In this document: positions 1-64,000 of the stretch, one piece after another
How the letters are laid out: each line of letters opens with the position of its first letter
How positions within the stretch are numbered: the stretch's first letter is position 1
Origin: Treponema denticola
GTDB lineage: Bacteria > Spirochaetota > Spirochaetia > Treponematales > Breznakiellaceae
Assembly: GCA_020719845.1 (NCBI GenBank)
Contig: DYPP01000004.1
Location: 1 to 64,000, forward strand
Reading direction: 5' to 3'
DNA length: 64,000 bases
Notes under the pieces: generated by a model
What the model saw: the letters and a program-made list of their open reading frames with translations, nothing else
What the model was told of the DNA's origin: nothing
Databases searched by the model: none
Position numbers and translations under genes: made by a program

Positions 1-23
1 GGGTGGGTTTTTGCAGAACCGGT

Positions 24-52
24 TTGACGGAGCGTCCTTCGTCGGATAGAAT
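24..52 (+). promoter_or_regulatory. Promoter of the first lipoprotein gene
   Basis: TTGACG (24-29), a 17-bp spacer and TAGAAT (47-52) make a good sigma-70-type promoter. The ATG at 60 lies only 7 nt after the -10 box and no Shine-Dalgarno sequence fits between them, so the transcript is probably leaderless. Confidence 0.6.
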
Positions 53-59
53 ATAATGA

Positions 60-644
60 ATGAAAGGCAACGGACTCTTAATCTGCGTAGTATTGGCGGT
101 CTCGGTTTTCGTAGCCTGTGCGGCGGACCCCGAACCGGCGCCGCCCCCGGCCACAGAGATAGCGCCCGCGCCGGTCGAACCGACCACCCCCGCCGAACCC
201 GTTCCCCCGATCGTCGTCGAAGACCAACCGGCGCCGCCGGCGGAAGAACCCTTTGATCCGGCCTCGATCAGCAAGGAAGTATTCGATACGACCAAAACCG
301 AGGTGCAGGCCTTGATCGCAGAGCTGAACACCATCATCAGGGCCCAGAACTTCGACGCCTGGTCGGATTATCTGGGGGACGACTATTTTGCCGCCCTGAG
401 CGACCCGGAATTCCTGGCGCGCACGTCCGAATCCGCCCGCCTGAAAACCCAAAAAATTGTCCTGCAGGATCTGAAGGGCTATTTTATGCACGTGGTCGTT
501 CCCTCCCGGGCCAACGATCGGGTGGATGACATCGAATTTATCGGGCAGAAACGGGTCAAGGCCTTTACCGTTACCCCGAAGTCACAGCGTTTGCGTCTTT
601 ATGACCTTGAAAGAACGGAACAGGGTTGGAAAATAGTGAATTGA
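60..644 (+). CDS. Proline-rich lipoprotein, NTF2-like C-terminal region possible
   Basis: A 194-residue predicted lipoprotein. The N-terminus is a short basic start plus a hydrophobic stretch ending in FVAC with the modified cysteine at residue 20, a relaxed lipobox of the kind spirochaetes use. Residues 23-65 are a Pro/Ala/Glu-rich linker, probably a spacer from the membrane. Residues 70-194 are a compact domain (helices, then beta strands ending in RTEQGWKIVN) that resembles NTF2/SnoaL-like folds; this is an impression only. A second ATG at 56 is in another frame and gives a shadow. The start at 60 is supported by the promoter just upstream. The function is unknown; it is likely anchored in the envelope. 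Confidence 0.75.
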   Translation: MKGNGLLICVVLAVSVFVACAADPEPAPPPATEIAPAPVEPTTPAEPVPPIVVEDQPAPPAEEPFDPASISKEVFDTTKTEVQALIAELNTIIRAQNFDAWSDYLGDDYFAALSDPEFLARTSESARLKTQKIVLQDLKGYFMHVVVPSRANDRVDDIEFIGQKRVKAFTVTPKSQRLRLYDLERTEQGWKIVN

Positions 645-807
645 GGCTGTCTGATAACTCGGTCAGTTATCAGACAGTCTCAGTATTTTCTCGGATTTTG
701 GCGGAATTAAACGGTTTACGTTGCAAAAACCAGGTAAAACCGCCAAAATCCTGCGAAAATACAACATTAAGGTAGCTATCCCGCAACTCCCTGAGTTACG
801 GGATAGC
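643..807. repeat. Three stacked inverted repeats between two envelope genes
   Basis: The first arms are 643-659 and 665-681 (core CTGATAACT/AGTTATCAG), starting one base inside the upstream stop codon. The second arms are 683-704 and 740-762 (core GGATTTTGGCGG), around a 35-nt loop that holds GGTTT/AAACC. The third arms are 775-789 and 793-807 (core CTATCCCG/CGGGATAG, 14 of 15 paired). None is followed by a clear T-run, so they are not simple terminators. They could be a structured RNA, REP-like elements, or an mRNA-stabilising region ahead of the next gene. Confidence 0.7.
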
Positions 808-852
808 CTCAATTAATGGCCTTGGGCAAAAGCCCAGGCCCAGGAGGAAAGG

Positions 853-1593
853 ATGAGCATCGTTAAACGGATTGTTACCGTGGCTGTCGGCCTTATCGCG
901 GCGGCTTCCGTCGCGTCGGCGCAGACAGCGGGATCCGGCGGTTCCGGCAAGGAACTGTCGGTGGAAGAATCCTACTTGCAGGAATCGGTGGAACTAATGG
1001 TTATCCGGGAGCAGACCCAGGCCGCAAGCCGGGATATGAAACTGGTAGCCCTTGAGTATATCGGCGACGCCATCGGCGGCGGGCGGGCGGGTCCGGAAAT
1101 CGCCAAGGCCCTGCAATACCTGGTGCAGGAAGGCGTGGTCATCCAGGCTCGGGAAGGCGGCATCGGCCGGCTGACCAACAACTATCCCGACGTGCGCGCC
1201 AAGGCGGCGGCGTATCTGGGAGACTTGGGTACGGAAGAAGCAAAGGATGCGCTGATCAAGGTGGTCCTTTCCGAACCCGAGCCCATGGTGCTGACGGAAG
1301 CGGTCAAATCGCTGGGCAAAATCGGCCTCAACGAAAACGACGAGGCGGTTACGGCTATTTCCTGGATCGTCACCCGCTTCGACATCCTTAATCCCGACAA
1401 CCTGCTGGCCCTTTCCGCCCTGGACGCGTACCAGAAGATCGCGGAGAAGAACGGCGGCATCAAGGATCCTTCCGCCGTACGGACCATCATCCGCATCGCC
1501 GAGGGAAACTACATCCGACCGGTGCAAGCCCAAGCCCGGGAAGTTTTGAGCAACCTGCGCAAGTATTCGGCCCAGAGCAATCAGAAGAAATAG
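853..1593 (+). CDS. Secreted HEAT-repeat protein
   Basis: A 246-residue protein with a signal peptide (residues 1-23, ending ASA before Gln24) and then an all-helical body. Residues about 110-220 contain HEAT-type repeats, recognisable from helix pairs such as VRAKAAAYLGDLG and VLTEAVKSLGKIG, spaced about 35 residues apart. These alpha-solenoids bind proteins; no catalytic motif is present. The product is predicted to be periplasmic. An AGGAGGAAAGG Shine-Dalgarno sequence directly precedes the ATG. A strong terminator follows, so the gene ends its own transcript. The binding partner is unknown. Confidence 0.8.
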   Translation: MSIVKRIVTVAVGLIAAASVASAQTAGSGGSGKELSVEESYLQESVELMVIREQTQAASRDMKLVALEYIGDAIGGGRAGPEIAKALQYLVQEGVVIQAREGGIGRLTNNYPDVRAKAAAYLGDLGTEEAKDALIKVVLSEPEPMVLTEAVKSLGKIGLNENDEAVTAISWIVTRFDILNPDNLLALSALDAYQKIAEKNGGIKDPSAVRTIIRIAEGNYIRPVQAQAREVLSNLRKYSAQSNQKK

Positions 1594-1600
1594 GCCGATC

Positions 1601-1624
1601 AGGGCCCCCGCGGGGGCCCTTTTA
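1601..1624 (+). terminator. Rho-independent terminator after the HEAT gene
   Basis: A perfect GC-rich hairpin AGGGCCCCCG/CGGGGGCCCT (1601-1620) is followed by TTTATT. It isolates the mutagenesis cassette downstream. Confidence 0.9.
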
Positions 1625-1631
1625 TTCGCCC

Positions 1632-1660
1632 TTGTATACTATACGTCCGTATAGTATAAT
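1632..1660 (+). promoter_or_regulatory. Promoter and palindromic operator of the mutagenesis cassette
   Basis: TTGTAT (1632-1637), a 17-bp spacer and a perfect TATAAT (1655-1660) stand exactly 6 nt before the ATG at 1667. A perfect palindrome covers 1635-1658: TATACTATACG, 2-bp centre, CGTATAGTATA. It fills the spacer and overlaps both boxes, as expected for a repressor operator. It does not match the LexA boxes I know from E. coli, Bacillus or Leptospira. Confidence 0.75.
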
Positions 1661-1666
1661 AGAGTC

Positions 1667-2461
1667 ATGTCGCGAATTTTGGTGGGGACTTCCGGTTACG
1701 GGTATCACGAGTGGGTGGGTCCGGTATATCCCGAAGGGACCAGGCCCGAAGATTATCTGTCCGTGTACGCCCGGCTCTTTCCGACGGTGGAGCTGAATTT
1801 TTCTTACTACAAGATGCCCGACGCCGATCAACTGGCCCGCATCGCCGACCAGGCGGGACAGAGCTTGCTTTTTTCCGTCAAGGCCAACGACAGCCTGACC
1901 CATCGCGTCGATCCTGCTTCCTGGAAGGATTCCCTGCGGCTGTTCCGCGCCGCGCTGGCGCCCCTGCTGGACCGGGAGCGGCTGGCCGCGGTGCTGCTCC
2001 AGTTCCCCTACTCGTTCCACTACGACCCGGACCGGCGACGCTACCTGGACGCCCTGCTGAAAGCAATGGCCCCCCTGCCCCTGGCGGTGGAGTTCCGAAA
2101 TAACGAATGGTACAACAACCGGGTCATCGATTCGTTCCGGGACCGGCGGGTGGCCCTGGCGGCGCTGGACCTGCCGGCCCTCAAGGGCCTGCCGCCGCTG
2201 GTGGACGTGGTTACGGCGCCCTTCGCCTACCTGCGCCTTCACGGCCGCAACGGGGAGGCCTGGTGGGGCTCGGATTCGGCTTCCCGTTATGATTACCTGT
2301 ATTCGGACGCCGAACTGGCAACTTTTGTCGAACGAATCAAGGCCCTGGCCGCCCGGGCGGAACGGGTATTCGTCTATTTCAACAACCATCGCCGCGGCCA
2401 GGCGGTCCGCAACGGGTTGAGCCTGGCGGACCGCCTGCGGCGGGACGGACTTTTGCCGTGA
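1667..2461 (+). CDS. DUF72 (YecE-like) TIM-barrel protein
   Basis: A 264-residue protein of the DUF72/YecE family, shown by the N-terminal GTSGYGYHEWVGPVYPEG, by NFSYYKMP, and by the C-terminal VFVYFNNHRRGQA, a variant of the family's FNN-x-H-GxA signature. The length is normal for the family. The fold is a TIM barrel and the biochemical role is unknown. It is the first gene of a three-gene cassette and its TGA overlaps the GTG of the ImuB-type gene by 4 bp, so translation is probably coupled. This position would be held by imuA in proteobacterial cassettes, which suggests a DNA-damage role here. No Shine-Dalgarno sequence is present; the mRNA is predicted leaderless. Confidence 0.9.
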   Translation: MSRILVGTSGYGYHEWVGPVYPEGTRPEDYLSVYARLFPTVELNFSYYKMPDADQLARIADQAGQSLLFSVKANDSLTHRVDPASWKDSLRLFRAALAPLLDRERLAAVLLQFPYSFHYDPDRRRYLDALLKAMAPLPLAVEFRNNEWYNNRVIDSFRDRRVALAALDLPALKGLPPLVDVVTAPFAYLRLHGRNGEAWWGSDSASRYDYLYSDAELATFVERIKALAARAERVFVYFNNHRRGQAVRNGLSLADRLRRDGLLP

Positions 2462-3642
2462 AGTACCCGCCGGCCGCCGTCGTGCACCTGAACGTTACCG
2501 GGTTTCCCGGGGCCGTATGCATCGCCCGGGACCGGAGCCTGGCGGATACGGTCTTTGTGGTCGGCGGCGGCGGTTCGCGGGCGTTGGTCAGGGACGTATC
2601 GCCCCGGGCGCGGCAGGAAGGGCTGGAGCCGGGCATGAACCTGGGTGCGGCGCTGCGGCGGGTGCGGAACCTGACGGTCATTCCGCCGGATCCGGCTTCC
2701 TGGGCGGCGGCCGGCGAAGCCATGGAAAAAATCGCCCGCCGCTACGCCCCGGTGGTGGAAAACGATTCCGGCGGACATCTGTACCTGGACCTGGCCGGGA
2801 CCACCCTGCTTTTCGGTCCGCCGGAAGATTGCGCCGCCCGCATCCGGGGCGAAATAGCCGCTGCCCTGAATATCGATCCGACGGTCGCGGTGGCCGGCAA
2901 CAAGCTGACCGCCAAGGTGGCTACCCGCACGCTGCGGCCTGCGGGCTTTGCCCTGGTCCGCCGGGGGGACGAAGCGGCCTTTCTGGCCCCCCAGGATCTG
3001 CGTCTGCTTCCCGGCATCGGCCCTGCCCTGGCCCGGCTGCTGGCCGGAGCGGGCATCCGGGATATCGGCTCCCTGGCGGCGCTGGACGACGACGAAGCCC
3101 GGATCCTGCTGGGCCGTCGCGGCGGCGAACTGCTGAACGCCGCCCGGGGGATCGACGAGGAACCGGTGCAGGGCGGATCCCCGGCGGAACGCGGCGTGCG
3201 GCGCCGGCTGACCTTCAACGCCGACGTCCTGGACGCCCAGGTGCTGCGGGGCGCGCTGATGGCGCTGACCGAAGACGCGGGCATGGAACTCCGGCGGCGG
3301 CGTTTCGGCGCCCGCCGCCTGGACCTGGCCATCGGCTATGCCGATGGAGGATACCGCCGCGCCGGAGAAGGGCTGCGCCGGGCGGCCGCCCTGGACGGAG
3401 AACTGTTCGCCCCGGCGGAACGTTGCCTGATCCGGGCGGCGGATCGCCGGCTGCGGGTGCAAAGCCTGGATCTGGCGCTGGGAGAACTGACTCCGGATCC
3501 CCGGGAACAGGACCTTTTCGACGTGGAAAAAATCGGCAAACAGGCAGAATTGCAGAGCGGCCTGGACGACCTGCGCCGCCGCTTCGGTTCCGCCGCCCCG
3601 CTGCGGGGAACGGCCCTGCTGGCCCGGAATTTCCGTGCGTAG
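2458..3642 (+). CDS. imuB: ImuB-type Y-family DNA polymerase-like protein, catalytically inactive
   Basis: A 394-residue Y-family protein that starts at GTG in a GTGA overlap. The first palm motif reads VVHLNVTGF, with Asn where DinB has the metal-binding Asp. The second reads GGHLYLDLAG, with Gly-His where active enzymes have Asp-Glu. Both substitutions are typical of ImuB, a polymerase-dead scaffold. A helix-hairpin-helix (LLPGIGPALARLL, about residues 182-195) and a little-finger region (RRLTFNADVLDA) follow. Near the C-terminus EQDLFD resembles a beta-clamp-binding motif. The next gene is dnaE2, overlapping by 8 bp. ImuB is known to recruit DnaE2 to the clamp for lesion bypass; I infer the same here. 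Confidence 0.85.
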   Translation: MKYPPAAVVHLNVTGFPGAVCIARDRSLADTVFVVGGGGSRALVRDVSPRARQEGLEPGMNLGAALRRVRNLTVIPPDPASWAAAGEAMEKIARRYAPVVENDSGGHLYLDLAGTTLLFGPPEDCAARIRGEIAAALNIDPTVAVAGNKLTAKVATRTLRPAGFALVRRGDEAAFLAPQDLRLLPGIGPALARLLAGAGIRDIGSLAALDDDEARILLGRRGGELLNAARGIDEEPVQGGSPAERGVRRRLTFNADVLDAQVLRGALMALTEDAGMELRRRRFGARRLDLAIGYADGGYRRAGEGLRRAAALDGELFAPAERCLIRAADRRLRVQSLDLALGELTPDPREQDLFDVEKIGKQAELQSGLDDLRRRFGSAAPLRGTALLARNFRA

Positions 3643-6600
3643 CCGGTTGGGACTGCGGTCGGCCTACTCTTTTCTGTACGGAACCAGCCTGCCCGCCGCG
3701 ATTGCCGCCCGGGCGCGGGAATACGGGGCGACGGGCCTGGCCATTACCGACCGCAACGGTCTCTACGGCCTGCACGCGGTGCTGGAAGCGACCAGGGAAG
3801 CGGGATTGCGTCCGCTGGCGGGCGCGGAACTGGTGGGGACGGCGGGCTCCGTCTTTGCCTTCGTCCTGGACCGCCGGGGATTTTCCCGTCTCTGCAAAAT
3901 ACTGTCCGATCTGCGGCGCGGCGCCGGACAGAAAGATCGGGCGCCGTCGGCGCCCTTCCCGTCCGCCGCCCTGCTGGCCCTGCTTCGGGAAGATGCCCGG
4001 GGGCTGGCGTTGGCCGGCCATGATCCGGATCTGCTGCAGGCCCTGGCGGGACGCGTACCCCGACTCTACGCCGCGCTCACGCCGCGCACGCTCCGGGCGC
4101 TTCCCGCCGCCCGCACGCTGGGCTTGCCCCTGATCGCGCTGGACGACGCGACCTTTCTGGATTCCCCGGACCGCGCCGCCCACGCGGTGCTGCGGGCCAT
4201 CGCCCTGGGCAAAACCGTCGGCACCCTGGCAGCCGCGGATACCGCCGACCCGGAGGACTTGTTTTTGCCCTCCGCGGCGGTGGAGCGCCGTTTGGCGTCC
4301 TGGCCGGAAGCCATCCGGGCGGCGGATGACCTGGTGGCGGAAAACCGTTTTGACCGCGTCTTCGACGGCTACGTTTTTCCGGAATATACGGGCCGGGGAG
4401 CGCAAAATCCCGCCCGGACCGACCCGGCGGAACTGCTGCGCCGACGGGTATACGCCGGCGCGGAACGGCGCTACGGCGAGCTCTCGGACGCCATCCTGGG
4501 CCGTATCGAATATGAACTGGACATCATCGAGCGGAAAGGCTTTTCCTCCTATTTCCTGTTGATGGACGATATCGTCGCCATGGCCGCCCGGACCTGCGGG
4601 CGCGGCTCCGGAGCCGCTTCGATCGTTTCCTACGCCCTGTCCATCACCAACGTAGACCCCATCGCGCACAAACTCTATTTTGAACGTTTTCTCAATCTGG
4701 CCCGGCCGGACCCGCCGGATATCGACGTGGATTTTCCCTGGGACGAGCGGGACGCCCTGATCAAGGCCGTCATCGACCGTTTCGGGGAAGATTACTGCGC
4801 CCGGGTGGCCAACCACAACTTTTTCCGCTTCCGCTCCGCCCTGCGGGAGACGGCCAAAGCCTACGGTTTTTCCGAGGGGGAGGTGTCCCGGCTTGAACGA
4901 CGACTCATCGAACAGGAAGACCGCACCGCCGGCGCCGAACCGGTATGGACCGAGATCTTGGATCTGGCCCGGCGCCTTGAGGGGCTGCCCCGGGGGCTTT
5001 CCATGCACTGCGGCGGCTTGGTCGTCTGCCCCGCACCGGTTTCCCGCTACGCCCCGACAGAACGTTCCGCAGAAGGGTACCCCCTGCTGGCTTGGGAAAA
5101 AGACGGCACCGAAGCCGCGGGACTGGTAAAACTGGATCTGCTCGGCAACCGTTCCCTGGCGGTCATCCGGGACGCCCTGGCCAACCTGTCCGAAACGGGT
5201 ATCGCGCTGGATTTTGATCGCGTCAATCCGGTGGAAGACGCGGCCACCGTCCAGGCGCTGGCCGCGGGAGATTCCCTGGGCGTGTTCTACATCGAATCGC
5301 CGGCCATGCGGCAGCTGCAGAAAAAAACCGGCCGCGGCGACTTCGACCATATCGTCATCCACAGCTCCATCATCCGCCCGGCGGCCAACCGTTTTATCGC
5401 CGAGTACGTCCGGCGGCTCAAGGGCGGATCCTGGCGACCCCTGCACCCGCGCCTGGAAACCATTCTGGCCGAAACCTACGGGATCCTCTGCTATCAGGAA
5501 GACGTATCCAAAACCGCCGTCGCCCTGGCGGGTTTTGACGAAGTAGAAGCCGACGCCCTGCGCAAGATTATCGCCAAGAAGGCCGGCGGCGAACGTTTGG
5601 CGGCTTTCAAGCAGCGCTTCTTCACCGGTTGCCGGACCAACGGCGTGGCGGAAGAAACCATCGACGCCGTCTGGGCCATGATGCTGTCTTTTGACGGCTA
5701 TTCCTTCAACAAGCCCCATTCAGCCTCGTACGCCATGGTTTCTTTCCAGTCCGCGTACCTCCGGGTACACTACCCGGCGCCGTTCATGGCCGCGGTGCTT
5801 TCCAATCAGGGCGGCTATTACCGGCCCCAGGCCTACATCAGCGAGGCGCGGCGCATGGGCCTGGCCATCGTCGGCCCGGACATCAACCGCAGCCGCTACC
5901 GCTACTACGGCATCCCCGCCGACGCCGGCACGCCGGGGACGGTGGTGGTGGGCTTGATGGCCATCGCCGACCTTTCCCGCCCCGGCGCGGAAGCCCTGCC
6001 GGCGGAACGGGACCGGCATGGCGCCTATACTTCGCTTCAGGATGTATCCGCAAGAATACATCTTTCCCGGAAAGATATCCTTGCCCTGGCCAAATCGGGA
6101 GTCTTTGACGGTCTGGAACCCGGGCTTTCCCGTCCACGGCAGGTACGGACGCTGCTGCGCGCCGCCGCCGAGCGTTCCGGCACAAAGCTGCTGGCCTTCG
6201 GTAGCCCGGCGGACCGAAAAATCCTGGCCGCCGAACCCGACCCGGTCGGGTACGCCCCGGCTTCGGCGGAAATGCTCAAGGACGAATTCGAAAGCCTCGG
6301 GTTTTTACGCCATCACCATCCGCTGATATTCTGGAGCCGCCGGCTGGCGAAGGCGCCAAGAATCAACGCGGCGGCGCTGGACGCCTGGGTCGGCCGCCGG
6401 GTGGCGCTGGTCGGCTGGCCGATCACCCGCAAGGAGGTGTGGACCAAAGACGGCATGACCATGAACTTCATGAGTTTTGAAGATGAGACCGCCTTGTACG
6501 AAACCGTCATGTTCCCCGAAATCTACGCCCGATACCGTCATCTGCTGTTCGACCAGGTGCCGTTCCACATCATCGGCAAGGTCCAAAACGATCAGGGCGC

Positions 6601-6673
6601 GCTCTGCGTCGAGGTAGCCGGCTTGCGCCGGTTGGAAGAGCCGCATACCGGCGTATTTCAGGTTTTTGCCTAA
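3635..6673 (+). CDS. dnaE2: Error-prone DNA polymerase III alpha subunit DnaE2
   Basis: A 1012-residue C-family polymerase starting at GTG and overlapping imuB by 8 bp. The PHP domain is degenerate: LRSAYSFLYG and ITDRNGLYG lack the metal-binding histidines of replicative DnaE, so no proofreading is expected. The palm is intact, with GRGSGAAS near residue 325 and PPDIDVDFPWDERD near residue 360 carrying the catalytic aspartates. The helix-hairpin-helix region and a C-terminal OB fold (VALVGWPITRKEVWTKDG) follow. The length matches DnaE2 (about 1000-1080 residues) and is shorter than DnaE1. The likely role is translesion synthesis and induced mutagenesis with ImuB. Confidence 0.92.
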   Translation: MRSRLGLRSAYSFLYGTSLPAAIAARAREYGATGLAITDRNGLYGLHAVLEATREAGLRPLAGAELVGTAGSVFAFVLDRRGFSRLCKILSDLRRGAGQKDRAPSAPFPSAALLALLREDARGLALAGHDPDLLQALAGRVPRLYAALTPRTLRALPAARTLGLPLIALDDATFLDSPDRAAHAVLRAIALGKTVGTLAAADTADPEDLFLPSAAVERRLASWPEAIRAADDLVAENRFDRVFDGYVFPEYTGRGAQNPARTDPAELLRRRVYAGAERRYGELSDAILGRIEYELDIIERKGFSSYFLLMDDIVAMAARTCGRGSGAASIVSYALSITNVDPIAHKLYFERFLNLARPDPPDIDVDFPWDERDALIKAVIDRFGEDYCARVANHNFFRFRSALRETAKAYGFSEGEVSRLERRLIEQEDRTAGAEPVWTEILDLARRLEGLPRGLSMHCGGLVVCPAPVSRYAPTERSAEGYPLLAWEKDGTEAAGLVKLDLLGNRSLAVIRDALANLSETGIALDFDRVNPVEDAATVQALAAGDSLGVFYIESPAMRQLQKKTGRGDFDHIVIHSSIIRPAANRFIAEYVRRLKGGSWRPLHPRLETILAETYGILCYQEDVSKTAVALAGFDEVEADALRKIIAKKAGGERLAAFKQRFFTGCRTNGVAEETIDAVWAMMLSFDGYSFNKPHSASYAMVSFQSAYLRVHYPAPFMAAVLSNQGGYYRPQAYISEARRMGLAIVGPDINRSRYRYYGIPADAGTPGTVVVGLMAIADLSRPGAEALPAERDRHGAYTSLQDVSARIHLSRKDILALAKSGVFDGLEPGLSRPRQVRTLLRAAAERSGTKLLAFGSPADRKILAAEPDPVGYAPASAEMLKDEFESLGFLRHHHPLIFWSRRLAKAPRINAAALDAWVGRRVALVGWPITRKEVWTKDGMTMNFMSFEDETALYETVMFPEIYARYRHLLFDQVPFHIIGKVQNDQGALCVEVAGLRRLEEPHTGVFQVFA

Positions 6674-6701
6674 GATGCTGGGGATGGAAGCCGCTATTTA
6701 T

Positions 6702-6730
6702 TTGACAGACCAACGTGGAGATGATATACT
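6702..6730 (+). promoter_or_regulatory. Consensus sigma-70 promoter of the IclR gene
   Basis: A perfect TTGACA (6702-6707), 17-bp spacer and TATACT (6725-6730). The predicted start of transcription is near 6737, which excludes the upstream ATG codons at 6666-6685 as the real gene start. Confidence 0.8.
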
Positions 6731-6736
6731 GCTTTT

Positions 6737-6772
6737 CGTTCTTGTATATGAACGAGGTTCCTATTTGGGAAC
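6737..6772 (+). promoter_or_regulatory. Two tandem palindromes, probable IclR operators
   Basis: CGTTC-8-GAACG (6737-6754) and GTTCC-5-GGAAC with flanking pairs (6757-6772) lie directly downstream of the predicted transcription start. GTTCC/GGAAC half-sites are common for IclR-family proteins, so autorepression is likely (inference). Confidence 0.55.
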
Positions 6773-6797
6773 GAGAATAAGTTACCGCCGGGTGGGT

Positions 6798-7547
6798 ATG
6801 GTCAATACGGTGCTGAAGGCAATCCGAATTCTGGACTTATTGGCCGCCGAGCCCAACCAGGGTATTTCGGATATCGCCCGCAGTCTCGGATTGCCGAAGA
6901 GCAGCGTCTTCGGCATTCTGGAAACCCTGTCCGTCATGGGCGTTTTGGAACGGTCCGGGGAAAACGGCAAATTCCATCTGGGCACCAAGCTGATCGAATG
7001 GGGCAACCGCGCCCAGATCGACCTGGATCTTTGCCGCATCGCCCGGCCCTTCCTGCAGGGGCTCAACGCCCAATTTGACGAGACCGTACACCTGACCATC
7101 CTGGACAAGGACGAAGTGCTGTACCTGGACTGCGTCGAGTCCCGCCAGCGGCTGCGGACCTATTCGGTCATCGGCGTCCGGGCGCCGCTCTACTGCACTT
7201 CCGTGGGCAAGGCCATTTTGGCGTATCAGGATGATGATGAAATCCGGCGCATCGCCCGGGAAAAAGGCCTGGAGGCGTTTACGGAGCGTACGATTGCCGA
7301 TGAGGATCAGCTTTTTAAGGAAGTGCGCCGGGTACGGTCCGCAGGCTACGCGGTGGATGACATGGAGCACGAAGATCATCTGCGCTGCGTCGGCGCGCCC
7401 ATCAGGAACGCCCGGGGCGAGGTCTTTGCGTCCTTGAGCCTTTCGGGGCCGGCGGAACGGAATACCCACGAGCGCATCGCGCTGATGGCGCCCTCCGTCG
7501 TCCGCGCGGGCCTGGAGATTTCCAGGCGCTTGGGCTATCGGCCCTGA
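6798..7547 (+). CDS. IclR-family transcriptional regulator
   Basis: A 249-residue protein. An N-terminal winged helix-turn-helix (residues about 8-60, including ISDIARSLGLPKSSVFGIL) is followed by the IclR effector-binding domain (about 75-245, with LYCTSVGKAILA and SAGYAVDDMEHEDHLRCVGAPI). I chose the ATG at 6798 because a consensus promoter and likely operators lie between it and the earlier in-frame ATG at 6666. The gene sits directly upstream of a TRAP transporter and an aldolase, in the same direction, so it most likely controls their response to the imported carboxylic acid or sugar acid. The effector is unknown. Confidence 0.9.
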   Translation: MVNTVLKAIRILDLLAAEPNQGISDIARSLGLPKSSVFGILETLSVMGVLERSGENGKFHLGTKLIEWGNRAQIDLDLCRIARPFLQGLNAQFDETVHLTILDKDEVLYLDCVESRQRLRTYSVIGVRAPLYCTSVGKAILAYQDDDEIRRIAREKGLEAFTERTIADEDQLFKEVRRVRSAGYAVDDMEHEDHLRCVGAPIRNARGEVFASLSLSGPAERNTHERIALMAPSVVRAGLEISRRLGYRP

Positions 7548-7626
7548 CGCGCCGGAATCCGGAAGCGTATGTTCCGCGAGCAGCCGTCTCGCGTGGATAT
7601 AGATCAATAACTTTGAGGAGGCTCCC

Positions 7627-8649
7627 ATGATGAAGAAAATCGCGTCCGTCGCCTTTGCCGCGGCGATCGCCCTCGCGCTGGCCGGTACCTTTGGTTCATG
7701 CAAACCAGCCGAAGAAACCGGCCCCGTAAAGCTCACCTTTTCGTCGGTCAGCGTTCCCGAAGACGCTCATACCAAAGCCATGACCGTTTTCAAGGAGGAA
7801 GTTGAAAAACTCTCCAAAGGAAAGATTACGGTGGACGTCTACCACTCGGGCCAGCTCTTCAACCAGACTGCGGAGCAGGACGCCATCCGCCAGGGCACGG
7901 TGGACATGGTCTACACTTCCGCCCAGTGGAACGCCCAGTTCATCCCGAAACTCGGCATGTTCGGCGCCGCTTTCACCTTCCAGAGCTATGACCAGATGAC
8001 CAAAACCTTCAACGGCGCCATCGGCCAGAAGCTCTTCGACGAGATCGCCGCGAGCCAGGGCATCCGGCCGTTGACCGCCTACTACCTGGGAACCCGGCAG
8101 CTCAACCTGACCGCCAAGGTGGGCGAAGTCACCAAACCCGGACAGATGCAGGGCGTCAAGCTCCGCGTACCGAACAGCCCGACCTGGATCGCCATGGGCA
8201 AGGCGCTCGGCGCCAATCCGACCCCGATGGCTTTCGGCGAAGTCTACATGGGACTCAAGACCGGCGTCGTGGACGGCCAGGACAATCCCCTGCCGACGGA
8301 CAAGAACGCCAAGTTCTACGAAGTCACCAAGTACATCGTCCTGACCAACCACGTGGTCGATTCCACCTGGCCGACGATCAACGAAAAGAAGTGGCAGAGC
8401 CTGTCCAGGCAACAGCAGGAATGGGTGCTGGCCGCCGCCGCCAAGGCGCGGGAATTCTGCGACAAGACGGTGCTCGAAAACGAAGCCAACCTGGTCCAGT
8501 TCTTCAAGGACCAGGGCCTTACGGTCGTCGAGAACCCCGACCGCGCCGCCTTCGCCGCGTACGCCAGGAATTCCTACCTGACCGAAAGCAAGGATCTTAC
8601 CAAGGACTGGGATTTGGCCCTGTACGACGAAGTCCAGAAGATCAAATGA
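7627..8649 (+). CDS. dctP: TRAP transporter substrate-binding protein DctP
   Basis: A 340-residue periplasmic binding lipoprotein. The signal peptide ends in TFGSC with the lipidated cysteine at residue 25. The family signature is clear: GVKLRVPNSPTW carries the arginine that pairs with the substrate carboxylate, and GEVYMGLKTGVVDGQDNP follows it. TRAP systems import organic acids such as sialic acid, uronates and C4-dicarboxylates, driven by a Na+ or H+ gradient. The Shine-Dalgarno sequence is GAGGAGG. A hairpin after the stop probably keeps this binding protein more abundant than the membrane subunits. The ligand cannot be read from the sequence; the adjacent aldolase suggests a keto-acid or sugar acid. 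Confidence 0.93.
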   Translation: MMKKIASVAFAAAIALALAGTFGSCKPAEETGPVKLTFSSVSVPEDAHTKAMTVFKEEVEKLSKGKITVDVYHSGQLFNQTAEQDAIRQGTVDMVYTSAQWNAQFIPKLGMFGAAFTFQSYDQMTKTFNGAIGQKLFDEIAASQGIRPLTAYYLGTRQLNLTAKVGEVTKPGQMQGVKLRVPNSPTWIAMGKALGANPTPMAFGEVYMGLKTGVVDGQDNPLPTDKNAKFYEVTKYIVLTNHVVDSTWPTINEKKWQSLSRQQQEWVLAAAAKAREFCDKTVLENEANLVQFFKDQGLTVVENPDRAAFAAYARNSYLTESKDLTKDWDLALYDEVQKIK

Positions 8650-8690
8650 TTCCAGGGCGGTCCGCTTTGCGCGTACCGCCATTCATTTTT

Positions 8691-8716
8691 GCCGAACCGG
8701 TTTAGCCCGGTTCGGC
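8691..8716 (+). terminator. Intra-operon hairpin after dctP
   Basis: Perfect 10-bp arms GCCGAACCGG/CCGGTTCGGC around a 6-nt loop, without a T-run. It is likely an mRNA 3'-end stabiliser or attenuator that sets the DctP to DctQM ratio. Confidence 0.65.
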
Positions 8717-8743
8717 GATCAATGTTCTCCAGGCAGGGCTCCG

Positions 8744-9244
8744 ATGAAGTTTCCCCCCATAATCGTAAAAACAGGTCGCTTCCTGGTGGACGCCATCGAG
8801 GTGTACGTCCCGGTCGTCACGTTCTCCGTATTGTTCCTTTCTTTCATCACCCAGATCATCGCCCGCTATTTCTTCAAGCCCCTGCTGTGGCCGGAGGAAC
8901 TCAGCCTGATGTGCTTCGTGTGGACCGCGCTTCTCGGCGGGCTCTACGCCAAACGGGACAACTCGCACGTCGCCTTTTCGATGCTCTACGACGCGGTCAG
9001 TCCCCGCCATCAGGCGCTGATGCGCGTCGCCGGGGACGCGCTGATGCTGTTCGCTTTTATTTTAGCTTTTAAGCCGTCCTGGGAGTACGTTTCGTTCATG
9101 GCCTACAAAAAATCCGACGTGCTCCTGATTCCCATGAACATCGTCTTTTTTCCCTACATGATTTTTCTGGCGGACATGATCGTGCGGGTTCTGCTGGACC
9201 TGATCGCGGATCTCAAGACCTACGTCAAGGGAGGCGCGGCATGA
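8744..9244 (+). CDS. dctQ: TRAP transporter small membrane subunit DctQ
   Basis: A 166-residue protein with four predicted transmembrane helices (about residues 20-45, 52-72, 90-112, 130-155). The WPEELSLMCFVWTALLGG segment is typical of DctQ. It acts as the scaffold that joins DctM to the binding protein. Its TGA overlaps the ATG of dctM by 4 bp, so the two are translationally coupled. It forms one operon with dctP, dctM and the aldolase gene. Confidence 0.92.
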   Translation: MKFPPIIVKTGRFLVDAIEVYVPVVTFSVLFLSFITQIIARYFFKPLLWPEELSLMCFVWTALLGGLYAKRDNSHVAFSMLYDAVSPRHQALMRVAGDALMLFAFILAFKPSWEYVSFMAYKKSDVLLIPMNIVFFPYMIFLADMIVRVLLDLIADLKTYVKGGAA

Positions 9245-10536
9245 GCCTGGCGCTTACCGTTTTCTTTGTTTCCTTCGTGATCGTCTTCCTCATCCGCATC
9301 CCCATCGGCATCGGCATGATGATGTCCTCCATTTTTTACTTTGCTTTGGCCACCCGGCCCGGTTCGACCATCGGCATGGTGGCTACCCAATTTCTGACCA
9401 ACATGAACACCAGTTTCATTTTGATCGCCGTGCCGTTGTTCGTATTCATGGCGGAAATCATGAATTCCGGCAAGGTCACCAGCATGATCTTTTCCTTTGC
9501 CAACGCGCTGGTGGGCAAAAAGAAGGGCGCCCTGGGCCACGTCAACGTCGTGGCGTCGATCATCTTTTCCGGCATGACCGGTTCGGCCCTCGCCGACGCG
9601 TCCGGACTGGGCAGCATGGAAATCAAGGCGATGCGCGAACAGGGCTATGACGACGGCTATTCCTGCGCCATCACCGCGGCTTCCGCCGTCATCGGTCCGA
9701 TCATACCCCCGTCCATACCGATGATCTTCTACGCCATGCTCTCCGGCGCTTCCATCGGCGCCCTCTTCCTGGGCGGCATCATCCCGGGCTTGATCATCGG
9801 CCTGGCGCTGATGGGATACACGGCGATCATCGCCAAAAAGAGGAATTATCCGGAGGGCGTATCCCTGCCCGCCAAGGAATTCATCGCCCTGACGCTGCGT
9901 TCGATACCCGCCCTCTTTTCGGTGGCGGTATTGCTGGGGGGCATCTATTCCGGCGTGGTCACGCCCACCGAAGCCGGCGCCCTGGCCGCAGCCTACGCGC
10001 TCCTGGTGTCCTTGTTTTTCTACCAGGCCTTTAGTTTGAAAGATCTCAAACAGGTGCTGCTGAACACCGTAAAAGCCGTCGGAACCCTGTCCCTTTTGGT
10101 CGGCTGCGCCTACGCCTTTTCCTACATCGTCACCATTGAACAGATACCGAGCACCGTGGCCAAGCTGCTTCTCGGGATTACGGACAACAAGTACGTCATG
10201 CTGCTGGTGATCAACCTGATGTTCCTGACCCTGGGCATGTTCATCGATACGATGGCCATCACCCTGGTCTTCATTCCCATCGTGCTGCCGCTGATCAACG
10301 CCCTGGGCATCGACCTGGTGCACTTCGGCGTGGTCATCGTCATCAACATGATGGTCGGACTGACGACGCCGCCTTTCGGCATGCTCCTGTTCATTACTTC
10401 CGGCATCTCCAAGACGCCGCTGAAAAACATCATCCGGGAGATCGTCCCGATGATTTACATCACCGTCGCCGTCCTCTTCCTGTTGACCTACGTGCCGCAA
10501 CTGGTGACGTTCATTCCCCGCCTGGCGGGTTTCTAA
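9241..10536 (+). CDS. dctM: TRAP transporter large permease subunit DctM
   Basis: A 431-residue polytopic membrane protein with about 12 hydrophobic segments. Family motifs include GMTGSALADASGLG and GPIIPPSIPMI in the first half and TTPPFGMLLFI in the second, which belong to the inverted-repeat transport core that binds sodium. The length is typical. It is the ion-coupled transport channel of the DctPQM system. It starts with ATG inside the dctQ stop codon. It is followed after 11 bp by the DapA-family aldolase gene, with a TAAGGAG Shine-Dalgarno sequence overlapping its own stop. Confidence 0.95.
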   Translation: MSLALTVFFVSFVIVFLIRIPIGIGMMMSSIFYFALATRPGSTIGMVATQFLTNMNTSFILIAVPLFVFMAEIMNSGKVTSMIFSFANALVGKKKGALGHVNVVASIIFSGMTGSALADASGLGSMEIKAMREQGYDDGYSCAITAASAVIGPIIPPSIPMIFYAMLSGASIGALFLGGIIPGLIIGLALMGYTAIIAKKRNYPEGVSLPAKEFIALTLRSIPALFSVAVLLGGIYSGVVTPTEAGALAAAYALLVSLFFYQAFSLKDLKQVLLNTVKAVGTLSLLVGCAYAFSYIVTIEQIPSTVAKLLLGITDNKYVMLLVINLMFLTLGMFIDTMAITLVFIPIVLPLINALGIDLVHFGVVIVINMMVGLTTPPFGMLLFITSGISKTPLKNIIREIVPMIYITVAVLFLLTYVPQLVTFIPRLAGF

Positions 10537-10547
10537 GGAGCCTAAGT

Positions 10548-11474
10548 ATGAAAACCATAGCCGCCGGCGTCTGGCCGACGATGATCACCCCCTTCAACGG
10601 GGATGGGTCCATTGATTACGCAACGCTGGAAAAACTGATCGACTGGTACGTGGACCGGGGCGTCACCGGACTTTTTGCGGTCTGCCAGTCCAGCGAAATG
10701 TTCCATCTGAGCCTGAAAGAGCGCTTGGACCTGGCCCGGGCCTGCGTGCGCCTGGCCGCCGGCCGGGTCGGGGTCATCGCTTCGGGACACGTGGCCGACG
10801 ATCCCCGGGATCAGATAGCAGAAGCCAAAATGATGGCCGATGCGGGGGTGGACGCGGTGGTGCTGCTGACCAACCGGTTTGCCCGGCGCACCGAGGGCGA
10901 CGAGGTCTTCAAAAAAAACCTGGACCATTTTTTGAAGGCCGTCTCCGACGACACGCTCTTGGGCTTCTACGAATGCCCGGCGCCGTACAAACGCCTTTTG
11001 TCTCCCGAATTGATGCGCTACGCCGTGGCTTCCGGACGCTTCGGCTTTCTCAAGGACACCAGCTGCCGGATCGGCGACATCCAGGCCAAGCTGGCCATCG
11101 CCAAGGGTTCCCATTTCAAGCTATTCAACGCCAACGCGGCGACGCTGCTGGAATCCCTCGCCGCCGGCGCCGCGGGGTATTCGGGCATCATGACCAACTT
11201 CCACGCGGATCTGTATTCCTGGCTGTGCGCCAACTGGGCGGAGGATGAAGTCCGGGCCCGGGAACTGCAGGATTATCTGGGGTTGGCGTCGGTGATCGAA
11301 TACCAGCTGTATCCGGTCAACGCCATGTACGCCCTGCAGCTGGAGGGACTCCCCTTCCAGCTGGTCAGCCGCCGCGCCGACCCGGCGCTGTTCACCGAGT
11401 CCATGCGCAAAGAAGTAGAGCAGATGATGAGGCTTTCCCGCCTCTTCTCCGCCCGCTATTCCAAATCCCGCTGA
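10548..11474 (+). CDS. DapA/NanA-family Schiff-base aldolase or lyase
   Basis: A 308-residue (beta/alpha)8 protein of the dihydrodipicolinate synthase/N-acetylneuraminate lyase family. The substrate-binding loop reads VCQSSEMF instead of GTTGE. The catalytic tyrosine is in YECPAPYKR and the Schiff-base lysine in FGFLKDTSC. True DapA enzymes carry GTTGE, so lysine synthesis is unlikely. The location after a TRAP transporter and an IclR regulator points to cleavage of an imported keto-acid to pyruvate plus an aldehyde. Candidate substrates are sialic acid, 2-keto-3-deoxy sugar acids or similar, but no kinase or epimerase lies beside it to narrow this down. Confidence 0.85.
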   Translation: MKTIAAGVWPTMITPFNGDGSIDYATLEKLIDWYVDRGVTGLFAVCQSSEMFHLSLKERLDLARACVRLAAGRVGVIASGHVADDPRDQIAEAKMMADAGVDAVVLLTNRFARRTEGDEVFKKNLDHFLKAVSDDTLLGFYECPAPYKRLLSPELMRYAVASGRFGFLKDTSCRIGDIQAKLAIAKGSHFKLFNANAATLLESLAAGAAGYSGIMTNFHADLYSWLCANWAEDEVRARELQDYLGLASVIEYQLYPVNAMYALQLEGLPFQLVSRRADPALFTESMRKEVEQMMRLSRLFSARYSKSR

Positions 11475-11556
11475 TCTTCTATAATGGAGCCTCCGGAACA
11501 CCCGTTCCGGCGGTTCCAATGGTCATAACCGAATATTCGTTCTTCCAAGGATTTTC

Positions 11557-12846
11557 ATGTCAAACAACGATTTTGCTTCCCTCGGCCTGATGCCGGACAG
11601 CCTGCGTGCCCTGGAGCACGAAGGCTACGTTCAGCCGACGCCCATCCAGGTTCAAGCCATACCCATCGCCCTACGGGGTCAGGACCTCTTGGCCTGCGCC
11701 CAAACCGGCACCGGCAAGACTGCGGCCTTTGCCCTGCCCATGATCCAGCTTCTGGTTTCCCATCCCGGTCAACGGCGACCCCGGCGGGCGCGCTCCCTGG
11801 TGGTCGCGCCCACCCGGGAGCTGGCGGCGCAGATCGACGCCAGCTTTGCCGCTTATGGCCGCCACGCAGACCTGCATCGGGCTTGCGTGTACGGCGGGGT
11901 CGGCAAACTGCCCCAGATCAAGGCCATGTCCAAGGGTGTGGACGTCCTGGTCGCCACGCCGGGGCGGCTGCTCGACCTGATCGGCGAGGCGTACATCGAC
12001 CTGTCCGGCGTGGAGATCGCCGTTTTTGACGAAGCCGACCGCATGCTGGACATGGGCTTTATCCGGGACGTACGGAAAATCGTCGCCCTGTTGCCCAAAC
12101 AGCGGCAGACGCTGCTTTTTTCGGCCACGATGCCCACGGAAATAGAAGAATTAGCCCGGGGCTTGCTGACCAACCCGGCCCGGGTCGCCGTCGACCCCGA
12201 GCAGCCGACGGTGGAAAAAATAAAGCAAGTGCTCTACCACGTGGAAAAAGGCGATAAAAAGGACCTGCTGACCAAACTGATCGCCGAATTGGGCGTGGAG
12301 CGGGCCATCGTTTTTTCCCGCACCAAACACGGCGCCGACCGCATCGCCAAGGGCTTGCACCTGGCGGGCATCGGCGCCGGGGTCATCCACGCCAACAAGG
12401 GGCAAGGCAACCGCACCAAGACCATGGAAGCCTTCCGTTCCGGAGAGACGCGCATCCTGGTGGCCACGGACATCGCCGCCCGGGGCATCGACGTGGATGA
12501 TATTACCCACATTTTCAACTTCGACCTGCCCACGGAGCCGGAAACCTACGTGCACCGCATCGGCCGCACCGCCCGGGCCGGCGCCGAAGGTGTGGCTATC
12601 TCCTTCTGCGACACGGAAGAACAAAAGCAGCTCCGCCAGATAGAGCGGCTCTTGAAAAAGAACATCCCCACCGCGGGACAACCCAGACCGAATCCCTCCG
12701 CCGGCCCGCGGCATCCCGCCAAGCCCGCCGTCGCCGGGCGGTCCCCGACTCCCGGGGAACGAATGTCCAAACCCGCTTCCGCCGCCAAGGGTGCCGCGGG
12801 GACGCCCTTCCGCTATTTCCGGGGTATGGGCCGGGGCAAAAAGTAG
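11557..12846 (+). CDS. DEAD-box ATP-dependent RNA helicase (RhlE-like)
   Basis: A 429-residue helicase with all core motifs: Q motif (PTPIQVQAIPI), motif I AQTGTGKT, Ia PTRELA, II DEAD, III SAT, and VI HRIGRTARAG. The C-terminal 50 residues form a basic, low-complexity tail (PKP/GRS-rich) typical of RhlE, used for RNA contact. It remodels RNA, probably during ribosome assembly or mRNA decay. An AAGGA sequence precedes the ATG. A possible -10 box TATAAT lies at 11480-11485, and a hairpin CCGGAAC/GTTCCGG (11493-11510) would fall in the 5' leader. It stands alone between two transport operons. Confidence 0.93.
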   Translation: MSNNDFASLGLMPDSLRALEHEGYVQPTPIQVQAIPIALRGQDLLACAQTGTGKTAAFALPMIQLLVSHPGQRRPRRARSLVVAPTRELAAQIDASFAAYGRHADLHRACVYGGVGKLPQIKAMSKGVDVLVATPGRLLDLIGEAYIDLSGVEIAVFDEADRMLDMGFIRDVRKIVALLPKQRQTLLFSATMPTEIEELARGLLTNPARVAVDPEQPTVEKIKQVLYHVEKGDKKDLLTKLIAELGVERAIVFSRTKHGADRIAKGLHLAGIGAGVIHANKGQGNRTKTMEAFRSGETRILVATDIAARGIDVDDITHIFNFDLPTEPETYVHRIGRTARAGAEGVAISFCDTEEQKQLRQIERLLKKNIPTAGQPRPNPSAGPRHPAKPAVAGRSPTPGERMSKPASAAKGAAGTPFRYFRGMGRGKK

Positions 12847-12865
12847 CCTGGTCGTCCCTTGTCGC

Positions 12866-12897
12866 CCGGGTTACTAAAACACGTTTTAGTAACCCGG
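12866..12897. repeat. Perfect 15-bp inverted repeat after the helicase gene
   Basis: Arms CCGGGTTACTAAAAC (12866-12880) and its exact complement (12883-12897) around 2 nt. It may end helicase transcription, though no T-run follows. The rest of the interval up to 13055 holds only a weaker, imperfect inverted repeat (12931-12993, with CCGGCGC/GCGCCGG inside) and no gene that I can support. Confidence 0.7.
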
Positions 12898-13055
12898 TCC
12901 CGAATTCTCGATCCAAACCTGTCGTCGCCCGCTTTGTCCGGGTGATCGTGTCGTTTTCCCGATGAGCCCGGCGCGCCGATGCGCCGGACAAGGCCCCCTC
13001 CGCGCCCGAGTAAGTACTCTTATGGCTAAAACCGGTAAATAGGGATTACATTAAC

Positions 13056-13083
13056 TTGACAATCAGCCAAGTGGTGATAAAAA
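13056..13083 (+). promoter_or_regulatory. Probable promoter of the sugar ABC operon
   Basis: TTGACA (13056-13061), a 16-bp spacer and TAAAAA (13078-13083). CAGGA at 13098-13102 serves as the Shine-Dalgarno sequence for the ATG at 13109. The -10 box is weak, so an activator may be needed. Confidence 0.45.
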
Positions 13084-13108
13084 AACTAAATATTTTCAGG
13101 AATTTTTT

Positions 13109-14149
13109 ATGAAGAGAGCATTAGCAGCCGTTCTTGTGCTTGCCGTACTCGGCGGGTCCCTTTTTGCTGCCGGAGGCAAGGAATCCGCTCCGGCCAAAAA
13201 GGACAAGTTCGAAATCGTCATGGTCGTTAAACTGGAAGGCGTAGCCTGGTTCGACAACATGCGCCTGGGCATCGAACGCTTTGCCGCCGAGCATCCGGAC
13301 GTCAACGCCTACCAGGTCGGCGCGGACACTGCGGACCCCGCGGCCCAGGTAGCGCTGATCAATGACCTGATCGCCAAAGGCGTGGACGCCATTCTGGTCG
13401 TCCCGAACGATCCCGCTTCCCTGGTGCCGGTGTTCAAGAAGGCCAATGATGCCGGCATCCTGACCCTGACCCACGAAGCTTCCACCCAGAGCCAGATCAG
13501 CTTCGACATCGAAGCCTTCGACAACACCGACTATGGACGGCACATGATGGACATCATGGCCGCCTGGATGGGCAACCAGGGCAAGTGGCAGCCTTTCGTC
13601 GGCCACCTGACCTCGGTTACCCACAACCAGTGGGTGGACGGCGAAGTAGCCCAGGCCAAAGCCAAGTACCCCAACCTGGTCATGGCCACCCAGCGGGTGG
13701 AAGAGCAGGAAAACCAGCAGATCGCTTATGAGAAATCCCTGGAACTGCTCAAGACCTATCCGGACCTGAAAGCCCTGATGGGCAGCGCCATGAGCACCGT
13801 CCCCGGCGCCGCTAAGGCGATCGAGGAAAAAGGCCTGATCGGCAAGGTAGCCGCCTTCGGAACCTGTCTGCCTTCCGTGGCCGGCGACTACCTGCAGAGC
13901 GGCGCCGCCAAGTCCATCCACTTCTGGGTCCCCGCAGACGCCGGCTACGTCACCGCCAACGTGGCGTACAAGCTGCTGAAAGGCGAGACCATCTCCGACG
14001 GCACCAATCTCGGCGCGCCGGGATACGAAAAGATCACCATCAAGAAGAATGATGCCGGCGTCCCCGTCATCTACGGACAAGCCTGGGTCGACGTGAACAA
14101 AGAAAACCTGGGCACCTGGAAGAACGCCGACGGCAGCTACAAGCTGTAA
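13109..14149 (+). CDS. Ribose/autoinducer-2-type sugar-binding periplasmic protein
   Basis: A 346-residue type-I periplasmic binding protein (RbsB/LsrB/RhaS group). The signal peptide (residues 1-21) ends LFAAGGKES, a junction often seen in Treponema binding proteins. The core has two Rossmann-like lobes, including AQVALINDLIAKGVDAILVVPND and the later GKVAAFGTCLPSV. The two-lobe length is normal. It delivers a sugar or polyol to the membrane complex encoded by the next three genes. A terminator-like hairpin separates it from the ATPase gene and explains high binding-protein output. Its ligand is unknown; the neighbouring DhaK/DhaL suggests a short-chain ketose, a polyol or a related sugar. 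Confidence 0.9.
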   Translation: MKRALAAVLVLAVLGGSLFAAGGKESAPAKKDKFEIVMVVKLEGVAWFDNMRLGIERFAAEHPDVNAYQVGADTADPAAQVALINDLIAKGVDAILVVPNDPASLVPVFKKANDAGILTLTHEASTQSQISFDIEAFDNTDYGRHMMDIMAAWMGNQGKWQPFVGHLTSVTHNQWVDGEVAQAKAKYPNLVMATQRVEEQENQQIAYEKSLELLKTYPDLKALMGSAMSTVPGAAKAIEEKGLIGKVAAFGTCLPSVAGDYLQSGAAKSIHFWVPADAGYVTANVAYKLLKGETISDGTNLGAPGYEKITIKKNDAGVPVIYGQAWVDVNKENLGTWKNADGSYKL

Positions 14150-14160
14150 TCGGTTCCCGA

Positions 14161-14190
14161 CAGGGGGAAGCAATTCCCCCTGTTTTTTAT
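14161..14190 (+). terminator. Attenuating terminator between binding-protein and ATPase genes
   Basis: Hairpin CAGGGGGAA/TTCCCCCTG with a 4-nt loop (14161-14182) is followed by a T-rich run. It likely causes partial termination inside the operon. Confidence 0.8.
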
Positions 14191-14219
14191 TTTTTAAATT
14201 TCTGGCAACAGGGGACAAG

Positions 14220-15740
14220 ATGGCCGAATCATTCCTGCAAGCTAAAAACATCTGCAAGACGTTCGAAGGCGTCAAGGCCCTGGACAACGTCGGCTTGTCC
14301 TTGGAGAAGGGTAAGATTCATTGCCTGGTCGGGGAAAACGGATCGGGCAAATCCACGCTGATCAAAATCATCGGCGGGGTGCACCGCCCTGATTCGGGGT
14401 CGATCGTCATCGACGGCGATGAATACCGGCACCTGCAGACCATCGATGCCATCCGGGCGGGAATCCAGATCATCTATCAGGATCTATCGCTTTTTCCCAA
14501 CCTGACGGTGGCCGAGAACATCGCCGTCAACCAGATGCTGGAATCCGACAGCCAGGTGGTCAACTGGGCTCGGGTGCAGGCTGAAGCCCGCAAGGCGCTG
14601 GCGGAGATCGGCGAAGAGATCGAGCTGTCCGAGCGGGTTGAAAACCTATCCATCGCCCGCAAACAGATCGTGGCGATTTCCCGGGCGCTGACCCAAAACG
14701 CCAAGCTGATCATCATGGACGAAGCAACTTCGGCCATCACCAAGGATGAGGTGGATCATCTTTTTTCGGTTATCGACCGACTGCAGAAAAAAGGAATCTC
14801 CATACTTTTCGTCAGCCACAAGCTGAGCGAAGTATTTGAAATAGCCGACATGGTCACCATCATCCGGGACGGCAAAAAAGTCGGCGACTATCCCGCGGAA
14901 GAACTGGACAACGAACGCCTGGTATTTCTGATGACGGGCAAAAAATTCGATTATCCGCCGTATCGCTACCAGACGGAAAAGCATAGCCCCGATGACCTGC
15001 TGGCGGTAGAAAACCTGTCCAAGCACAAGCAGTTTTCGGACATCAGCTTTTCCCTCCGCCGGGGCGAAATCCTGGGCATTACCGGACTGATCGGGTCCGG
15101 AAGGACCGAGGTGGCGCTGTCGCTCTTCGGACTGAACCGGCCGGACAGCGGACGCATCCTGCTGGATGGGGCGACGGTCAGCATTCGTTCCCCCCGGGAC
15201 GCCATCCGGCAGGGCATCGCCTACCTGCCCGAAGACCGCCTGACCCAGGGACTTTTTGAAGAACAGTCCATCGGCAAGAACATCATCGTCACCATCCTGG
15301 CGGAGCTGCTGGGCAAACTGCGCTTTCTTTCTCCGGTCAAACAGCGCGACGCCGGCATGAAATGGGTACAGAACCTGAAGATTCGCACCCCCACCGCGGA
15401 GGCGCCGGCCAACAGCCTGTCCGGAGGCAACCAGCAACGCGTCGTGCTGGCCAAATGGCTGGCCATCAAACCCAAGGTGTTCATCCTGGACGGCCCCACC
15501 ATCGGAATCGACATCGGGTCCAAACACAATATCCACGAGATCATCCGGGGGCTGGCTGAAGAAGGCATGGCCATCATCATGATCTCCGACGAAATCCAGG
15601 AAATTCTGGACAACTGCAATCGTGTTCTGATCATGTCCAAGGGCAAGCTGGTCAAGGAAATAGAAGACGCCGGAAAGATCAGCCCGGATGAAGTTTTCGC
15701 CATCATCAGCAACGGATCCGCAAACGAGGTAGCCCCATGA
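14220..15740 (+). CDS. Sugar ABC transporter ATP-binding protein (RbsA type)
   Basis: A 506-residue protein with two fused nucleotide-binding domains. Domain 1 has a good Walker A (GENGSGKSTLIK) and the Walker B IIMDEATSA, but a degenerate signature (LSIARKQ). Domain 2 has a degenerate Walker A (GLIGSGRTEVA) and a canonical signature (LSGGNQQRVVLAKWLA). This asymmetry is the rule for RbsA, MglA and XylG proteins. It powers uptake with the two permeases that follow. Its stop overlaps the ATG of the first permease by 4 bp. Confidence 0.95.
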   Translation: MAESFLQAKNICKTFEGVKALDNVGLSLEKGKIHCLVGENGSGKSTLIKIIGGVHRPDSGSIVIDGDEYRHLQTIDAIRAGIQIIYQDLSLFPNLTVAENIAVNQMLESDSQVVNWARVQAEARKALAEIGEEIELSERVENLSIARKQIVAISRALTQNAKLIIMDEATSAITKDEVDHLFSVIDRLQKKGISILFVSHKLSEVFEIADMVTIIRDGKKVGDYPAEELDNERLVFLMTGKKFDYPPYRYQTEKHSPDDLLAVENLSKHKQFSDISFSLRRGEILGITGLIGSGRTEVALSLFGLNRPDSGRILLDGATVSIRSPRDAIRQGIAYLPEDRLTQGLFEEQSIGKNIIVTILAELLGKLRFLSPVKQRDAGMKWVQNLKIRTPTAEAPANSLSGGNQQRVVLAKWLAIKPKVFILDGPTIGIDIGSKHNIHEIIRGLAEEGMAIIMISDEIQEILDNCNRVLIMSKGKLVKEIEDAGKISPDEVFAIISNGSANEVAP

Positions 15741-16747
15741 AGCTGCAACTGTTGAAGCACAACGAAACCTACCTTTTTTTGGTGGTCCTGTTCTTTTCCC
15801 TGGTCATCACCGCGATCAATCCGGTGTTCATCGGCCTGGAAAACATTTTTGACCTGCTGCGCAGCAGTTCGGGCACGGCCATTCTGGCCATCGGCGTCTT
15901 TCTGGTCCTGCTTTCCGGGGGCATCGACGTATCGTCCACGGCCATCGCCATCAGCGCCCAGTACATCTCGGTCAACCTAGTCATCAACCTGGGGGTGGAT
16001 AACCTGTTCCTGGCCTTCCTGATCGCCATCGCGGTGGGCGTTTCCCTGGGAGCGGTCAACGCGCTGTTCATTTCGGTGTTCAAAATCCCGGCGCTGATCA
16101 CCACCCTGGGCACCAGCAGCCTTTTCCACGGGGCCTTGCTGGAATTTTTCGGGACCAAGTCCATCAACACCGGCGGCTTGCCGGAATGCTTCAAATCATT
16201 CGCCAAGATCAACGTCATTACCCTGACCCGGACCGACGGCACCGAATACGGACTGTCCATCTTTTTTGCCATCCTGGTCTTCATGATCCTGCTGACCTGG
16301 TTTCTGCTGAAGTTCACCATGATCGGCCGGGGCATCTACGCCCTGGGGGGCAATCCGGAAGCCGCCAAGCGAGCGGGCTTCAACATCAGGAAGATCCAAT
16401 TCTTCATCTACAGTTACGTCGGATTCATGGCCGGCATTGTCGGCGTCATGCATCTTTCCCTGATTCGCTACAGCAACCCCAACTACCTGGTAGGGACGGA
16501 ACTGGGCGTCATCGCGGCGGTGGTGTTGGGCGGCACCAGGATAACCGGGGGTACGGGCACCCTGACCGGGACCATGCTGGGTATCTCGCTGATCGTCATT
16601 CTGGAAAAGAATCTGGTGCTGATCGGGCTTTCTTCCTACTGGCAGCAGTTCTTCATCGGTTCCATCATCATCATCGGTGTGACCATCACCTACGTGCAGA
16701 ACAAGATCCGGTCCCGCAAGACCGCCAACCTGGTATTGGGAGCCTAG
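15737..16747 (+). CDS. Sugar ABC transporter permease 1 (RbsC type)
   Basis: A 336-residue membrane protein with 8-10 hydrophobic segments. Family marks are SGGIDVSSTAIA near the start, YALGGNPEAAKRAGF in the middle and AVVLGGTRITGGTGTLTGT near the end, the last two being the coupling and glycine-rich segments of BPD_transp_2 permeases. It is coupled to the ATPase gene by a 4-bp overlap and is separated from permease 2 by 1 bp. The two different permeases probably form a heterodimer, as in the Lsr (autoinducer-2) and rhamnose systems rather than ribose. Confidence 0.93.
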   Translation: MKLQLLKHNETYLFLVVLFFSLVITAINPVFIGLENIFDLLRSSSGTAILAIGVFLVLLSGGIDVSSTAIAISAQYISVNLVINLGVDNLFLAFLIAIAVGVSLGAVNALFISVFKIPALITTLGTSSLFHGALLEFFGTKSINTGGLPECFKSFAKINVITLTRTDGTEYGLSIFFAILVFMILLTWFLLKFTMIGRGIYALGGNPEAAKRAGFNIRKIQFFIYSYVGFMAGIVGVMHLSLIRYSNPNYLVGTELGVIAAVVLGGTRITGGTGTLTGTMLGISLIVILEKNLVLIGLSSYWQQFFIGSIIIIGVTITYVQNKIRSRKTANLVLGA

Positions 16748-16748
16748 C

Positions 16749-17795
16749 ATGGAAGCACAAAAATCGAAGCACATCCGTTCCTTGAAATTTAAAAACCCCA
16801 AAAACGCGACCCTGGCCCTGTTGCTGCTGGCCGTCATCGGCGTGTTTTCCGTCGCCATGCCGACCAAATTCTTTTCGCCCCTGAACTTCTCTTCCATGGT
16901 CTCCCAGTTTCCCGAATTCGGTCTGCTGGCCATCGCCATGATGTTGGCCATGATCGTCGGCGGCATCGATCTTTCGGTGGTGGCGATTTCCAATTTTACC
17001 GGCGTCGTCGCCGCGCTGATCCTATCGCACTCGGTTAAAGCGGGAAACGCCAACCCCTCGACGGCCATTATGCTGGCTATCGCCGCCGTGCTGGTGCTTT
17101 CCGTCGTCTGCGGAGCGATCAACGGCACGCTGATCGCCCTGGCCGGCGTACCGGCTATTCTGGCCACCCTCGGCACGCAGGCGCTGTTTCTCGGCCTGGC
17201 GATCGTGATCACCAAGGGGCACAGCATCAGCGGCTTTCCGGATGAGTTCATGTTTCTGGGCAACGGCGCCCTGCTGGGATTGCCGATGCCCTTCCTGATT
17301 TTTATCATTTTGGCTTTGCTGGCCGATTTTCTGCTGCGCCGGACCCGTCAGGGTTTCAACATGTACATGGTGGGCGCCAATCCCATCGTGGCCCGCTTTT
17401 CCGGGGTTAACAACGCCTCGGTGCTGGTCAAGACCTACGTGATGAGCGGACTCATGGCCGGACTCGCTTCGTTGATCATGATTTCCCGGGTCAACTCCAT
17501 GCGTCCGGGCTATGGCTCGGCGTATCTGCTGCAGGCTATCCTGGTGGCCGTGCTGGGGGGCATCGACCCCAAGGGCGGCTACGGCAACGTCTTCGGCCTG
17601 ATCATGGGCATCTTTATCCTGCAGGCCACCCAGAGCGGCCTCAACATTTTGAGCTTCAGCCCCTTCTTCAAAAAGTTCATGTGGGGCTTGGCGCTGCTGA
17701 TGATCATGGTCATCAATTACCTTTCAGCCCGGTATAGCGAAAAACGGCGCATCCGCAGCATGCGCGACGCCGTCCCCGTACAGAAGCAAGCATAG
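16749..17795 (+). CDS. Sugar ABC transporter permease 2 (RbsC type)
   Basis: A 348-residue permease of the same family as its upstream neighbour, with IVGGIDLSVVAISNFTG, MVGANPIVARFSGVNN and AVLGGIDPKGGYGNV. It has about nine transmembrane helices after a basic 20-residue N-terminal arm. It ends 27 bp before dhaK, with an AGGAGG Shine-Dalgarno in the gap, so transporter and kinase genes are probably one transcript. Confidence 0.93.
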   Translation: MEAQKSKHIRSLKFKNPKNATLALLLLAVIGVFSVAMPTKFFSPLNFSSMVSQFPEFGLLAIAMMLAMIVGGIDLSVVAISNFTGVVAALILSHSVKAGNANPSTAIMLAIAAVLVLSVVCGAINGTLIALAGVPAILATLGTQALFLGLAIVITKGHSISGFPDEFMFLGNGALLGLPMPFLIFIILALLADFLLRRTRQGFNMYMVGANPIVARFSGVNNASVLVKTYVMSGLMAGLASLIMISRVNSMRPGYGSAYLLQAILVAVLGGIDPKGGYGNVFGLIMGIFILQATQSGLNILSFSPFFKKFMWGLALLMIMVINYLSARYSEKRRIRSMRDAVPVQKQA

Positions 17796-17821
17796 AATCG
17801 CCGCTAAGACAGGAGGAAGAC

Positions 17822-18832
17822 GTGAAGAAATTTTTGAATGAACCCCAACGCTTCGTGGATGAAATGATCGAAGGAATCCTGGCTGCCCATCCGGACAAAC
17901 TGGAAAGCGTCAACCAGGACCTGCGTTGCCTGGTCAACGCCCATCGCAAAAAAGGCAGGGTCGGCATCGCCACCGGCGGCGGATCGGGCCACCTGCCCCT
18001 GTTTTTGGGCTACGTAGGCGACGGTATGCTGGACGGATGTTCCGTGGGCGGCGTGTTTCAGTCCCCCAGCGCCGACCAGATGTTCGAAGTGACCAAGGCC
18101 ATCGACCAGGGCGCGGGGGTACTCTACATCTACGGCAACTACGGCGGGGATATCATGAACTTTGATATGGCCGCCGAAATGGCGGATGCCGAGGACATCA
18201 AGGTGCTGCAGGTGGTGGCCGGCGAGGACGTCGCTTCTTCGCCCAAGGGCCAAGAAAAAAAGCGCCGCGGCGTAGCGGGCATTTTCTTCGTGTACAAGGT
18301 GGCCGGCGCCTGCGCCGACGCCATGGCTTCCCTGGACGAGGTTAAACGGGTAGCCGACAAGGCGGCCGCCAACGTGCGCACCATGGGCGTCGCCCTTTCC
18401 CCCTGCATCGTACCCGAAGTCGGCAGACCGTCCTTCTCGATCGGCGAGAACGAAATGGAAATCGGCATGGGCATCCACGGCGAGCCGGGTATCGAAAAAG
18501 GCCCCCTCAAGACGGCGGATGCCATCGTGGCCCAGATGATGGACAAGATTCTGGCGGATCTGCCCTACCGGAAGGGCGATGAGGTCGCCGTCCTGGTCAA
18601 CGGCCTCGGCGCGACTCCCAAAGAAGAGCTGTACGTCATGTACCGGAAAATCAGCCTGATCCTGGCCGAGCGGGGCATCAAGGTCTTCCACGTCTACGTC
18701 GGCGAATTCGCCACTTCCATGGAAATGGCCGGCGCCTCCATCTCCTTGCTCAAGCTGGACGATGAACTGAAAAAATACCTGGCCAAGCCGGCCAATACGC
18801 CCTTTTTTGAACAGGCCGCGTTGGGGGTGTAG
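17822..18832 (+). CDS. dhaK: Dihydroxyacetone kinase DhaK-like subunit
   Basis: A 336-residue Dak1-domain protein. It starts at GTG behind AGGAGG. The substrate-binding motif GGGSGHLPLFLGYVGDGML and the covalent-binding histidine His219 in GMGIHGEPGIE are intact, so the carbonyl substrate can form a hemiaminal. In classic systems it binds dihydroxyacetone; homologues phosphorylate erythrulose or other short ketoses. The second subunit, dhaL, follows directly. Linkage to a sugar ABC importer suggests the imported compound or its product is phosphorylated here. Confidence 0.92.
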   Translation: MKKFLNEPQRFVDEMIEGILAAHPDKLESVNQDLRCLVNAHRKKGRVGIATGGGSGHLPLFLGYVGDGMLDGCSVGGVFQSPSADQMFEVTKAIDQGAGVLYIYGNYGGDIMNFDMAAEMADAEDIKVLQVVAGEDVASSPKGQEKKRRGVAGIFFVYKVAGACADAMASLDEVKRVADKAAANVRTMGVALSPCIVPEVGRPSFSIGENEMEIGMGIHGEPGIEKGPLKTADAIVAQMMDKILADLPYRKGDEVAVLVNGLGATPKEELYVMYRKISLILAERGIKVFHVYVGEFATSMEMAGASISLLKLDDELKKYLAKPANTPFFEQAALGV

Positions 18833-18833
18833 G

Positions 18834-19475
18834 ATGACTTTGGGCACTGCGGACGTCAAGGCGCTATTCGGCGACCTTAAAGCGACCATGGACGCCAACC
18901 GGGACGAGCTTATCCGGCTGGACGGCCTGATGGGCGACGGCGATCTGGGTTTGACCATGACCGCCGCCTTCAACGCCGCCCGGGAAGAAGTGGAAAAGAC
19001 AGAAGAAGCCGATCCGGGCAAGTTGTTCGTCAAAGCCGGCATGGCCATGGCCAAAGCCGCCCCGTCCACCATGGGAACCCTGATGGGCACGGGCTTTATG
19101 CGCGGCGGCAAGGCGATCAAGGATCGTCCCGGTCTCGGCTTGGAAGAATTGACGCTCTTCTGGCAGGCGTTCGTCGAAGGCATCATGGAACGGGGCAAGG
19201 CCAAGCCCGGGGACAAGACCATCATCGACTCCCTGCATCCGGCGGCGGATTCCCTGAAACAGGCGCTGGATTCCGGTCTGGATCCGGCGGAAGCCTTTCG
19301 TCGGGCAACGGAAGCAGCCGAAAAGGGCTTGGCGGAAACCAAAACCATGGTAGCCCAGTTTGGCCGGGCGGCGTACTACCAGGAGAAATCCCGGGAACTG
19401 CAGGATCCCGGCGCCACCGTCGGCGTCCTGCTGATCACGACGTTTTCCGATTTTATCGGCAAGGGGAACAGATAA
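18834..19475 (+). CDS. dhaL: Dihydroxyacetone kinase DhaL-like (nucleotide-binding) subunit
   Basis: A 213-residue Dak2-domain protein. I placed the start at the ATG at 18834, one base after the dhaK stop, because the earlier in-frame ATG lies inside dhaK and the family begins close to this point. GDGDLGLTM near residue 35 supplies the aspartates that hold Mg and ADP, and STMGTLMGTGFMRGG follows. In E. coli DhaL is recharged by the PTS protein DhaM, but no DhaM is encoded nearby. The pair may therefore use ATP directly, as the fused Citrobacter-type enzyme does. Confidence 0.92.
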   Translation: MTLGTADVKALFGDLKATMDANRDELIRLDGLMGDGDLGLTMTAAFNAAREEVEKTEEADPGKLFVKAGMAMAKAAPSTMGTLMGTGFMRGGKAIKDRPGLGLEELTLFWQAFVEGIMERGKAKPGDKTIIDSLHPAADSLKQALDSGLDPAEAFRRATEAAEKGLAETKTMVAQFGRAAYYQEKSRELQDPGATVGVLLITTFSDFIGKGNR

Positions 19476-19476
19476 G

Positions 19477-19980
19477 ATGAAAGACACCATGCTGACCTGC
19501 GTTGACGCTACCGTAGCCAACTTCAAGCCCTACGGACAGTTTGTGTCCACCGCCAATCGCGACGCCGACGTAAATACCCAAGAATTCAGTTTTTGGAACG
19601 CCCTGGGGGTCATGGACGCTGCGGGGCCGGTGTCGGTATGCATCGTCAGGGCGGTACCTCAAACCGGCATGCGTGAAACCGCCCTGGAGCGGCACCTGAA
19701 GACCACGGAGACGCTGATTCCCACGGGGGACGTGGTGTTGGTGGCGGCGCTGACGGATCCAAAGAACAAGGATCTGCCCGATCCCGCCACGGCCAAAGCC
19801 TTTTTGGTCAAGAAAGGCGATGCCGTAGTCTTTGGCCCCGGAGTCTGGCACCACGCGCCGCTGGCGGTCCACGAAACGTGCAACGTATTCGTCGTATTTG
19901 ACCGCACGACGCCGGAAAAGGACTTCTTCCTGGTTGAGCTTGAAAAAACGTTCGGCGGCAACTGGACCATCGAGCGCTAG
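19477..19980 (+). CDS. Ureidoglycolate lyase (AllA)-like cupin
   Basis: A 167-residue single-domain cupin. HLKTTETLIP and FGPGVWHHAPLAV match the AllA/ureidoglycolate lyase family, where the histidines lie in the active pocket. No purine- or allantoin-degrading gene is nearby. The start is 1 bp after dhaL, so it belongs to the sugar operon and probably acts on a different substrate, for example as an isomerase or lyase for a sugar or its acid. That reassignment is inference. The next gene is convergent, with 43 bp between the two. Confidence 0.75.
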   Translation: MKDTMLTCVDATVANFKPYGQFVSTANRDADVNTQEFSFWNALGVMDAAGPVSVCIVRAVPQTGMRETALERHLKTTETLIPTGDVVLVAALTDPKNKDLPDPATAKAFLVKKGDAVVFGPGVWHHAPLAVHETCNVFVVFDRTTPEKDFFLVELEKTFGGNWTIER

Positions 19981-20023
19981 CGCCACCGCAGGAAAGGCGG
20001 CGCCGCTGATCCCGCGTAGTCGC

Positions 20024-20557
20024 CTACTCCGCTTCTTTGCGGCGCCGGCGTTCCTGCTGGATCAGTTCGACCGTCCACTTGGCGGCCAGGGCGACCACCC
20101 GGGTGCATTTGTCCGTGTGCGCGCCCCGGGCGTTGAATTCTTCCTTTTCGGTCGGGTCCAGCAGGTCGAAGGTTCTTCCGAAAATCTTTTCGTGGATCTC
20201 CCGGCAGATCACGGTACCGTACTCCTTGATGAACCGGTCGTGCAGCTCTTGGGCCATGCGGAAGGAGCAGCGCTTGTTTTCTTCGTCGTCGTCGATCTTG
20301 TCCCGTTCCCGGCCGTAGAGGGAGCTCATGACCAGGATGCCGCCGGAATAGCCGCCGCACATCCCCGTGCACAGCAGTCCTCCGCCGGCGGAGAGTCCGC
20401 TGGCCGCCTTGAATACTTCCGGGGAGGCCGTTCCCAACGCCTCCTGGGCGCCGGCGACCGTGCACTGGGCGCAGCCGCGGTACACGCTTTCGTACTCGAA
20501 TCCGAGCTCGTAGGCCTTCTGGGCCACTTCCGCATCCGTAAGCCGTTCCTTGTTCAT
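20024..20557 (-). CDS. C_GCAxxG_C_C family cysteine-rich redox protein
   Basis: A 177-residue protein with the cysteine pattern of the putative redox-active C_GCAxxG_C_C family: GCAQCTVAGAQ near residue 30 and LLCTGMCGGYSGG near residue 60, with two more cysteines further on (KRCSF and VICREI). The cysteines may bind a metal or iron-sulfur cluster. I prefer the ATG at 20557 because AAAGAAGGT stands 7 nt upstream; a GTG two codons earlier is possible. It is the last gene of the minus-strand sugar operon, 12 bp after the FGGY kinase. The function is unknown. Confidence 0.75.
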   Translation of the reverse strand: MNKERLTDAEVAQKAYELGFEYESVYRGCAQCTVAGAQEALGTASPEVFKAASGLSAGGGLLCTGMCGGYSGGILVMSSLYGRERDKIDDDEENKRCSFRMAQELHDRFIKEYGTVICREIHEKIFGRTFDLLDPTEKEEFNARGAHTDKCTRVVALAAKWTVELIQQERRRRKEAE

Positions 20558-20569
20558 CCGCACCTTCTT

Positions 20570-22048
20570 TCAAGTCGGTTTCATCAGGGGTTCCAGGGCC
20601 GCGTAGAGCCCCCGGAATTTTTGGTAGCCTTTTTCGTATACCTCCCGGGCTTCGGTTCGGGGCAGGACTTCTGCTTCATGGACCACCCAGTCCCGGATGC
20701 CCGCGGTGTCCGGAAAAAACCCCAGGCCCTGGGCGGCCAAAAAAGCGTCGCCGTAGGCGGCACCGGTTTTCTGCCGGGGCAGAAGCTGGACGCGGCCGGT
20801 AACGTCGCTGACCACCTGCATCAAGTCGCGGCTACGGCTGACCCCGCCGATGGCCAGGATGCGGTCGACCTGGGCGCCGGAGTCTTCCAGTGCTTCCATG
20901 ATGTGGCGAATGCCGTAGCCCAGGGCTTCCTGAAAAGCCCGATAGACGGCGCCGGGGCGGGTCCGCAGGTCAAGGCCGAAAAGGACGCCCCGGGCGTAGG
21001 GGTTGTTGATGGGCGTACGTTCACCGGCAAAATAGGGCAGCAGCACCAGGCCGTCGGCGCCGGGTCCGCACTCGTCGGCCAGGGCTTCCCACTGCTCAAA
21101 GCTGCGGCCGGGAAAGGTTTCGGTCAGCCACTTGAATAGGCTGCCCGCCGTGGACATGCCGCCGGCCAGCACGGAGGTGCCCTCTTCCAGAAAATTGCTC
21201 GCCCAAAAGGTACCCTGGGGCACCAGGTCTTGAGTCTTGAGGATGAAGAAGTTGCTGCTGCCGTACATCATCATCAAGTCGCCGACCTGGCTGAGCCCGG
21301 CGGAGAGCGCTTCCGCCGCGGCGTCGGCGGTGCCCGTCAACACCGCCGTCCCCACCGCCAGGCCGGTCAGTTCGGCCGCCTCCGGGCTGACGGTTCCGGC
21401 GATTTCCCGGCTCCAGAGCAGTTCCGGCAACAGGCTGGAAGGTATATCCAGGTCGGGAACGGCATCGACCCAACAACAGCGCCGCAGGTCGAAGAGCGGT
21501 CCGTAGGCCATGGCGTCGTAGATGTCCAGCGTGTATCGACCGGTCAGCCGGTAGACCAGATAGCCCGCGGCGCTCAGGATCTTGGCGGTTTTGGCCCAGA
21601 CTTCGCCTTCGTTCTTCTGGATCCAGCGAATCTTGGGCACGCAGGACTGGCTGGAAAGATGCTGCCCGCCGATGGCGAACACCGCGTCCGGACCTACCAG
21701 CGCTTCGATTTCTCCGATTTCCGCCCCCGCCCGGGTATCGATGCCGTACAGGATGCCCGGACGCAGCGGCTTGCCGCCGGCGTCTATGGGCAACACGCAG
21801 GGCGAGATGGTGCTGATGCCCAGTCCGCGGATGGAAGCCGCCGGCAGGTTGAAGTCCTTGAGCAAAGCCCGGCTCAGCGCCACCAGGTCCCGCCACCAGA
21901 CGGATTCGGCATCCTGCTCCGCCCAACCCGGGTGGGGCAGGGAAATGCCGTGGCCGACGCTGTGTTCGGCCAGTATATTCCCCGCCAGGTCGGTGACGAC
22001 GCCCCGAGACGATCCGGTGCCGATGTCGATACCCATGAAACAGTCCAC
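20570..22048 (-). CDS. FGGY-family carbohydrate kinase (first copy)
   Basis: A 492-residue sugar kinase. The N-terminal phosphate motif GIDIGTGSSRGVVTD and C-terminal AIGGVSRSRDLMQVVSDV identify the FGGY family (xylulokinase/ribulokinase group). The length is normal. It uses ATP to phosphorylate a sugar or polyol; the exact one cannot be read. A GTG start with AGGAG 6 nt upstream is favoured over the ATG four codons later. It lies between the M29 peptidase and the redox protein in an operon headed by the BtpA gene. Confidence 0.88.
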   Translation of the reverse strand: MDCFMGIDIGTGSSRGVVTDLAGNILAEHSVGHGISLPHPGWAEQDAESVWWRDLVALSRALLKDFNLPAASIRGLGISTISPCVLPIDAGGKPLRPGILYGIDTRAGAEIGEIEALVGPDAVFAIGGQHLSSQSCVPKIRWIQKNEGEVWAKTAKILSAAGYLVYRLTGRYTLDIYDAMAYGPLFDLRRCCWVDAVPDLDIPSSLLPELLWSREIAGTVSPEAAELTGLAVGTAVLTGTADAAAEALSAGLSQVGDLMMMYGSSNFFILKTQDLVPQGTFWASNFLEEGTSVLAGGMSTAGSLFKWLTETFPGRSFEQWEALADECGPGADGLVLLPYFAGERTPINNPYARGVLFGLDLRTRPGAVYRAFQEALGYGIRHIMEALEDSGAQVDRILAIGGVSRSRDLMQVVSDVTGRVQLLPRQKTGAAYGDAFLAAQGLGFFPDTAGIRDWVVHEAEVLPRTEAREVYEKGYQKFRGLYAALEPLMKPT

Positions 22049-22057
22049 CCTAGGCTC

Positions 22058-23128
22058 CTAGTCCAGCAAAATCTTCCCCCGCTCCAGAATGGGGACCCCG
22101 TCCAGGTACACCAGCCCCTCGGTCCGGGTGTCCTTGATGATGTCCCAGTGGATCGCCGACTGGTTGGTTCCGCCGCATTCCGGATAGGCCCGGCCCAGGG
22201 CGATGTGCACCGTACCGCCGATTTTTTCGTCGATCAGAATATCTTGACAGAAACGATCAACGTACGGATTGGTGCCCAAGGCGAATTCGCCGATGCGCCG
22301 GGCGCCGTCGTCCCGGTCCAGGATGGAACGGAGAAAATCCTGTTCCGTGCCGGATTCGGCCCGGATCAGGGTTCCCTTTTCCCAGGTCAGGCGGATATCC
22401 TTGACCAACCGTCCGGCGAGCACGCCGGGAAACTCAAAAAAGATGGTGCCGTCTTCGGTGCCGTTCACCGGCGCGGTGGCGATTTCCCCGTCGGGCATGT
22501 TGTTGATGCCCCCGAAGGGTATCCAGCGTCGGCCGGCGACGGAAAAGCTCAGGTCCGTCCCGGCGCCGATAAGGCGGACTGTCCGGCCGGCGTTCAATTT
22601 AGCGGCCCAACGGTCCCATTTGGCCGTTTCCGCTTCCCAGTCCAAAAAACAGGACGCAAAAAACATGTCCAGGACGGTTTCCAGGTCCGTCCGCGCCTGC
22701 TGGGCAAAGCTTTCGTCCGGAACCCGCACCAGGCACCAGCGCGTTTTTTCCCAGCGCAGCGTGGAGATCTTGCCCATGGCCTTCTGGTTCGCGGCCACCG
22801 CAGCCGCCGGCAGATCCTGCAGTTCGTACAGATTGTGGGCGCCCCGCAGACCGATGTACACGTCCGCCCAGTCCATGGCCCAGGCTTCCATTTCCGGAAC
22901 CCAGTCGATCTGGTCGGCGTTGCCGTATTTGAGCAGCGAGCGCCTGAGGGTTTCGGAGGTGAACTGCACCTGCACGTAGGCCCCCGCCGCTACCGCCGCG
23001 CGGTAGACCGCCTGGACCAAGGGCAGGGTGTTCACCTCGTTCATGGCGATGAGCACCCGCTCCCCCGCCTGCACCTTGGTCGAATGCTCGACCAACAGCT
23101 TACCCAAACGTCCCCATCGCGGATCCAT
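22058..23128 (-). CDS. M29-family metallo-aminopeptidase
   Basis: A 356-residue protein of the thermophilic aminopeptidase (M29) family. The metal-binding residues are visible: Glu in NMPDGEI, Glu in IGEFALGTNP, then His and Asp residues in GGTVHIALGRAYP and SAIHWDII. It is slightly shorter than typical members (370-410). A two-metal exopeptidase is expected in the cytoplasm. Its place inside a sugar kinase operon is odd; E. coli sgc operons also carry a metallopeptidase-like gene. It could act on an amino-sugar or glycopeptide fragment (inference). Confidence 0.88.
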   Translation of the reverse strand: MDPRWGRLGKLLVEHSTKVQAGERVLIAMNEVNTLPLVQAVYRAAVAAGAYVQVQFTSETLRRSLLKYGNADQIDWVPEMEAWAMDWADVYIGLRGAHNLYELQDLPAAAVAANQKAMGKISTLRWEKTRWCLVRVPDESFAQQARTDLETVLDMFFASCFLDWEAETAKWDRWAAKLNAGRTVRLIGAGTDLSFSVAGRRWIPFGGINNMPDGEIATAPVNGTEDGTIFFEFPGVLAGRLVKDIRLTWEKGTLIRAESGTEQDFLRSILDRDDGARRIGEFALGTNPYVDRFCQDILIDEKIGGTVHIALGRAYPECGGTNQSAIHWDIIKDTRTEGLVYLDGVPILERGKILLD

Positions 23129-23156
23129 ACCCCACCCCTTTGTCGCCGCGCAAACC

Positions 23157-23960
23157 TTAACGGAGGCTCTTGACCTTATCCATGAACGCCTTGACCCGCT
23201 GTTGGTCCACAGCGTTGAAGAATTCGCCGTCCCGCTTGAAAGTCGTGGCCGTTATGGCGCCGTCGGCGACGGCCAGCTGGGCTTCCACGTTGGCCAGCTT
23301 TACGCCGGTGTTCGCGAACACCGGCGTATCCGGAACTGCGGCCTTGACGGTGCCGAGCACCGAAAGGTCCGTTTCCGCTCCCGCAGTCAGGCCGGAAACG
23401 CAGAGCGCGTCCGGCCTGGTGTTGAACACCGTAGAACGGGCGATGGCGGCTATGTCGCGCTGTCCCAGGTAGACTGCGGCTTCGGGCACGATATTGTAGA
23501 GCAGTTTAACCTTTTGCCCACCCACCGCGTACTGATGGCGGATGGTTTTGCCGCAGTTGGTGTCCCACTGTCCGAAGTCGCTGGCGTAGACGCCGGTAAA
23601 TATTTCGCGCACGAACAGGGCGTCCGTGGCGACCGCCAGGTCGATGGACGCCGTCGGATCCCAGAGCACGTTGACGCCGTAGGGGACGCTGATGTCCCGT
23701 TTGAGTTCGCCGATGATTCTGGCCATGGTCACGTAAGTGATGGGCTCCACTTTGGTCAGGTAGGGCAGGCTGAATTCGTTGGAGAACATGACCCCGTCCA
23801 CGCCGCCGCGCTGCAGCGCCAGCAAATCATCCCGGGCGCGTTCCAATACCCACGCCAGGCCCTTGGCATGGTCGTAGCGGGGATCCCCCGGCAACGCCTG
23901 CAGATGGCACATGGCGATGATGGGTTTCTTTACGCCGAAAATCTCGGACAGCCATTTCAT
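23157..23960 (-). CDS. BtpA/SgcQ-family TIM-barrel protein
   Basis: A 267-residue protein of the BtpA family, with IIAMCHLQALPGDPRY at the start, the middle segment YGVNVLWDPTASIDLAVA, and the late PVFANTGVKLANVEAQL. SgcQ of E. coli belongs to this family; cyanobacterial BtpA affects photosystem I stability. A TIM-barrel enzyme acting on a sugar phosphate is likely. AGGAGCGG precedes the ATG. It is the first gene of the minus-strand operon and shares a regulated intergenic region with the divergent epimerase gene. Confidence 0.88.
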   Translation of the reverse strand: MKWLSEIFGVKKPIIAMCHLQALPGDPRYDHAKGLAWVLERARDDLLALQRGGVDGVMFSNEFSLPYLTKVEPITYVTMARIIGELKRDISVPYGVNVLWDPTASIDLAVATDALFVREIFTGVYASDFGQWDTNCGKTIRHQYAVGGQKVKLLYNIVPEAAVYLGQRDIAAIARSTVFNTRPDALCVSGLTAGAETDLSVLGTVKAAVPDTPVFANTGVKLANVEAQLAVADGAITATTFKRDGEFFNAVDQQRVKAFMDKVKSLR

Positions 23961-24007
23961 GATCCGCTCCTATTGTCCACTGAATTAAACTAGGCGAAAG
24001 GTAAATA

Positions 24008-24047
24008 ATTATTGATAGAATCGAGCATAATATCAAGTGTTTTGATA
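24008..24047 (-). promoter_or_regulatory. btpA-operon promoter with palindromic operator
   Basis: On the minus strand TTGATA (24031-24036), a 17-bp spacer and AATAAT (24008-24013) form a promoter. A palindrome TATCAA-5-TTGATA (24031-24047) covers the -35 box and is a likely repressor site, plausibly for the LacI protein encoded nearby. Confidence 0.5.
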
Positions 24048-24055
24048 GGTCTATA

Positions 24056-24083
24056 TAAAATATTTTACTAGATTTTTACTGGA
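24056..24083. repeat. 28-bp AT-rich motif, copy 1
   Basis: It shares 22 of 28 bases with 24812-24839, including AAATATTTTAC, GATTT and ACTG. One copy stands before the epimerase gene and one before the LacI gene, so it is likely a shared regulator site. Confidence 0.5.
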
Positions 24084-24089
24084 GCAGGA

Positions 24090-24119
24090 TTGTTATTCCC
24101 GACGCTCTGTTGGTATAAC
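24090..24119 (+). promoter_or_regulatory. Promoter of the epimerase gene, leaderless
   Basis: TTGTTA (24090-24095), an 18-bp spacer and TATAAC (24114-24119) stand exactly 6 nt before the ATG at 24126. There is no Shine-Dalgarno sequence. Confidence 0.6.
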
Positions 24120-24125
24120 GGAACC

Positions 24126-24785
24126 ATGAAAGAGCTCTGCGCTTCCATTCTGGCGGCCAATCACGCGCACTTGGCCCGGGACCTGAAGGAAGCGGAAAAA
24201 TCCGGCATTTCCCGTTTCCACATCGACGTCGCGGACGGGCACTACACGCCCAACCTCATTTTCGGCGACCAACTGGTACGGGATCTGCGGTCGGAGACGG
24301 CATCGTACCTCGACGTGCATCTGGCGGCCTTTGATCTGCCCGAGATCGCCGCGCCCTTTTTGGATTCCGGCGCGAATGGAATCACCATTCAGTACGAAAC
24401 CTGCGCGTTGCCACAGCGTTTATTGGTCCTGATACGGCAACAGGGCCTTGATACGGCGCTGAGCTTCATTCCCGCCACCGGGTTCGACCGCATCGAGTAC
24501 TTTATGGACGAGGTCGACGTGATCAGCCTGCTGGCGGTGGACCCCGGCATCGGCGGGCAGACATTCAATCCCAAGATCTTCAAAAAGCTGGAACAAGCCG
24601 CCGCGTACCGTGAAAACCACCGCCTGCCTACCCGCATCGCCGTAGACGGCGGCCTGAATCGGGAAAATATCCGTGCCCTGGTCGATGCGGGTGCAGACAT
24701 TCTTATCCTGGGCAGCGGCATATTTCGCGGCAACATCGGCCAAAACGTCCAGGCCCTGGCGGAACTGATCTCCGGACGCGCTTGA
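24126..24785 (+). CDS. Ribulose-phosphate 3-epimerase family protein (SgcE/AlsE-like)
   Basis: A 219-residue TIM barrel. HIDVADGHYTPN, VDPGIGGQTFNPKIF and AVDGGLNREN are the metal- and phosphate-binding motifs of the family, including both catalytic aspartates. Ser in CASILAANHAHL is at the usual N-terminal position. It should epimerise a ketose phosphate at C3. Because a BtpA/SgcQ gene is divergent next to it, SgcE- or AlsE-type specificity (psicose or another rare ketose) is as likely as housekeeping Rpe. I use the ATG at 24126, set by the promoter 6 nt upstream. Confidence 0.88.
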   Translation: MKELCASILAANHAHLARDLKEAEKSGISRFHIDVADGHYTPNLIFGDQLVRDLRSETASYLDVHLAAFDLPEIAAPFLDSGANGITIQYETCALPQRLLVLIRQQGLDTALSFIPATGFDRIEYFMDEVDVISLLAVDPGIGGQTFNPKIFKKLEQAAAYRENHRLPTRIAVDGGLNRENIRALVDAGADILILGSGIFRGNIGQNVQALAELISGRA

Positions 24786-24811
24786 CGGCACTGAAATAAT
24801 TAGTTGTACGC

Positions 24812-24839
24812 TTAAATATTTTACCCGATTTGCACTGAA
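24812..24839. repeat. 28-bp AT-rich motif, copy 2
   Basis: The second copy of the 24056-24083 motif (22 of 28 identical), directly upstream of the probable LacI promoter. See copy 1. Confidence 0.5.
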
Positions 24840-24852
24840 TTTCAATAATCAT

Positions 24853-24881
24853 TTGACAAACCGTCGGAGGGGGTTTACCTT
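24853..24881 (+). promoter_or_regulatory. Probable promoter of the LacI gene
   Basis: A perfect TTGACA (24853-24858), a 17-bp spacer and a poor -10 box TACCTT (24876-24881). It gives a leader of about 40 nt to the ATG at 24927. Confidence 0.4.
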
Positions 24882-24926
24882 GAACCGAAAGAAAAATTGT
24901 GGCACGTCTTCGGGAGCCGTAGGTAC

Positions 24927-25958
24927 ATGGCCGTAAAGATTATCGACATCGCGCTGAAAGCCAAGGTCTCCCCCGCCGCCGTATCGTTGGTGTTGAACGG
25001 CAAGCAGGGGGTGGGCGCGGAAACCCGCAACCGGGTGCTCAAGATCGCCCGGGAACTCAATTACCAGAACCACAAGATCAAAAACCTGCTGGATGAAACT
25101 ACCGAGACCATTCGTTTTCTGAGAATCATCCAGCACGGCCATACGGTCAACCGGGACCATGAGATCTTCATCGCCGACTATTTTGAAGGCCTGAGCGACG
25201 GCGCCGGCCAGCTGGGCTACAATCTGGAAATCGATACCTTTTCCGGCGTTTCCGCGGAAAGCATCATTCAGACCATCAATGCCGAAACCGTCAAAGGGGT
25301 CATCATCCTGGGCACGGAAATGACGGCTTCGGAGATTCTGGAATTCAAGAAGCTGGACCTCCCGATCGTCTTCATCGATACCTATCAGGATTTTTTGCCC
25401 TTTGATTTTGTGGACATGAACAACAAGGACGCGGTCTACCGGGTCATCCAGTATTTTATCGAGAACGGCTACGATGACATCGGCATCATCCACGGCAACG
25501 TGAATACGGAAAACTTCATCCTGCGCAACGATGCCTTCCGCAGCGTCATGAAACGGTTCGGACTGGCGGTGGAAGAGAGGAACATCTTCTCCGTCGATTC
25601 CACGTTCAACGGCGCCTACGAAGACATGCTCAAGCTGCTTAAATCCGGGGTCAGACTCCCCTCCGCCCTGTTCAGCGACAACGACATCATGGCCTACGGC
25701 TGCATCAAGGCCATGAACGAGATGGGCATCCGGGTTCCCGAGGACGTGGGCATCGTGGGTTTTGATGACCTGCCCCTGGCGTCGGTCATGAGTCCCCGGC
25801 TGACCACCGTCCGGGTATCCAAAAAAAAGATCGGCACCACCGCCATCCAGCTGATCCATGACCGCATTCGCAGCAGTACCGAGTTTCCGCCGGTCAAGGT
25901 TTTGATCGGCGGCCAGCTGATAATCCGCGAAAGCGTGCTGCGCAACAAAAGAATCTAG
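24927..25958 (+). CDS. LacI-family transcriptional regulator
   Basis: A 343-residue repressor. Helix-turn-helix VKIIDIALKAKVSPAAVSLV at residues 3-22 is followed by a hinge and a sugar-binding domain (to residue 335; LPSALFSDNDIMAYG, VGIVGFDDLPLASVMSP). I start at the ATG at 24927 since LacI proteins begin right before the HTH; an earlier in-frame codon adds ten unlikely residues. The next gene, an FGGY kinase, follows after 6 bp with AGGAGG between. It probably controls this kinase and the neighbouring divergent sugar genes; the 28-bp motifs and the 24031 palindrome are candidate operators. Confidence 0.92.
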   Translation: MAVKIIDIALKAKVSPAAVSLVLNGKQGVGAETRNRVLKIARELNYQNHKIKNLLDETTETIRFLRIIQHGHTVNRDHEIFIADYFEGLSDGAGQLGYNLEIDTFSGVSAESIIQTINAETVKGVIILGTEMTASEILEFKKLDLPIVFIDTYQDFLPFDFVDMNNKDAVYRVIQYFIENGYDDIGIIHGNVNTENFILRNDAFRSVMKRFGLAVEERNIFSVDSTFNGAYEDMLKLLKSGVRLPSALFSDNDIMAYGCIKAMNEMGIRVPEDVGIVGFDDLPLASVMSPRLTTVRVSKKKIGTTAIQLIHDRIRSSTEFPPVKVLIGGQLIIRESVLRNKRI

Positions 25959-25964
25959 GAGGAA

Positions 25965-27506
25965 ATGATGGGCAAGTACATTCTGGGAATTGACGCGGGG
26001 ACGGAAAGCATCCGGACCGGTGTGTACGATGAAAAAGGCGGCTGCCTCTTTTTCGGGGTCAGTGAAAACAAGAATATCCACCGCCACGCGGGTTGGGGTG
26101 AACAGAACATCGCCCAGTGGGACGCGTCCCTGGTTGAATCGATCCGGAAGGCCGTTTCCGGGTCCGGCGTCGATCCCCGGGACATCAAGGGCATCGGACT
26201 GGACGGGACCAGCTGCACCGTCGTATTCCTGGACGAACACGGCAAGGCGCTGCGGGACGCCATCATGTGGATGGATATCCGGGCGGGGGAAGAAGCCCGG
26301 GATATCGCCGCCTCCGGAGACCCGGCGCTTAAATACGTGGGCTTCGGCAACGTCTCGGCGGAGTGGTTTCCCTGCAAGGTGCTCTGGGTAAAACGGCACG
26401 AGCCGGAGGTGTACCGCAAGGCGGCCACCATTTTTGAACACACCGACTGGCTGACCTATCGATTGACCGGAGAAATTACGGCCAACATCAACACCACCAC
26501 GGTGCGCTGGTTCTATAATTCCCGGGAAGGCGGACGGCCGGTTTCGCTGTACGACAAGATCGGCCTGGAAGACGTGGACGCCAAGCTGCCCCGGCGGGTG
26601 GTAAAGCTGGGCGAAGTGGTCGCCGGACTGACCGCGGAAATGGCCGCGCTTACCGGCTTGCCTGCGGGCATTCCCGTAGCCGGCGGCGGCGCCGACGCCT
26701 ACGTGGGCGTAGTCGGCGTCAACGCCCTCAAACCCGGAAAACTGGCCCTGATCACCGGTTCTTCCCAGCTGCATATCGGCCTGGTGGACAAGGAGCTGAA
26801 TACCAAAGGCCTGTTCGGCACCTTCCCGGACGCCATCATCCCGGGAGCCCAGGTGGTGGAAGCGGGTCAAATTTCGACCGGGTCGATCATCAAGTGGTTC
26901 ATGAGTTCTTTCATCGGCAAGGAAATTACCGACCAAGCCGAAGCCCGGGGAGTATCCCTCTACCAGGTCATGAACGAAGCGGCGGAAAAAATCCCCGCCG
27001 GATCGGAGGGCTTGGTGGTGCTTGAGCACTGGCAGGGCAACCGGACCCCCTGGGTCGATTCGGACAGCCGGGGCGTCATCCGCGGGCTGACCCTTAAGCA
27101 TACGCCGGCGCATATATTCCGGGCGATCATGGAAGGCGTCGTCTACGGCACCCAGATCATCCTGCAGCGGATGGAACAGAAATCCCGGATCGACGAGGTC
27201 ATCGTCTGCGGCGGCGCCACCCAGAGCGACCTGTGGATGCAGATCCACGCCGACGTCACGGGCAAACGCATTTCCATTCCCGAAGAGCAGCAGGCCGTAT
27301 CCCTGGGCAGCGCCATCCTCGGCGCCGTGGGCGCCGGCATCTACCCGGACATGCAGACCGCGGCCAACGCCATGGTGCGCATGAGCAAGGTCATCGAGCC
27401 CGACCCGGCCAAAACCGCCGTCTACCGTGAATACGTCCGGCAGTACGAAGCTACCTACGAAAGCCTGAAGGATCTGTCCCGGGAATTGGTCAAGACGGTT
27501 CAGTAG
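25965..27506 (+). CDS. FGGY-family carbohydrate kinase (second copy)
   Basis: A 513-residue FGGY kinase with GIDAGTESIRTGVYDEKGG at the ATP/phosphate end, LDGTSCTVVFLDEHG, and the C-terminal VIVCGGATQSDLWMQIHADV. It differs clearly from the first copy (for example GTES against GTGS), so it is a different subfamily and not a recent duplicate; ribulokinase-like enzymes are the nearest in feel. AGGAGG precedes the ATG; an ATG one codon later is equally possible. It is cotranscribed with the LacI gene. The substrate is unknown, most likely a ketose or polyol. Confidence 0.88.
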   Translation: MMGKYILGIDAGTESIRTGVYDEKGGCLFFGVSENKNIHRHAGWGEQNIAQWDASLVESIRKAVSGSGVDPRDIKGIGLDGTSCTVVFLDEHGKALRDAIMWMDIRAGEEARDIAASGDPALKYVGFGNVSAEWFPCKVLWVKRHEPEVYRKAATIFEHTDWLTYRLTGEITANINTTTVRWFYNSREGGRPVSLYDKIGLEDVDAKLPRRVVKLGEVVAGLTAEMAALTGLPAGIPVAGGGADAYVGVVGVNALKPGKLALITGSSQLHIGLVDKELNTKGLFGTFPDAIIPGAQVVEAGQISTGSIIKWFMSSFIGKEITDQAEARGVSLYQVMNEAAEKIPAGSEGLVVLEHWQGNRTPWVDSDSRGVIRGLTLKHTPAHIFRAIMEGVVYGTQIILQRMEQKSRIDEVIVCGGATQSDLWMQIHADVTGKRISIPEEQQAVSLGSAILGAVGAGIYPDMQTAANAMVRMSKVIEPDPAKTAVYREYVRQYEATYESLKDLSRELVKTVQ

Positions 27507-27518
27507 CGGCGTAGCATC

Positions 27519-27553
27519 CCCTTCCCGGCACCGGTTCTCGGCGCCGGGAAGGG
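27519..27553 (+). terminator. Hairpin ending the carbohydrate locus
   Basis: Arms CCCTTCCCGGC/GCCGGGAAGGG with a 13-nt loop. Only a weak T-run follows, so termination may be inefficient or Rho-aided. Confidence 0.55.
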
Positions 27554-27586
27554 ATTCGTCCTCCTGCCGAACTTTTTAACGGGACA

Positions 27587-27617
27587 CTGACTGGTCGGCA
27601 CGTTTATTGCATATAAT
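27587..27617 (+). promoter_or_regulatory. Promoter of the PrsW-like gene, leaderless
   Basis: A perfect TATAAT (27612-27617) lies exactly 6 nt before the ATG at 27624. The -35 is CTGACT (27587-27592) at a long 19-bp spacing. No Shine-Dalgarno sequence is present. Confidence 0.6.
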
Positions 27618-27623
27618 CTAATC

Positions 27624-28769
27624 ATGATGGCCTTTGTAATTGCTTCGTTAGTCAATCTGGGCTCGGCGTGGCTCTTTCTCAAATTCTTTCAATGGACGTA
27701 TGCTTTTGTCCCCAGCCAGAATACCAAGCCGTTTATGGTGCGATTCATCTTGGTCGGTATACTGACCGTGCCCCTGCTTCTGTTGATTACTATTTTATGG
27801 CTTCCCCGCTATTTCCCCAGCACCGGCCTGAATTGGCTGGATGAATTGTTCTTTTCGGTATTTTCCACCGGTCTGACCGAAGAGGGCGCCAAGTTCGCCG
27901 TGTTCGTGTTCTTCGCCGAACGGTGGAAATCGATCCGGGAACCCCGGGACGGAGTATTGCAGGCGGCCTGCGTCGCCCTGGCCTTTTCCACTCTTGAGAA
28001 TTTTAAATACATGCTGGTATTTGGGCCCGATGTCATGGGCTACCGCCTCTTCTTCAGCATGGCCGGACATATCGGCTTTACCGCCATCGCCGGCTGGGCT
28101 TGGGCTACGATCCGTTCACGTCTGACCGTTTCCGAACAAAAGCACGCCTTGAGGTTTTCTCTGGGCTACATAAGCCTGGGGGCAATCCTGCATGGATTCT
28201 ATAACTTTTTTATAAGTATAGACATGATGCCCATTTCATTCCTTTGCGAACTTACCGCCATCTACCTGACGCTGATTCTTTTAAAGGAAGCGGAACAGAA
28301 TTCGCCCTTCAGGCGGTTTTCGCTCTACGAATGGCGGGAAGCGGCGCAACGGCTGATCATCGCCTCGGCCAAGGATCCTTTAGACTGGGTGTCCCGGGAA
28401 CGCGCCGGCCTCTACCTGATCTACGGCGGGGATCTCCGGCGGGCAATTAAATTTCTGGGACAAGCGGCGCGTCTGCGCCCCCTGCTCCCCTACCCCCGGG
28501 CGTATCTGGCGGCCGCCAGGATCTTGCGGGGCAACGATGAAGGGTTGTTTCAGCTCAAACTGGCTTATTATGAAATGTCCGATGACCGGCGGGGTATCTT
28601 TGCCCGGACCCTGCGGAAAATCGCCCGAAACGCCCCGGGTTGGTCCCGGCTGGAACGGATCATCAAGGAATCCACGCCGACAGTAACCCCGACCGTCCGC
28701 AACCAGCGTTACGCAACCACGGAACGAAAGTTACTTTTTACCGGCCTGCCCGTCCGCCCAACCCCCTAA
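27624..28769 (+). CDS. PrsW-family glutamic intramembrane protease with C-terminal helical extension
   Basis: A 381-residue protein. The first 230 residues hold about seven transmembrane helices and the PrsW motifs: TEEGAKF with the catalytic Glu pair near residue 76, FSTLENFKY near 115 and HGFYNFF near 193. PrsW of Bacillus cuts an anti-sigma factor; homologues process membrane proteins. Residues 235-381 form a soluble extension with TPR-like helices (AGLYLIYGGDLRRAIKFLGQAARL), possibly for substrate recognition. The promoter places the start at the first ATG of an ATGATG pair. Its targets are unknown. Confidence 0.85.
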   Translation: MMAFVIASLVNLGSAWLFLKFFQWTYAFVPSQNTKPFMVRFILVGILTVPLLLLITILWLPRYFPSTGLNWLDELFFSVFSTGLTEEGAKFAVFVFFAERWKSIREPRDGVLQAACVALAFSTLENFKYMLVFGPDVMGYRLFFSMAGHIGFTAIAGWAWATIRSRLTVSEQKHALRFSLGYISLGAILHGFYNFFISIDMMPISFLCELTAIYLTLILLKEAEQNSPFRRFSLYEWREAAQRLIIASAKDPLDWVSRERAGLYLIYGGDLRRAIKFLGQAARLRPLLPYPRAYLAAARILRGNDEGLFQLKLAYYEMSDDRRGIFARTLRKIARNAPGWSRLERIIKESTPTVTPTVRNQRYATTERKLLFTGLPVRPTP

Positions 28770-28795
28770 AAAAAATACCGCTACATTCGTAGCGG
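28768..28795 (-). terminator. Terminator of the tRNA transcript
   Basis: Hairpin CCGCTAC/GTAGCGG with a 4-nt loop (28778-28795). On the minus strand it is followed by a run of T, as expected for the tRNA gene. The A-run overlaps the stop codon of the PrsW gene. Confidence 0.8.
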
Positions 28796-28824
28796 CGCAG
28801 AAAGGGTAGCCTACAGCCATTTTT

Positions 28825-28898
<74 letters not shown>

Positions 28899-28907
28899 GT
28901 GGATAAA

Positions 28908-28936
28908 ACCTTACTATAAAGCACGACGCCTGTCAA
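28908..28936 (-). promoter_or_regulatory. tRNA-Arg promoter
   Basis: On the minus strand TTGACA (28931-28936), a 17-bp spacer and TAAGGT (28908-28913), with the tRNA 5' end 10 nt further. It fills the gap after lpdA. Confidence 0.55.
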
Positions 28937-28948
28937 GGCAAGCAGCGG

Positions 28949-30340
28949 CTAGACGTGGATGGCCCAGCCCTCGGCGGCCCGGGCGGTTTCCATGACCGCT
29001 TCGGAAAGCGTCGGGTGGGCGTGGATCATGGCGGCGATATCCTCGGGCAGCAGCTCCCCGGTTTTGGCCAGCAGCAATTCATGGATCAATTCCGTGGCCT
29101 CCGGACCGATGACGTGGGCGCCCAGCAGTTCGTGGGTAAGCGGGTCGAACAGGATTTTCACCTGGCCTTCGGAACGGCCGACGGCCACCGCCTTGCCTGC
29201 GGCTTTGAAGGGAAAAACCGCTTTGGCGTACGCCGTGCCGGCGGCGGCGGCGCTTTCTTCGGTCAGACCGAAACCCGCCAGCTGGGGCTCGCAGTAGACC
29301 GCCGACGGGATGGCGGCCGGATCGATGCGGGCTAAGGTCCGCTTTCCAGCCATGTGTTCCACGGCGATTTCCGCTTGCTTGGACGCCACGTGGGCCAGCA
29401 GCGGACCGGCTACGACATCACCGGCAGCGTAGACCCCGTTGACTGCGGTCCGGTATCCGTCTCCGACGGGAAGGTAGCCCCGTTCCGTGGACAGTCCGAT
29501 GTTCTCCAGACCGATATCCTGGGTATTCGGCGTCCGGCCGACGACGACCAGCATCTTTTCAACTTCAATTTCGGTAGCGGCTCCATCGCCGCCGCGCAGG
29601 CTGACCCGCAACCCGGCGGGACTCTTGACCAAACCGGTGGCGGTGGTGTCGACGAGGGCTTCGATCCCCCGCTTCTTGAAAGACCGCTGCAGCAGCGCCG
29701 CATTCTCCGCGTCTTCCCGGGGCAGCAGGTGTCCGCGCATTTCCACGATGCGCACCTGGACCCCGAAAGCGTTGAAGACGTGGGCAAACTCGCAGCCGAT
29801 GGCGCCGCCGCCGAGAATGAGCATGCTCCGGGGCAACCTGGTCAGCCTGAGCGCGTCCGTGGAAGAAAGGACCGCGACGCCGTCGGTCTCAAAACCGGCC
29901 AGCGTCGCCGGCTGGGATCCGGTGGCGATCAGAATGTTTTTGCCCCACAGCACCGTGCCGTCAGCCAGCGCGATCTCCCCGGGGGATACGATCCGTCCCG
30001 TGCCCGACACGACGGTCACCTTGTTTTTTTTGAGCAGGTAGGCGACGCCCCGGGACATGGTGTCGGCGACGCCTTGCGCTTTTTCCTGAACCCGGGAATA
30101 ATCGAATCCCGACCGTTCCACCCCCAGCCCGAGGGCTTCAAGGGCGGGAATGGAGGCAAAGAGCTCGGCCTGGCGGATGAGCGCCTTGGAGGGGATGCAG
30201 CCGACGTTGAGGCAGACGCCGCCCAGGGCGTCCCGTTCGACGACGCAGACCTTCATGCCCAGCTGGGAGGCGCGTATGGCGCCCACGTAGCCCGCGGGCC
30301 CGGACCCGAGGATCAGCAGATCAAAATCGCCGGTATCCAT
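28949..30340 (-). CDS. lpdA: Dihydrolipoamide dehydrogenase (E3)
   Basis: A 463-residue flavoprotein disulfide reductase. FAD motif GSGPAGYVGAIRASQLG, redox-active disulfide GGVCLNVGCIPSK near residues 42-47, NAD motif ILGGGAIGCEFAHVF and C-terminal HAHPTLSE with the catalytic His-Glu pair are all intact. It reoxidises the lipoyl groups of the E2 core and makes NADH. It is the last gene of the pdh operon, 12 bp after the E2 gene. Confidence 0.96.
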   Translation of the reverse strand: MDTGDFDLLILGSGPAGYVGAIRASQLGMKVCVVERDALGGVCLNVGCIPSKALIRQAELFASIPALEALGLGVERSGFDYSRVQEKAQGVADTMSRGVAYLLKKNKVTVVSGTGRIVSPGEIALADGTVLWGKNILIATGSQPATLAGFETDGVAVLSSTDALRLTRLPRSMLILGGGAIGCEFAHVFNAFGVQVRIVEMRGHLLPREDAENAALLQRSFKKRGIEALVDTTATGLVKSPAGLRVSLRGGDGAATEIEVEKMLVVVGRTPNTQDIGLENIGLSTERGYLPVGDGYRTAVNGVYAAGDVVAGPLLAHVASKQAEIAVEHMAGKRTLARIDPAAIPSAVYCEPQLAGFGLTEESAAAAGTAYAKAVFPFKAAGKAVAVGRSEGQVKILFDPLTHELLGAHVIGPEATELIHELLLAKTGELLPEDIAAMIHAHPTLSEAVMETARAAEGWAIHV

Positions 30341-30352
30341 CGTCGGTGCTCC

Positions 30353-31672
30353 TTAAAATAAGGCCTTGTAGGGGTATTCGATGATATCCCCCAGGTACTT
30401 GAGAAAACCCGCTCCCACGGCGCCGTCGATGACCCGGTGGTCGCAGGACAGGGTAGTCCGGAGCAGGGTTTGGACCCCAAGTTCTCCCGCTTCATTGACC
30501 ACGGCTTCTTTTTTAAGCGACCCCACGGCCAGAATGGCCGATCCCGGAGGATTGATGACTGCGGTGAATTCGTCGATGCCGAAGGATCCCAGGTTGCTGA
30601 TGGTGAAGGTGGCGTTGGCGAACTCGTCGGGCAGCAGCTTCCCCGTTTTGGCGCGGAGGATCAGTTCCTGCAATTCATTTTCGATGCGCAGCAAGCCCTT
30701 GTGGCCGCAGTCCCGGACCACCGGCGTAATCAGGCCGTCGTCCTGGGCCACGGCCAGCCCGATGTCGACGGTCTTGAACACCCGGATCGAGTCGCCCTGC
30801 CAGGAAGCGTTGACCAGCGGATATTTCTTGAGCGCCTCTGCGGCGTACTTGATGATGAAGGCGTTGAGGGAGACTTTTTTACCGTTGACGTCGGCCGTGG
30901 AATTGCGGGCGGCCACCAGGTTTTCCGCGGGGATGGCCAGTTTGAGGTAGTAGTGGGGTGCGGTGAACATGGACTGGGACAGACGCTGGGCGATTATTTT
31001 ACGCGTCCGGCTGAGGGGCAGCAGATCCCCGTCGGCGGCACCGGGAGCTGGGGCGTGCTCCGTTGCGGGAGCTGTCGTCCGGACCTGTTCCAGATCCTGC
31101 TTGACGATGCGCCCGCCGGGGCCGCTGCCCGCCAGGGATGCCAGATCGATGTTTTCCCGGGCGGCGATTTTTCCGGCCAGCGACGACGCCTTGACGCCGT
31201 TGCCTGAAGCCGGCAGGTCCCGCAGCCTCAGTTCGCCCTGGAGGCCGCTGGGACGGAGGGCAGCCGGATCCAGGCCCCTTTCCCGGACTCGGGCCCGGGC
31301 CGCCGGGGTCATGGGAATTTTCCCGTCGGATTTTTCCCGATGCGGTGCCGGACGATCGTCCGCAGGGTGTTCGCCGGCGGACCTGTCCAGCGCTGCGGCG
31401 GCCGGCTCGGCGGTAAAACCGTTCTTCAGCTCCGCCTCGCTGCCGATGTAGCCGATGTTCGTGGTGACCGGAACCACTTCTCCGGGTCCGCGCCGAATGC
31501 TCAGCAGAATCCCCGCCGTTTCGGCTTCCACTTCCATGGCAACCTTGTCGGTCTCGATTTCCACCAGGGCTTCCCCGATCTGCACCGGGTCGCCGATCTT
31601 TTTCAACCAGGCGATGATCGTTCCGGTTTCCATGGACATGCCCGCCTTGGGCATGATCACTGCAGTAGCCAT
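30353..31672 (-). CDS. pdhC: Dihydrolipoamide acyltransferase (E2) with lipoyl and probable tandem E3-binding domains
   Basis: A 439-residue E2. The N-terminal lipoyl domain has the lysine in ETDKVAMEVEAETAG (near residue 43). A proline/alanine linker follows. Two segments look like peripheral-subunit-binding domains: one near residues 125-155 (TPAARARVRERGLDPAAL) and the usual one near 165-200 (AARENIDLASLAGSGPGG). The catalytic domain ends with DHRVIDGAVGAGFL, where His and Asp act in acetyl transfer. Together with E1 and E3 it makes acetyl-CoA; an acetoin dehydrogenase role is not excluded. Confidence 0.93.
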   Translation of the reverse strand: MATAVIMPKAGMSMETGTIIAWLKKIGDPVQIGEALVEIETDKVAMEVEAETAGILLSIRRGPGEVVPVTTNIGYIGSEAELKNGFTAEPAAAALDRSAGEHPADDRPAPHREKSDGKIPMTPAARARVRERGLDPAALRPSGLQGELRLRDLPASGNGVKASSLAGKIAARENIDLASLAGSGPGGRIVKQDLEQVRTTAPATEHAPAPGAADGDLLPLSRTRKIIAQRLSQSMFTAPHYYLKLAIPAENLVAARNSTADVNGKKVSLNAFIIKYAAEALKKYPLVNASWQGDSIRVFKTVDIGLAVAQDDGLITPVVRDCGHKGLLRIENELQELILRAKTGKLLPDEFANATFTISNLGSFGIDEFTAVINPPGSAILAVGSLKKEAVVNEAGELGVQTLLRTTLSCDHRVIDGAVGAGFLKYLGDIIEYPYKALF

Positions 31673-31686
31673 GCTTTCTTCCTTTT

Positions 31687-32664
31687 TCAGGAAAGAAGCG
31701 AACGGATCGCTTCTTCAATGCGTTCGGGCGTCGGGACGGCGTTGCGCTCCAGGTTGGGATTGTAGGGGATGGGAATGTCGTAGCCCGTCACCCGGCGGAT
31801 CGGCGCGTCCAGATGGAAAAAAGCTTCGCTGTCGGCGATCTGGGCGATGATTTCCCCCGCGAAGCCGCCGGTTTTGACCGCTTCGTGCACGACCAGCAGC
31901 CGGCCGGTCTTTTTGACGCTGGCGATGATGGCGGTGCTGTCCAGGGGTACGAGCGTCCGGGGATCCAGGACTTCAACGTCAATGCCTTCTGCATTCAGTT
32001 TTTCGGCCACTCCCAGGCACATGCCCACCATGCGGCCCCAGACCACCAGGGTCAGGTCCTTGCCGGAACGCTTGACGTCAGCTTGGCCGAAGGGAATCAG
32101 GTATTCATCTTCCCTGACCGGCCCCTTCTGCCGGTACAGCAGTTTCTGTTCAAAAAACAGCACCGGGTTGTTGTCCCGGATGGCGGTCTTCAGCAGCCCC
32201 TTGGCGTCCGCCGGGGTCGAAGGCACCACCACCTTGAGGCCGGGAATATGGGTGTACAGGGCTTCCTGGCTCTGGGAATGCTGCGCCGCGGCGCCGGTGC
32301 CCGACCCTTCCGGGGCGCGCACCACCATGGGCACCTGGGCCTTGCCGCCGAACATGTAGCGGATTTTGGCCGCCTGATTGCCCAGCTGGTCCAGCGCCAG
32401 GGACAGAAAGTCGCTGAACTGGATTTCCGCTATCGGCCGCGTACCGGTAAGCGCCGCGCCGACCGCCGCGCCGGCGATCACGGCTTCCGAAATGGGCGTA
32501 TCCCGCACCCGGTCAGGCCCGAATTCTTCGAACATGCCCACCGAAACGCCGAAAGCGCCGCCGTAGACTCCGATATCTTCGCCCATAAAAAATACCCGGG
32601 GATCCCGGCGCATTTCTTCGGACATGGCTTCCCGTATCGCTTCGGCGTAGGTAATTTCACGCAT
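31687..32664 (-). CDS. pdhB: 2-oxo-acid dehydrogenase E1 beta subunit (pyruvate or acetoin type)
   Basis: A 325-residue transketolase-like protein. I start at the ATG at 32664 ([18 protein letters not shown]), which has AAGGAG upstream and matches the family's usual first residues; the reading frame stays open for another 200 bases, but those lie in pdh[15 protein letters not shown] and the C-terminal [15 protein letters not shown] are typical. With the alpha subunit it forms the TPP-dependent decarboxylase. It overlaps no neighbour; the gaps are 14 bp on both sides. Confidence 0.94.
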
Positions 32665-32678
32665 CGTGTTCCTGCTCC

Positions 32679-33680
32679 TTATTCGGAATAAACGTCGCTC
32701 AACAGATCTTCCAGCGTTGGTTCCGGCGCGTTCTGGGCAAACTGTACCGCCGCTTCGATATCGTCCTGGGCGCGGGTTTCGATCCGTACCACCTCTTCTT
32801 CGGAAAACAACCCGCCGGACAGCATATAGCCCCTCAGCCGGGGGATCGGATCCTTTTCCCGCCACGCGGCGATTTCTTCCTTGGTGCGGTACTTGTTGGC
32901 ATCGCTCTTGGAATGGCCCATATACCGGTACGTCTTGGCCACCAGCAGCACGGGGCTCTTTTTTTTGGCGATTTCTATGGCTTCCTTGACCGCGTCGTAC
33001 ACGGCAAATACGTCCATGCCGTCCACGTTCTTGCCGGGAATGCCGTATGATTTGGCCCGTTCGGATATATCCGCCACGCTGGTGGATCGCTTGACGCTCA
33101 TGGACATGCCGTACTGGTTGTTTTCGCAGATGTAGACGATGGGCAGGTTCCAGACCGCCGCCAGGTTGACGGATTCATGAAAAACGCCTTCATTGATGGC
33201 GCCGTCGCCGAAGAAGCACAGCACCACCCGGTCCTGCTTGAGCAGCTTGACCGACAGCGCCGCACCGGTGGCGATGGGAATGCCGCCGCCGACGATGCCG
33301 TTGGCCCCCAGGTTGCCCTTGGTCACGTCGGCGATATGCATGGAGCCGCCCTTTCCCTTGCAGTAGCCGACCTTTTTGCCCAGCAGTTCGGCCATCATGC
33401 GGTTCAGGTCGATCCCCTTGGCTATGGTATGGCCGTGTCCGCGGTGGGTGCTGGTGATATAGTCGTCATCGTCCAGGTTGGCGATCGCCCCGATGGCCAC
33501 GGCTTCTTCCCCGATGTACAGGTGGGTGGTTCCATGGATCATGGCCCGGGAAAAGAAATACGATACCTTTTCTTCAAATCCCCGCACTTGCTGCATTTTC
33601 AGGTACATGTCTTCCAGTTTGGCTTTGGTCAGTTCCGGCCTGGTCACCGTTCCGCCCTTATCCGCGCTTTTACCGCTCAT
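32679..33680 (-). CDS. pdhA: 2-oxo-acid dehydrogenase E1 alpha subunit (pyruvate or acetoin type)
   Basis: A 333-residue protein starting at the ATG at 33680, after AAGGAGTTTGTCGT. The TPP-Mg motif [15 protein letters not shown] is complete, and [13 protein letters not shown] and KGKGGSMH are the conserved active-site loops. The short length, close to AcoA and Gram-positive PdhA, means specificity (pyruvate or acetoin) cannot be settled from sequence. The absence of acetoin-specific genes and the full E1-E2-E3 set favour pyruvate dehydrogenase. It is the first gene of the operon, with a strong promoter upstream. Confidence 0.92.
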
Positions 33681-33746
33681 ACGACAAACTCCTTGGTTCA
33701 GGATTGATGTAATTATTTTCATATATTGCAAAATATTTCACTTCGA

Positions 33747-33775
33747 ACTATAGTCAGGGCGAATCTCTTTGTCAA
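33747..33775 (-). promoter_or_regulatory. Strong promoter of the pdh operon
   Basis: On the minus strand a perfect TTGACA (33770-33775), a 17-bp spacer and TATAGT (33747-33752). The AT-rich leader of about 60 nt (33681-33740) is a plausible landing zone for the divergent SorC regulator. Confidence 0.8.
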
Positions 33776-33801
33776 GCGAAGCTCCTGAAAACACGGTACT
33801 C

Positions 33802-33830
33802 TGGTAAAATCCACCGACGGATGGTATATT
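33802..33830 (+). promoter_or_regulatory. Probable promoter of the SorC gene
   Basis: TATATT (33825-33830) with a weak -35 TGGTAA (33802-33807) at 17 bp. GGAAGG (33841-33846) then serves the TTG start at 33853. Confidence 0.45.
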
Positions 33831-33852
33831 CTGAACCCACGGAAGGCCCCAA

Positions 33853-34812
33853 TTGGAACACAGACGCGATCCCTACGCCACAAAATCCGGTCAGTTGCGC
33901 AAAATTGCCCATCTTTACTACACGGAGAACATCGGCCAGCGGGAAATCGCGACACGCATGAACATTTCCATCGCCACCGTCTCCCGATCCCTGGAAACGG
34001 CCAAAAAGCTCGGCATCGTAACCATCATCATTCAACCGGAAACGGACGACTACTCGGCCCTGGAAATCGAACTGGAACGCCGTTTTTCCCTTCGGGAGTG
34101 CCTGTTGGTGGCCGATTCGCAGCCGCCGGAAGCAACCTACGAACGCATGTCCGTCGCCCTGGCGGACCTGTTGGGACGGCTGCTCAAGCGGGGCGGAACC
34201 CTGGGCGTCAGCTGGGGCGAAACCCTGAAATCCATGGGCGAACACCTGGGCCGGGTCTGGGTCGATCCGGTGGACGTGGTCCCGATCATCGGCGCCATGG
34301 GCAAGATCGAAACCGGCATCTACCCGAACAGCATCGCCCGGGCCTTCGCGGAAAAACTGGGCGGCAGCGCCTACCTGGTCAATACGCCGGCCATCGTGGA
34401 TAGCCCGGAGATTCGCCGTTCCCTGATGAAGGACAGCAATTTTCAGGCTATTCTGGATCGTTGGCGGCACCTCGACGCGGCCATTCTTGGGGTAAGCGAC
34501 CTGAATACCGACAGCTCCATGTGCCGGGGCGGGATTTTCAGCCCCGACGAGCTGCGGCGCATCGCCCAGGACGGGGGCACCTGCGCCAGCAACTTCATCT
34601 TTTTCAACCAGGACGGCGCCATCGTGGAAACCGCCCTTTCGGAGCGCATCGTCTGCCTGCCCGCGCCGGACCTGCGGCGGATACCCACCATCGTCATCGC
34701 CGCTGCGGGGGCCAACAAAACGGCTCCCCTGCGGGCTATTCTGAAGAGCGGCCTCTGCCACGCCCTGGTCAGCGACGTGGCCACCGCCAGAGGCATCCTG
34801 GAGAGGGATTGA
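33853..34812 (+). CDS. SorC/DeoR-type sugar-binding transcriptional regulator
   Basis: A 319-residue regulator of the SorC family. It starts at TTG behind GGAAGG. The N-terminal HTH (IGQREIATRMNISIATVSRSL, near residues 27-47) is followed by the NagB-like effector domain (GVSWGETLKSMGEHL, VVPIIGAMGKIETGIYPNS, AAGANKTAPLRAIL). Members sense phosphorylated sugars. It is divergent from the pdh operon with 172 bp between, so control of pyruvate oxidation in response to a glycolytic intermediate, or autoregulation, is likely. Confidence 0.9.
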   Translation: MEHRRDPYATKSGQLRKIAHLYYTENIGQREIATRMNISIATVSRSLETAKKLGIVTIIIQPETDDYSALEIELERRFSLRECLLVADSQPPEATYERMSVALADLLGRLLKRGGTLGVSWGETLKSMGEHLGRVWVDPVDVVPIIGAMGKIETGIYPNSIARAFAEKLGGSAYLVNTPAIVDSPEIRRSLMKDSNFQAILDRWRHLDAAILGVSDLNTDSSMCRGGIFSPDELRRIAQDGGTCASNFIFFNQDGAIVETALSERIVCLPAPDLRRIPTIVIAAAGANKTAPLRAILKSGLCHALVSDVATARGILERD

Positions 34813-34847
34813 CAGACCGGGACTTTGGCGAGGATATTCCTGTACTT

Positions 34848-35435
34848 ATGGAAACCATCATACTAGCCTCGGGTTCCTTGCGGCGTCAGGATTATTTCCG
34901 GCTGCTGGGCTTGCCCTTCAGCATCATGCCTTCCCGGGTGGACGAAACCCCCAGCCTCGGCCTGTCGCCCCGGGAACAGGCGGAAGAAATCGCCGTCCGC
35001 AAGGTCAACGAAATCGTGCGCCTGCTTGCAGACCGCCTGCCGCCCTGGATTCTGGGCGCGGACACCATCGTGGCCATCGATGACGCGGTATTCGGCAAAC
35101 CCGGGGACAAGCAGAGCGCCCGGGCCATGCTGCGGCAGCTATCGGGCCGGGAACACGCAGTCATTACCGCCATCGCCCTGTTCAACGGCCGTACCAGGCA
35201 GTTGGACCACCGCTCCGTGGTCAGTACGGTCCGCTTTGCGGAAATCAGTCCCGGGGAACTGGAATGGTACCTGGATACCGGTGAATGGCAGGGCGTGGCC
35301 GGCGCCTACCGGCTGCAGGAACTGGCCTCCTGCTTCATCGCCGAGATCCGCGGCTCGTACAGCGGCATCGTGGGCTTGCCAATGCACGAGTTTTATGTCA
35401 TGTTACGGGAGAACGGCTATTCCTACGGGGGTTAA
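34848..35435 (+). CDS. maf: Maf-like nucleoside triphosphate pyrophosphatase
   Basis: A 195-residue Maf/HAM1-fold protein. IILASGSLRRQDYFRLLG at the N-terminus, SRVDETPS, ILGADTIVAIDDAVFGKP and GVAGAYRLQELASCFI match the dTTP/UTP pyrophosphatase group. It removes modified nucleotides before they enter RNA or DNA; Maf also affects septum formation in Bacillus. I start at the ATG at 34848 since it begins the conserved core; the frame stays open into the SorC gene upstream. It is followed by the rpsB leader. Confidence 0.9.
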   Translation: METIILASGSLRRQDYFRLLGLPFSIMPSRVDETPSLGLSPREQAEEIAVRKVNEIVRLLADRLPPWILGADTIVAIDDAVFGKPGDKQSARAMLRQLSGREHAVITAIALFNGRTRQLDHRSVVSTVRFAEISPGELEWYLDTGEWQGVAGAYRLQELASCFIAEIRGSYSGIVGLPMHEFYVMLRENGYSYGG

Positions 35436-35452
35436 ACCGTTCATATTTTCCG

Positions 35453-35605
35453 TCCCCGTCTTGAACGGGCGATGAGATACAGAGAAGGCGTCGTCGCGCA
35501 GCGGTGCCCGCCGGGTTTCACGGTCAGGTCCGGGGCTTGTTGGCCCGCAGTCCCGCCGTCGTTGCCTTCGACGGCCACCGGATGGCGAGTACGCGGGAGG
35601 AAATT
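35453..35605 (+). promoter_or_regulatory. Leader region of the rpsB operon
   Basis: About 150 bases between maf and rpsB without a supported gene. It holds the perfect stem-loop GCCGTCG/CGACGGC (35555-35575), and GGGAGG stands just before the TTG start. An S2-binding autoregulatory leader is plausible but unproven. I see no convincing promoter inside. Confidence 0.4.
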
Positions 35606-36496
35606 TTGGCAGTAGTAACCATGAAGAGCCTGCTCGAATCGGGCGTCCACTTCGGCCACCAGGTCAAGCGCTGGGATCCGCGCATGAAGAAGTACATCTT
35701 CGCGGAACGCAACGGCATCCACATCATCGACTTGCAGAAAACGATCCAGTCCATCAAGGACGCCTACGACGTGGTGCGCAAGATCGTCGCTTCCGGCAAA
35801 ACGGTCCTGTTCGTGGGCACCAAAAAGCAGGCCCAGCAGGCGATCCAGAAGGAAGCCGAACGCTGCGGCATGTTCTTCGTCAACAGCCGCTGGCTCGGCG
35901 GCATGCTCACCAACTTTTCGACCATCAAGAAATCCCTGCTCCGGCTTAAAAAGCTGGAAAAGATGGAAGTCGATGGCACCTTTGAAAACCTGACCAAGAA
36001 AGAAATCGCCAACCTGGCCAAAGAACGGTCCAAGCTGCAGAAGAACCTGGGGGGCATCAAAGAGATGAAGGATCCTCCGGGAGTCCTCTTCGTCATTGAC
36101 ACCCGCAAGGAAGCCATCGCCGTCGCCGAGGCCCAGCGCATGGGTATTCCCATCGTGGCCGTGGTGGACACCAACTGCAATCCCGAAGGCATCGATTACC
36201 CGATCCCGGGCAACGATGACGCCATCCGGGCCATCACCCTCTTTACCCAGATCATCGCCAACGCGGTGGTCGAAGCGGACAACGAGGCGGGGCTCAAGAT
36301 CATCGAAACCCTGGGGGACGAAGAGACCGAAGAGCCGGTGGAAGAAGTGGTCACCGACGTTTCCGTCAAGGAAGAAGACCAAGAAATCGATATCGAGTCC
36401 TACTCCGGCGTTCCGGACGCGCCGGCGGTCGAAGCCGCGCAAACGGAAGAGGATGAACTCCCGGTGGACGTGGACAAGGTGTACGAAGCTAAGTAA
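35606..36496 (+). CDS. rpsB: 30S ribosomal protein S2 (uS2) with acidic C-terminal tail
   Basis: A 296-residue uS2. The TTG start at 35606 (Met-Ala-Val-Val-Thr-Met) follows GGGAGG and gives the usual N-terminus before [19 protein letters not shown]; an earlier in-frame ATG would add 34 unlikely residues. [23 protein letters not shown] and the ribosome-binding core are intact. Residues 240-296 are an unusual acidic tail rich in Glu and Asp, about 50 residues longer than typical S2. It leads the operon tsf-frr-uppS-cdsA-dxr-rseP. Confidence 0.96.
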
Positions 36497-36507
36497 GGAG
36501 ATCTGTC

Positions 36508-37356
36508 GTGGAAATCAAAGCATCTGATGTAAAAGCCCTGCGCGAAAAGACCGGCGCGGGCATGATGGAATGCAAGAACGCCCTGGTGGCTACGGACGGC
36601 GATTTTGCCAGAGCCGAAAAGTTGCTCAAGGAAAAAGGCCTGGCGGCGGTGGAAAAGAGGTCCGACCGGGCGACCAACGAAGGCAAAGTCTTCATCAGGA
36701 TCGCCGGGTCCAAGGCCATTCTGGTGGAACTGGCCACGGAGACCGACTTTGTGGCCCGCAACCCCGACTTCATCGCCCTGGGCGCCGCAGTGGCCGAACG
36801 GGCCCTGGCCAAGGGCTACACCGAACCCAACGAGGAACTCAGCGGCATGGTGACCGACCTGGCCACCAAGATCCGGGAAAACATGGGCCTCAAGCGGGTC
36901 AAGGTGGTCGGCGCCGATGCCAACGAGTACCTGACCAGCTATATCCATGGCGACGGCGCCATCGGCGTCGTGGTCAAACTGGCGGCGGACAAGGCCCAGG
37001 CGATGGCCGACGAACGGGTCAAGACGTTCGCCTTCGACCTGGCGCTGCACATCGCCGCCTTCAACCCCCTGGCCCTGGACCGCAGCAAGATCGAAGCGGA
37101 CCATCTGAAGGAACAGGAAGACATTTTCCGCAAGCAGATGGAAAAGGATGAAAAGCTGCAGGGCAAGCCGGCCAACGTGGTGGACAGCATCCTGAAGGGC
37201 AAGCTGAACAAGTACATCGCCGACATCTGCCTGGTCGACCAGGGCTTTGTCAAAGACGAAAAGGTTTCGGTCGCCAAGGCGCTGGAAGACCTGGGCCGCC
37301 AGGTGGGCGCCAAGCTGGCCATCACCGAGTACGTCTACTTCCGGGTTGGCCAATAG
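36508..37356 (+). CDS. tsf: Elongation factor Ts
   Basis: A 282-residue EF-Ts. GTG start behind AAGGAG. VKALREKTGAGMMECKNAL and the TDFVARNPDF motif that contacts EF-Tu are present, followed by the core domain (FALDLALHIAAFNPLAL-like segment) and the C-terminal dimerisation region. It exchanges GDP for GTP on EF-Tu. It is 11 bp after rpsB and 16 bp before frr. Confidence 0.97.
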   Translation: MEIKASDVKALREKTGAGMMECKNALVATDGDFARAEKLLKEKGLAAVEKRSDRATNEGKVFIRIAGSKAILVELATETDFVARNPDFIALGAAVAERALAKGYTEPNEELSGMVTDLATKIRENMGLKRVKVVGADANEYLTSYIHGDGAIGVVVKLAADKAQAMADERVKTFAFDLALHIAAFNPLALDRSKIEADHLKEQEDIFRKQMEKDEKLQGKPANVVDSILKGKLNKYIADICLVDQGFVKDEKVSVAKALEDLGRQVGAKLAITEYVYFRVGQ

Positions 37357-37372
37357 CGGTAAGGAGCGGGAT

Positions 37373-37927
37373 ATGCAATCAATCGTCGCGTCCAGCGAAG
37401 AGCGGATGAAGAAGGCCCTACTCAGCCTGGAAGGCGAGTTCGGAGCCATCAGGACCGGCCGGGCTTCCGCTTCCCTTTTCGACAAACTGCGTGTCGATTA
37501 TTACGGCGAAAAATCGCCCCTCAACCAGGTGGCCAACATTTCCAGCCCCGAAGCGCGGCTGATCGTCATTCAGCCCTGGGACCGCGGCATGATCGCCGAG
37601 ATTGAAAAGACTATCCGCAGCTCCGAGCTATCCCTCAATCCTTCCAACGACGGCAAGGTAATCCGCATCTCCATTCCGCCCCTCACGGAAGAGCGGCGCA
37701 AGGACCTGGTCAAGCAGGCCAGGGCCAAGGCGGAACTGAGCCGCGTCGCGGTGCGCAACATCCGGCGGGACGGGAACGATGAACTCAAAAAGACGCTCAA
37801 GGACGGCAAGCTGACGGAGGATGAAGAATCCCGGCTGACCGAGGACCTGCAAAAGCTGACCGACGCGTATATCAAGGATATCAATCGGGTACTCGAGGAA
37901 AAAGAAAAAGAGATCATGGAAGTGTGA
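37373..37927 (+). CDS. frr: Ribosome recycling factor
   Basis: A 184-residue RRF. The ATG at 37373 follows AAGGAG. IRTGRASASLFDKLRVDYYG, PWDRGMIAEIEKTI and RIPPLTEERRKDLVKQ-like segments are the family signature, and the arginine needed for 50S binding (VRNIRRDGND) is present. With EF-G it splits the post-termination ribosome. Its TGA overlaps the ATG of uppS by one base. Confidence 0.97.
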   Translation: MQSIVASSEERMKKALLSLEGEFGAIRTGRASASLFDKLRVDYYGEKSPLNQVANISSPEARLIVIQPWDRGMIAEIEKTIRSSELSLNPSNDGKVIRISIPPLTEERRKDLVKQARAKAELSRVAVRNIRRDGNDELKKTLKDGKLTEDEESRLTEDLQKLTDAYIKDINRVLEEKEKEIMEV

Positions 37928-38646
37928 TGCCCAGCGCAGCAGAAGGTGAAGCCCGCGCGCTTCCGGTCCACGTCGGGATCATCATGGACGGCAACGGCCG
38001 CTGGGCGCGACGGCGCAACCTGCCCCGCACCCAGGGCCATCTGGAAGGGCTCCAGGCGGCCAAAAGGGTCGTCCAGGCGGCTGCCGACCTGGGCATCCCC
38101 TACGTGACGCTCTACGCCTTTTCTACGGAAAACTGGAAACGGGCGGCGGAAGAAGTGGGGTTCATCATGAACCTCGTGCAGAAGTACCTGTTCGCGGAAC
38201 TGGATTTTTACCGCCGGAACCGGATCCGCATCCGCCACGCCGGCGACCTGTCGGGTCTGGCTCCGGAAATTCGCCGGGAAATCGAACGGGTCCGGGACCA
38301 GACTGCTACCTTCGACGGCCTGACCCTGACCCTGGCGCTCAACTACGGCGGCCGGGACGAGATCGTCCGGGCGGTCCGCAGCTTGATCGCCGAGGGGACC
38401 GCGCCGGAAGCGCTTACCGAGGACGCCGTCCGGAGGCATCTGGACAATCCGGATATCCCCGATCCGGACCTGGTCATCCGCAGCGCCGGCGAATATCGGA
38501 GCAGCAACTTTCTACTCTGGGAAGCGGCCTACGCCGAATTTTACGTATCCGACGTCTACTGGCCCGATTGGACGGCCAACGATCTGGCGGACGCTATCCA
38601 AGATTATCAACGGCGGGAACGCCGTTTTGGCGGTATTAAGGAATGA
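37927..38646 (+). CDS. uppS: Undecaprenyl diphosphate synthase (cis-prenyltransferase)
   Basis: A 239-residue protein. GIIMDGNGRWARRR holds the catalytic Asp and phosphate-binding Arg, YAFSTENWKR and RSAGEYRSSNFLLWEAAYAE are the other conserved motifs, and YWPDWTANDL is the C-terminal signature. It makes the C55 lipid carrier for peptidoglycan and glycan export. The start is in a TGATG overlap with frr, so translation is coupled. The stop overlaps cdsA by 4 bp. Confidence 0.97.
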   Translation: MPSAAEGEARALPVHVGIIMDGNGRWARRRNLPRTQGHLEGLQAAKRVVQAAADLGIPYVTLYAFSTENWKRAAEEVGFIMNLVQKYLFAELDFYRRNRIRIRHAGDLSGLAPEIRREIERVRDQTATFDGLTLTLALNYGGRDEIVRAVRSLIAEGTAPEALTEDAVRRHLDNPDIPDPDLVIRSAGEYRSSNFLLWEAAYAEFYVSDVYWPDWTANDLADAIQDYQRRERRFGGIKE

Positions 38647-39494
38647 ACAAAATTCTACAGCGCCTGCTGATGTTCGCCGTGGGATTGCCCGCGATCGTCA
38701 CGCTGGTTATATTGTTGCCTTACCACCACCACCTGGTGGTCAACCTCACGGTCGTGGTGTTCAGCGCCCTGGGGGCCGTCGAGTTTTCCGACATCCTGGG
38801 GAAAAAAATATACGCCTTCCAGCGGTCCGAAGCCGCGATCCTCGGCGCCCTGACGCCGGCGGCGATGACCTTGTCGGTCAGCTTCGGCATCGGCGGCGAA
38901 CTGGTGCCTGCGGCGGTCATTTTGGGCGCCATGTGGCTGATCACGTCCCGTACATTTTCGTCGCCCAGCGGATTGTCGGATTCGGTTTCCCGCATCGCCG
39001 CGGGTTTGGCCGTCATGGTCTACCCCGGGCTGTTCATGGTCTGGATCATCCGGATGGCGCTTTTTCCCCGGGCGGAGGTCATCATCCTGGTCTTTTTACT
39101 GATCGTCTTCGCCAACGATTCGCTGGCTTGGGCGGTGGGCATGCTGTTCGGCAAGGGCAACCGGGGCGTCATCCCGGCCAGTCCCAACAAGAGCATCGCC
39201 GGTTTTCTAGGCGGCCTGGCCGCCTCCGTAGCCGTCGGCGCGCTGGCTGCTTTTTATTTTCCCCCGGTTTTCAGCCGCGGACCGCTGCCGGTGCTCGTCT
39301 CCGGCGCCGTGCTGGGCTTGGTCACCGGGGTCGTCGCCATCATCGGCGACCTGGCGGAATCCACGCTCAAACGGAGCGTAGCGCTCAAGGATTCGGGGAA
39401 TATCATTCCCGGCCGCGGGGGCATACTGGATTCCATCGATTCGATCAGCCTGGCCGCCCCGGTATTCTACGCCCTCTATTGGATATTATTTTAA
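38643..39494 (+). CDS. cdsA: Phosphatidate cytidylyltransferase
   Basis: A 283-residue membrane enzyme with about eight hydrophobic segments. The signature sits near the C-terminus: GDLAESTLKRSVALKDSG then IIPGRGGILDSIDSI. It converts phosphatidic acid and CTP to CDP-diacylglycerol for phospholipid synthesis. It is coupled to uppS by a 4-bp overlap, with dxr 2 bp downstream; this order is common in bacteria. Confidence 0.95.
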   Translation: MNKILQRLLMFAVGLPAIVTLVILLPYHHHLVVNLTVVVFSALGAVEFSDILGKKIYAFQRSEAAILGALTPAAMTLSVSFGIGGELVPAAVILGAMWLITSRTFSSPSGLSDSVSRIAAGLAVMVYPGLFMVWIIRMALFPRAEVIILVFLLIVFANDSLAWAVGMLFGKGNRGVIPASPNKSIAGFLGGLAASVAVGALAAFYFPPVFSRGPLPVLVSGAVLGLVTGVVAIIGDLAESTLKRSVALKDSGNIIPGRGGILDSIDSISLAAPVFYALYWILF

Positions 39495-39495
39495 G

Positions 39496-40626
39496 ATGAA
39501 AAAGAAAATCGCCATCCTCGGCGCCACGGGGTCCATCGGATCCAATACCATCGACGTCATCCAATCCGAACCGGACCTGTTCGAAGTCGTCCTGCTGACC
39601 GCCAACAGCGGTTCGAAACGACTGCTGCGGACGGCAACCGCTTTTCCCAAGGCCAAGCTGGCCGTCTCCGGCCTGTCCGAATCCACCCCGGATGTGTCCT
39701 ACACCGGCGTACCGGGCTTGTTGCGGGCCATCGCCGAGACCGAACCGGATATCGTGGTCAACGGCATCGCCGGATCGGCGGGTCTGCTGCCCTCCATCGC
39801 CGCCCTGGAAAACGGCGCCGACCTGGCTCTGGCCAACAAGGAAACCATCGTCATGGCCGCGCCGGTGGTATTCGACCTTGCCCGGCGCAAAAACGCCCAG
39901 ATCATCCCGGTGGACTCGGAGCACTCGGCCATTTTTCTGCTGCTGGAAGCCCACGGCCGGGAGTTACTGGAAGAAATCATCCTGACCGCGTCGGGGGGAC
40001 CGTTCCGGGGCTACTCGCGGAAACAGCTGGAAACGGTGGGCATCCAGGAGGCGCTCCAGCACCCAACCTGGAAAATGGGCGGCAAAATAACCATCGATTC
40101 CGCGTCCCTGGCCAACAAAGGGCTGGAAGTGATCGAAGCGGTCCACCTTTTCGGCATTCCGCCGGAGCGGGTAACCGTGCTGGTCCATCCCCAGAGCGTA
40201 GTGCATTCCTTGATCCGCCTGGTGGACGGATCCCTGTACGCCCAGATGTCCTATCCGGACATCCGCTCGCCCATCCAGAGCGCCCTGCACTGGCCCGACT
40301 GCCGGGCTTCCGACTTCGGCCGGTTTTCCCTGGAAAATTTGACCCTCAGCTTTGAAAAACCCGACTCCGCCGCCTTCCCCATGCTCGGCCTGGCCTATCA
40401 AGCCGTCGGACGGTCCGGTCGCTATCCCACGGCGTACAACGCGGCCAACGAAGTGGCCGTAGCCGCCTTCATGGCCGGCAAGATCAGTTTTCTGGATATT
40501 TCCCGTCTTACCCAGTCGGTTCTGGAAAGCGACTGGGCCCACGGGGAATCAGATCTGGAAGCGATCATCGATGCCGACGCACGCGCCCGGGCACTGGCGA
40601 TATCCACTATTGGGGAGCTGCGTTGA
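39496..40626 (+). CDS. dxr: 1-deoxy-D-xylulose-5-phosphate reductoisomerase
   Basis: A 376-residue DXR. NADPH motif GATGSIGSNTIDVI, metal/substrate motifs PVDSEHSAIF, TASGGPFRGYS and HPTWKMGGKITIDSASLANK are all intact. It commits isoprenoid precursors to the MEP pathway, feeding uppS in the same operon. The length is slightly below E. coli Dxr (398), as in other spirochaetes. Its TGA overlaps the ATG of rseP by one base. Confidence 0.97.
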   Translation: MKKKIAILGATGSIGSNTIDVIQSEPDLFEVVLLTANSGSKRLLRTATAFPKAKLAVSGLSESTPDVSYTGVPGLLRAIAETEPDIVVNGIAGSAGLLPSIAALENGADLALANKETIVMAAPVVFDLARRKNAQIIPVDSEHSAIFLLLEAHGRELLEEIILTASGGPFRGYSRKQLETVGIQEALQHPTWKMGGKITIDSASLANKGLEVIEAVHLFGIPPERVTVLVHPQSVVHSLIRLVDGSLYAQMSYPDIRSPIQSALHWPDCRASDFGRFSLENLTLSFEKPDSAAFPMLGLAYQAVGRSGRYPTAYNAANEVAVAAFMAGKISFLDISRLTQSVLESDWAHGESDLEAIIDADARARALAISTIGELR

Positions 40627-41984
40627 TGCTGTTGAAAATACTTCTGGGATTGATCGGCTTGGGCTTGGTCGTCTTTGTCCACGAATTGGGTCATTTTATC
40701 GCCGCCCGCCTCTCCGGGATCGACGTGGAAGCCTTTTCCATCGGCTGGGGCCGCCCCCTGTTCAGCAAAACCATCGGCGGGGTGGAATACCGCGTCGGCG
40801 TGTTCCCCGTGGGCGGCTACTGCCGCATGCGGGGGGAAGCCGAATTCCGGGAAGCCATCACCAAGGGACACACGGAAATTCCCCGGGACCGGGGTACCTT
40901 TTACGGTGCCGCTCCGCTGCGCCGCATTTTTACCGCCCTGGCCGGACCGGCGGCCAACGTCCTTTTTGCCGTCCTGCTGCTGTCCGTGGTCTGGGGGGTG
41001 GGCTTTGAGGTCAAGACCCTGGGCAACCGGATCGTTCTGGTTTCAGACCTGGACTCCAGCGCGCGTTATCCCGCGGACGAAGCGGGATTGCGTACGGGAG
41101 ACCGGATCGTGGCCGTCGACGGCAAAAAGACGACCAACTACCTGGAAATCCAGGAGGCGATCGCGCCCCGGGCGGAACGGCCGCTGTTGATCAGCGTCCA
41201 GCGGGAGGGGCAGGTCCTGGACCTGTCCGTGACGCCCGCCCTGGATACGGCCACCGGCGCCGGCCGGATCGGCGTCTTTTTCTGGACCGACCCGGTGGTC
41301 GCCGCCGTCGCCCCCGGCAGCACCGCCGCCATCGCCGGCCTGCAGAGCGGCGATCGGCTGCTGGCGGCCAACGGCCGGAGCCTACCCTACTCGGTGGCTT
41401 TGACCAAAATTCTGGAGGAGCGTCCGTCCGTCTTGTCCCTTGACGTAGAGCGCGGCGGCCGACGGGAAACCCGTTCCCTGGTCCTGTCCTACGCCGACGA
41501 CGGATCCACCGATCTGGGCCTGGAATTCGAGACCATCCAGTTCCGCACGCCCCGGCTTTCGCCCGGCCGGGCGCTGTTGACCGGCGCTGCGGAGACCGCC
41601 AAGACCTTCATGCTGTCCCTGGATAGCCTGACCCTGCTTTTCCGGGGCGTAGACCTGACCAAAGCAGTCTCCGGGCCGGTGCGCATCACCTACATGGTCG
41701 GGGACATCGCCACCGAAGGCTTCGGTCGGGGACTCGGCGCGGGATTCATGGCGGTAGCCAATTTTCTGGCCTTGATCTCCATCGCCCTGTGCATCATGAA
41801 CCTGCTGCCCATACCGGCGCTGGACGGCGGTTTGATCCTCCTGTTCATCTTCGAGCTGTTGACCCGCAGACCCCTGCACCCCAAAGCCATCTACGTTTTC
41901 CAGCTGGTCGGAACCACCCTTATTTTCGGCTTATTGCTCTTCTCCGTTTTCGGGGATATCCTGTTCCTGTTCGGCGTACACTGA
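40626..41984 (+). CDS. rseP: Site-2 intramembrane metalloprotease RseP
   Basis: A 452-residue M50 protease. HELGHFIAARL near residue 19 gives the zinc-binding His-Glu-His, and the third ligand region NLLPIPALDGG is near residue 405. Two PDZ domains lie between (GLRTGDRIVAVDGKKT and GLQSGDRLLAANGRSL). There are four transmembrane segments. It cuts anti-sigma factors or signal peptides inside the membrane. The ATG at 40626 is preferred to an overlapping TTG one codon earlier. A substrate anti-sigma factor is not in the window. Confidence 0.94.
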   Translation: MLLKILLGLIGLGLVVFVHELGHFIAARLSGIDVEAFSIGWGRPLFSKTIGGVEYRVGVFPVGGYCRMRGEAEFREAITKGHTEIPRDRGTFYGAAPLRRIFTALAGPAANVLFAVLLLSVVWGVGFEVKTLGNRIVLVSDLDSSARYPADEAGLRTGDRIVAVDGKKTTNYLEIQEAIAPRAERPLLISVQREGQVLDLSVTPALDTATGAGRIGVFFWTDPVVAAVAPGSTAAIAGLQSGDRLLAANGRSLPYSVALTKILEERPSVLSLDVERGGRRETRSLVLSYADDGSTDLGLEFETIQFRTPRLSPGRALLTGAAETAKTFMLSLDSLTLLFRGVDLTKAVSGPVRITYMVGDIATEGFGRGLGAGFMAVANFLALISIALCIMNLLPIPALDGGLILLFIFELLTRRPLHPKAIYVFQLVGTTLIFGLLLFSVFGDILFLFGVH

Positions 41985-42001
41985 TCCAAGGAGACCCCTG
42001 C

Positions 42002-42616
42002 GTGAAACATACGATCACCTGCCAGTGCGAGCACGAATTTCAGGCCGAGATCCCGGACGGCGTGGATCTGGATACGGACGCGGCCGCGCTTCAGGCCATT
42101 CTGGACGGCACCTTCCTCAGCCTGCGCTGCCCCTCCTGCGGCATCACGCTCAAACCCGAGTTCCCGCTGGAACTCAGCTGGCCGAGCCATGCCCTGGCGC
42201 TGCGGGTGCTGCCCGAATTCGACCGGACGGATTTTTACCGCCGCAAAGAAACGGCGGCGCCGGAGGATACGATCATCGGCTATCCGGAACTGGCGGACCG
42301 CCTGGCCGTGGTCCGGGATGGGCTGGACGCGGTAGCCGTCGAAGCCCTCAAGTACTACCTGCTGCTGAAAGCCGAAGAGGCCAATCCCGAGGCGGAGGTC
42401 GGCGCCTGGTATCAGGGCCAGACCGGCGATTCCCTGGAATTCCACCTGACCGGCATCCGGCCCGAGGAAGTGGCGGTCAGCCGTGTCCCCTACCCGGTCT
42501 ATACCAAAACCCTGGATGAATACCGGCGCCGCCCGGAATCGGAACCCTTTGCATCGCTGCGGGTCGCCGGCTACCTGTCGGTGCGCAACCTGCAGCGGTC
42601 CGAGGATTTATCGTGA
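42002..42616 (+). CDS. CpXC domain protein
   Basis: A 204-residue protein. CQCEHEF near residue 7 and CPSCG near residue 43 give the paired cysteines of the CpXC domain, a predicted zinc-ribbon-like module. The C-terminal half is a globular alpha/beta region without a recognisable motif. GTG start with AAGGAG 8 nt upstream. It lies at the end of the rseP operon and overlaps the next gene by 4 bp. The function is unknown. Confidence 0.78.
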   Translation: MKHTITCQCEHEFQAEIPDGVDLDTDAAALQAILDGTFLSLRCPSCGITLKPEFPLELSWPSHALALRVLPEFDRTDFYRRKETAAPEDTIIGYPELADRLAVVRDGLDAVAVEALKYYLLLKAEEANPEAEVGAWYQGQTGDSLEFHLTGIRPEEVAVSRVPYPVYTKTLDEYRRRPESEPFASLRVAGYLSVRNLQRSEDLS

Positions 42617-44538
42617 AGCGCCGCCGCCTTACCATCTTCTTCGCGCTGATGGTAGCCGCGGCCGCGTACTCCCAGAACGTCGGCGGCCACCGGGGCGCCG
42701 TGCGGGCCCTGGCCTACGACCAGCTCCGGGGCCACCTGTTCAGCGCCGGCGAAGACGGCTTCATCAACGTCTGGACCACCCAGGCCGCCATGGCGCGCTA
42801 CCAAGTCAGCCCTTACGCCTTGACCGGCCTGGCCCTGCGTCCGGGGCATTCCCAGCTGGCGGTGATCGAAAGCGACGGTCTGGGCTTGTACCGCATTTCC
42901 GCTTGGGACTACGCCACCTACAAGAACATCTTTTCCCTGCGGTTCAAGGATCCGGTTTCCTATATCGGCTACTCCGCGGCCGGTTCATTCCTGATCGCCG
43001 CCCGGAGCGCCCAGAACGGTGTCGTGTTCCTGGACCCCGAGACGGGCAACCAGCGACGGGCCCTGACGGACCTGGCCGGACCGGTCAGCTTTGCCGCCAC
43101 CGGCCGGTCGGAAAAAACCATGATCGCCTATGCGCCCCAGGGGCAATTGTCCTATTGGGACCTGGCGACCGGAGCCCGACTCAAAAGCCTGACCGTTCCG
43201 GCCCGGCTGGCCGCGCCCCAACTGTTCGGCAACAACCGCTTCTTTGCCGGAACCGCCGCCGACGGCCTCGTCGTGCTGGACGCGGTTTCCGGCGCCGCGG
43301 TGGGTACCCATCCGCTGTCTCCGGAAGCGCTGGCCGTACCCCGTTCCGGCGATGATATCCGGCTCAGGACCTTCGATACAGGCTTCGGCGGCGTCATCCC
43401 CCGGGATTTTTCCGTCCATCCCGACGGCACCCTGCGTTTTCTGGCTTCCTACGGTGCTTCGTCCCCTCCGATGCCCACCTGCGCGCTGGCCACCGACTCG
43501 GGCTACGCCGTCGGCGGCCCGGACGGCCAGGTCCGCTACGTCTCGGAAACGGGTTATTTTGACCGTCCCGCCGCGGCATCGCGCCTTCTCGTGCGCGAAG
43601 CGGCGGTGTCCGAGACGACCTTGGCCCTGCTCACCGACCAAGGCGCAGCGCTGGTGCCGGCGGACTACCGCCTTTTCAAGCCCGGCGAGGCGCTGGAATT
43701 CACGTCCGTCGCCAGGGAGTATACGGCGCTCACGCCCCTGCCCTCCCTGGGACGGTTCATTCTTTGGGAAAAAGGGGGCGCCGCGCCGCCGGTGCGGCTG
43801 AGCGCCGCCGGCGCGGGCGTTTTGCCCGGAGTTCCCGCCCCGGCGACCCTGCGTATGGTGGACGCGCTGGCGGACCGCACGCTCTACTTGGACAACGCCG
43901 GAAAACTGACCGTCGTGGATACCGCCACGGGGGCGCCGCTGTTTGAATTCTCCACCCTCGGCATCCTGGACGCCGTGTTCAGCGACCGGCATACGCTGCT
44001 CCTGGCCCGGAGCGCCGTGGGGGCGGAAACGCCGCTTCTGTGGGTGGATATCGATACCGGCGAAACCGTACCCGGCGATTATCCGGCCAAGGCGGTGGTG
44101 CGGTTGCACCGTTCGCCCGCAGACACGCTGTACGCGGCGGTGATCACCGAAACCGCCGGGGGCCTCAAGACCGGCATACTGCGCCTGGATCGACGGGACA
44201 TTCGCGCTTCCACGGCGCTGGTTGAATACCAGGGCGAAGACGGCAACCCCCAGATCTGGGACTGCGGCGGCGCCGTGGCCACCAACCTGGGCGGCGACGG
44301 CGCGACCCTCTACGGCGCCCGTGGTTTCCAGAGCTTTGAGCGCCGCGCGGCTCTGCCCAAGCGCATCCTGGCGGACGCGCAGCACTTTATCCTGCTGGAC
44401 GCCGACGGAGGACTAGCCTGGCACGACAACCGGCTGGGCAGAACGCTGGCCGAACTGCGCCTTGAGGAGGACACCTGGTACCTGGAAACCAGCGGAACGG
44501 TCATTTCCGGCCCCGTTCGACGGCGCGGGACCTACTAG
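42613..44538 (+). CDS. Secreted WD40-like beta-propeller protein
   Basis: A 641-residue protein with a signal peptide (residues 1-20, ending AAYSQ). Residues 23-300 carry WD40-type blades, starting with GGHRGAVRALAYDQLRG and FSAGEDGFINVWTT. The later half is also beta-rich, giving perhaps two propellers. No enzyme motif is visible. GTG start in a 4-bp overlap with the CpXC gene. A binding or scaffold role in the periplasm is likely. The stop codon TAG is the first base triplet of a palindromic repeat element. Confidence 0.75.
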   Translation: MKRRRLTIFFALMVAAAAYSQNVGGHRGAVRALAYDQLRGHLFSAGEDGFINVWTTQAAMARYQVSPYALTGLALRPGHSQLAVIESDGLGLYRISAWDYATYKNIFSLRFKDPVSYIGYSAAGSFLIAARSAQNGVVFLDPETGNQRRALTDLAGPVSFAATGRSEKTMIAYAPQGQLSYWDLATGARLKSLTVPARLAAPQLFGNNRFFAGTAADGLVVLDAVSGAAVGTHPLSPEALAVPRSGDDIRLRTFDTGFGGVIPRDFSVHPDGTLRFLASYGASSPPMPTCALATDSGYAVGGPDGQVRYVSETGYFDRPAAASRLLVREAAVSETTLALLTDQGAALVPADYRLFKPGEALEFTSVAREYTALTPLPSLGRFILWEKGGAAPPVRLSAAGAGVLPGVPAPATLRMVDALADRTLYLDNAGKLTVVDTATGAPLFEFSTLGILDAVFSDRHTLLLARSAVGAETPLLWVDIDTGETVPGDYPAKAVVRLHRSPADTLYAAVITETAGGLKTGILRLDRRDIRASTALVEYQGEDGNPQIWDCGGAVATNLGGDGATLYGARGFQSFERRAALPKRILADAQHFILLDADGGLAWHDNRLGRTLAELRLEEDTWYLETSGTVISGPVRRRGTY

Positions 44539-44691
44539 GAGTTTGTCGGATATATCCGCTTTGAATCAATAAGATTGCGGCTTGCCGCAATCTTTACCTT
44601 GCAAACCCCCAATGGAGCCGAATTTATCGGCATTTTGGCCACCCAAGGGTCCCCTTGGGTGGCCAAAATCCACCAGTCCGACAGGCTCCTA
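44536..44691. repeat. Palindromic repeat element between convergent genes (copy A)
   Basis: The interval is bounded by inverted termini TAGGAGTTTGTCGGA (44536-44550) and TCCGACAGGCTCCTA (44677-44691), which match in 13 of 15 bases. Each terminus starts with the stop codon of the gene that runs into it. Inside are a stem-loop (44571-44594) and an 18-bp perfect arm pair built on ATTTTGGCCACCCAAGGG (44632-44649 and 44652-44669). The right half is repeated at 44998-45072. Confidence 0.85.
44571..44594. terminator. Bidirectional terminator between the WD40-like and comFB genes
   Basis: Perfect hairpin AAGATTGCGG-CTTG-CCGCAATCTT with short T or A flanks on both sides. It lies between convergent genes. 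Confidence 0.7.
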
Positions 44692-44985
44692 GTCGTGGGA
44701 AGGATTGGCCCGGACGCGTTCGATGGCGGCGGCCACCGCTTCCCGCACGCTCTGGGCGTAGGTGGTTTCGTTCATGGCGTGGGCCGCGTAGATGGTGCCC
44801 AGCAAAGACACCCGGTATAAGGGCTTGACCGCGTTGAGCGCGTAGGCCGCCATGTCCAGCACGCAGTCGGCGCAGAGACAGATCGGGCCCTGGTAGCCTG
44901 CGGTCTGGCGCTCCAGCTCCTGGATGACCAATTTTTCAGCCTCGTTGACCAGTTGATCAAAATCATAGTCGTCTTGAAACGCCAT
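44689..44985 (-). CDS. ComFB-like (late competence protein) zinc-binding protein
   Basis: A 98-residue protein. ICLCADCVLDMAAYALNAV near residues 35-53 is the cysteine-rich ComFB signature, followed by LYRVSLLGTIYA. The start is the ATG at 44985 behind GGAGG; the frame extends further upstream only into a repeat. ComFB homologues bind cyclic di-nucleotides in some bacteria and sit in competence operons in Bacillus. Here it is the last gene of the ribosomal/dnaB operon. Both sides carry a copy of the same palindromic repeat. Confidence 0.8.
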   Translation of the reverse strand: MAFQDDYDFDQLVNEAEKLVIQELERQTAGYQGPICLCADCVLDMAAYALNAVKPLYRVSLLGTIYAAHAMNETTYAQSVREAVAAAIERVRANPSHD

Positions 44986-44997
44986 GTAACCTCCAAA

Positions 44998-45072
44998 GGA
45001 GCCGAATTTATCGGTATTTTGGCCACCCAAGGCCCTTGGGTGGCCAAAATCCACCAATCCGACAGGCTCCTA
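44998..45072. repeat. Palindromic repeat element between dnaB and comFB (copy B)
   Basis: A near-copy of the right half of the 44536-44691 element: GGAGCCGAATTTATCGG, then 17-bp perfect arms ATTTTGGCCACCCAAGG (45016-45032 and 45034-45050), then TCCGACAGGCTCCTA (ends 45072). On the minus strand it opens with the dnaB stop TAG and ends just before the comFB Shine-Dalgarno sequence. It may modulate comFB expression or mRNA stability. Confidence 0.85.
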
Positions 45073-46410
45073 GCCGTTGCGGGAGAGACTTTCAAATTTA
45101 GTGTAGCTCGGCAGGAACACGATGTCCACTGTCCCCGTCGGTCCGTTGCGCTGCTTGGCGATGATCAGTTCCGTGGGAATGGCTTTGACCCGCTCGCCTT
45201 CGACGCGTTTGTCCGATTCGCGTTCCCGGTGCAAAAACATCACCAGGTCTGCGTCCTGCTCGATGGAGCCGGATTCCCGGATGTCCGACAGCGTCGGTCG
45301 CTTGCCTTCGGCGTCCCGGCGCACCTGGGAAAGGGCGACCACCGGGATGTCCAGCTCCCGGGCCAGGCTTTTGAGGGAGCGGGAAATCTCCGCGATCTGT
45401 TCGTGCCGGGGCAAATTGTAGTTTTCCGAGCTGATCAAGGTCAGATAATCCACAAAGATGATTTCCACCTTCTGCTGGGCCCGGAGGCGGCGCGCCTGGG
45501 CGCGCAGGTCCAGGAGTTTCATGTTCGGCATGTCCACGATGTACAGCGGAGCCTCGTAGATGCGGCTGGCGGCTTCCACCAGGCTGTGGAAATCGCTGGG
45601 CTTGAGCAGTCCGGTCCGGATCTTTTCCGATTCGATCCGGGCTTCGCTGGAAACAAGGCGCTGCATCAGGGCCATGTCGGACATTTCCAGCGTAAAGAAG
45701 GCGGCGGAAATATTTTCCTTGATGCAGATGTGGGACGCCATGGTCAATGCCAGCGCCGTCTTGCCCACCGAGGGCCGAGCGCCGATGATGATCAGTTCGG
45801 ATTTCTGAAAACCGCTGGTCATGGCGTCCAGTTCGCCGATACCGGAGGGAATTCCGGTAAAAGCGTCTTTGGTATTGTAGAGCTTTTCGATGGCTTCGAT
45901 GGTCTTGGGAATGATTTCTTTGGCGCTTTTAAAGGTCAGGGTCTGCCGGTTGTCGGTCAGCTCGAATATTTTCCGCTGCGCCTCTTCCACGATCAGGCGC
46001 GAGTCCGTGGCTTCGTCGAAGGAACGGGCGTTGATGTCCCCGCCGATGCGCAGCAGCGCCCGGCGGATGGAACCATCCTGCACGATCCGGGCGTAATAGT
46101 CGATATTGGCGCTGGTGGGCACTACGCTGGTCAGGGAAGCGATGTACGAAGGGCCGCCGGAAGCGTCCAGTTCGCCTTGTTGACGCAATTCTTCGATCAC
46201 CGTGATGATGTCGGCTTTGCGCCCCTTGTTGAAAAGGCTCAGCACGGCCTGGAAAACCCGGCGGTTGGCGTTGGAGTAGAAATCGTCCGGCCGGAGGTAG
46301 CGGATGGCCGTCGCAATCGCTTCCTCGTCCAGCAGCAACGCCCCCAGAGTGGCCTGTTCGGCTTCATCGTTGTGGGGCGGAATGCGGTCCTTGAGCGCTG
46401 CGGCGGCCAT
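45070..46410 (-). CDS. dnaB: Replicative DNA helicase DnaB
   Basis: A 446-residue DnaB. The N-terminal domain (PPHNDEAEQATLGALLLD) and the RecA-like domain with Walker A GARPSVGKTALAL, IIFVDYLTLI (Walker B) and ALSQVRRDAEGKRPTLSDIRESGSIE are intact. No intein. It unwinds DNA at the fork and recruits primase. It starts 11 bp after rplI. Its stop codon is part of the repeat element. Confidence 0.97.
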   Translation of the reverse strand: MAAAALKDRIPPHNDEAEQATLGALLLDEEAIATAIRYLRPDDFYSNANRRVFQAVLSLFNKGRKADIITVIEELRQQGELDASGGPSYIASLTSVVPTSANIDYYARIVQDGSIRRALLRIGGDINARSFDEATDSRLIVEEAQRKIFELTDNRQTLTFKSAKEIIPKTIEAIEKLYNTKDAFTGIPSGIGELDAMTSGFQKSELIIIGARPSVGKTALALTMASHICIKENISAAFFTLEMSDMALMQRLVSSEARIESEKIRTGLLKPSDFHSLVEAASRIYEAPLYIVDMPNMKLLDLRAQARRLRAQQKVEIIFVDYLTLISSENYNLPRHEQIAEISRSLKSLARELDIPVVALSQVRRDAEGKRPTLSDIRESGSIEQDADLVMFLHRERESDKRVEGERVKAIPTELIIAKQRNGPTGTVDIVFLPSYTKFESLSRNG

Positions 46411-46421
46411 CGAAGGGGGGG

Positions 46422-47021
46422 TTATTCCGTTACGGCTTCGTCGCCGGTAGTCGATGTACCTTCGGCCACCGGAGCGGCTTCGGCCACCGGGGTTGCTTCC
46501 GGCGCCGGCGGAGCTTCCATCGGGCGACCAAAGCGGCGCGGCGCGGGTTTGTGGGCCGTCTTGTCTTCCACCTTTACCGCCGCCTGCACGACGACGACGA
46601 CTTCCGCGACGGTGTTTTCGTACAGTTTGATGTTCACCTTGTACTTGCCGACGCTCTTGAAGTGGGTGCCCGCCAGTTCGATGCGCTTGCGGTCGATGTG
46701 GAAGCCCAGTTTGGCGAATTCATCGGCCACGGTCTGGCTGGTGACCGCGCCGTAGAGTTTGCCGTTGGCCCCCGCAGGCATGACGATGAGCAGCTCGATG
46801 GCTTCGTATTTAGCCTTGAGGCTGGCCGCGTCGGAGCGCTTTTCCGCCTTGTGGGCCTCAATCTCGGCTTTGCGGGATTCAAACAGCTTGACCGTCTTGT
46901 CCGTATAGGGTACGGCCAGGTTGCGGGGGAACAGGAAGTTGCGGGCATAGCCCTTGGCGACTTCCCGCACATCCCCTTCTTCGCCCAGGGGTGAAACGTC
47001 TTTGTTGAGGATTACTTTCAT
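46422..47021 (-). CDS. rplI: 50S ribosomal protein L9 (bL9) with C-terminal extension
   Basis: A 199-residue bL9. MKVILNKDVSPLGEEGDVREVAKGYARNFL is the classical start (split here only by my reading); the connecting helix and C-terminal domain follow to about residue 150. The last 50 residues are an extra Ala/Glu/Pro-rich tail. The ATG at 47021 follows AAGGAG; a TTG three codons earlier is less likely. L9 restrains ribosome slippage. Confidence 0.95.
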   Translation of the reverse strand: MKVILNKDVSPLGEEGDVREVAKGYARNFLFPRNLAVPYTDKTVKLFESRKAEIEAHKAEKRSDAASLKAKYEAIELLIVMPAGANGKLYGAVTSQTVADEFAKLGFHIDRKRIELAGTHFKSVGKYKVNIKLYENTVAEVVVVVQAAVKVEDKTAHKPAPRRFGRPMEAPPAPEATPVAEAAPVAEGTSTTGDEAVTE

Positions 47022-47072
47022 GGTACTCAAGCTCCTTGATGGTACAGACTAAGAATCGCGACCGCGCCGCGT

Positions 47073-48083
47073 TCACGCCCCCGGAGTAGAGGACGGTCCG
47101 TGTGATGGAGGCGCCCTCAAGGGCAGCCAATTCTCAGCGATTCCCAGCAGCGCCAGGGCTCCCAGGGCAACCGCGTTGATTCCCGGACTGATGACCAGCA
47201 ACAGAATGAAAATATTGACCAGCAGACGGCCCGCCGCGGGAAACCCCACCCGTCGGGTCGCGTGCACGACGATGCCGAAGCCTTGGGCCAAGTATAGCAT
47301 CAACGACGCAAAAAGCACATTCCAGGCGGGAATTTCCAGCCAGCCCAGGGAAAACCGCGTGCCCGCCAGAATGGCCAGCAGCGCCAGGGAAAGCACCCAG
47401 ATCGCCTGCGGAGGTGCGTAAAACCGGACAAACGCGTCCTTGTCCCGGGGCGTGCGGCTGAACAGCCTGGCCAGCTGCACCGAAAAAACCAGGAACCCGG
47501 CGTGGACCAGAAACGCCGCGCCCCGCAGGGCGATAAAGCCGGACGTCCGGACGATCAAGTCCACCGTAACCTGCCGCTCCAGCAACGATTTCCGCACCAC
47601 GTCCGCGCCGGCGGCGTTGCGGTACAGCTCCAGCATCGCTTCCGCCTGTTCCCGCAGGGCGGCGGTCAGCGCCGGATCCCGGGCGGCAAAATGGACGATC
47701 GGCCAGAGCGCCAGAGCGCTAACCGCCGCTCCGGCGAGATACCGGAAGGACACGCGCCGCCGCGATGCGCCGGGCAGGGAAGCCGCGGGCACGACGATCC
47801 AGACCAAAACCGCCGCCGCGAGGGTAAAATAACCCGCGTCGGAAAAAAATCCGCCCCAGAAATCGCCCAGGGCAAGCGCGGAAACCAGGGCGATCACCCC
47901 TTGAGCCAGGCCTGATAAAACGACGGCCAGCCAGGCTGCCCAGGGCGGACCGCTGAACGCGACCATGCCCAGGGGCACCAGGAAAAACGGCGCCAGAATT
48001 CCGCTGCGTGCCAAGACAACGCTGACTGCGGCCCCGGCCAAAGCCGGCCACCATTTCCGAAACCGGCCAACCAGGGGAATCAT
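47073..48083 (-). CDS. DUF2232 (YybS-like) membrane protein
   Basis: A 336-residue polytopic protein with about eight transmembrane helices. Its position between rpsR and rplI is typical for DUF2232/YybS proteins in many bacteria, including spirochaetes, and the C-terminal segment (VISPGINAVALGALALLGIAENW) fits the family. It is predicted to lie in the cytoplasmic membrane. The function is unknown; neighbours concern translation and replication. No catalytic motif is visible. Confidence 0.8.
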   Translation of the reverse strand: MIPLVGRFRKWWPALAGAAVSVVLARSGILAPFFLVPLGMVAFSGPPWAAWLAVVLSGLAQGVIALVSALALGDFWGGFFSDAGYFTLAAAVLVWIVVPAASLPGASRRRVSFRYLAGAAVSALALWPIVHFAARDPALTAALREQAEAMLELYRNAAGADVVRKSLLERQVTVDLIVRTSGFIALRGAAFLVHAGFLVFSVQLARLFSRTPRDKDAFVRFYAPPQAIWVLSLALLAILAGTRFSLGWLEIPAWNVLFASLMLYLAQGFGIVVHATRRVGFPAAGRLLVNIFILLLVISPGINAVALGALALLGIAENWLPLRAPPSHGPSSTPGA

Positions 48084-48096
48084 CGCGCCGGTCGTT

Positions 48097-48426
48097 CTAT
48101 TCGGCTACGAAGGGCAACAGCGCGATGACCCGGGCCCGCTTGACCGCCAGCGCCAGTTCGCGCTGATGCCTGGCGCAGGTGCCCGTGATCCGCCGGGGCA
48201 GGATTTTACCCCGCTCGGTGGTAAAGCGACGCAGCGCGTCGGAGTCCTTGTAGTCGATCTTCAGTTTCTGGGTGCAGAATTTGCAGACCTTCTTTTTGAA
48301 GTATACCTTGCCCTTGCCCCGGCCGCCCCGGTCATCCCCGTCCCGGCCGCTCATGCCGCCATCCATGGAATCTCCGGACCGGTCCATGCGGGGACGGTCG
48401 TTCATCATCATTCTTTCATCGGACAT
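48097..48426 (-). CDS. rpsR: 30S ribosomal protein S18 (bS18), long N-terminus
   Basis: A 109-residue bS18. The conserved body is residues 40-105: KVCKFC with a zinc-ribbon cysteine pair, [20 protein letters not shown] and [20 protein letters not shown]. The first 38 residues are an extra Met/Asp/Gly/Arg-rich arm, unlike the short E. coli protein. It sits between ssb and the DUF2232 gene. Confidence 0.95.
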
Positions 48427-48440
48427 GCGTTGTCTCCTCG

Positions 48441-48905
48441 TTAAAACGGAATATCGTCGGCAAAACCGTCATCGGGACTTTCATCCTGCGGCGCCGGAGC
48501 CCGATTGGGGGCTCCTTCGCCGCGTTCCCGGGGCGCCGACCCCGAACCGGCCGGATACCCGCCGGCGCCGCCGGCTCCGGCACCACCGCCCAGAAGCTGG
48601 ACGTTGTTGGCCATGATTTCCACCTTGGACCTGTTCTGGCCGTCCTGTTCCCATCGATCCTGCCGCAGTTCGCCTTCCACGGCGATCTGCTTGCCCTTGA
48701 CCAGGTATTGGTTGAGGGTTTCGCCCTGCCTTCCCCACAGCACTACGTCGAAGAAGTTGGGTTCTTCCACCCACTGGTCGCCGCTTTTCTTGCGCCGATT
48801 GATGGCCAGGGAAAACTTGCACACCGCCTGACCGCCGGCGGTGTATTTGAGTTCCGCGTCCCGGGTCAGTCTTCCGATCAAGACAACATGGTTAAGGTCG
48901 GCCAC
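48441..48905 (-). CDS. ssb: Single-stranded DNA-binding protein
   Basis: A 154-residue SSB. The OB fold covers residues 1-105 ([37 protein letters not shown]), followed by a Gly/Ala/Pro-rich linker and the acidic tip [10 protein letters not shown] that recruits repair proteins. It protects single strands at forks. It lies between rpsF and rpsR, the conserved order. Confidence 0.97.
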
Positions 48906-48915
48906 GCTGCGCTCC

Positions 48916-49197
48916 TTAGGCCTCGACGCGCACGAAGAGGTATTTCAGGATGTTGGTGTTCAGCTTGAATACCTTGTCCAGAACGGCCAGCTTGGCCGGA
49001 TCCAACTGCAGGGTGAACAGGACGTAGCGTCCCCGGGTGCGTTTGTTGATGGCGTAGGCCAGTTCCCGGTCGCCCGTTTCATCGGTTTTTTCGATTTCCG
49101 CTCCCTGAGCGGCCAGATCGGCCAGAACCTGTTCCCGGCCTGCCTTGTGCTGGTCTTCTTCCAAGGGGAAGATGACCGTCAGTTCGTACTGACGCAT
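48916..49197 (-). CDS. rpsF: 30S ribosomal protein S6 (bS6)
   Basis: A 93-residue bS6 with MRQYELTVIFPLEED at the start, ELAYAINKRTRGRYVLFTLQ in the middle and ILKYLFVRVEA at the end. It binds S18 in the 30S platform. It is the first gene of the operon, with AAGGAGG before the ATG and a good promoter about 60 bp upstream. Confidence 0.96.
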   Translation of the reverse strand: MRQYELTVIFPLEEDQHKAGREQVLADLAAQGAEIEKTDETGDRELAYAINKRTRGRYVLFTLQLDPAKLAVLDKVFKLNTNILKYLFVRVEA

Positions 49198-49258
49198 GAG
49201 TCCTCCTTACGGACTATAAAAATGATCCGCCCTGAGCGACGGATAAAGAGGTTTATGC

Positions 49259-49287
49259 AGGATATAAAAATATTCCGCCGCTGTCAA
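49259..49287 (-). promoter_or_regulatory. Promoter of the rpsF-ssb-rpsR-rplI-dnaB operon
   Basis: On the minus strand TTGACA (49282-49287), a 17-bp spacer and TATCCT (49259-49264). The leader of about 55 nt could host S6:S18 feedback binding, a known control in other bacteria. I did not find a clear S6:S18 motif. Confidence 0.75.
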
Positions 49288-49325
49288 GTAAGCGCGGCTC
49301 CTGCCGATATTTGAGGGGGGGTATC

Positions 49326-49772
49326 ATGGCAAAACGGATCCATTTTGAAGACGATGTTTTTTATCTCAATACCCGCCTCCGCTCGCTGGAAGACATGCTG
49401 GTCCTGGACGTCGACCCGGAATTTTTTCTGCAGAAGACGCTGGACGACGTGGACTTCATCGACGCCACCCTCCAGGCCGTGCAGGACGCCCTGCTGGAGA
49501 ACGAGCGCCTGATCGAGCGGGAAGAACAGATCCGCAACCTGGTTGAAACCGAAGAAACCTTCATCGCCCTGATCAGGCGCCTGGCCGACGGCCGTTCGGC
49601 CATCAGCGCCGCCCTGCAACCCTTCTCCGAGCGATTTTCGCTGTTGACCGCCCGCACCCGGGAACGCGCCCGGGCGCTGCGGGTCCGGGAGAACGACGGC
49701 CGCAAGGAAGCCGACGACCCGCTGGTGGTCAGCCCGGAAGAATTGAACGAACTGCTCAAAGGCATGGAATAG
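49326..49772 (+). CDS. Hypothetical coiled-coil protein
   Basis: A 148-residue, highly charged, helical protein with no signal peptide. Residues 15-75 and 85-125 look like coiled coils (heptads of Leu/Ile/Val). It contains no cysteine and no recognisable catalytic motif. GGGGGG provides the Shine-Dalgarno sequence for the ATG at 49326. It is divergent from the rpsF operon; the two promoters probably share the CTGTCAA region at 49281-49287. The function is unknown. Confidence 0.65.
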   Translation: MAKRIHFEDDVFYLNTRLRSLEDMLVLDVDPEFFLQKTLDDVDFIDATLQAVQDALLENERLIEREEQIRNLVETEETFIALIRRLADGRSAISAALQPFSERFSLLTARTRERARALRVRENDGRKEADDPLVVSPEELNELLKGME

Positions 49773-49799
49773 CCCCGTCCTTTATGCTACAGTGGCGCC

Positions 49800-51083
49800 A
49801 TGCAGCGCCATGATTTTGTGATCGTCGGTTCCGGTCCCGCCGGACTGGCTGCGGCCTTTGAACTTTCCGAACGCCGACCCGGTGCGGGCATTCTTCTTTT
49901 GGACAAAGCCGCCGTTTCTTCCGGCGGTCTGCGCAACGACTGCAAGATGAACTTTACCTACCCCATCGGGTTTCCCGTCGATTTTTGGCCCCGGGACAGC
50001 GCGGAAGCCTACCTGGAACGGGTCACCTCCTTTTTGGCGCCCACCCTGCTGGAGCGGCGCAACGTGGGCGCCTACACGCTCCGGGCGGAACGCATCGACG
50101 TGGAAATGCTGGATATCAAGCAAGCCCACCTGGGTACGGACGGCGGACTCAAGCTCATCCACCGCCTGACGGACGAACTGCGCCGCCGGGGCGTCGAAAT
50201 CGCGCTGGAAGAAGCCGCCCTGGCCCTCGATCCGCAGCGCCGGGTGCTGACCACCAGCAAGCGGGAGGTCGAATACGGCGCCCTTTTGGTCGCCCCGGGC
50301 CGGGGCGGCTTCGACTTTCTGCGCAAGCTGATGATCGCCGCGGGCATTCCCTTTGCGGACAACTCCATCGACGTCGGCATCCGGGTGGAAACCCGGGAAG
50401 AACGCTACCCCATCGTGCGGGACTACTACGACCCCAAATTCCTGTTTCCCGAACGGGTGCGCACCTTCTGCACCAACTCCCGCAGCGCCCACGTGGTCAA
50501 GGAGCGCTACGAAACCGCCCGGGGCGAAACCTACTACAGCGTCAACGGCCACGCCTGGTCTGCGGACCGCCCGGCCAACGGTCTGGTCAACTTCGCCATC
50601 CTGCGCAGCGTGGAATTTACCGAGCCCCTGGCTTCCGGCCAGGATTTTGCCGAAATGCTGGGCCTGCAGGCCATGCTGGTGGGCGGCGGCAAGCCGCTGA
50701 TGCAGCGGATCGGGGATTTCCGGATGGGCAAGCGGTCCAAGCGGGACGGCTTCAACGCCGACCTGTTCGATTTTGAGCCCACGCTGCAGGATTGCACCCC
50801 CGGGGACATCAGCCTGGTCATGCCCGCCAAATTCCTGCGTTCCATCTGGAAGGCGCTGAAGCTGCTGGACACCATCGTGCCCGGAGTCATGCACCCGGGC
50901 ACGATCATGTACTACCCGGAGATCAAGCTGTACGCCAACAAGCCGGAATTCCAGGACAGCCGCTACTTCATGGCCCTGCCCGGCGTCTACCTGGCCGGGG
51001 ACGGCGCCGGCACCAGCCGGGGCATCACCGCCGCCTGGGCCAGCGGGCTGCGCGTGGCCGACGGGATGCTGGGGTGCGCATAA
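49800..51083 (+). CDS. FAD-dependent dehydrogenase (COG2509 type)
   Basis: A 427-residue flavoprotein. The FAD-binding motif FVIVGSGPAGLAAAFELSE is at residues 6-24, NDCKMNF and FPVDFW follow, and the C-terminal FAD contact GVYLAGDGAGTSRGITAAWASG is near residue 400. This combination fits the uncharacterised FAD-dependent dehydrogenases related to HI0933/YbiC-like proteins. A TACAGT box ends 6 nt before the ATG and no Shine-Dalgarno is present. The substrate is unknown. rsmD overlaps its 3' end by 10 bp. Confidence 0.8.
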   Translation: MQRHDFVIVGSGPAGLAAAFELSERRPGAGILLLDKAAVSSGGLRNDCKMNFTYPIGFPVDFWPRDSAEAYLERVTSFLAPTLLERRNVGAYTLRAERIDVEMLDIKQAHLGTDGGLKLIHRLTDELRRRGVEIALEEAALALDPQRRVLTTSKREVEYGALLVAPGRGGFDFLRKLMIAAGIPFADNSIDVGIRVETREERYPIVRDYYDPKFLFPERVRTFCTNSRSAHVVKERYETARGETYYSVNGHAWSADRPANGLVNFAILRSVEFTEPLASGQDFAEMLGLQAMLVGGGKPLMQRIGDFRMGKRSKRDGFNADLFDFEPTLQDCTPGDISLVMPAKFLRSIWKALKLLDTIVPGVMHPGTIMYYPEIKLYANKPEFQDSRYFMALPGVYLAGDGAGTSRGITAAWASGLRVADGMLGCA

Positions 51084-51610
51084 GCGGCGGAACGCTCTGC
51101 GGCCGGCGGGTGGCCGTGCCGGAAGGCGTCATCCGGCCGGCCATGGACCGCATGCGGGAATCGGTCTTCGCCATCCTCGGCGATTTGACGGGGCGCTCGT
51201 TCCTGGACTTGTTCACCGGCTCGGGCATCATCGCCCTGGAAGCCGCCAGCCGCGGCGCGGACCCGGTGGAAGCCGTGGAGATGGACCCGCTGAAAAGGGA
51301 AACCCTGCTGCGCAACGTGGCCATTTCGCCGGTGCGCATCTCCTGCCGCTTCATGTCCGCCGAACTGTACGTCCGCCGGGCCAAAAAGGGTTTCAACCTC
51401 ATTTTTTGCGACCCCCCCTTCCCCTACAAGTTCAAGGAACAGCTGGTGCTGTCCATCGCCGCTTCGCCGCTGATGGCTCAGGCGGATTCGCTCTTAATGA
51501 TCCACCATCCCCGGGAAGAGCGGCTGGAGCAAGCCCAAGCCGCTCTGGTTCTGGAAGACCGCCGGGAATACGGTCGATCCATCGTCGATTTTTATCGAAA
51601 CATGCGGTAA
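51074..51610 (+). CDS. rsmD: 16S rRNA (guanine-966-N2)-methyltransferase RsmD
   Basis: A 178-residue SAM-dependent methyltransferase. FLDLFTGSGIIALEAASRGA is the SAM motif and FCDPPFPYKFKE the catalytic NPPY-like motif. MRISGGTLCGRR fits the usual N-terminus of the family. The start is GTG at 51074 inside the previous gene. It methylates G966 (E. coli numbering) of 16S rRNA, near the P site. Confidence 0.9.
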   Translation: MRISGGTLCGRRVAVPEGVIRPAMDRMRESVFAILGDLTGRSFLDLFTGSGIIALEAASRGADPVEAVEMDPLKRETLLRNVAISPVRISCRFMSAELYVRRAKKGFNLIFCDPPFPYKFKEQLVLSIAASPLMAQADSLLMIHHPREERLEQAQAALVLEDRREYGRSIVDFYRNMR

Positions 51611-51678
51611 TTTTTCCACTTTCCCGCCTGCTCGTAGCCGGAACCCTTGATATATTAGAGTTTTTTTAACTATTTTTA

Positions 51679-51708
51679 TTGCTTTTTTTTTGCGGATACG
51701 GTTATAAT
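51679..51708 (+). promoter_or_regulatory. Promoter of the TPR-gene operon
   Basis: TTGCTT (51679-51684), an 18-bp spacer and TATAAT (51703-51708). A predicted start near 51715 gives a leader of about 117 nt that begins with the first hairpin below. Confidence 0.65.
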
Positions 51709-51716
51709 TATGTGTC

Positions 51717-51818
51717 AAATCTAAAAACATCAGTTTTTAGATTTGTACCGATAAAAACGCAATTCCTGTAAGGAATAGCTTAAGTCCGGTCTAAAAACAA
51801 CCGGTTTTTAGACCGGAC
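51717..51818 (+). promoter_or_regulatory. Structured 5' leader with three stem-loops
   Basis: Stem-loop 1: AAATCTAAAAAC/GTTTTTAGATTT (51717-51744). Stem-loop 2: ATTCC/GGAAT (51762-51776). Stem-loop 3: GTCCGGTCTAAAAAC/GTTTTTAGACCGGAC (51784-51818). The AAGGA Shine-Dalgarno and TTG start follow 2 and 13 bases later. Stems 1 and 3 share the inner sequence TCTAAAAAC/GTTTTTAGA, so arm exchange between them is possible, as in an attenuator or riboregulator. Confidence 0.65.
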
Positions 51819-51831
51819 TCAAGGACGTGCT

Positions 51832-52164
51832 TTGGATCGCGATACGGTATTTGATCGTTTCCGGGATCAAGGTTTTATTAAAACACAGAAATGTCCGCCC
51901 ATGGATCCGGCGCAAAAAGTCATCCTGAACCGCAGAGGCAACCAGTTGCTCAATTCCGGAGACATGGAGGGCGCCCGGCGTATTTTTATGACCACCGGGT
52001 ATTCGGATGGCTTGATCCGGGTGGGCGACCGCTACGCGGCGTTAGGCAAGAGTCTGGAGGCGCTGCGCATGTACTGGCTGGCTCCGGACAAAAAGAAAGC
52101 GGAAGTGCTTATAGCGCGGATGTCCGCGTTTATACAAAATCTGGTGCATGAAGAGGAAGCATGA
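51832..52164 (+). CDS. Small helical hypothetical protein
   Basis: A 110-residue protein starting at TTG behind AAGGA. The sequence is helical; residues 30-90 (NSGDMEGARRIFMTTGYSDGL, AALGKSLEALRMYWL) look like one degenerate TPR pair. No signal peptide or catalytic motif. The stop overlaps the ATG of the next, larger TPR gene by 4 bp, so the two are coupled and probably act together. The function is unknown. Confidence 0.65.
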   Translation: MDRDTVFDRFRDQGFIKTQKCPPMDPAQKVILNRRGNQLLNSGDMEGARRIFMTTGYSDGLIRVGDRYAALGKSLEALRMYWLAPDKKKAEVLIARMSAFIQNLVHEEEA

Positions 52165-53381
52165 TGGAAAAAGACAAAAAGTCGGCTAGCGAATTGAACG
52201 CGGAATTGGGTTCCGGTTTGGATACCGGATCGAACCAAGATTTGTCGGGAAGCGGGGTTTTTCCGGTCGTAGACGATGTAAGCGCCGAAGACGCGCAAGA
52301 AAAGGACGAATTCTCCGAAATTTCGGAACTTTCCAAAAAAGGCTATCAGCTGCTGAAAGAAAACAAGACTTCAGAAGCCATCGAAGCCTTTGAGAAAATT
52401 CTGGAAAAGGACCAGGACAACAACTACGCCCTGGTCGGATTGGGGGACGCGTCCCGCAAGCGGGGTTCTTTCCGGGAGTCGGTGGAATACTATCGGCGCT
52501 GCCTGAGCCACCATCCGGGCAACAATTACGCCCTGTTCGGCCTGGCGGACTGCTACAAAGCGCTCAACCAGTATCAAAAGGCCATCGAAATTTGGGAGCA
52601 GTACCTGCTCCATGACGACAAGAACATCACCGTGCTGACCCGGGTGGCCGACGCCTACCGCAAGGTGCGGGATTTCCGCCGGTCCAAGGCGGTCTACCTG
52701 CGGGTCCTGGAGATGGAAGAAAACAACCCCTACGCGCTGATCGGACTGGGGCATCTGCACTACGACTTCAAGGAGTACCGGGACGCCCTGTACTACTGGG
52801 AAAAAATGCTCAACCTGCACCGGGACGACGTGGACATCCGGGTGCTCACCTCCATCGGCAACTGCCACCGCAAGCTGAAAACCTTTGACCAGGGCGTGCC
52901 CTACTTCGACCGCGCCCTGGAGATGGATTCCTTCAATTTCTACGCCCTGTTCGGTCTGGCGGACTGCTACCGGGGCATGAACCAGCAGCACAAGTCGCTG
53001 GAATACTGGAACCGCATCCTGGATCAGGACCCCCGCAACAAGGTCATCCTGACCCGGGCGGGGGACGCCTACCGCAACCTGGCGGAGTACGATGAAGCCG
53101 GCGAATACTACCGCCGGGCCTTGAATATCGAATTCGACGTCTACGCCGTGCTGGGCCTGGCGGTGGTGTCCAAAATGCAGGGCAAGTACGACGACGCCAT
53201 CGAGTCCCTGCGCCGGCTGGCCCAGCAGGACCCGAAAAACTACCGGCTCTACATCGAGATGGCGGATTGCTGGATGCGCCGGGGCGACCGGGACCGGGCC
53301 ATGGAGGCGTTGGCGGAATTCCAGAAACTGGGTATGCGCAATTCCTACATCAACGAGTTCCTGGATCGACTGCGGTCTTGA
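52161..53381 (+). CDS. TPR-repeat protein
   Basis: A 406-residue protein. After an acidic, low-complexity N-terminal 60 residues, nine or so TPR repeats of 34 residues follow from residue 60 to the end, easily seen from the recurring ALFGLADCY, ALIGLGHLHY and AVLGLAVV segments. It is a scaffold for protein-protein contact. No transmembrane segment, so it is probably cytoplasmic. It is coupled to the short upstream gene and, by a TGATG overlap, to rlmN. Confidence 0.85.
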   Translation: MMEKDKKSASELNAELGSGLDTGSNQDLSGSGVFPVVDDVSAEDAQEKDEFSEISELSKKGYQLLKENKTSEAIEAFEKILEKDQDNNYALVGLGDASRKRGSFRESVEYYRRCLSHHPGNNYALFGLADCYKALNQYQKAIEIWEQYLLHDDKNITVLTRVADAYRKVRDFRRSKAVYLRVLEMEENNPYALIGLGHLHYDFKEYRDALYYWEKMLNLHRDDVDIRVLTSIGNCHRKLKTFDQGVPYFDRALEMDSFNFYALFGLADCYRGMNQQHKSLEYWNRILDQDPRNKVILTRAGDAYRNLAEYDEAGEYYRRALNIEFDVYAVLGLAVVSKMQGKYDDAIESLRRLAQQDPKNYRLYIEMADCWMRRGDRDRAMEALAEFQKLGMRNSYINEFLDRLRS

Positions 53382-54472
53382 TGGTCCTCAATCCGGTGCT
53401 TTCCGGCCTGGCGCCGGACCAGCTGGCGGCGACGCTGGCGCCCCTGCCCGCCTTCCGGGCCAAACAGGTGTTCAAGTGGCTGTCCCGGGCCGTGCCGTCT
53501 TTTCAGGAGATGACCGACCTTTCCCAGACCCTGCGGGACGATCTGTCCCGCCGCTTCCGGCTGTATTCCAGCTTCGTTTCCGAGCGCCTGGAGGATGCGG
53601 ACGGCACGGTCAAGCTGCAGCTGACCCTGGAAGACGGCGCCAAGATCGAAGCGGTCATCCTGGAAGACGGCGAAGGCCGCAAAACGGCCTGCCTTTCGAC
53701 CCAGGTCGGCTGTCCGATGGCCTGCGCCTTCTGCAAGACCGGCACCCTGGGCCTGCTGCGCAACCTGAAGGCCGCCGAAATGGTGGAGCAATTTATCCAC
53801 CTGCGGGCCATAGCCCCGGAAATCAGCCATATCGTCGTCATGGGCATGGGCGAACCGCTCCTGAACCTGGAAGCCCTGCGCCAGGCGGTGGCGGTGCTGA
53901 CCGATCCGGCCGGCTTCGGCCTTTCCCACCGCCGGATAACCGTGTCCACCAGCGGCCTGGTCGCCGGCATCCGGGACCTGACCGACCGGGGACCCGACCT
54001 GCGGTTGGCCCTGTCCCTGACCACCGCCGATCCGGCGCTGCGCGGGCTGCTGATGCCGGTTACCCGGACCAACCCCCTGCCGGAGGTCAAAAAGGCGCTG
54101 ATCGAACACCAGAAGCGCTTCAAGAAACGCATTACCCTGGAAGCCGTCCTCCTGGGCGGCGTCAACACCCGCATCCAGGACGCGCTGGCGCTGGTCGAAT
54201 TTGCCCGGGACCTGGAAACCATCGTCAACTTGATCCCCTGGAACCAGGTGGACGGGCTGGGCTTGCAGGGCCAGGCTTTCCGGGAGCCGACGGAGGCTGA
54301 AACCGAGCGCTTTGCCCGGGAACTGGAAAAACGGGGCCTGACGGTCACCCGGCGCTACCGCAAGGGACGCGGCGTCTCCGGCGCCTGCGGACAGCTCGGG
54401 TCGACGGACGCCTTTCCGTCAGCCGAAAAAGAACCAGAAGCCGACCTGCGCCGCGCCGATGAAGGCGCCTAA
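53381..54472 (+). CDS. rlmN: 23S rRNA / tRNA adenosine C2-methyltransferase RlmN
   Basis: A 363-residue radical-SAM enzyme. The cluster motif GCPMACAFCKTGTLG has the CxxxCxxC spacing, FRAKQVFKWLSR is the N-terminal RNA-binding segment, VVMGMGEPLLNLE and the C-terminal GRGVSGACGQLG with the resolving cysteine complete the set. It methylates A2503 of 23S rRNA and A37 of some tRNAs. I start at the ATG at 53381. Its 3' end overlaps the convergent DUF445 gene by 54 bp. Confidence 0.95.
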   Translation: MVLNPVLSGLAPDQLAATLAPLPAFRAKQVFKWLSRAVPSFQEMTDLSQTLRDDLSRRFRLYSSFVSERLEDADGTVKLQLTLEDGAKIEAVILEDGEGRKTACLSTQVGCPMACAFCKTGTLGLLRNLKAAEMVEQFIHLRAIAPEISHIVVMGMGEPLLNLEALRQAVAVLTDPAGFGLSHRRITVSTSGLVAGIRDLTDRGPDLRLALSLTTADPALRGLLMPVTRTNPLPEVKKALIEHQKRFKKRITLEAVLLGGVNTRIQDALALVEFARDLETIVNLIPWNQVDGLGLQGQAFREPTEAETERFARELEKRGLTVTRRYRKGRGVSGACGQLGSTDAFPSAEKEPEADLRRADEGA

Positions 54473-55798
54473 GAGGGCACCGAAAATATTGATCCACCGG
54501 AACTGATCGGACATGACGTCCAGGACGATGCGCTCCACCGCCAGCATGTCCAGGGCGTCGACGCGTTCCGACACCAGGGCGCGGACGTCCAGCGTTTTAA
54601 GCGCCGCCGCCATCCGCTCGTCCGCCACCGCCAGCAGGCTGTTGGCCAGAAAAAGGTCGATGTTGTGTTTGGCCTGGTCGCTGAGCGCCAGCAGTTCCGT
54701 CAGGCTGCGGTCCAGCCGGGTTTCAAGCAGGCCGTTCAGTCCCCGGGCCAGTTCGTCCATCGACCGGGCGCGCGCCCGGGCAATCAAGGCGGCGCCCAGC
54801 TTTTGCGTCGCCTCCGCCGCCTCCGCGCCGGTCAGGCTCCGGATCAGCGCCCCCCAGGGACGGTCCAGAAGGGGCAGGATCAGGCCGACGATCCCGGCGG
54901 TGATCCGTTCCGCCGAATCCGTACCCGCCAGCAGGCGCTGCGTCGCATCCTGGACCAGACCGGCCGTCTTGCGCCGGGTCTCCGCCCGGGCCAGCAGGAC
55001 CGCGATCTGGGCGAGCAGGTCGTCGATGATTTCCGGCATCCGCTCGTGCAGGGTGCGGTCGTACTGGGCGGCGGAAACAAAGAAGCGCTGAAAAACGTTG
55101 AGCTTCAACAGGGCTTTGCCCAGAAAAATGCGGCCCTGGGCTTCCAGCTCGGTCCGCACCGGCGGCTTCTCCAGCAACGCCAACAGGTCCTCGCTCAGCC
55201 GGGGATACGCCGCCGCCGCCAGTTCCGCCGCCTCCGCCGCCAGCGTCTCCGCGCCGCCGCACAGGGCGGTGCCGACGAGGGCCTGGAGTTTTTGTTCCAG
55301 CCGGTCCCGGCTCAGCCCCAGGGTTTCGGGCAGCGATTTTTCGGCGTAGGCGTCGGAGAGGGCGGCCAAGGCGCCATCCAACAACTGGGGGGCCAGGGGC
55401 GAATGGATCAGGCCGTAGAGCAACGCGGCGAGGGACCGGGAAAGATCGGCGCCCTCCGGAACGCGTAAAAACCGGGCCAGGCCGCGCACGGGACCGGTCA
55501 ATAAGGGGCTGGTAAAGTCCGCCACCGAGCGTTCCACGGTCCGCCTGAAATCTTCCTGCCCCAGCCGTCGGCGCAGGATGTCTTCGGTGATCAGTTCCCG
55601 TTCCACCATACGGCCGATATTGTCCGCCAGCTGGTGCCGCTGCCGGGGCAGGATGCCCGGGGTAAAGGGCAGGCGCAGGCCAAAGACGCGTACTTCCCTG
55701 AGGGGCCGGAACAGCATCTTGATGGCGATGTCGTTGGTGACGTACCCGATGACCGCGCCGATCAACGGCGGGCCGACATACAACAGGACGCTGTTCAT
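54419..55798 (-). CDS. DUF445 membrane protein
   Basis: A 459-residue protein of the DUF445/YheB group. The N-terminus LIGAVIGYVTNDIAIKMLFRP with RLPFTPGILPRQRHQLA is the family signature. There is one transmembrane helix at each end (residues 5-22 and the final 20, GALLGAFIGAAQVGFWFFFG) and a long helical, probably cytoplasmic or periplasmic, body between. The start is the ATG at 55798. It overlaps rlmN tail-to-tail and the SH3 lipoprotein gene by 4 bp. The function is unknown. Confidence 0.85.
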   Translation of the reverse strand: MNSVLLYVGPPLIGAVIGYVTNDIAIKMLFRPLREVRVFGLRLPFTPGILPRQRHQLADNIGRMVERELITEDILRRRLGQEDFRRTVERSVADFTSPLLTGPVRGLARFLRVPEGADLSRSLAALLYGLIHSPLAPQLLDGALAALSDAYAEKSLPETLGLSRDRLEQKLQALVGTALCGGAETLAAEAAELAAAAYPRLSEDLLALLEKPPVRTELEAQGRIFLGKALLKLNVFQRFFVSAAQYDRTLHERMPEIIDDLLAQIAVLLARAETRRKTAGLVQDATQRLLAGTDSAERITAGIVGLILPLLDRPWGALIRSLTGAEAAEATQKLGAALIARARARSMDELARGLNGLLETRLDRSLTELLALSDQAKHNIDLFLANSLLAVADERMAAALKTLDVRALVSERVDALDMLAVERIVLDVMSDQFRWINIFGALLGAFIGAAQVGFWFFFG

Positions 55799-56190
55799 TT
55801 GGTCAGCGACTCCGCGGCGGTACGCGCCTGGCCTTCGTTTTCGTACACGTCCACGACGTCCGCCTTCAGCCAGCCCCGCAGTCCGTCTTCCACCAAAACC
55901 CACAGCACGGGCACGTCGTCCACCGGCAGGGCGCGGCGTTCCAGGACCCGGACCACGACGCCCCGGCGGAAATATCCCAAAGCCACGCCCGTATCGTCGG
56001 GCTGGTCCAGAATGCGGGCGTAGGAAGGCAGAATCACCCCGTGCCCGACGTGGCTACGCGCCAGAACGGGGGTGGGCGGCGGCCCGGCGACCACTTCCCG
56101 GGCGGAAAACCCGCAGGAGGCGAACAGAAAGCCCGTCAAAACCAGGGCCGCCAACTGGAAACGCGATCCGTATGCCTGTATACTCATCAC
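55795..56190 (-). CDS. SH3-domain lipoprotein
   Basis: A 130-131-residue lipoprotein. The signal region ends FLFASC, cysteine near residue 25. Residues 45-120 form a bacterial SH3-like domain (GYFRRGVVVRVLERR, VLWVLVEDGLRGWLKADVV). It probably binds cell wall or protein. A -10 box TATATT ends 6 nt before a GTG at 56190; the ATG one codon later (56187) is the alternative start. No Shine-Dalgarno is visible. It is divergent from the omptin gene with no free bases for a normal promoter region. Confidence 0.75.
   Translation of the reverse strand: MMSIQAYGSRFQLAALVLTGFLFASCGFSAREVVAGPPPTPVLARSHVGHGVILPSYARILDQPDDTGVALGYFRRGVVVRVLERRALPVDDVPVLWVLVEDGLRGWLKADVVDVYENEGQARTAAESLTK
56155..56184 (+). 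promoter_or_regulatory. Omptin-gene promoter, inside the SH3-lipoprotein gene
   Basis: TATACT (56179-56184) is 6 nt before the GTG start at 56191. The -35 CTGGAA (56155-56160, 18-bp spacer) is weak. It lies in the opposite gene's coding region. Confidence 0.5.
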
Positions 56191-57138
56191 GTGAAGAATA
56201 TACCCGTTTTTGCGCTGCTCGTCAGCATGGGGATCGCATCCGGGATGCAGGCGCAGCAAATAGAGGTCGAATCGTCTTTTGGTGTTTTATTGGGAGAATC
56301 GCAAGAACTGGTGTACGCCTATTCGGGTTCCACGGATATCCTGAGCCGGCTGGACTGGGAAATGATGCCGCTGACCTATTATGGCTCGACGTTGATGCTG
56401 AAGCCGGCTGACGCTGCCGCGTCGGGCTATGTGGTCAATCTCGGCATCAAATTTGGATTCCCCGGAAATACCGGCACCATCGAGGATCGGGACTGGCGGG
56501 GCACGAGCGATGCGCTGACCCATTTTTCCGCCCACGACTGCTTCACCGAACAGGCGCTGCTGGTGGACGCCGCCCTCGGATACCGTTTATCCCTACCGTA
56601 TAACCTTGCTTTGACTCCTCTGGTCAAATTTTCCACCATGCGCTTTCGCTGGACGGCCCGGGATGGATACACCCAGTATGGACCGAACATCAACGAACCC
56701 TATGTCGAGTGGGACTCTTCTTTCGCCAAAGAATCAATCTACGGAACCGGTATTGCCTATGAACAAAACTGGATTCTCATTCTTTCCGGCTTGCAGCTGG
56801 ATTGGCAGGTTGGACGGCGCGGGACCCTGGCATCGGGCATCCTGATCAGTGCCCTGTTGTACTGTGCGGATCAGGATGACCACATTCTTCGTTTGCTGCA
56901 GTTCAACGAAACTATGAGCGGCGGGTTTGCCTATGAACCCCATTTCAGCTTCAGCTACGCCTTTTCAGGCAGGACTACCTTCTCGGCAAAGACGTCCCAT
57001 CGAAACATCCAGGGCTTGCGGGGCGATACCGCGATCATGAAAATCGGAACCGGTACCGATCAGGGTACGGACGAAGACAGCGCCGGGGTTTCCTATTCGG
57101 TTTTTGATTTTACGCTGTCGGCGCGGATATCGCTCTAA
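56191..57138 (+). CDS. Omptin-like outer-membrane aspartyl/histidine protease
   Basis: A 315-residue beta-barrel protein with a signal peptide (residues 1-23, ending GMQAQ). It aligns by eye with OmpT/Pla: GESQELVYAYSG then ILSRLDWEM, and later IEDRDWRGTSD, which supplies the Asp-x-Asp pair (OmpT D83/D85). Further on CADQDDHILR supplies the Asp-x-His pair (D210/H212). FRWTARDGYTQYG matches the YSFTARGG region. So all four catalytic residues are present. Omptins cut surface proteins and peptides at basic residues and normally need LPS. The leaderless GTG start is set by the -10 box. Confidence 0.8.
   Translation: MKNIPVFALLVSMGIASGMQAQQIEVESSFGVLLGESQELVYAYSGSTDILSRLDWEMMPLTYYGSTLMLKPADAAASGYVVNLGIKFGFPGNTGTIEDRDWRGTSDALTHFSAHDCFTEQALLVDAALGYRLSLPYNLALTPLVKFSTMRFRWTARDGYTQYGPNINEPYVEWDSSFAKESIYGTGIAYEQNWILILSGLQLDWQVGRRGTLASGILISALLYCADQDDHILRLLQFNETMSGGFAYEPHFSFSYAFSGRTTFSAKTSHRNIQGLRGDTAIMKIGTGTDQGTDEDSAGVSYSVFDFTLSARISL
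56197..56225 (-). promoter_or_regulatory. SH3-lipoprotein promoter, inside the omptin gene
   Basis: On the minus strand CTGACG (56220-56225), a 17-bp spacer and TATATT (56197-56202), 6 nt before the GTG at 56190. Leaderless by prediction. Confidence 0.5.
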
Positions 57139-57141
57139 AAT

Positions 57142-57573
57142 TCACGAAGAGGTTTTTTGTTTTTCGTCCAGCTGGGGCAGCAGCTTGCGGTCCGAGTCGG
57201 CAAAGTCCAGGGCGGCGATCTCGTCCAGGGGGGCCCAGCGCCAGGCGGTGTGTTCCCGCAGGCTGAAGCCGTCGCCGTCGAAGAAGACTTCGTAGGCCGA
57301 CAGGATGCGGCGCCGTTGATGGTGTTCAAAATGGTCGCTGGCCAGCAGGCTGCCCACACGGATGGCGACGCCGAACTCCTCCCGGTATTCCCGGATCAGC
57401 GCCGCGGCGTCGGATTCGCCGTCTTCGACCTTGCCGCCGGGGAACTCCCACTTGCCGCCCAGGTCACCGCCCGCGACCCGCCGGGCCACAAAAAAAGCCG
57501 CCCCCCGCCGGGCGATACCCGCCACCGAGCGGGCCGGAGCGGATTCGAAAGCTGGGTTGACCGCGTCGGCCAT
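57142..57573 (-). CDS. Nudix hydrolase (MutT-like)
   Basis: A 143-residue protein. The Nudix box GGKVEDGESDAAALIREYRE continuing EFGV is complete (G-x5-E-x7-REUxEExGU). WEFPGGK just before it and WRWAPLDEIAALDF near the end resemble MutT/8-oxo-dGTPases. It likely cleanses oxidised nucleotides. The ATG at 57573 overlaps the upstream stop in TGATG, so it is coupled to the small membrane protein. It is convergent with the omptin gene, only 3 bp apart. Confidence 0.9.
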   Translation of the reverse strand: MADAVNPAFESAPARSVAGIARRGAAFFVARRVAGGDLGGKWEFPGGKVEDGESDAAALIREYREEFGVAIRVGSLLASDHFEHHQRRRILSAYEVFFDGDGFSLREHTAWRWAPLDEIAALDFADSDRKLLPQLDEKQKTSS

Positions 57574-58055
57574 CAGAGAAAAAGCACCGTGGGAAAAAGG
57601 AAGTGGGCCGCCGCGGAGATGATCGCCGTCAGGCCGAACCATTTTTTGTGGCGCATGAAGATGGTTTCCAGTTGGTGGTTTTCGGCTACCGGAACCGTAG
57701 AATGGCTACGATAAAATTCGTAGAGCAAAACAAAGCCCGCCGCCAAACCGGCGGCGGAAGGCAAGAGGTCGCCCAGCACGGGTACGTCCCCGCGCACTGC
57801 GGACAGCAGCTTGAAGAACCCCGTGGCCATGGTGAGCACGCCGAGGATGAGGCGGAACGTTTCGTCCAGAGCATACCCGCGCAGTCCGTCCAGAACGGTG
57901 GAACGGCCGTCGGCTTCGACGGTCAAGGCATACCCGGCCAGCGCGTTGCAAAGAATGGCTAAAAAATAGAACTGTATCATCATTCGCCTCGTATTCCCTT
58001 CTAAAAGATAACCTATTAGCTTACGCAGGTCAACGCGGTAGCTCCAAAATCTCAC
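57573..58055 (-). CDS. Small hypothetical membrane protein
   Basis: A 160-residue protein with four hydrophobic segments (about residues 27-45, 65-85, 95-112 and 138-158). The GTG at 58055 is in a GTGA overlap with the upstream gene, the pattern of coupled genes; a later ATG at 57983 (136 residues, starting just before the first helix) is an alternative. No family recognised. It forms an operon with its two neighbours. The function is unknown. Confidence 0.6.
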   Translation of the reverse strand: MRFWSYRVDLRKLIGYLLEGNTRRMMIQFYFLAILCNALAGYALTVEADGRSTVLDGLRGYALDETFRLILGVLTMATGFFKLLSAVRGDVPVLGDLLPSAAGLAAGFVLLYEFYRSHSTVPVAENHQLETIFMRHKKWFGLTAIISAAAHFLFPTVLFL

Positions 58056-58570
58056 TGTACCCGGGCTTTGAGGACGATCACTTCCCCCGCCGCCTGCAGG
58101 ATGACGGATAGCGTTTCCCGGTCCCCCGGCACGGCCAGCCGGAATTCTTCTTCTTCCCGGGGCGTGAACAGGACGTTGAGGGGCAGGATCGAATCGGCTT
58201 CCCCTGACTCTGGTCCGACCAGCAGGTCGACGGCGCCGCTGTAAGCCGTGGGCCGGCCGGTCTTTTTCAGCGCCAGGTAGGTGGTGCCCTGAAAACGCAG
58301 GGCCGAAAGGCTGACCTTATTGCCCGCCAGGGTGCCGACGTCGTCCCCGGGGACCAGAAAGGCGGTCACCAGCGTGGTCAGGCTGAGCATGATGATGGCC
58401 AGGAACAAAAAAGCCGAAGCCTTGTTGGCCGTCAGGGTGCGGAACAGGTTGGGCTTCCGGAAGGGCGTCTTGCTGTTGAGCCGCCGCACTTCTTCCGGCG
58501 CGCGCTCCAGCCGGCGCTCCCGGGAATAATGAAAGACCAGATCCCGCTCTTCGTCGTCCCGGTTGGCCAT
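58052..58570 (-). CDS. Hypothetical single-pass membrane protein
   Basis: A 172-residue protein. Residues 1-50 are charged and cytoplasmic in prediction, 52-72 form one transmembrane helix (SAFLFLAIIMLSLTTLVTAF), and 75-172 are a beta-rich extracytoplasmic domain (LSALRFQGTTYLALKKTGRP). No catalytic motif or known domain recognised. It lies 9 bp after the NAD(P)H-hydrate enzyme gene and is coupled to the next gene by a 4-bp overlap. Confidence 0.65.
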   Translation of the reverse strand: MANRDDEERDLVFHYSRERRLERAPEEVRRLNSKTPFRKPNLFRTLTANKASAFLFLAIIMLSLTTLVTAFLVPGDDVGTLAGNKVSLSALRFQGTTYLALKKTGRPTAYSGAVDLLVGPESGEADSILPLNVLFTPREEEEFRLAVPGDRETLSVILQAAGEVIVLKARVQ

Positions 58571-58579
58571 GTCTTCCCC

Positions 58580-60157
58580 CTAAAGCCAGATGCCGCCGGC
58601 GATGCGGGCCGCCGCGTCGGCCACGGCCGACGGGTCGACAAAGCCGCCGGCCGCGGCGGCCTCCCGGCCGGCCTGCACCAGCAGGGCCGCGGCGGCGACG
58701 GCGCAGTCGAAGCCGTCGGTCCGGGGCGCGGCCCGGACGCCCCGGGCCAGCAGGGCGGCGCAGAGGCCCGCCAGGACGTCGCCGGAGCCGCCGGAAGCCA
58801 AAGCGGCGGTCATGCCGTCCACCACCGCCGTCCGGCCGTCCGGCGCGGCGACGTGCAAAACGTGGCCCTTGAGCAGCACCACCGCGCCGCAAGCCGCCGC
58901 CGCCGCCCGCAGGTGGGGCAGCGGGTCGGCGGCGACTTCGTCCTTGCCGACTTCCTGCCGGCCCAGCCCCCGGCGCAGGCGGTTGAGAAAATCGACAAAT
59001 TCCCCCGGATGGGGCGTCAGGATGCAGTCCCCGGAAAAACGGAAGTCCGCCGCGGGGCGGATGGCGTCGGCGTCCAGCACCAGGCCGGTTCCGGCGGCGT
59101 TCTTTTCCCGGGCTTCGGCCAACACCGCCGCCCGGGCCGCGTTCCAGGCCCAGCCGGGGCCGAGCAGGATGGCGTCGGGCTCAAAACGGCCGCGTTCGAC
59201 GGCCACCATGACGCCCCCGGCGCCGACGGCCAGCAGCGGCTGGATTTCCGGGTCCACCACCAGCCGGATCAAGCCCGCGCCGCCGGCCTGGGCGCCCCGG
59301 GCCGCCAGCTGGGCGGCGCCGGTGGCGCCGACCGACCCGGCCCGTATCTCGACCACGCCGCGCCGGTATTTGTAGGCCTCCGGCGCCACCCGGGGCAGCC
59401 GGGCCGCTGCGCCGGCCAGGTCCGCCAGCTCCGGTCCCGTGGCCGCGGCCAGCAGCTCAGGCGGAAATATTCCGGTCACCGGCAGGATGGTGCCCGCCAG
59501 GGGGCGCGCGGCGGGCCGGTACAGGACTTCTTTCCGCGGTTCAATGGCCAGGGTCAGGTCGGCCCGCAGCACCGGCAGGCCCGGACGCCAGCCCCCGAAC
59601 AAGCCCGAGGGCAGGTCCACGGCGACCAGCAGGGGCGGCGGCCGGTCGTCGTCGTCTGCGCCGCGGCTGCAGGCGCGCTGCACCGCGGCGACCAGGTCGG
59701 CGGCGGTCCCCCGCAGGGCTGCGTCGAGGCCCGTCCCGGCGATGCCGTCTATGATCAGGTCGGCGCCGGCCAGGGCCCGGGCTGCCGCGGCAAGGTCCTG
59801 GTGCGCCGCGTACACCGCCACGCCCAGTCCACGCAGGGCTTTGAGCGCCTCGGAACGGGGCGTGCGTACCCCCGGCGGGTCGGCTTTGGTGACGACCAGG
59901 GCGGTGCGCGCGCTTTTAAGTCGCCCCTCAAAGATCAAGGCCCGCAGCAGGACCAGGGCGTCGGCGCCGTTGTTGCCCGCACCGATCAAACCCAGCGCCT
60001 GCAGGCCGGGCCGGACAAACAGCTCCGGACGGGCATCCCTCAGTACCCGGGCGCAGGCCCGGCCGGCGGCTTCCACCAGGGCAAACGGATCCAGCCCCCA
60101 GTCGGCCGCGGCGATGCGGTCCAGGTCCCGGGACGCCGTAAAATCCGGCAGCTTCAC
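58580..60157 (-). CDS. nnr: Bifunctional NAD(P)H-hydrate epimerase / ADP-dependent dehydratase
   Basis: A 525-residue two-domain repair enzyme (YjeF type). Residues 1-220 are the epimerase domain, with LIGAGNNGADALVLLRAL. The usual motif is GNNGGDG, so two glycines are alanine here. Residues 240-525 are the ribokinase-like dehydratase, with ILTPHPGEF and ASGGSGDVLAGL complete. It restores damaged NAD(P)H hydrates. The GTG start is in a GTGA overlap with the upstream lipoprotein gene; an in-frame ATG 36 bp earlier is less likely. Confidence 0.9.
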   Translation of the reverse strand: MKLPDFTASRDLDRIAAADWGLDPFALVEAAGRACARVLRDARPELFVRPGLQALGLIGAGNNGADALVLLRALIFEGRLKSARTALVVTKADPPGVRTPRSEALKALRGLGVAVYAAHQDLAAAARALAGADLIIDGIAGTGLDAALRGTAADLVAAVQRACSRGADDDDRPPPLLVAVDLPSGLFGGWRPGLPVLRADLTLAIEPRKEVLYRPAARPLAGTILPVTGIFPPELLAAATGPELADLAGAAARLPRVAPEAYKYRRGVVEIRAGSVGATGAAQLAARGAQAGGAGLIRLVVDPEIQPLLAVGAGGVMVAVERGRFEPDAILLGPGWAWNAARAAVLAEAREKNAAGTGLVLDADAIRPAADFRFSGDCILTPHPGEFVDFLNRLRRGLGRQEVGKDEVAADPLPHLRAAAAACGAVVLLKGHVLHVAAPDGRTAVVDGMTAALASGGSGDVLAGLCAALLARGVRAAPRTDGFDCAVAAAALLVQAGREAAAAGGFVDPSAVADAAARIAGGIWL

Positions 60158-61356
60158 CGCCGGACCTCGCCCATAAAGCGATCCGTCCGCCACCAGACGA
60201 CCTTGACCTCGTAGTCCGTGGCCAGGATGCCCGACAGGATCCCGTCTCCGGAAAGGTGGAAGGCGTTGAACCGCAGCTCATCGTCGCTCACCTGGATAAA
60301 GCCCCGCTTCTGGTCCGTGGAATCCAGCTCCAGCAGCAGCAGGGAATAGCCCCCCGGACTGGGGACGGAAAGGAACAGCTTGCCCCCCCGGGCCGCGCCG
60401 ATCAACGAATAGATCAGCCTGGTTTCCACCTTCTTGTCGTTTTCGGTCACGATCTGTTCAAAGGGGGGAATTTCGACGCTCTGCTGGTAGGAACCGTCTT
60501 CCACGTCCATGACCCAGACGACGGAGCCGTCGTATTCGATGCCCGACTTGGTCTTGGTCGATTCGTCGAAGGTATCCAGGTAGTAGTCGACCTTCAAGTA
60601 GATGCGCCGGCTGTCCGGCGAAACCTGGATCGAGTCCAGGGACGGGCGGGATTTGCGGTCCTGAGTTACCGGAATGTCCTCGTTCTGGATGTGCACCAGA
60701 AATAGGGCGGTGCCCTGGCGGTCGAACCAATAGACGTTCCAGCCCGTGGTCAGCCGGCATAGCACCGCCAGTTCGTCCTGGGCGGAGGCGCAGATGCCGT
60801 AGACCCGGGGAAAAGGCGTCCCGCCGATGCCTTCCTGCCCCAGATATTCCACAAAACGGCCGTCCTCGTCAAAGTGCAGGATGGTCGTATCCAGCAGGGT
60901 ACGGTGTTCCACGTCGAAGTTGCGCCGTTCCGCCGGCAGCCGGTCTTCCACGTACAGATGTTTGCGCGAATCCACCGCCAGTTCCCCGGGCTCTCCCAGC
61001 GGATAGGCTACCGCCTGCCGGGTGACCACCTCGTCCGAACCGACTTCGGTCTGGAGGCTCAGGGGCGGCGGATTGGCGTCGGTGTTGTAGATCATGGACA
61101 AAAGATCGCCGTAGGAAGTATAGCGGACCACCTTGGCGCCGTTGCCGTCGGACAGGTAAAAGATGCCGTCCCGCATGGCGATGCGGGTTTTGCGGACGCT
61201 GCGCGTCCCTTCCAGCCCGAAGAGGTCCAGCTGGTCCTCCAGGCGGCCGATGTTGAGCACGAACAGGTTTTCCCGGCCCACGGACTCAACCCGCGGATCG
61301 GCGCAGGAAACAAGGGACAACATGCCGCTGAGCAAAAGGACGGCGATGGATATCAT
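60154..61356 (-). CDS. Large lipoprotein, NHL/propeller-like, LIC_12708-type possible
   Basis: A 400-residue lipoprotein: 17-residue signal, SLVSC lipobox, Cys18. The body is beta-rich, with repeated strand motifs such as MRDGIFYLSDGNGAKVVRYTS, GELAVDSRKHLYVED and ILHFDEDGRFVEYLG, suggesting a beta-propeller. It recalls the LIC_12708 family of Leptospira and Treponema; I cannot verify this. The leaderless ATG is 6 nt from a TATCGT -10 box. It is divergent from secA and cotranscribed with the NAD(P)H-hydrate enzyme. The function is unknown. Confidence 0.75.
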   Translation of the reverse strand: MISIAVLLLSGMLSLVSCADPRVESVGRENLFVLNIGRLEDQLDLFGLEGTRSVRKTRIAMRDGIFYLSDGNGAKVVRYTSYGDLLSMIYNTDANPPPLSLQTEVGSDEVVTRQAVAYPLGEPGELAVDSRKHLYVEDRLPAERRNFDVEHRTLLDTTILHFDEDGRFVEYLGQEGIGGTPFPRVYGICASAQDELAVLCRLTTGWNVYWFDRQGTALFLVHIQNEDIPVTQDRKSRPSLDSIQVSPDSRRIYLKVDYYLDTFDESTKTKSGIEYDGSVVWVMDVEDGSYQQSVEIPPFEQIVTENDKKVETRLIYSLIGAARGGKLFLSVPSPGGYSLLLLELDSTDQKRGFIQVSDDELRFNAFHLSGDGILSGILATDYEVKVVWWRTDRFMGEVRR

Positions 61357-61362
61357 AAAAAC

Positions 61363-61391
61363 ACGATAGACGCGCGCGGGACGCTTGTCAA
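61363..61391 (-). promoter_or_regulatory. Lipoprotein promoter, -35 shared with secA
   Basis: On the minus strand a perfect TTGACA (61386-61391), a 17-bp spacer and TATCGT (61363-61368), exactly 6 nt before the ATG at 61356. Confidence 0.75.
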
Positions 61392-61413
61392 CGGCGGGCT
61401 ATACGGGTACATT
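61385..61413 (+). promoter_or_regulatory. secA promoter, -35 shared with the divergent lipoprotein
   Basis: TTGTCA (61385-61390), a 17-bp spacer and TACATT (61408-61413), exactly 6 nt before the ATG at 61420. Its -35 overlaps that of the opposite promoter by 5 bp. Confidence 0.65.
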
Positions 61414-61419
61414 CCTGGT

Positions 61420-64000
61420 ATGCTAGAAAAGCTCGTCAAGGCCCTCTTCGGATCACAGCACGATCGGGACCTCAAAGCCCTGTTGCCCATCCTGCACGGG
61501 GTGAATGAAAAAGAAGCCTGGGCCACCGGCTTGCCGTTGGAAGAGTTTCCCCGGATGACCGCCATTTTCCGGGGCCGCTGCGCTGCGGGGGAAAGCCTGG
61601 ATTCTTTGCTGCCCGAAGCCTTTGCCCTGGCGCGGGAAGCGGCGCGGCGCAAGCTGGGCGAACGTCCCTATGACGTGCAGATCCTCGGTTCCATCGTCCT
61701 GCACCAGGGACGGATCGTCGAAATGAAAACCGGCGAAGGCAAGACGCTGATGAGCGTCGCCGCCGCCTACCTGAACGCCCTGGCCGGCAAGGGCGTGCAC
61801 GTGGTCACGGTCAACGACTACCTGGCCGGCCGGGACGCCGAATGGATGCGCCCCGTTTTTTCGTACCTCGGCCTGAGCGTGGGGACCATCCTTTCCGACA
61901 TGGACAACGGGCGGCGCAAGGAAAACTACGCCTGCGACATCACCTACGGCACCAACAACGAATTCGGATTCGATTACCTGCGGGACAACATGCGCTGGGA
62001 CCTGGAAGGCCGGGTGCAGCGGGACCACAATTATTGCGTGGTGGATGAAATCGACTCCATCCTGGTGGACGAAGCCCGCACGCCGCTGATCATTTCCGGC
62101 GCCGCCGAGGACGACACCTACAAATACTTCGAGGTGGACAAACTGCTGTCCTCATTGGTGGAGGTCACCAAAAAGGAAGACGGCGAGTATCCCGACGAAG
62201 CCCAGGGCGAAGAAATCAGCGGCGACTACAAGCTCAACGAAAAGAACAAGAACGTTTCCTTCACCAACGCCGGTATGGACAAGATCGAAGGCATCCTGCA
62301 AAAACGCGGCTTGATCAACGGATCCCTGTTCAACGAGGAAAATTTCGAGTTCATCCACTACTTTACCCAGGCCCTGCGGGCGCACAAGCTGTTCCATATC
62401 GACGTCGACTACGTGGTGCAGGAAGGCTTGGTGCAGATCGTCGACGAGTTCACCGGGCGCATCCTGACCGGCAGGCGCTATTCCGACGGCCTGCACCAGG
62501 CCATCGAAGCCAAGGAGCGCATCAAGATCGCCCAGCGCAACCGCACGCTGGCCACCATCACCTTTCAAAACTACTTCAGACTGTATGATAAAATATCCGG
62601 CATGACCGGCACCGCGGACACGGAGGCGGTGGAGTTCAGTAAAATATACAACCTGGACGTCGTCGTCATCCCCACCAACCTGCCGGTGGCCCGGGCCGAC
62701 GAAGACGACGTGGTCTATCTGAACGAAAAGGAAAAATGGGAAGCCCTGGGCGACGAGATCGAAGCGGCCCACAAAAAGGGCCAGCCCATGCTGGTGGGCA
62801 CGGTTTCGATCGAAAAATCGGAAAAAATAGACGCCCTGCTGACCCGCCGGGGCATCCGGCACGAAGTGCTCAACGCCAAGAACCACGCCCGGGAAGCGGT
62901 GATCATCGCCGAGGCGGGCGCCAAGGGCGCGGTCACCATCGCCACCAACATGGCCGGCCGGGGCACGGACATCAAGCTGGGAGGCAACGCCGAGCACCGG
63001 GCGCGGCGCCGGGTCGGCACCGGCGCCACGCCGGAACAGTACGCCGAAGCCTACCGCCAGGAATACGCCAAATGGAAGGCGGACTACGAGGAAGTCAAGA
63101 ACTCAGGCGGCCTGTACGTGATCGGCACGGAACGCCACGAAAGCCGGCGCATCGACAACCAGCTGCGCGGCCGGTCCGGCCGGCAGGGCGATCCGGGGCG
63201 TTCCAAGTTCTTCATTTCCATGGATGATGACCTGATGCGCCTCTTCGGCGGCGCCAACATCAAGAACCTGATGTCCAAGATCGGCATGGAGCCCGGGGAG
63301 CCGATCTACCATCCCTGGCTGAACAAAAGCATCGAGCGGGCCCAGAAAAAGGTGGAAGAACGCAACTTCGAGATCCGCAAGCATCTGCTGGAATACGACG
63401 ACGTGCTCAACCAGCAGCGCAAGTTCATCTACGAACAGCGGGACGCCATTCTGGCTGACCCCCGCCTGACCGACCGGATCAACGGAGCGACCCGGGAAAT
63501 GGTCCAGTCGGCGCTGGAAACTTACGGCGGCGGATTGCGCCGGGACGCCGCGGCGGCGCTCAAAGAACTTTTGGCCAACCTGAAAACGACCTTTGGCCAT
63601 TCCTTCGTGGTGGACCCGGCGTCGCCGGAAGCCCAGAATCCGGAAGGCCTGGCTCAAGCCTTTATCCAGACGCTGGAAAGCACGCTGTCCGAAAAAGCCG
63701 CCCAGGTCGGCGAAGACAACCTGAACGGCTTTATCCGCCTGCAGTACCTGCAGGCCATCGACCGCAAGTGGCTGGACCACCTGGAAAACATGGAATCCCT
63801 GCGGGAAGCCGTCTATCTGCGCAGCTACGGACAGAAAAACCCGCTGACGGAATACAAGATCGAGGGTTTTCAGATTTTCGATACCATGATCGACGCCATC
63901 CGCCAGGAGATCGCTTCCCGCATCCACCTGGTGCGCGTGCAGGCGTCGGAGAACCGGGAAACCCGGACCCGGCCGACGGTGTCGGTGCAATCCGCCAGCC
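61420..64000 (+). CDS. secA: Preprotein translocase ATPase SecA (partial, 3' end outside the window)
   Basis: 860 codons are present and the gene runs off the window end. MLEKLVKALFGSQHDRDLK is the start. Walker A EMKTGEGKTLMS (near residue 105), YGTNNEFGFDYLRDN, VDEIDSILVDEARTPLI (Walker B), the PPXD region, GMTGTADTEAVEFS, and TNMAGRGTDIKLGG with GLYVIGTERHESRRIDNQL for the second helicase half are all intact. The wing/scaffold domain reaches LRSYGQKNPLTEYK. Only the C-terminal linker and any zinc tail are missing. It drives Sec-dependent secretion. Predicted leaderless from a promoter shared with the divergent lipoprotein. Confidence 0.97.
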   Translation, partial: MLEKLVKALFGSQHDRDLKALLPILHGVNEKEAWATGLPLEEFPRMTAIFRGRCAAGESLDSLLPEAFALAREAARRKLGERPYDVQILGSIVLHQGRIVEMKTGEGKTLMSVAAAYLNALAGKGVHVVTVNDYLAGRDAEWMRPVFSYLGLSVGTILSDMDNGRRKENYACDITYGTNNEFGFDYLRDNMRWDLEGRVQRDHNYCVVDEIDSILVDEARTPLIISGAAEDDTYKYFEVDKLLSSLVEVTKKEDGEYPDEAQGEEISGDYKLNEKNKNVSFTNAGMDKIEGILQKRGLINGSLFNEENFEFIHYFTQALRAHKLFHIDVDYVVQEGLVQIVDEFTGRILTGRRYSDGLHQAIEAKERIKIAQRNRTLATITFQNYFRLYDKISGMTGTADTEAVEFSKIYNLDVVVIPTNLPVARADEDDVVYLNEKEKWEALGDEIEAAHKKGQPMLVGTVSIEKSEKIDALLTRRGIRHEVLNAKNHAREAVIIAEAGAKGAVTIATNMAGRGTDIKLGGNAEHRARRRVGTGATPEQYAEAYRQEYAKWKADYEEVKNSGGLYVIGTERHESRRIDNQLRGRSGRQGDPGRSKFFISMDDDLMRLFGGANIKNLMSKIGMEPGEPIYHPWLNKSIERAQKKVEERNFEIRKHLLEYDDVLNQQRKFIYEQRDAILADPRLTDRINGATREMVQSALETYGGGLRRDAAAALKELLANLKTTFGHSFVVDPASPEAQNPEGLAQAFIQTLESTLSEKAAQVGEDNLNGFIRLQYLQAIDRKWLDHLENMESLREAVYLRSYGQKNPLTEYKIEGFQIFDTMIDAIRQEIASRIHLVRVQASENRETRTRPTVSVQSAS

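Follow-up and report, generated by a model that had tools for sequence, protein, structure and literature searches.

The window analysed here, a stretch of 64,000 nucleotides from Treponema denticola, carries at positions 1667-6673 three overlapping genes that encode a DUF72 protein, a catalytically inactive Y-family protein (iPolY) and a DnaE2-type polymerase. The DUF72 and iPolY genes share 4 nt and the iPolY and DnaE2 genes 8 nt. This layout, proposed in the initial annotation, is borne out by the open reading frames and by Pfam in agreement: the first product matches DUF72 (PF01904) over the cut-off (E=1.7e-63), iPolY matches IMS (1.2e-23) and IMS_C, and DnaE2 matches DNA_pol3_alpha (7e-61), the finger model, HHH_6 and, weakly, PHP. 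The features of the locus are as follows.

1602..1619, + strand: G+C-rich inverted repeat, then TTTT, read from the sequence as an intrinsic terminator that probably serves the upstream gene
1632..1660, + strand: sigma-70-like promoter, TTGTAT - 17 bp - TATAAT
1638..1655, no strand assigned: candidate palindromic operator, ACTATAC-N4-GTATAGT, within the promoter spacer
1667..2461, + strand: DUF72 protein, 264 aa, pocket intact, the only DUF72 of the genome
2458..3642, + strand: iPolY, catalytically inactive Y-family protein, 394 aa, the only Y-family protein of the genome
3505..3519, + strand: iPolY residues 350-354 (EQDLF), a putative beta-clamp motif, which the structure model places in a linker of low confidence
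3538..3594, + strand: C-terminal RecA-NT-like helix of iPolY, residues 361-379, helical in the structure model
3635..6673, + strand: DnaE2-type C-family polymerase, 1012 aa, palm aspartates intact, PHP domain degenerate

As the probable terminator of the upstream gene precedes it, the cassette appears to be a transcription unit of its own. The start codon of DUF72 lies only 7 bp behind the -10 element, so that a leaderless mRNA is likely, and the same arrangement of promoter and start is found in many relatives. The operator consensus, ACTAYAC-N4-GTRTAGT, is conserved upstream of DUF72 in relatives; with three or fewer mismatches it occurs in 24 of 28 named Spirochaetota cassettes, compared with 2.7% of shuffled sequences. 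In the genome only two sites have one mismatch or none (control, 0), and in relatives the operator is also present upstream of the gene for a radical-SAM HhH protein and of a second dnaE2. It was considered as a LexA box, and this was set aside because none was found upstream of the genome's own lexA or recA. No palindrome common to the upstream regions of Desulfobacterota lexA genes was found.

Alignment with active UmuC shows that all three Y-family catalytic acids are replaced in iPolY (Asp to Asn at N12, Asp to Gly at G106 and Glu to His at H107), as had been annotated. The replacements extend across 81 aligned iPolYs, where gap-free rows give Asn in 77/78, Gly in 79/80, and His in 71/80 or Asn in 9/80. 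The palm aspartates of DnaE2, here including D362, D364, D366 and D501, are invariant in all 57 aligned sequences, and the metal-binding positions of PHP vary or have degenerated, again in keeping with the first reading of the locus.

The C-terminal tail of iPolY carries two motifs. The DLF of the putative clamp motif is nearly invariant among relatives, with QxxLF present in 53 of 74 iPolY tails, and the RecA-NT pattern of the terminal helix fits 65 of the 74. A profile of the tails aligns in register with the RecA N-terminus, scoring 6.1 bits against residues 5-29 of E. coli RecA where the best of 2000 shuffles scored 4.0; hhalign of the tail with the RecA N-terminus gave 65%. The profile match is strong for E. 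coli RecA and weak when the RecA of this genome is used by itself. The Pfam model DUF4113 matched only 1 of 24 iPolY tails (E 0.05), and the case for RecA-NT therefore rests on the tail profile; we regard the presence of the motif with moderate confidence. In the structure model of the 394-residue chain the ImuB-C beta-barrel is absent, the chain ending one helix past the clamp motif, and by this model iPolY is not ImuB in the strict sense.

The ImuA-ImuB-DnaE2 mutasome is known from Caulobacter, Mycobacterium and Pseudomonas. The cassette resembles it in its degenerate-PHP DnaE2, inactive Y-family partner, clamp motif and co-transcription, but has neither ImuA nor the ImuB-C beta-barrel, and has DUF72. 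The 99.9% complete genome has a single gene each for DUF72, a Y-family protein and RecA, and it also encodes LexA; recA and the LexA gene each lie on a contig other than that of the cassette. The ImuA model NF033429 matched nothing over its cut-off in this genome, the one RecA-fold match being recA itself, below the cut-off, and nothing in 40 cassette genomes; imuA, which the initial annotation had recorded as absent from the window, was thus not found elsewhere in the genome either, by a model that is insensitive. Nothing exceeded the cut-off in any control genome, including Caulobacter, which according to the literature has imuA, so these negatives cannot certify that ImuA is absent.

A putative mutasome made of DnaE2B, iPolY and RecA, of the gbDinB2 type, was described by Timinskas et al. 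2026 (PMC12926913), the main text of which proposes that the RecA-NT helix binds RecA itself in ImuA-less DnaE2 systems. As presented there, it has in common with the cassette a DnaE2, an inactivated Y-family protein with RecA-NT, the lack of ImuA and ImuB, and a wide phyletic spread. Since iPolY, with its clamp motif and RecA-NT-like helix and without ImuB-C, matches this published system, RecA rather than DUF72 would fill the place of ImuA. The main text of that paper has no 'DUF' anywhere, whereas the cassette has DUF72, which either opens the unit or stands between lexA and iPolY.

The initial annotation placed DUF72 'in place of ImuA', and as a statement of position this stands: DUF72 occupies the operon place of imuA, and no ImuA scored over the cut-off in this genome or the 40 cassette genomes. 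As a statement of function it probably does not. The fold of DUF72 is a TIM barrel and not a RecA fold, iPolY lacks the ImuB-C domain and carries a RecA-NT-like tail, the published ImuA-less systems use RecA according to the main text of PMC12926913, and iPolY-dnaE2 also occurs without DUF72. In some Desulfobacterota the order is lexA-iPolY-dnaE2 and no DUF72 was detected genome-wide; a substitute for ImuA would be indispensable, and DUF72 is not. It was likewise not found anywhere in 7 of the 11 genomes (MAGs) whose iPolY-dnaE2 has no adjacent DUF72. DUF72 is therefore not universal among carriers of iPolY-dnaE2. That it replaces ImuA as a regulatory and interaction subunit is, given also the silence of the ImuA model in every control genome, Caulobacter included, very improbable.

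The pairing itself is widely conserved. DUF72 precedes iPolY in 34 of 36 loci at the level of the order; at the remaining two a divergent DUF72 with a degraded pocket holds the same place (36/36 if these are counted). It does so in 66 of 77 testable named loci, a set that draws on a contig scan from a 7-member iPolY alignment and spans Spirochaetota, Desulfobacterota, Fibrobacterota and MAGs labelled Myxococcota or Pseudomonadota. Most Desulfobacterota loci, and one on a Desulfosarcina plasmid, have the order lexA-DUF72-iPolY-dnaE2. Gracilinema caldarium, a culturable and non-pathogenic species, is also among the carriers of the cassette. Tree distances of DUF72, iPolY and DnaE2 correlate with r = 0.93-0.98, values inflated by shared phylogeny. 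The adjacency is thus neither due to chance nor confined to one genome, and the coupling of DUF72 to lesion bypass that had been suggested holds as a real, cross-phylum and probably functional pairing with iPolY and DnaE2. Because it is kept as the first operon gene across several phyla, DUF72 is probably a working part of an error-prone bypass machine.

Other contexts bear on whether DUF72 could instead be a passenger, an unrelated housekeeping gene spread horizontally with the cassette. In two genomes DUF72 is the gene immediately after umuD-umuC, and in a third it immediately precedes a different Y-family polymerase that appears to be active. This repeated pairing, the gene order kept across phyla and the retention of pocket-less copies under selection (below) make a passenger improbable, even though the cassette can sit on plasmids and most DUF72 genes of the order lie away from Y-family genes (78 of 115 places). 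None of 22 YecE-type copies in the order adjoins a Y-family gene. The neighbours of DUF72 on four other plasmids gave no clear link to bypass; on a Rhizobium plasmid dnaE2 is about 4 kb off and was judged not adjacent. DUF72 has also been reported near PolB2 operons, enriched 'to some degree' (PMC11791011). Those neighbourhoods are like the cassette in having DUF72 and LexA near a bypass system based on an inactive polymerase, but PolB2 is B-family and the cassette Y/C-family, with DUF72 in almost every locus of the order. A literature text search returned no paper joining DUF72 with DnaE2; its single match was to DUF721, judged by subject (Rv0004).

DUF72 proteins occur widely, with E. coli (YecE), B. 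subtilis, Thermotoga and archaea among the many carriers; structures have been available since 2004, to our knowledge with no assigned function or operon partner. The cassette DUF72 has the same fold and the same pocket residues as TM1631 (1VPQ), EF0366 (1VPY, 1ZTV) and YecE. Its conserved set comprises E42, K72, H79, E142, R144, D168, R190, H192, R194, N195, N239, N240 and H241, and the pocket residues are invariant in most cassette copies. The fold is a TIM barrel resembling those of UVDE, endonuclease IV and xylose isomerase. Apart from DUF72 structures, UVDE (Z 14.8) is among the closest structural matches, as is endonuclease IV (Z 13.3), at Z 13-15 over about 220-230 residues and about 10-16% identity. 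Sugar epimerases score about as high, sugar isomerases and epimerases make up many of the top matches outside DUF72, and neither UVDE nor endonuclease IV is among the top 50 Foldseek matches. Fold similarity does not discriminate between DNA-repair enzymes and sugar epimerases. UVDE and endonuclease IV have a three-metal site; no such set of metal ligands is evident in the conserved DUF72 pocket, which has Lys, Arg, His, Glu and Asn, and because these include K72, R144 and R190 the metal site is probably missing.

Twelve genomes have a cassette DUF72 that is still in its place but no longer has the pocket residues, and all 12 have a second DUF72 elsewhere with the pocket residues intact, some of these as contig fragments. 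The loss is reciprocal, the cassette copy being intact and the other copy degraded in two genomes. Where dS is unsaturated the degraded cassette copies have dN/dS of about 0.2-0.3, like iPolY; the pocket-less copies are, where tested, under purifying selection.

These observations weigh differently on two enzymatic readings. DUF72 might be a lesion or abasic-site processor like UVDE or endonuclease IV, acting upstream of bypass and co-regulated without being a subunit. The fold resemblance, the proposal of TM1631 as an endonuclease IV-like DNA-binding enzyme (PMC3828134), the invariant pocket of most cassette copies and the need for a pocket about once per genome, suppliable from elsewhere, make this a possibility of some weight; it leaves unexplained why pocket-less copies are kept in the operon under purifying selection, and the metal ligands it would call for are not evident. 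Less likely is a role in sanitising or binding a damaged nucleotide or a sugar-phosphate pool product rather than DNA, in the manner of a xylose isomerase-like epimerase. The sugar isomerases and epimerases among the structural matches and the basic phosphate-binding pocket predicted for TM1631 (PMC3828134) are consistent with it, but DUF72 is coupled to bypass polymerases and LexA and not to pool enzymes, and here too pocket-less copies are retained.

We consider it probable that the locus is an inducible bypass cassette of the DnaE2-iPolY-RecA type with DUF72 as an extra retained component. The conserved pairing, the adjacency to other bypass polymerases, the retention of pocket-less copies and the operator conserved upstream of the cassette all count in favour of DUF72 as a mutasome part. 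DnaE2 would be the sole catalytic polymerase of a putative complex in which the dead iPolY serves as scaffold, its EQDLF motif docking on the beta clamp and its RecA-NT-like C-terminal helix on RecA, with RecA itself in the place held by ImuA in the classical mutasome; the cassette may be under SOS control. DUF72, with its strictly conserved basic pocket, would be co-expressed with iPolY and DnaE2. Its site of action would most probably be the lesion terminus, where it would belong to the mutasome or be closely associated with it. It may have two roles: a protein contact, which persists after pocket loss, and a pocket that binds or processes a damaged or abasic nucleotide, or a nucleotide or phosphate ligand. 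The pocket activity would be needed once per cell and could be supplied by a paralogue.

More tentatively, and at somewhat less than even confidence, we suggest that DUF72 is a general mutasome subunit working with three or more kinds of bypass polymerase (DnaE2-iPolY, Pol V, another Y-family polymerase and, from the literature, PolB2), which recognises or processes the lesion terminus and which in some spirochaetes has itself become a dead scaffold, an intact paralogue supplying the pocket activity. The same would have happened to RecA (as ImuA) and PolY (as ImuB), and pocket loss in the cassette beside an intact paralogue, with the reverse in two genomes, would follow the path along which mutasomes seem to convert enzymes into scaffolds. 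The cross-phylum operon with LexA, iPolY and DnaE2, with the umuDC and Y-family pairings, points DUF72 to DNA-damage bypass, adds a component to ImuA-less DnaE2 mutasomes and makes the function of DUF72 testable by gene removals. On the tree, the pattern of pocket loss comes down to about four changes and does not count as 14 independent events. The degraded copies have lost 15 positions that both intact sets conserve, and other residues persist in them, including four that are cassette-specific (F113, R125, I154 and D180).

The cassette proposed in the initial annotation, three overlapping genes for DUF72, an inactive Y-family protein (iPolY) and a DnaE2-type polymerase, was confirmed, with the features listed here.

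Features of the cassette and its promoter
1602-1623: G+C-rich hairpin followed by a T run, just upstream of the cassette
1632-1667: promoter TTGTAT-17-TATAAT through to the DUF72 start, the ATG lying 7 bp after the -10 box
Inside the promoter: operator ACTAYAC-N4-GTRTAGT, found in nearly all spirochaete cassettes
1667-6673: three overlapping ORFs (overlaps of 4 nt in the first pair and 8 nt in the second)
First ORF: DUF72, 264 aa
Second ORF: iPolY, 394 aa
Third ORF: DnaE2-type polymerase, 1012 aa

With only 7 bp separating the -10 box from the ATG, the DUF72 mRNA is likely to be leaderless, and the same short spacing recurs in many relatives. The host genome (3.31 Mb, 252 contigs, 99.9% complete) yielded no second DUF72 gene and no second Y-family gene. 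Its recA and lexA are on contigs other than that of the cassette, and a search of the genome with the ImuA model matched only recA itself, below the cut-off.

The adjacency of DUF72 and iPolY extends beyond this genome. Comparison of gene coordinates in 149 genomes of the order, which includes Gracilinema/Treponema-type relatives, placed a same-strand DUF72 directly beside iPolY in 34 of 36 loci; the two exceptions (L023 and L026) have a divergent DUF72 in place that the Pfam model missed. A wider contig scan gave 80 named iPolY loci from phyla including Spirochaetota, Desulfobacterota and Fibrobacterota, and from MAGs labelled Myxococcota or Pseudomonadota. DUF72 lies directly 5' of iPolY in 66 of these, three end at a contig edge, and of the other 11 seven carry lexA in its place. 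As no DUF72 at all was found in seven of these 11 genomes, it is not strictly required. The usual Desulfobacterota order is lexA-DUF72-iPolY-dnaE2, which is also carried by a mobilizable Desulfosarcina ovata plasmid. Distances taken from the trees of the three proteins show correlations of 0.93-0.98 (45 loci and the window), a figure inflated by shared phylogeny. Two species (G016, L013/L171; G039, L012/L172) each hold two whole DUF72-iPolY cassettes, while L030 (G094:C128), with stop codons in both DUF72 and iPolY, is apparently decaying; further contigs of G094 bear fragments.

DUF72 also accompanies other bypass polymerases. Within the window's family, G051 (L145) and G114 (L151) have an operon of an S24 (UmuD-like) gene, umuC with DUF4113, and DUF72, and in a Treponema-type genome (G129, L157 3056-5283) DUF72 is followed directly by a different Y-family gene that keeps the SIDE motif. 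Of the order's 22 places with a YecE-type DUF72, none adjoins a Y-family gene. A survey in the literature reported that DUF72 is enriched around operons of the PolB2 mutasome (PMC11791011). The suggested link of DUF72 to lesion bypass has stronger support than could be known from the window.

Aligned with active UmuC, the window's iPolY has Asn, Gly and His for the three catalytic acids, as first read. Among gap-free rows of 81 aligned iPolYs, Asn holds the first position in 77/78 and Gly the second in 79/80, and the third is taken by His (71) or Asn (9); the family is inactivated in a fixed way. DnaE2, as also noted initially, keeps its palm aspartates (57/57) and has a degenerate PHP site. 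The AlphaFold2 model of iPolY (mean pLDDT 83) has a complete Y-family fold, with EQDLF in a poorly defined linker and a single C-terminal helix; the ImuB-C barrel is absent from it. QxxLF occurs in 53 of 74 C-tails, and 65 of 74 match a RecA-NT-like helix pattern. The tail profile aligns to residues 5-29 of E. coli RecA at 6.1 bits, the best of 2000 shuffled sequences reaching 4.0. With hhalign, the E. coli sequence gave 65%, and the window genome's own RecA alone only 8%, in an unchanged register.

The proposal that DUF72 stands in for ImuA was not supported. RecA is the better candidate, by analogy with published ImuA-less DnaE2 systems in which it is proposed to take ImuA's place (PMC12926913). 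The main text of that report does not mention DUF72, whereas the window's cassette begins with it.

Nearly every cassette DUF72 keeps the same 13 pocket residues. Twelve genomes of the order have a cassette copy that has lost 4 to 11 of them, counting G081, though its contig holds only the end of the gene. All 12 carry a second same-clade copy elsewhere whose pocket is intact over the assembled part; in G093, G105 and G021 this copy is incomplete or split. The pattern is reversed in G089 (L184/L191) and G099 (L188), where it is the second copy that is degraded and the cassette one that is intact; G099 also has a DUF72 fragment without clear class. Where the cassette DUF72 is intact, no second copy of the clade was clearly intact, the two double-cassette genomes excepted; the extra DUF72s of G061, G108, G015 and G058 were called YecE-type from match boundaries only. 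These are not 14 independent events, as the change takes about four steps on the iPolY tree. Where dS was not saturated, dN/dS was 0.19-0.32 for degraded cassette copies, near iPolY of the same pairs (0.11-0.31), and 0.09-0.11 for intact DUF72 pairs. Degraded copies lack 15 positions conserved in both intact sets and retain 29 conserved ones, of which F113, R125, I154 and D180 are common to intact and degraded cassette DUF72s, not solo ones, and are candidate contact-surface residues.

The DUF72 model (mean pLDDT 96) matches solved DUF72 structures at Z 31-33; outside the family MbnB, UVDE (Z 14.8), sugar epimerases and endonuclease IV (Z 13.3) are about level. TM1631 was proposed computationally to be an endonuclease IV-like DNA-binding enzyme (PMC3828134). 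A three-metal site is unlikely in view of the conserved Lys and Arg residues.

The operator occurs with up to three mismatches in 24 of 28 named spirochaete cassettes versus 2.7% of shuffles, and one to three times per genome against 0 to 3 for a reversed-pattern control (nine genomes, up to one mismatch). It was not found upstream of lexA or recA in the window's genome. SOS control of the cassette is likely, a view aided by lexA heading the Desulfobacterota operons. Elsewhere the operator precedes a second dnaE2-like gene with neither DUF72 nor iPolY there (G025, L041, G025:C32:30617). It also lies in the promoter of a radical-SAM gene in two genera (G026 and G134; L039 1456-2823, L043), whose product has helix-hairpin-helix motifs and resembles a putative DNA modification/repair family. 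In G000, G012, G046 and G058 (L046, at G000:C140:27310-27327; L038; L050; L051) it sits in the gap between mraZ and a small gene oriented divergently, and that gene or the division cluster may be under its control.

Follow-up and report, generated by a model that had tools for sequence, protein, structure and literature searches.

In the window, the stretch of 64,000 nucleotides analysed here, the gene of an omptin-family outer-membrane protease and that of an SH3-like lipoprotein diverge from start codons only 3 bp apart, and the promoter predicted for each gene lies within the first codons of the other. The same layout recurs in 32 genera, so the match in the window goes beyond chance. The identities of the genes, the layout, its conservation at the DNA level, its specificity and its absence from unlinked omptins are direct observations, and we hold with good confidence that they are best explained by two interlocked, mutually exclusive promoters of the sigma70 type, which would give leaderless or near-leaderless messages and would have arisen with a reversed insertion of the omptin gene. 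The features of the locus are as follows.

54419..55798, minus strand, DUF445 gene (PF04286, E 2.2e-35); its start overlaps the SH3 stop (ATGA, 55795-55798)
55795..56187, minus strand, SH3-like lipoprotein gene; signal peptide, lipobox Cys, SH3_3-like domain
56155..56161, plus strand, predicted -35 of the omptin promoter, degenerate CTGGAAA, in SH3 codons 10-11; TGGAAA with a spacer of 17 in the promoter scan, TTGACN in most relatives, at a spacer of 18
56179..56184, plus strand, predicted -10 for omptin, TATACT, within SH3 codons 2-3; ends 6 nt before GTG 56191
56185..56187, minus strand, start codon ATG of the SH3-like lipoprotein gene
56191..57138, plus strand, omptin-family outer-membrane protease gene (Pfam PF01278, E 4e-36); catalytic residues align with those of Pla
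56191..56193, plus strand, omptin start codon GTG, read from the sequence; starts across the aligned junctions are ATG in 58/79 and GTG in 17/79
56197..56202, minus strand, predicted -10 for SH3-DUF445, TATATT, within omptin codons 3-4 (78/79 aligned junctions have ATA as codon 4)
56220..56225, minus strand, predicted -35 for SH3-DUF445, CTGACG, with a spacer of 17, within omptin codons 10-12 (78/79 aligned junctions have GTC as codon 11)
57142..57642, minus strand, NUDIX gene (PF00293, E 6.2e-18); convergent, its stop 3 bp from the omptin stop

The omptin product of 315 residues matches PF01278 over the whole length of the profile with 125 bits, against a curated cut-off of 22.6, and carries the catalytic D-x-D and D-x-H motifs, its EDRDW and DDH aligning with DDYDW and DEH of Pla. 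In the lipoprotein, the lipobox cysteine (Cys25) follows the signal peptide and is invariant in the 17 sequences of relatives; with 17.2 bits the protein of the window does not reach the curated SH3_3 cut-off of 27 bits, and 13 of the 17 relatives match SH3_3 at E up to 0.1. These identities, together with the related junctions, bear out the earlier description of the locus as a compact unit in which two envelope genes diverge. Elsewhere in the window, an RlmN-like radical SAM gene (Radical_SAM and RlmN_N matches) occupies 53267-54472, its possible start lying within the end of the preceding TPR gene.

Read directly, positions 56179-56202 are TATACTCATCAC followed by GTGAAGAATATA. The earlier note had placed the two starts back to back, with the omptin GTG at 56191 and either GTG 56190 or ATG 56187 for the lipoprotein; the omptin start and ATG 56187 stand, and GTG 56190 does not, an ATG being present at the equivalent site in 76 of the 79 aligned junctions, in which the corresponding CAT was an inclusion requirement and is absent in 3. 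A scan of 5 kb for consensus promoters returned three sites against 1.1 expected, and two of the three are the junction pair, 56156-56184 on the plus strand and 56225-56197 on the minus strand. By sequence and conservation the junction can be considered a face-to-face divergent pair, that is, two opposed -35/-10 promoters with overlapping footprints. From the position of its -10 element, omptin transcription is predicted to start at 56191, which would make the message leaderless, and SH3 transcription at 56190, with a leader of about 3 nt.

Among the 195 genomes of the GTDB family of the window, the omptin gene is present in 156 and the SH3 lipoprotein gene in 159, the two being mostly divergent neighbours, and about 90 omptin/lipoprotein junctions were recovered across this family. 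One common layout, exact in most cases and shifted in some, is shared by 79 junctions from the 32 genera: TTGAC-N18/19-TANNNT, the CAT of the lipoprotein start, 2-5 nt (usually 3-4), ATG or GTG, then ARR and ANTATA-N18-GTCA. The location of each promoter inside the coding sequence of the opposite gene, as first proposed for the window alone, is thus a recurrent property of the related junctions. The spacer between the plus-strand -35 and -10 elements is 18 in 71 of 76 junctions, and on the minus strand each of the 67 regex matches has a TATA-GTCA distance of 18. The gap between the two -10 elements in the 67 strict matches is 12 bp in 43, 13 in 21, 14 in two and 10 in one; assuming that transcription starts 7 nt past each -10, the two predicted +1 positions are adjacent or coincident. 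The omptins are mostly only 30-44% identical to that of the window, yet the layout recurs. A search with the full pattern gave 85 matches in 82 of the 195 genomes, 78 of the 85 at an omptin/lipoprotein junction, while the reversed-pattern control gave four; the window genome itself was missed because its -35 has decayed to CTGGAA. Information content, computed with one value per genus, peaks at cTTGAC, TA...T, CAT, A.TATA and GTCA, and falls to 0.26 bit in the plus-strand spacer and to 0.31-0.35 in the outer flanks.

About ten linked junctions deviate from this layout. In genus g22 (L139, L143, L145, L149) the two genes are still divergent, with an apparent head-to-head overlap of about 20 bp between their coding sequences, and the lipoprotein promoter TTGGCA-TATTAT lies inside the omptin gene. 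In G209 and G211 (L155, L165) the omptin start has apparently moved upstream, so that the coding sequences overlap, and the lipoprotein promoter is retained. An insert of about 66 bp separates the two start codons in G017:C131 (L021), with both promoter halves still recognisable. A search for related loci among the genome contigs returned no relative.

According to the mechanism we propose, two promoters of the sigma70 type would face each other across 12 bp in the window (mostly 12-14 bp in relatives), with adjacent predicted start sites. The plus promoter, contained in the first 12 SH3 codons, would produce a leaderless omptin mRNA, and the minus promoter, in the first 12 omptin codons, an SH3-DUF445 mRNA whose leader would measure about 3 nt. 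Only one polymerase could occupy the site at a time, which would make initiation mutually exclusive; output would be divided according to the relative strengths of the two promoters, and each transcript would read through the opposing one. The sigma70-type activity, the start sites, leaderless translation, mutual exclusion and the direction of the rearrangement discussed below are all predicted from the sequence. The earlier suggestion that the two genes are likely co-regulated is not borne out: because the predicted starts are adjacent and the polymerase footprints overlap almost fully, competition is expected rather than shared activation. The earlier note also overlooked the leaderless or nearly leaderless form predicted for both messages and the reversed position of the omptin gene in a row of NUDIX, SH3 and DUF445 genes.

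The order NUDIX-(omptin reversed)-SH3-DUF445 is found in most of the linked loci whose flank is covered. Where the omptin gene is absent from this place, NUDIX, lipoprotein and DUF445 genes are contiguous (G026, G014, G029, G010 and others), as they are in family f5 of the same order (L089). Since omptin-free genomes keep these three genes contiguous, the omptin gene probably came to lie reversed inside an older row, NUDIX-SH3-DUF445 being probably the ancestral arrangement. Its placement between the NUDIX and SH3 genes of the older operon would have made SH3-DUF445 dependent on a promoter within the omptin gene, and the reciprocal embedding of promoters would then have locked the junction in place. 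In G040, a genome of family f4, the gene order is the same, the two starts are about 190 bp apart and the junction element is missing. In G154 (L123) the omptin gene is gone, and what is left of its first codons, including the -10 and -35 elements, is kept beside the NUDIX gene as the lipoprotein promoter. In G005:C14 (L012) the omptin body lies on the same strand as the lipoprotein gene, close upstream of it, and a remnant omptin N-terminus still faces the lipoprotein gene; this is either a rearrangement or an assembly error. The resolution of the DUF445 tree is too low to date the gain of the omptin gene or to count gains and losses, and genus labels are likewise insufficient for this purpose.

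This gene order also suits another explanation, in which most SH3-DUF445 transcription would begin at the NUDIX promoter and run antisense through the omptin gene, the local minus promoter being minor. Such an architecture, the noncontiguous operon or excludon, has been described in S. aureus (PMC7154746), and the locus resembles it in that an oppositely transcribed omptin gene sits within an operon row, the genes of which are contiguous where omptin is absent. Unlike in that system, SH3-DUF445 has its own predicted promoter; moreover, few bases of the locus are as conserved as those of the minus promoter within the omptin gene, which argues against a minor role. We regard predominant read-through as rather unlikely, and note that a local minus promoter and NUDIX read-through are compatible and can both be true.

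The interlocked promoters have their closest known geometry in the face-to-face divergent promoters of E. coli. The promoters of argE/argCBH and bioA/bioBFCD face each other and overlap; they lie between the genes, are controlled by an operator situated between them and give messages with leaders. As in these pairs, opposed promoters at the junction are predicted to face each other and overlap, so that polymerases would compete; unlike in them, the promoters lie inside the opposing coding sequences, the starts are 3 bp apart and there is no conserved operator symmetry. The last point bears on the palindrome. A near-palindrome at 56179-56202 is indeed present as the earlier note described it, its 12-bp arms agreeing at 10 of 12 positions, and this agreement, as well as the operator found in pairs of the argECBH type, would fit a dimeric regulator binding there and governing both genes together. 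The palindrome is not a conserved unit, however: in genomes with a 3-nt gap, symmetry averages 5.80/12 within genomes against 5.82/12 for arms swapped between genera, from which it follows that symmetry is not selected as such, and the conserved bases sit on sigma70 elements at sigma70 spacing. The value of 10/12 is peculiar to the window genome and derives from its better plus-strand -10 and its GTG start. The lack of covariation between the arms across genomes leads us to reject the palindrome as an operator, and joint control through it is very improbable; a regulator binding outside it is possible.

Equally improbable is an ordinary bidirectional promoter of the type described by Warman, Grainger and colleagues, in which one symmetric -10 serves both directions. 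In promoters of this kind the starts are 7-25 bp apart, most often 18, and the polymerase sites overlap so that binding in one orientation blocks the other (PMC12825309, PMC10268837). Divergent RNAs, overlapping polymerase sites and mutual exclusion, all of them predicted for the junction, fit this description (PMC12825309), whereas its two separate -10 elements, 12 bp apart, lie outside predicted (unmapped) starts only about 1 bp apart, a geometry that does not suit a shared element. The two-promoter reading may nevertheless share their behaviour, by analogy: for their promoters, Warman et al. found competition to be of consequence only if one of the two directions is strongly active, and to reduce variation between cells (PMC12825309).

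The least probable explanation, which we can practically dismiss, is that the junction is conserved for the needs of two signal peptides and not for a function of the DNA; both genes open with M-K/R, as is typical of signal peptides, and linked omptins hardly vary at Ile4 and Val11, but unlinked omptins carry quite different signal peptides, codons are fixed beyond what the amino acids require, and at some positions the residue varies while two bases stay. Omptin codon 4 is ATA and codon 11 GTC, each in 78 of 79 junctions, against 246 of 774 isoleucine codons (32%) and 169 of 725 valine codons, respectively, elsewhere in the sequence read; these junction counts come from an alignment anchored on TATA and GTCA and are therefore partly circular. 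The amino acid at omptin codon 3 varies among N, S and T, and the codon is almost always A-n-T; lipoprotein codon 10 encodes G, S or R, with GT as its last two bases in nearly every case, and 68 of the 70 glutamines at codon 11 are written CAA. The constrained bases coincide with elements of the opposing promoter, and since codons are fixed where amino acids vary, the constraint acts on the DNA. The test was repeated without the anchoring motifs, omptin starts being picked by signal-peptide character only: among the first 20 codons, TATA-N18-GTCA occurs in 67 of the 88 linked omptins and in one of the 27 unlinked ones, and the sole exception (G193) is actually linked across a contig break, which leaves 0 of 26. 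Unlinked omptins and codon use thus refute protein constraint as the main cause, and the comparison of this junction in related genomes substantiates the earlier proposal that bases are conserved beyond protein need.

As regards translation, both starts of the interlocked pair fit the signature of leaderless genes, in which a TANNNT box precedes the start codon by about 12 bp (Zheng et al. 2011, PMC3160421). Across the junctions the -10 element ends 6-8 nt before the omptin start and 9-11 nt before the SH3 start, compared with about 6 nt and no Shine-Dalgarno sequence in leaderless genes; we infer that the omptin mRNA is leaderless and that only about 3 nt precede the ATG in the lipoprotein mRNA, neither having room for a Shine-Dalgarno sequence. 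Counting promoter-like sites by their distance from candidate starts gives 20 at 5-9 nt upstream in 400 kb of G165, where 5-nt bins elsewhere contain 7.0, and 4 against 1.2 in 209 kb of the window genome. This enrichment matches in magnitude the mean of 3.9% that Zheng et al. (2011, PMC3160421) report for leaderless genes in those Spirochaetes genomes where any occur. Leaderless starts are thus a minority class, and two at one shared site are therefore unusual; in contrast to the genes of Zheng et al., the junction locks two such starts head to head. A further leaderless-type start is found at 61356 on the minus strand of the window (TTGACA, 17 nt, TATCGT, 6 nt, ATG).

The plus-strand -10 of the window, TATACT, is the strongest variant, stronger than usual, and its -35 is poor. 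TATACT is also present in G025, G062 and G149, which have lost TTGAC, and in G148, which has kept it; TTGAC is thus lost in four of the five TATACT genomes, including that of the window. This suggests that a strong -10 compensates for a lost -35, in about three independent events; across genomes there is no general anticorrelation of -35 and -10 strength (Spearman -0.02). In relatives the plus-strand -10 is often weak (TACTCT, 3/6 matches), and for this reason the omptin promoter may need an activator.

On the best reading, the mutually exclusive promoter pair is new as a combination of parts that are already known. Tentatively, and with somewhat less than even probability, the interlocked promoters may be a conserved device that makes each initiation yield either the protease or the lipoprotein-DUF445 message, both of them leaderless, and so fixes their ratio or their cell-to-cell variation. 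The junction is a naturally occurring and deeply conserved example of two opposed genes that each carry the other's promoter in their coding sequence, so that about 70 bp accommodate codons, signal peptides, start codons and both promoters. It also illustrates how a gene placed in reverse within an operon can get locked there, and its natural variants, with inserts, shifted starts, a lost -35 or a deleted omptin gene, are suited to the study of promoter competition and leaderless translation in spirochaetes. In the bacteria that carry it, the arrangement should allow only one of the two genes to start at a time.
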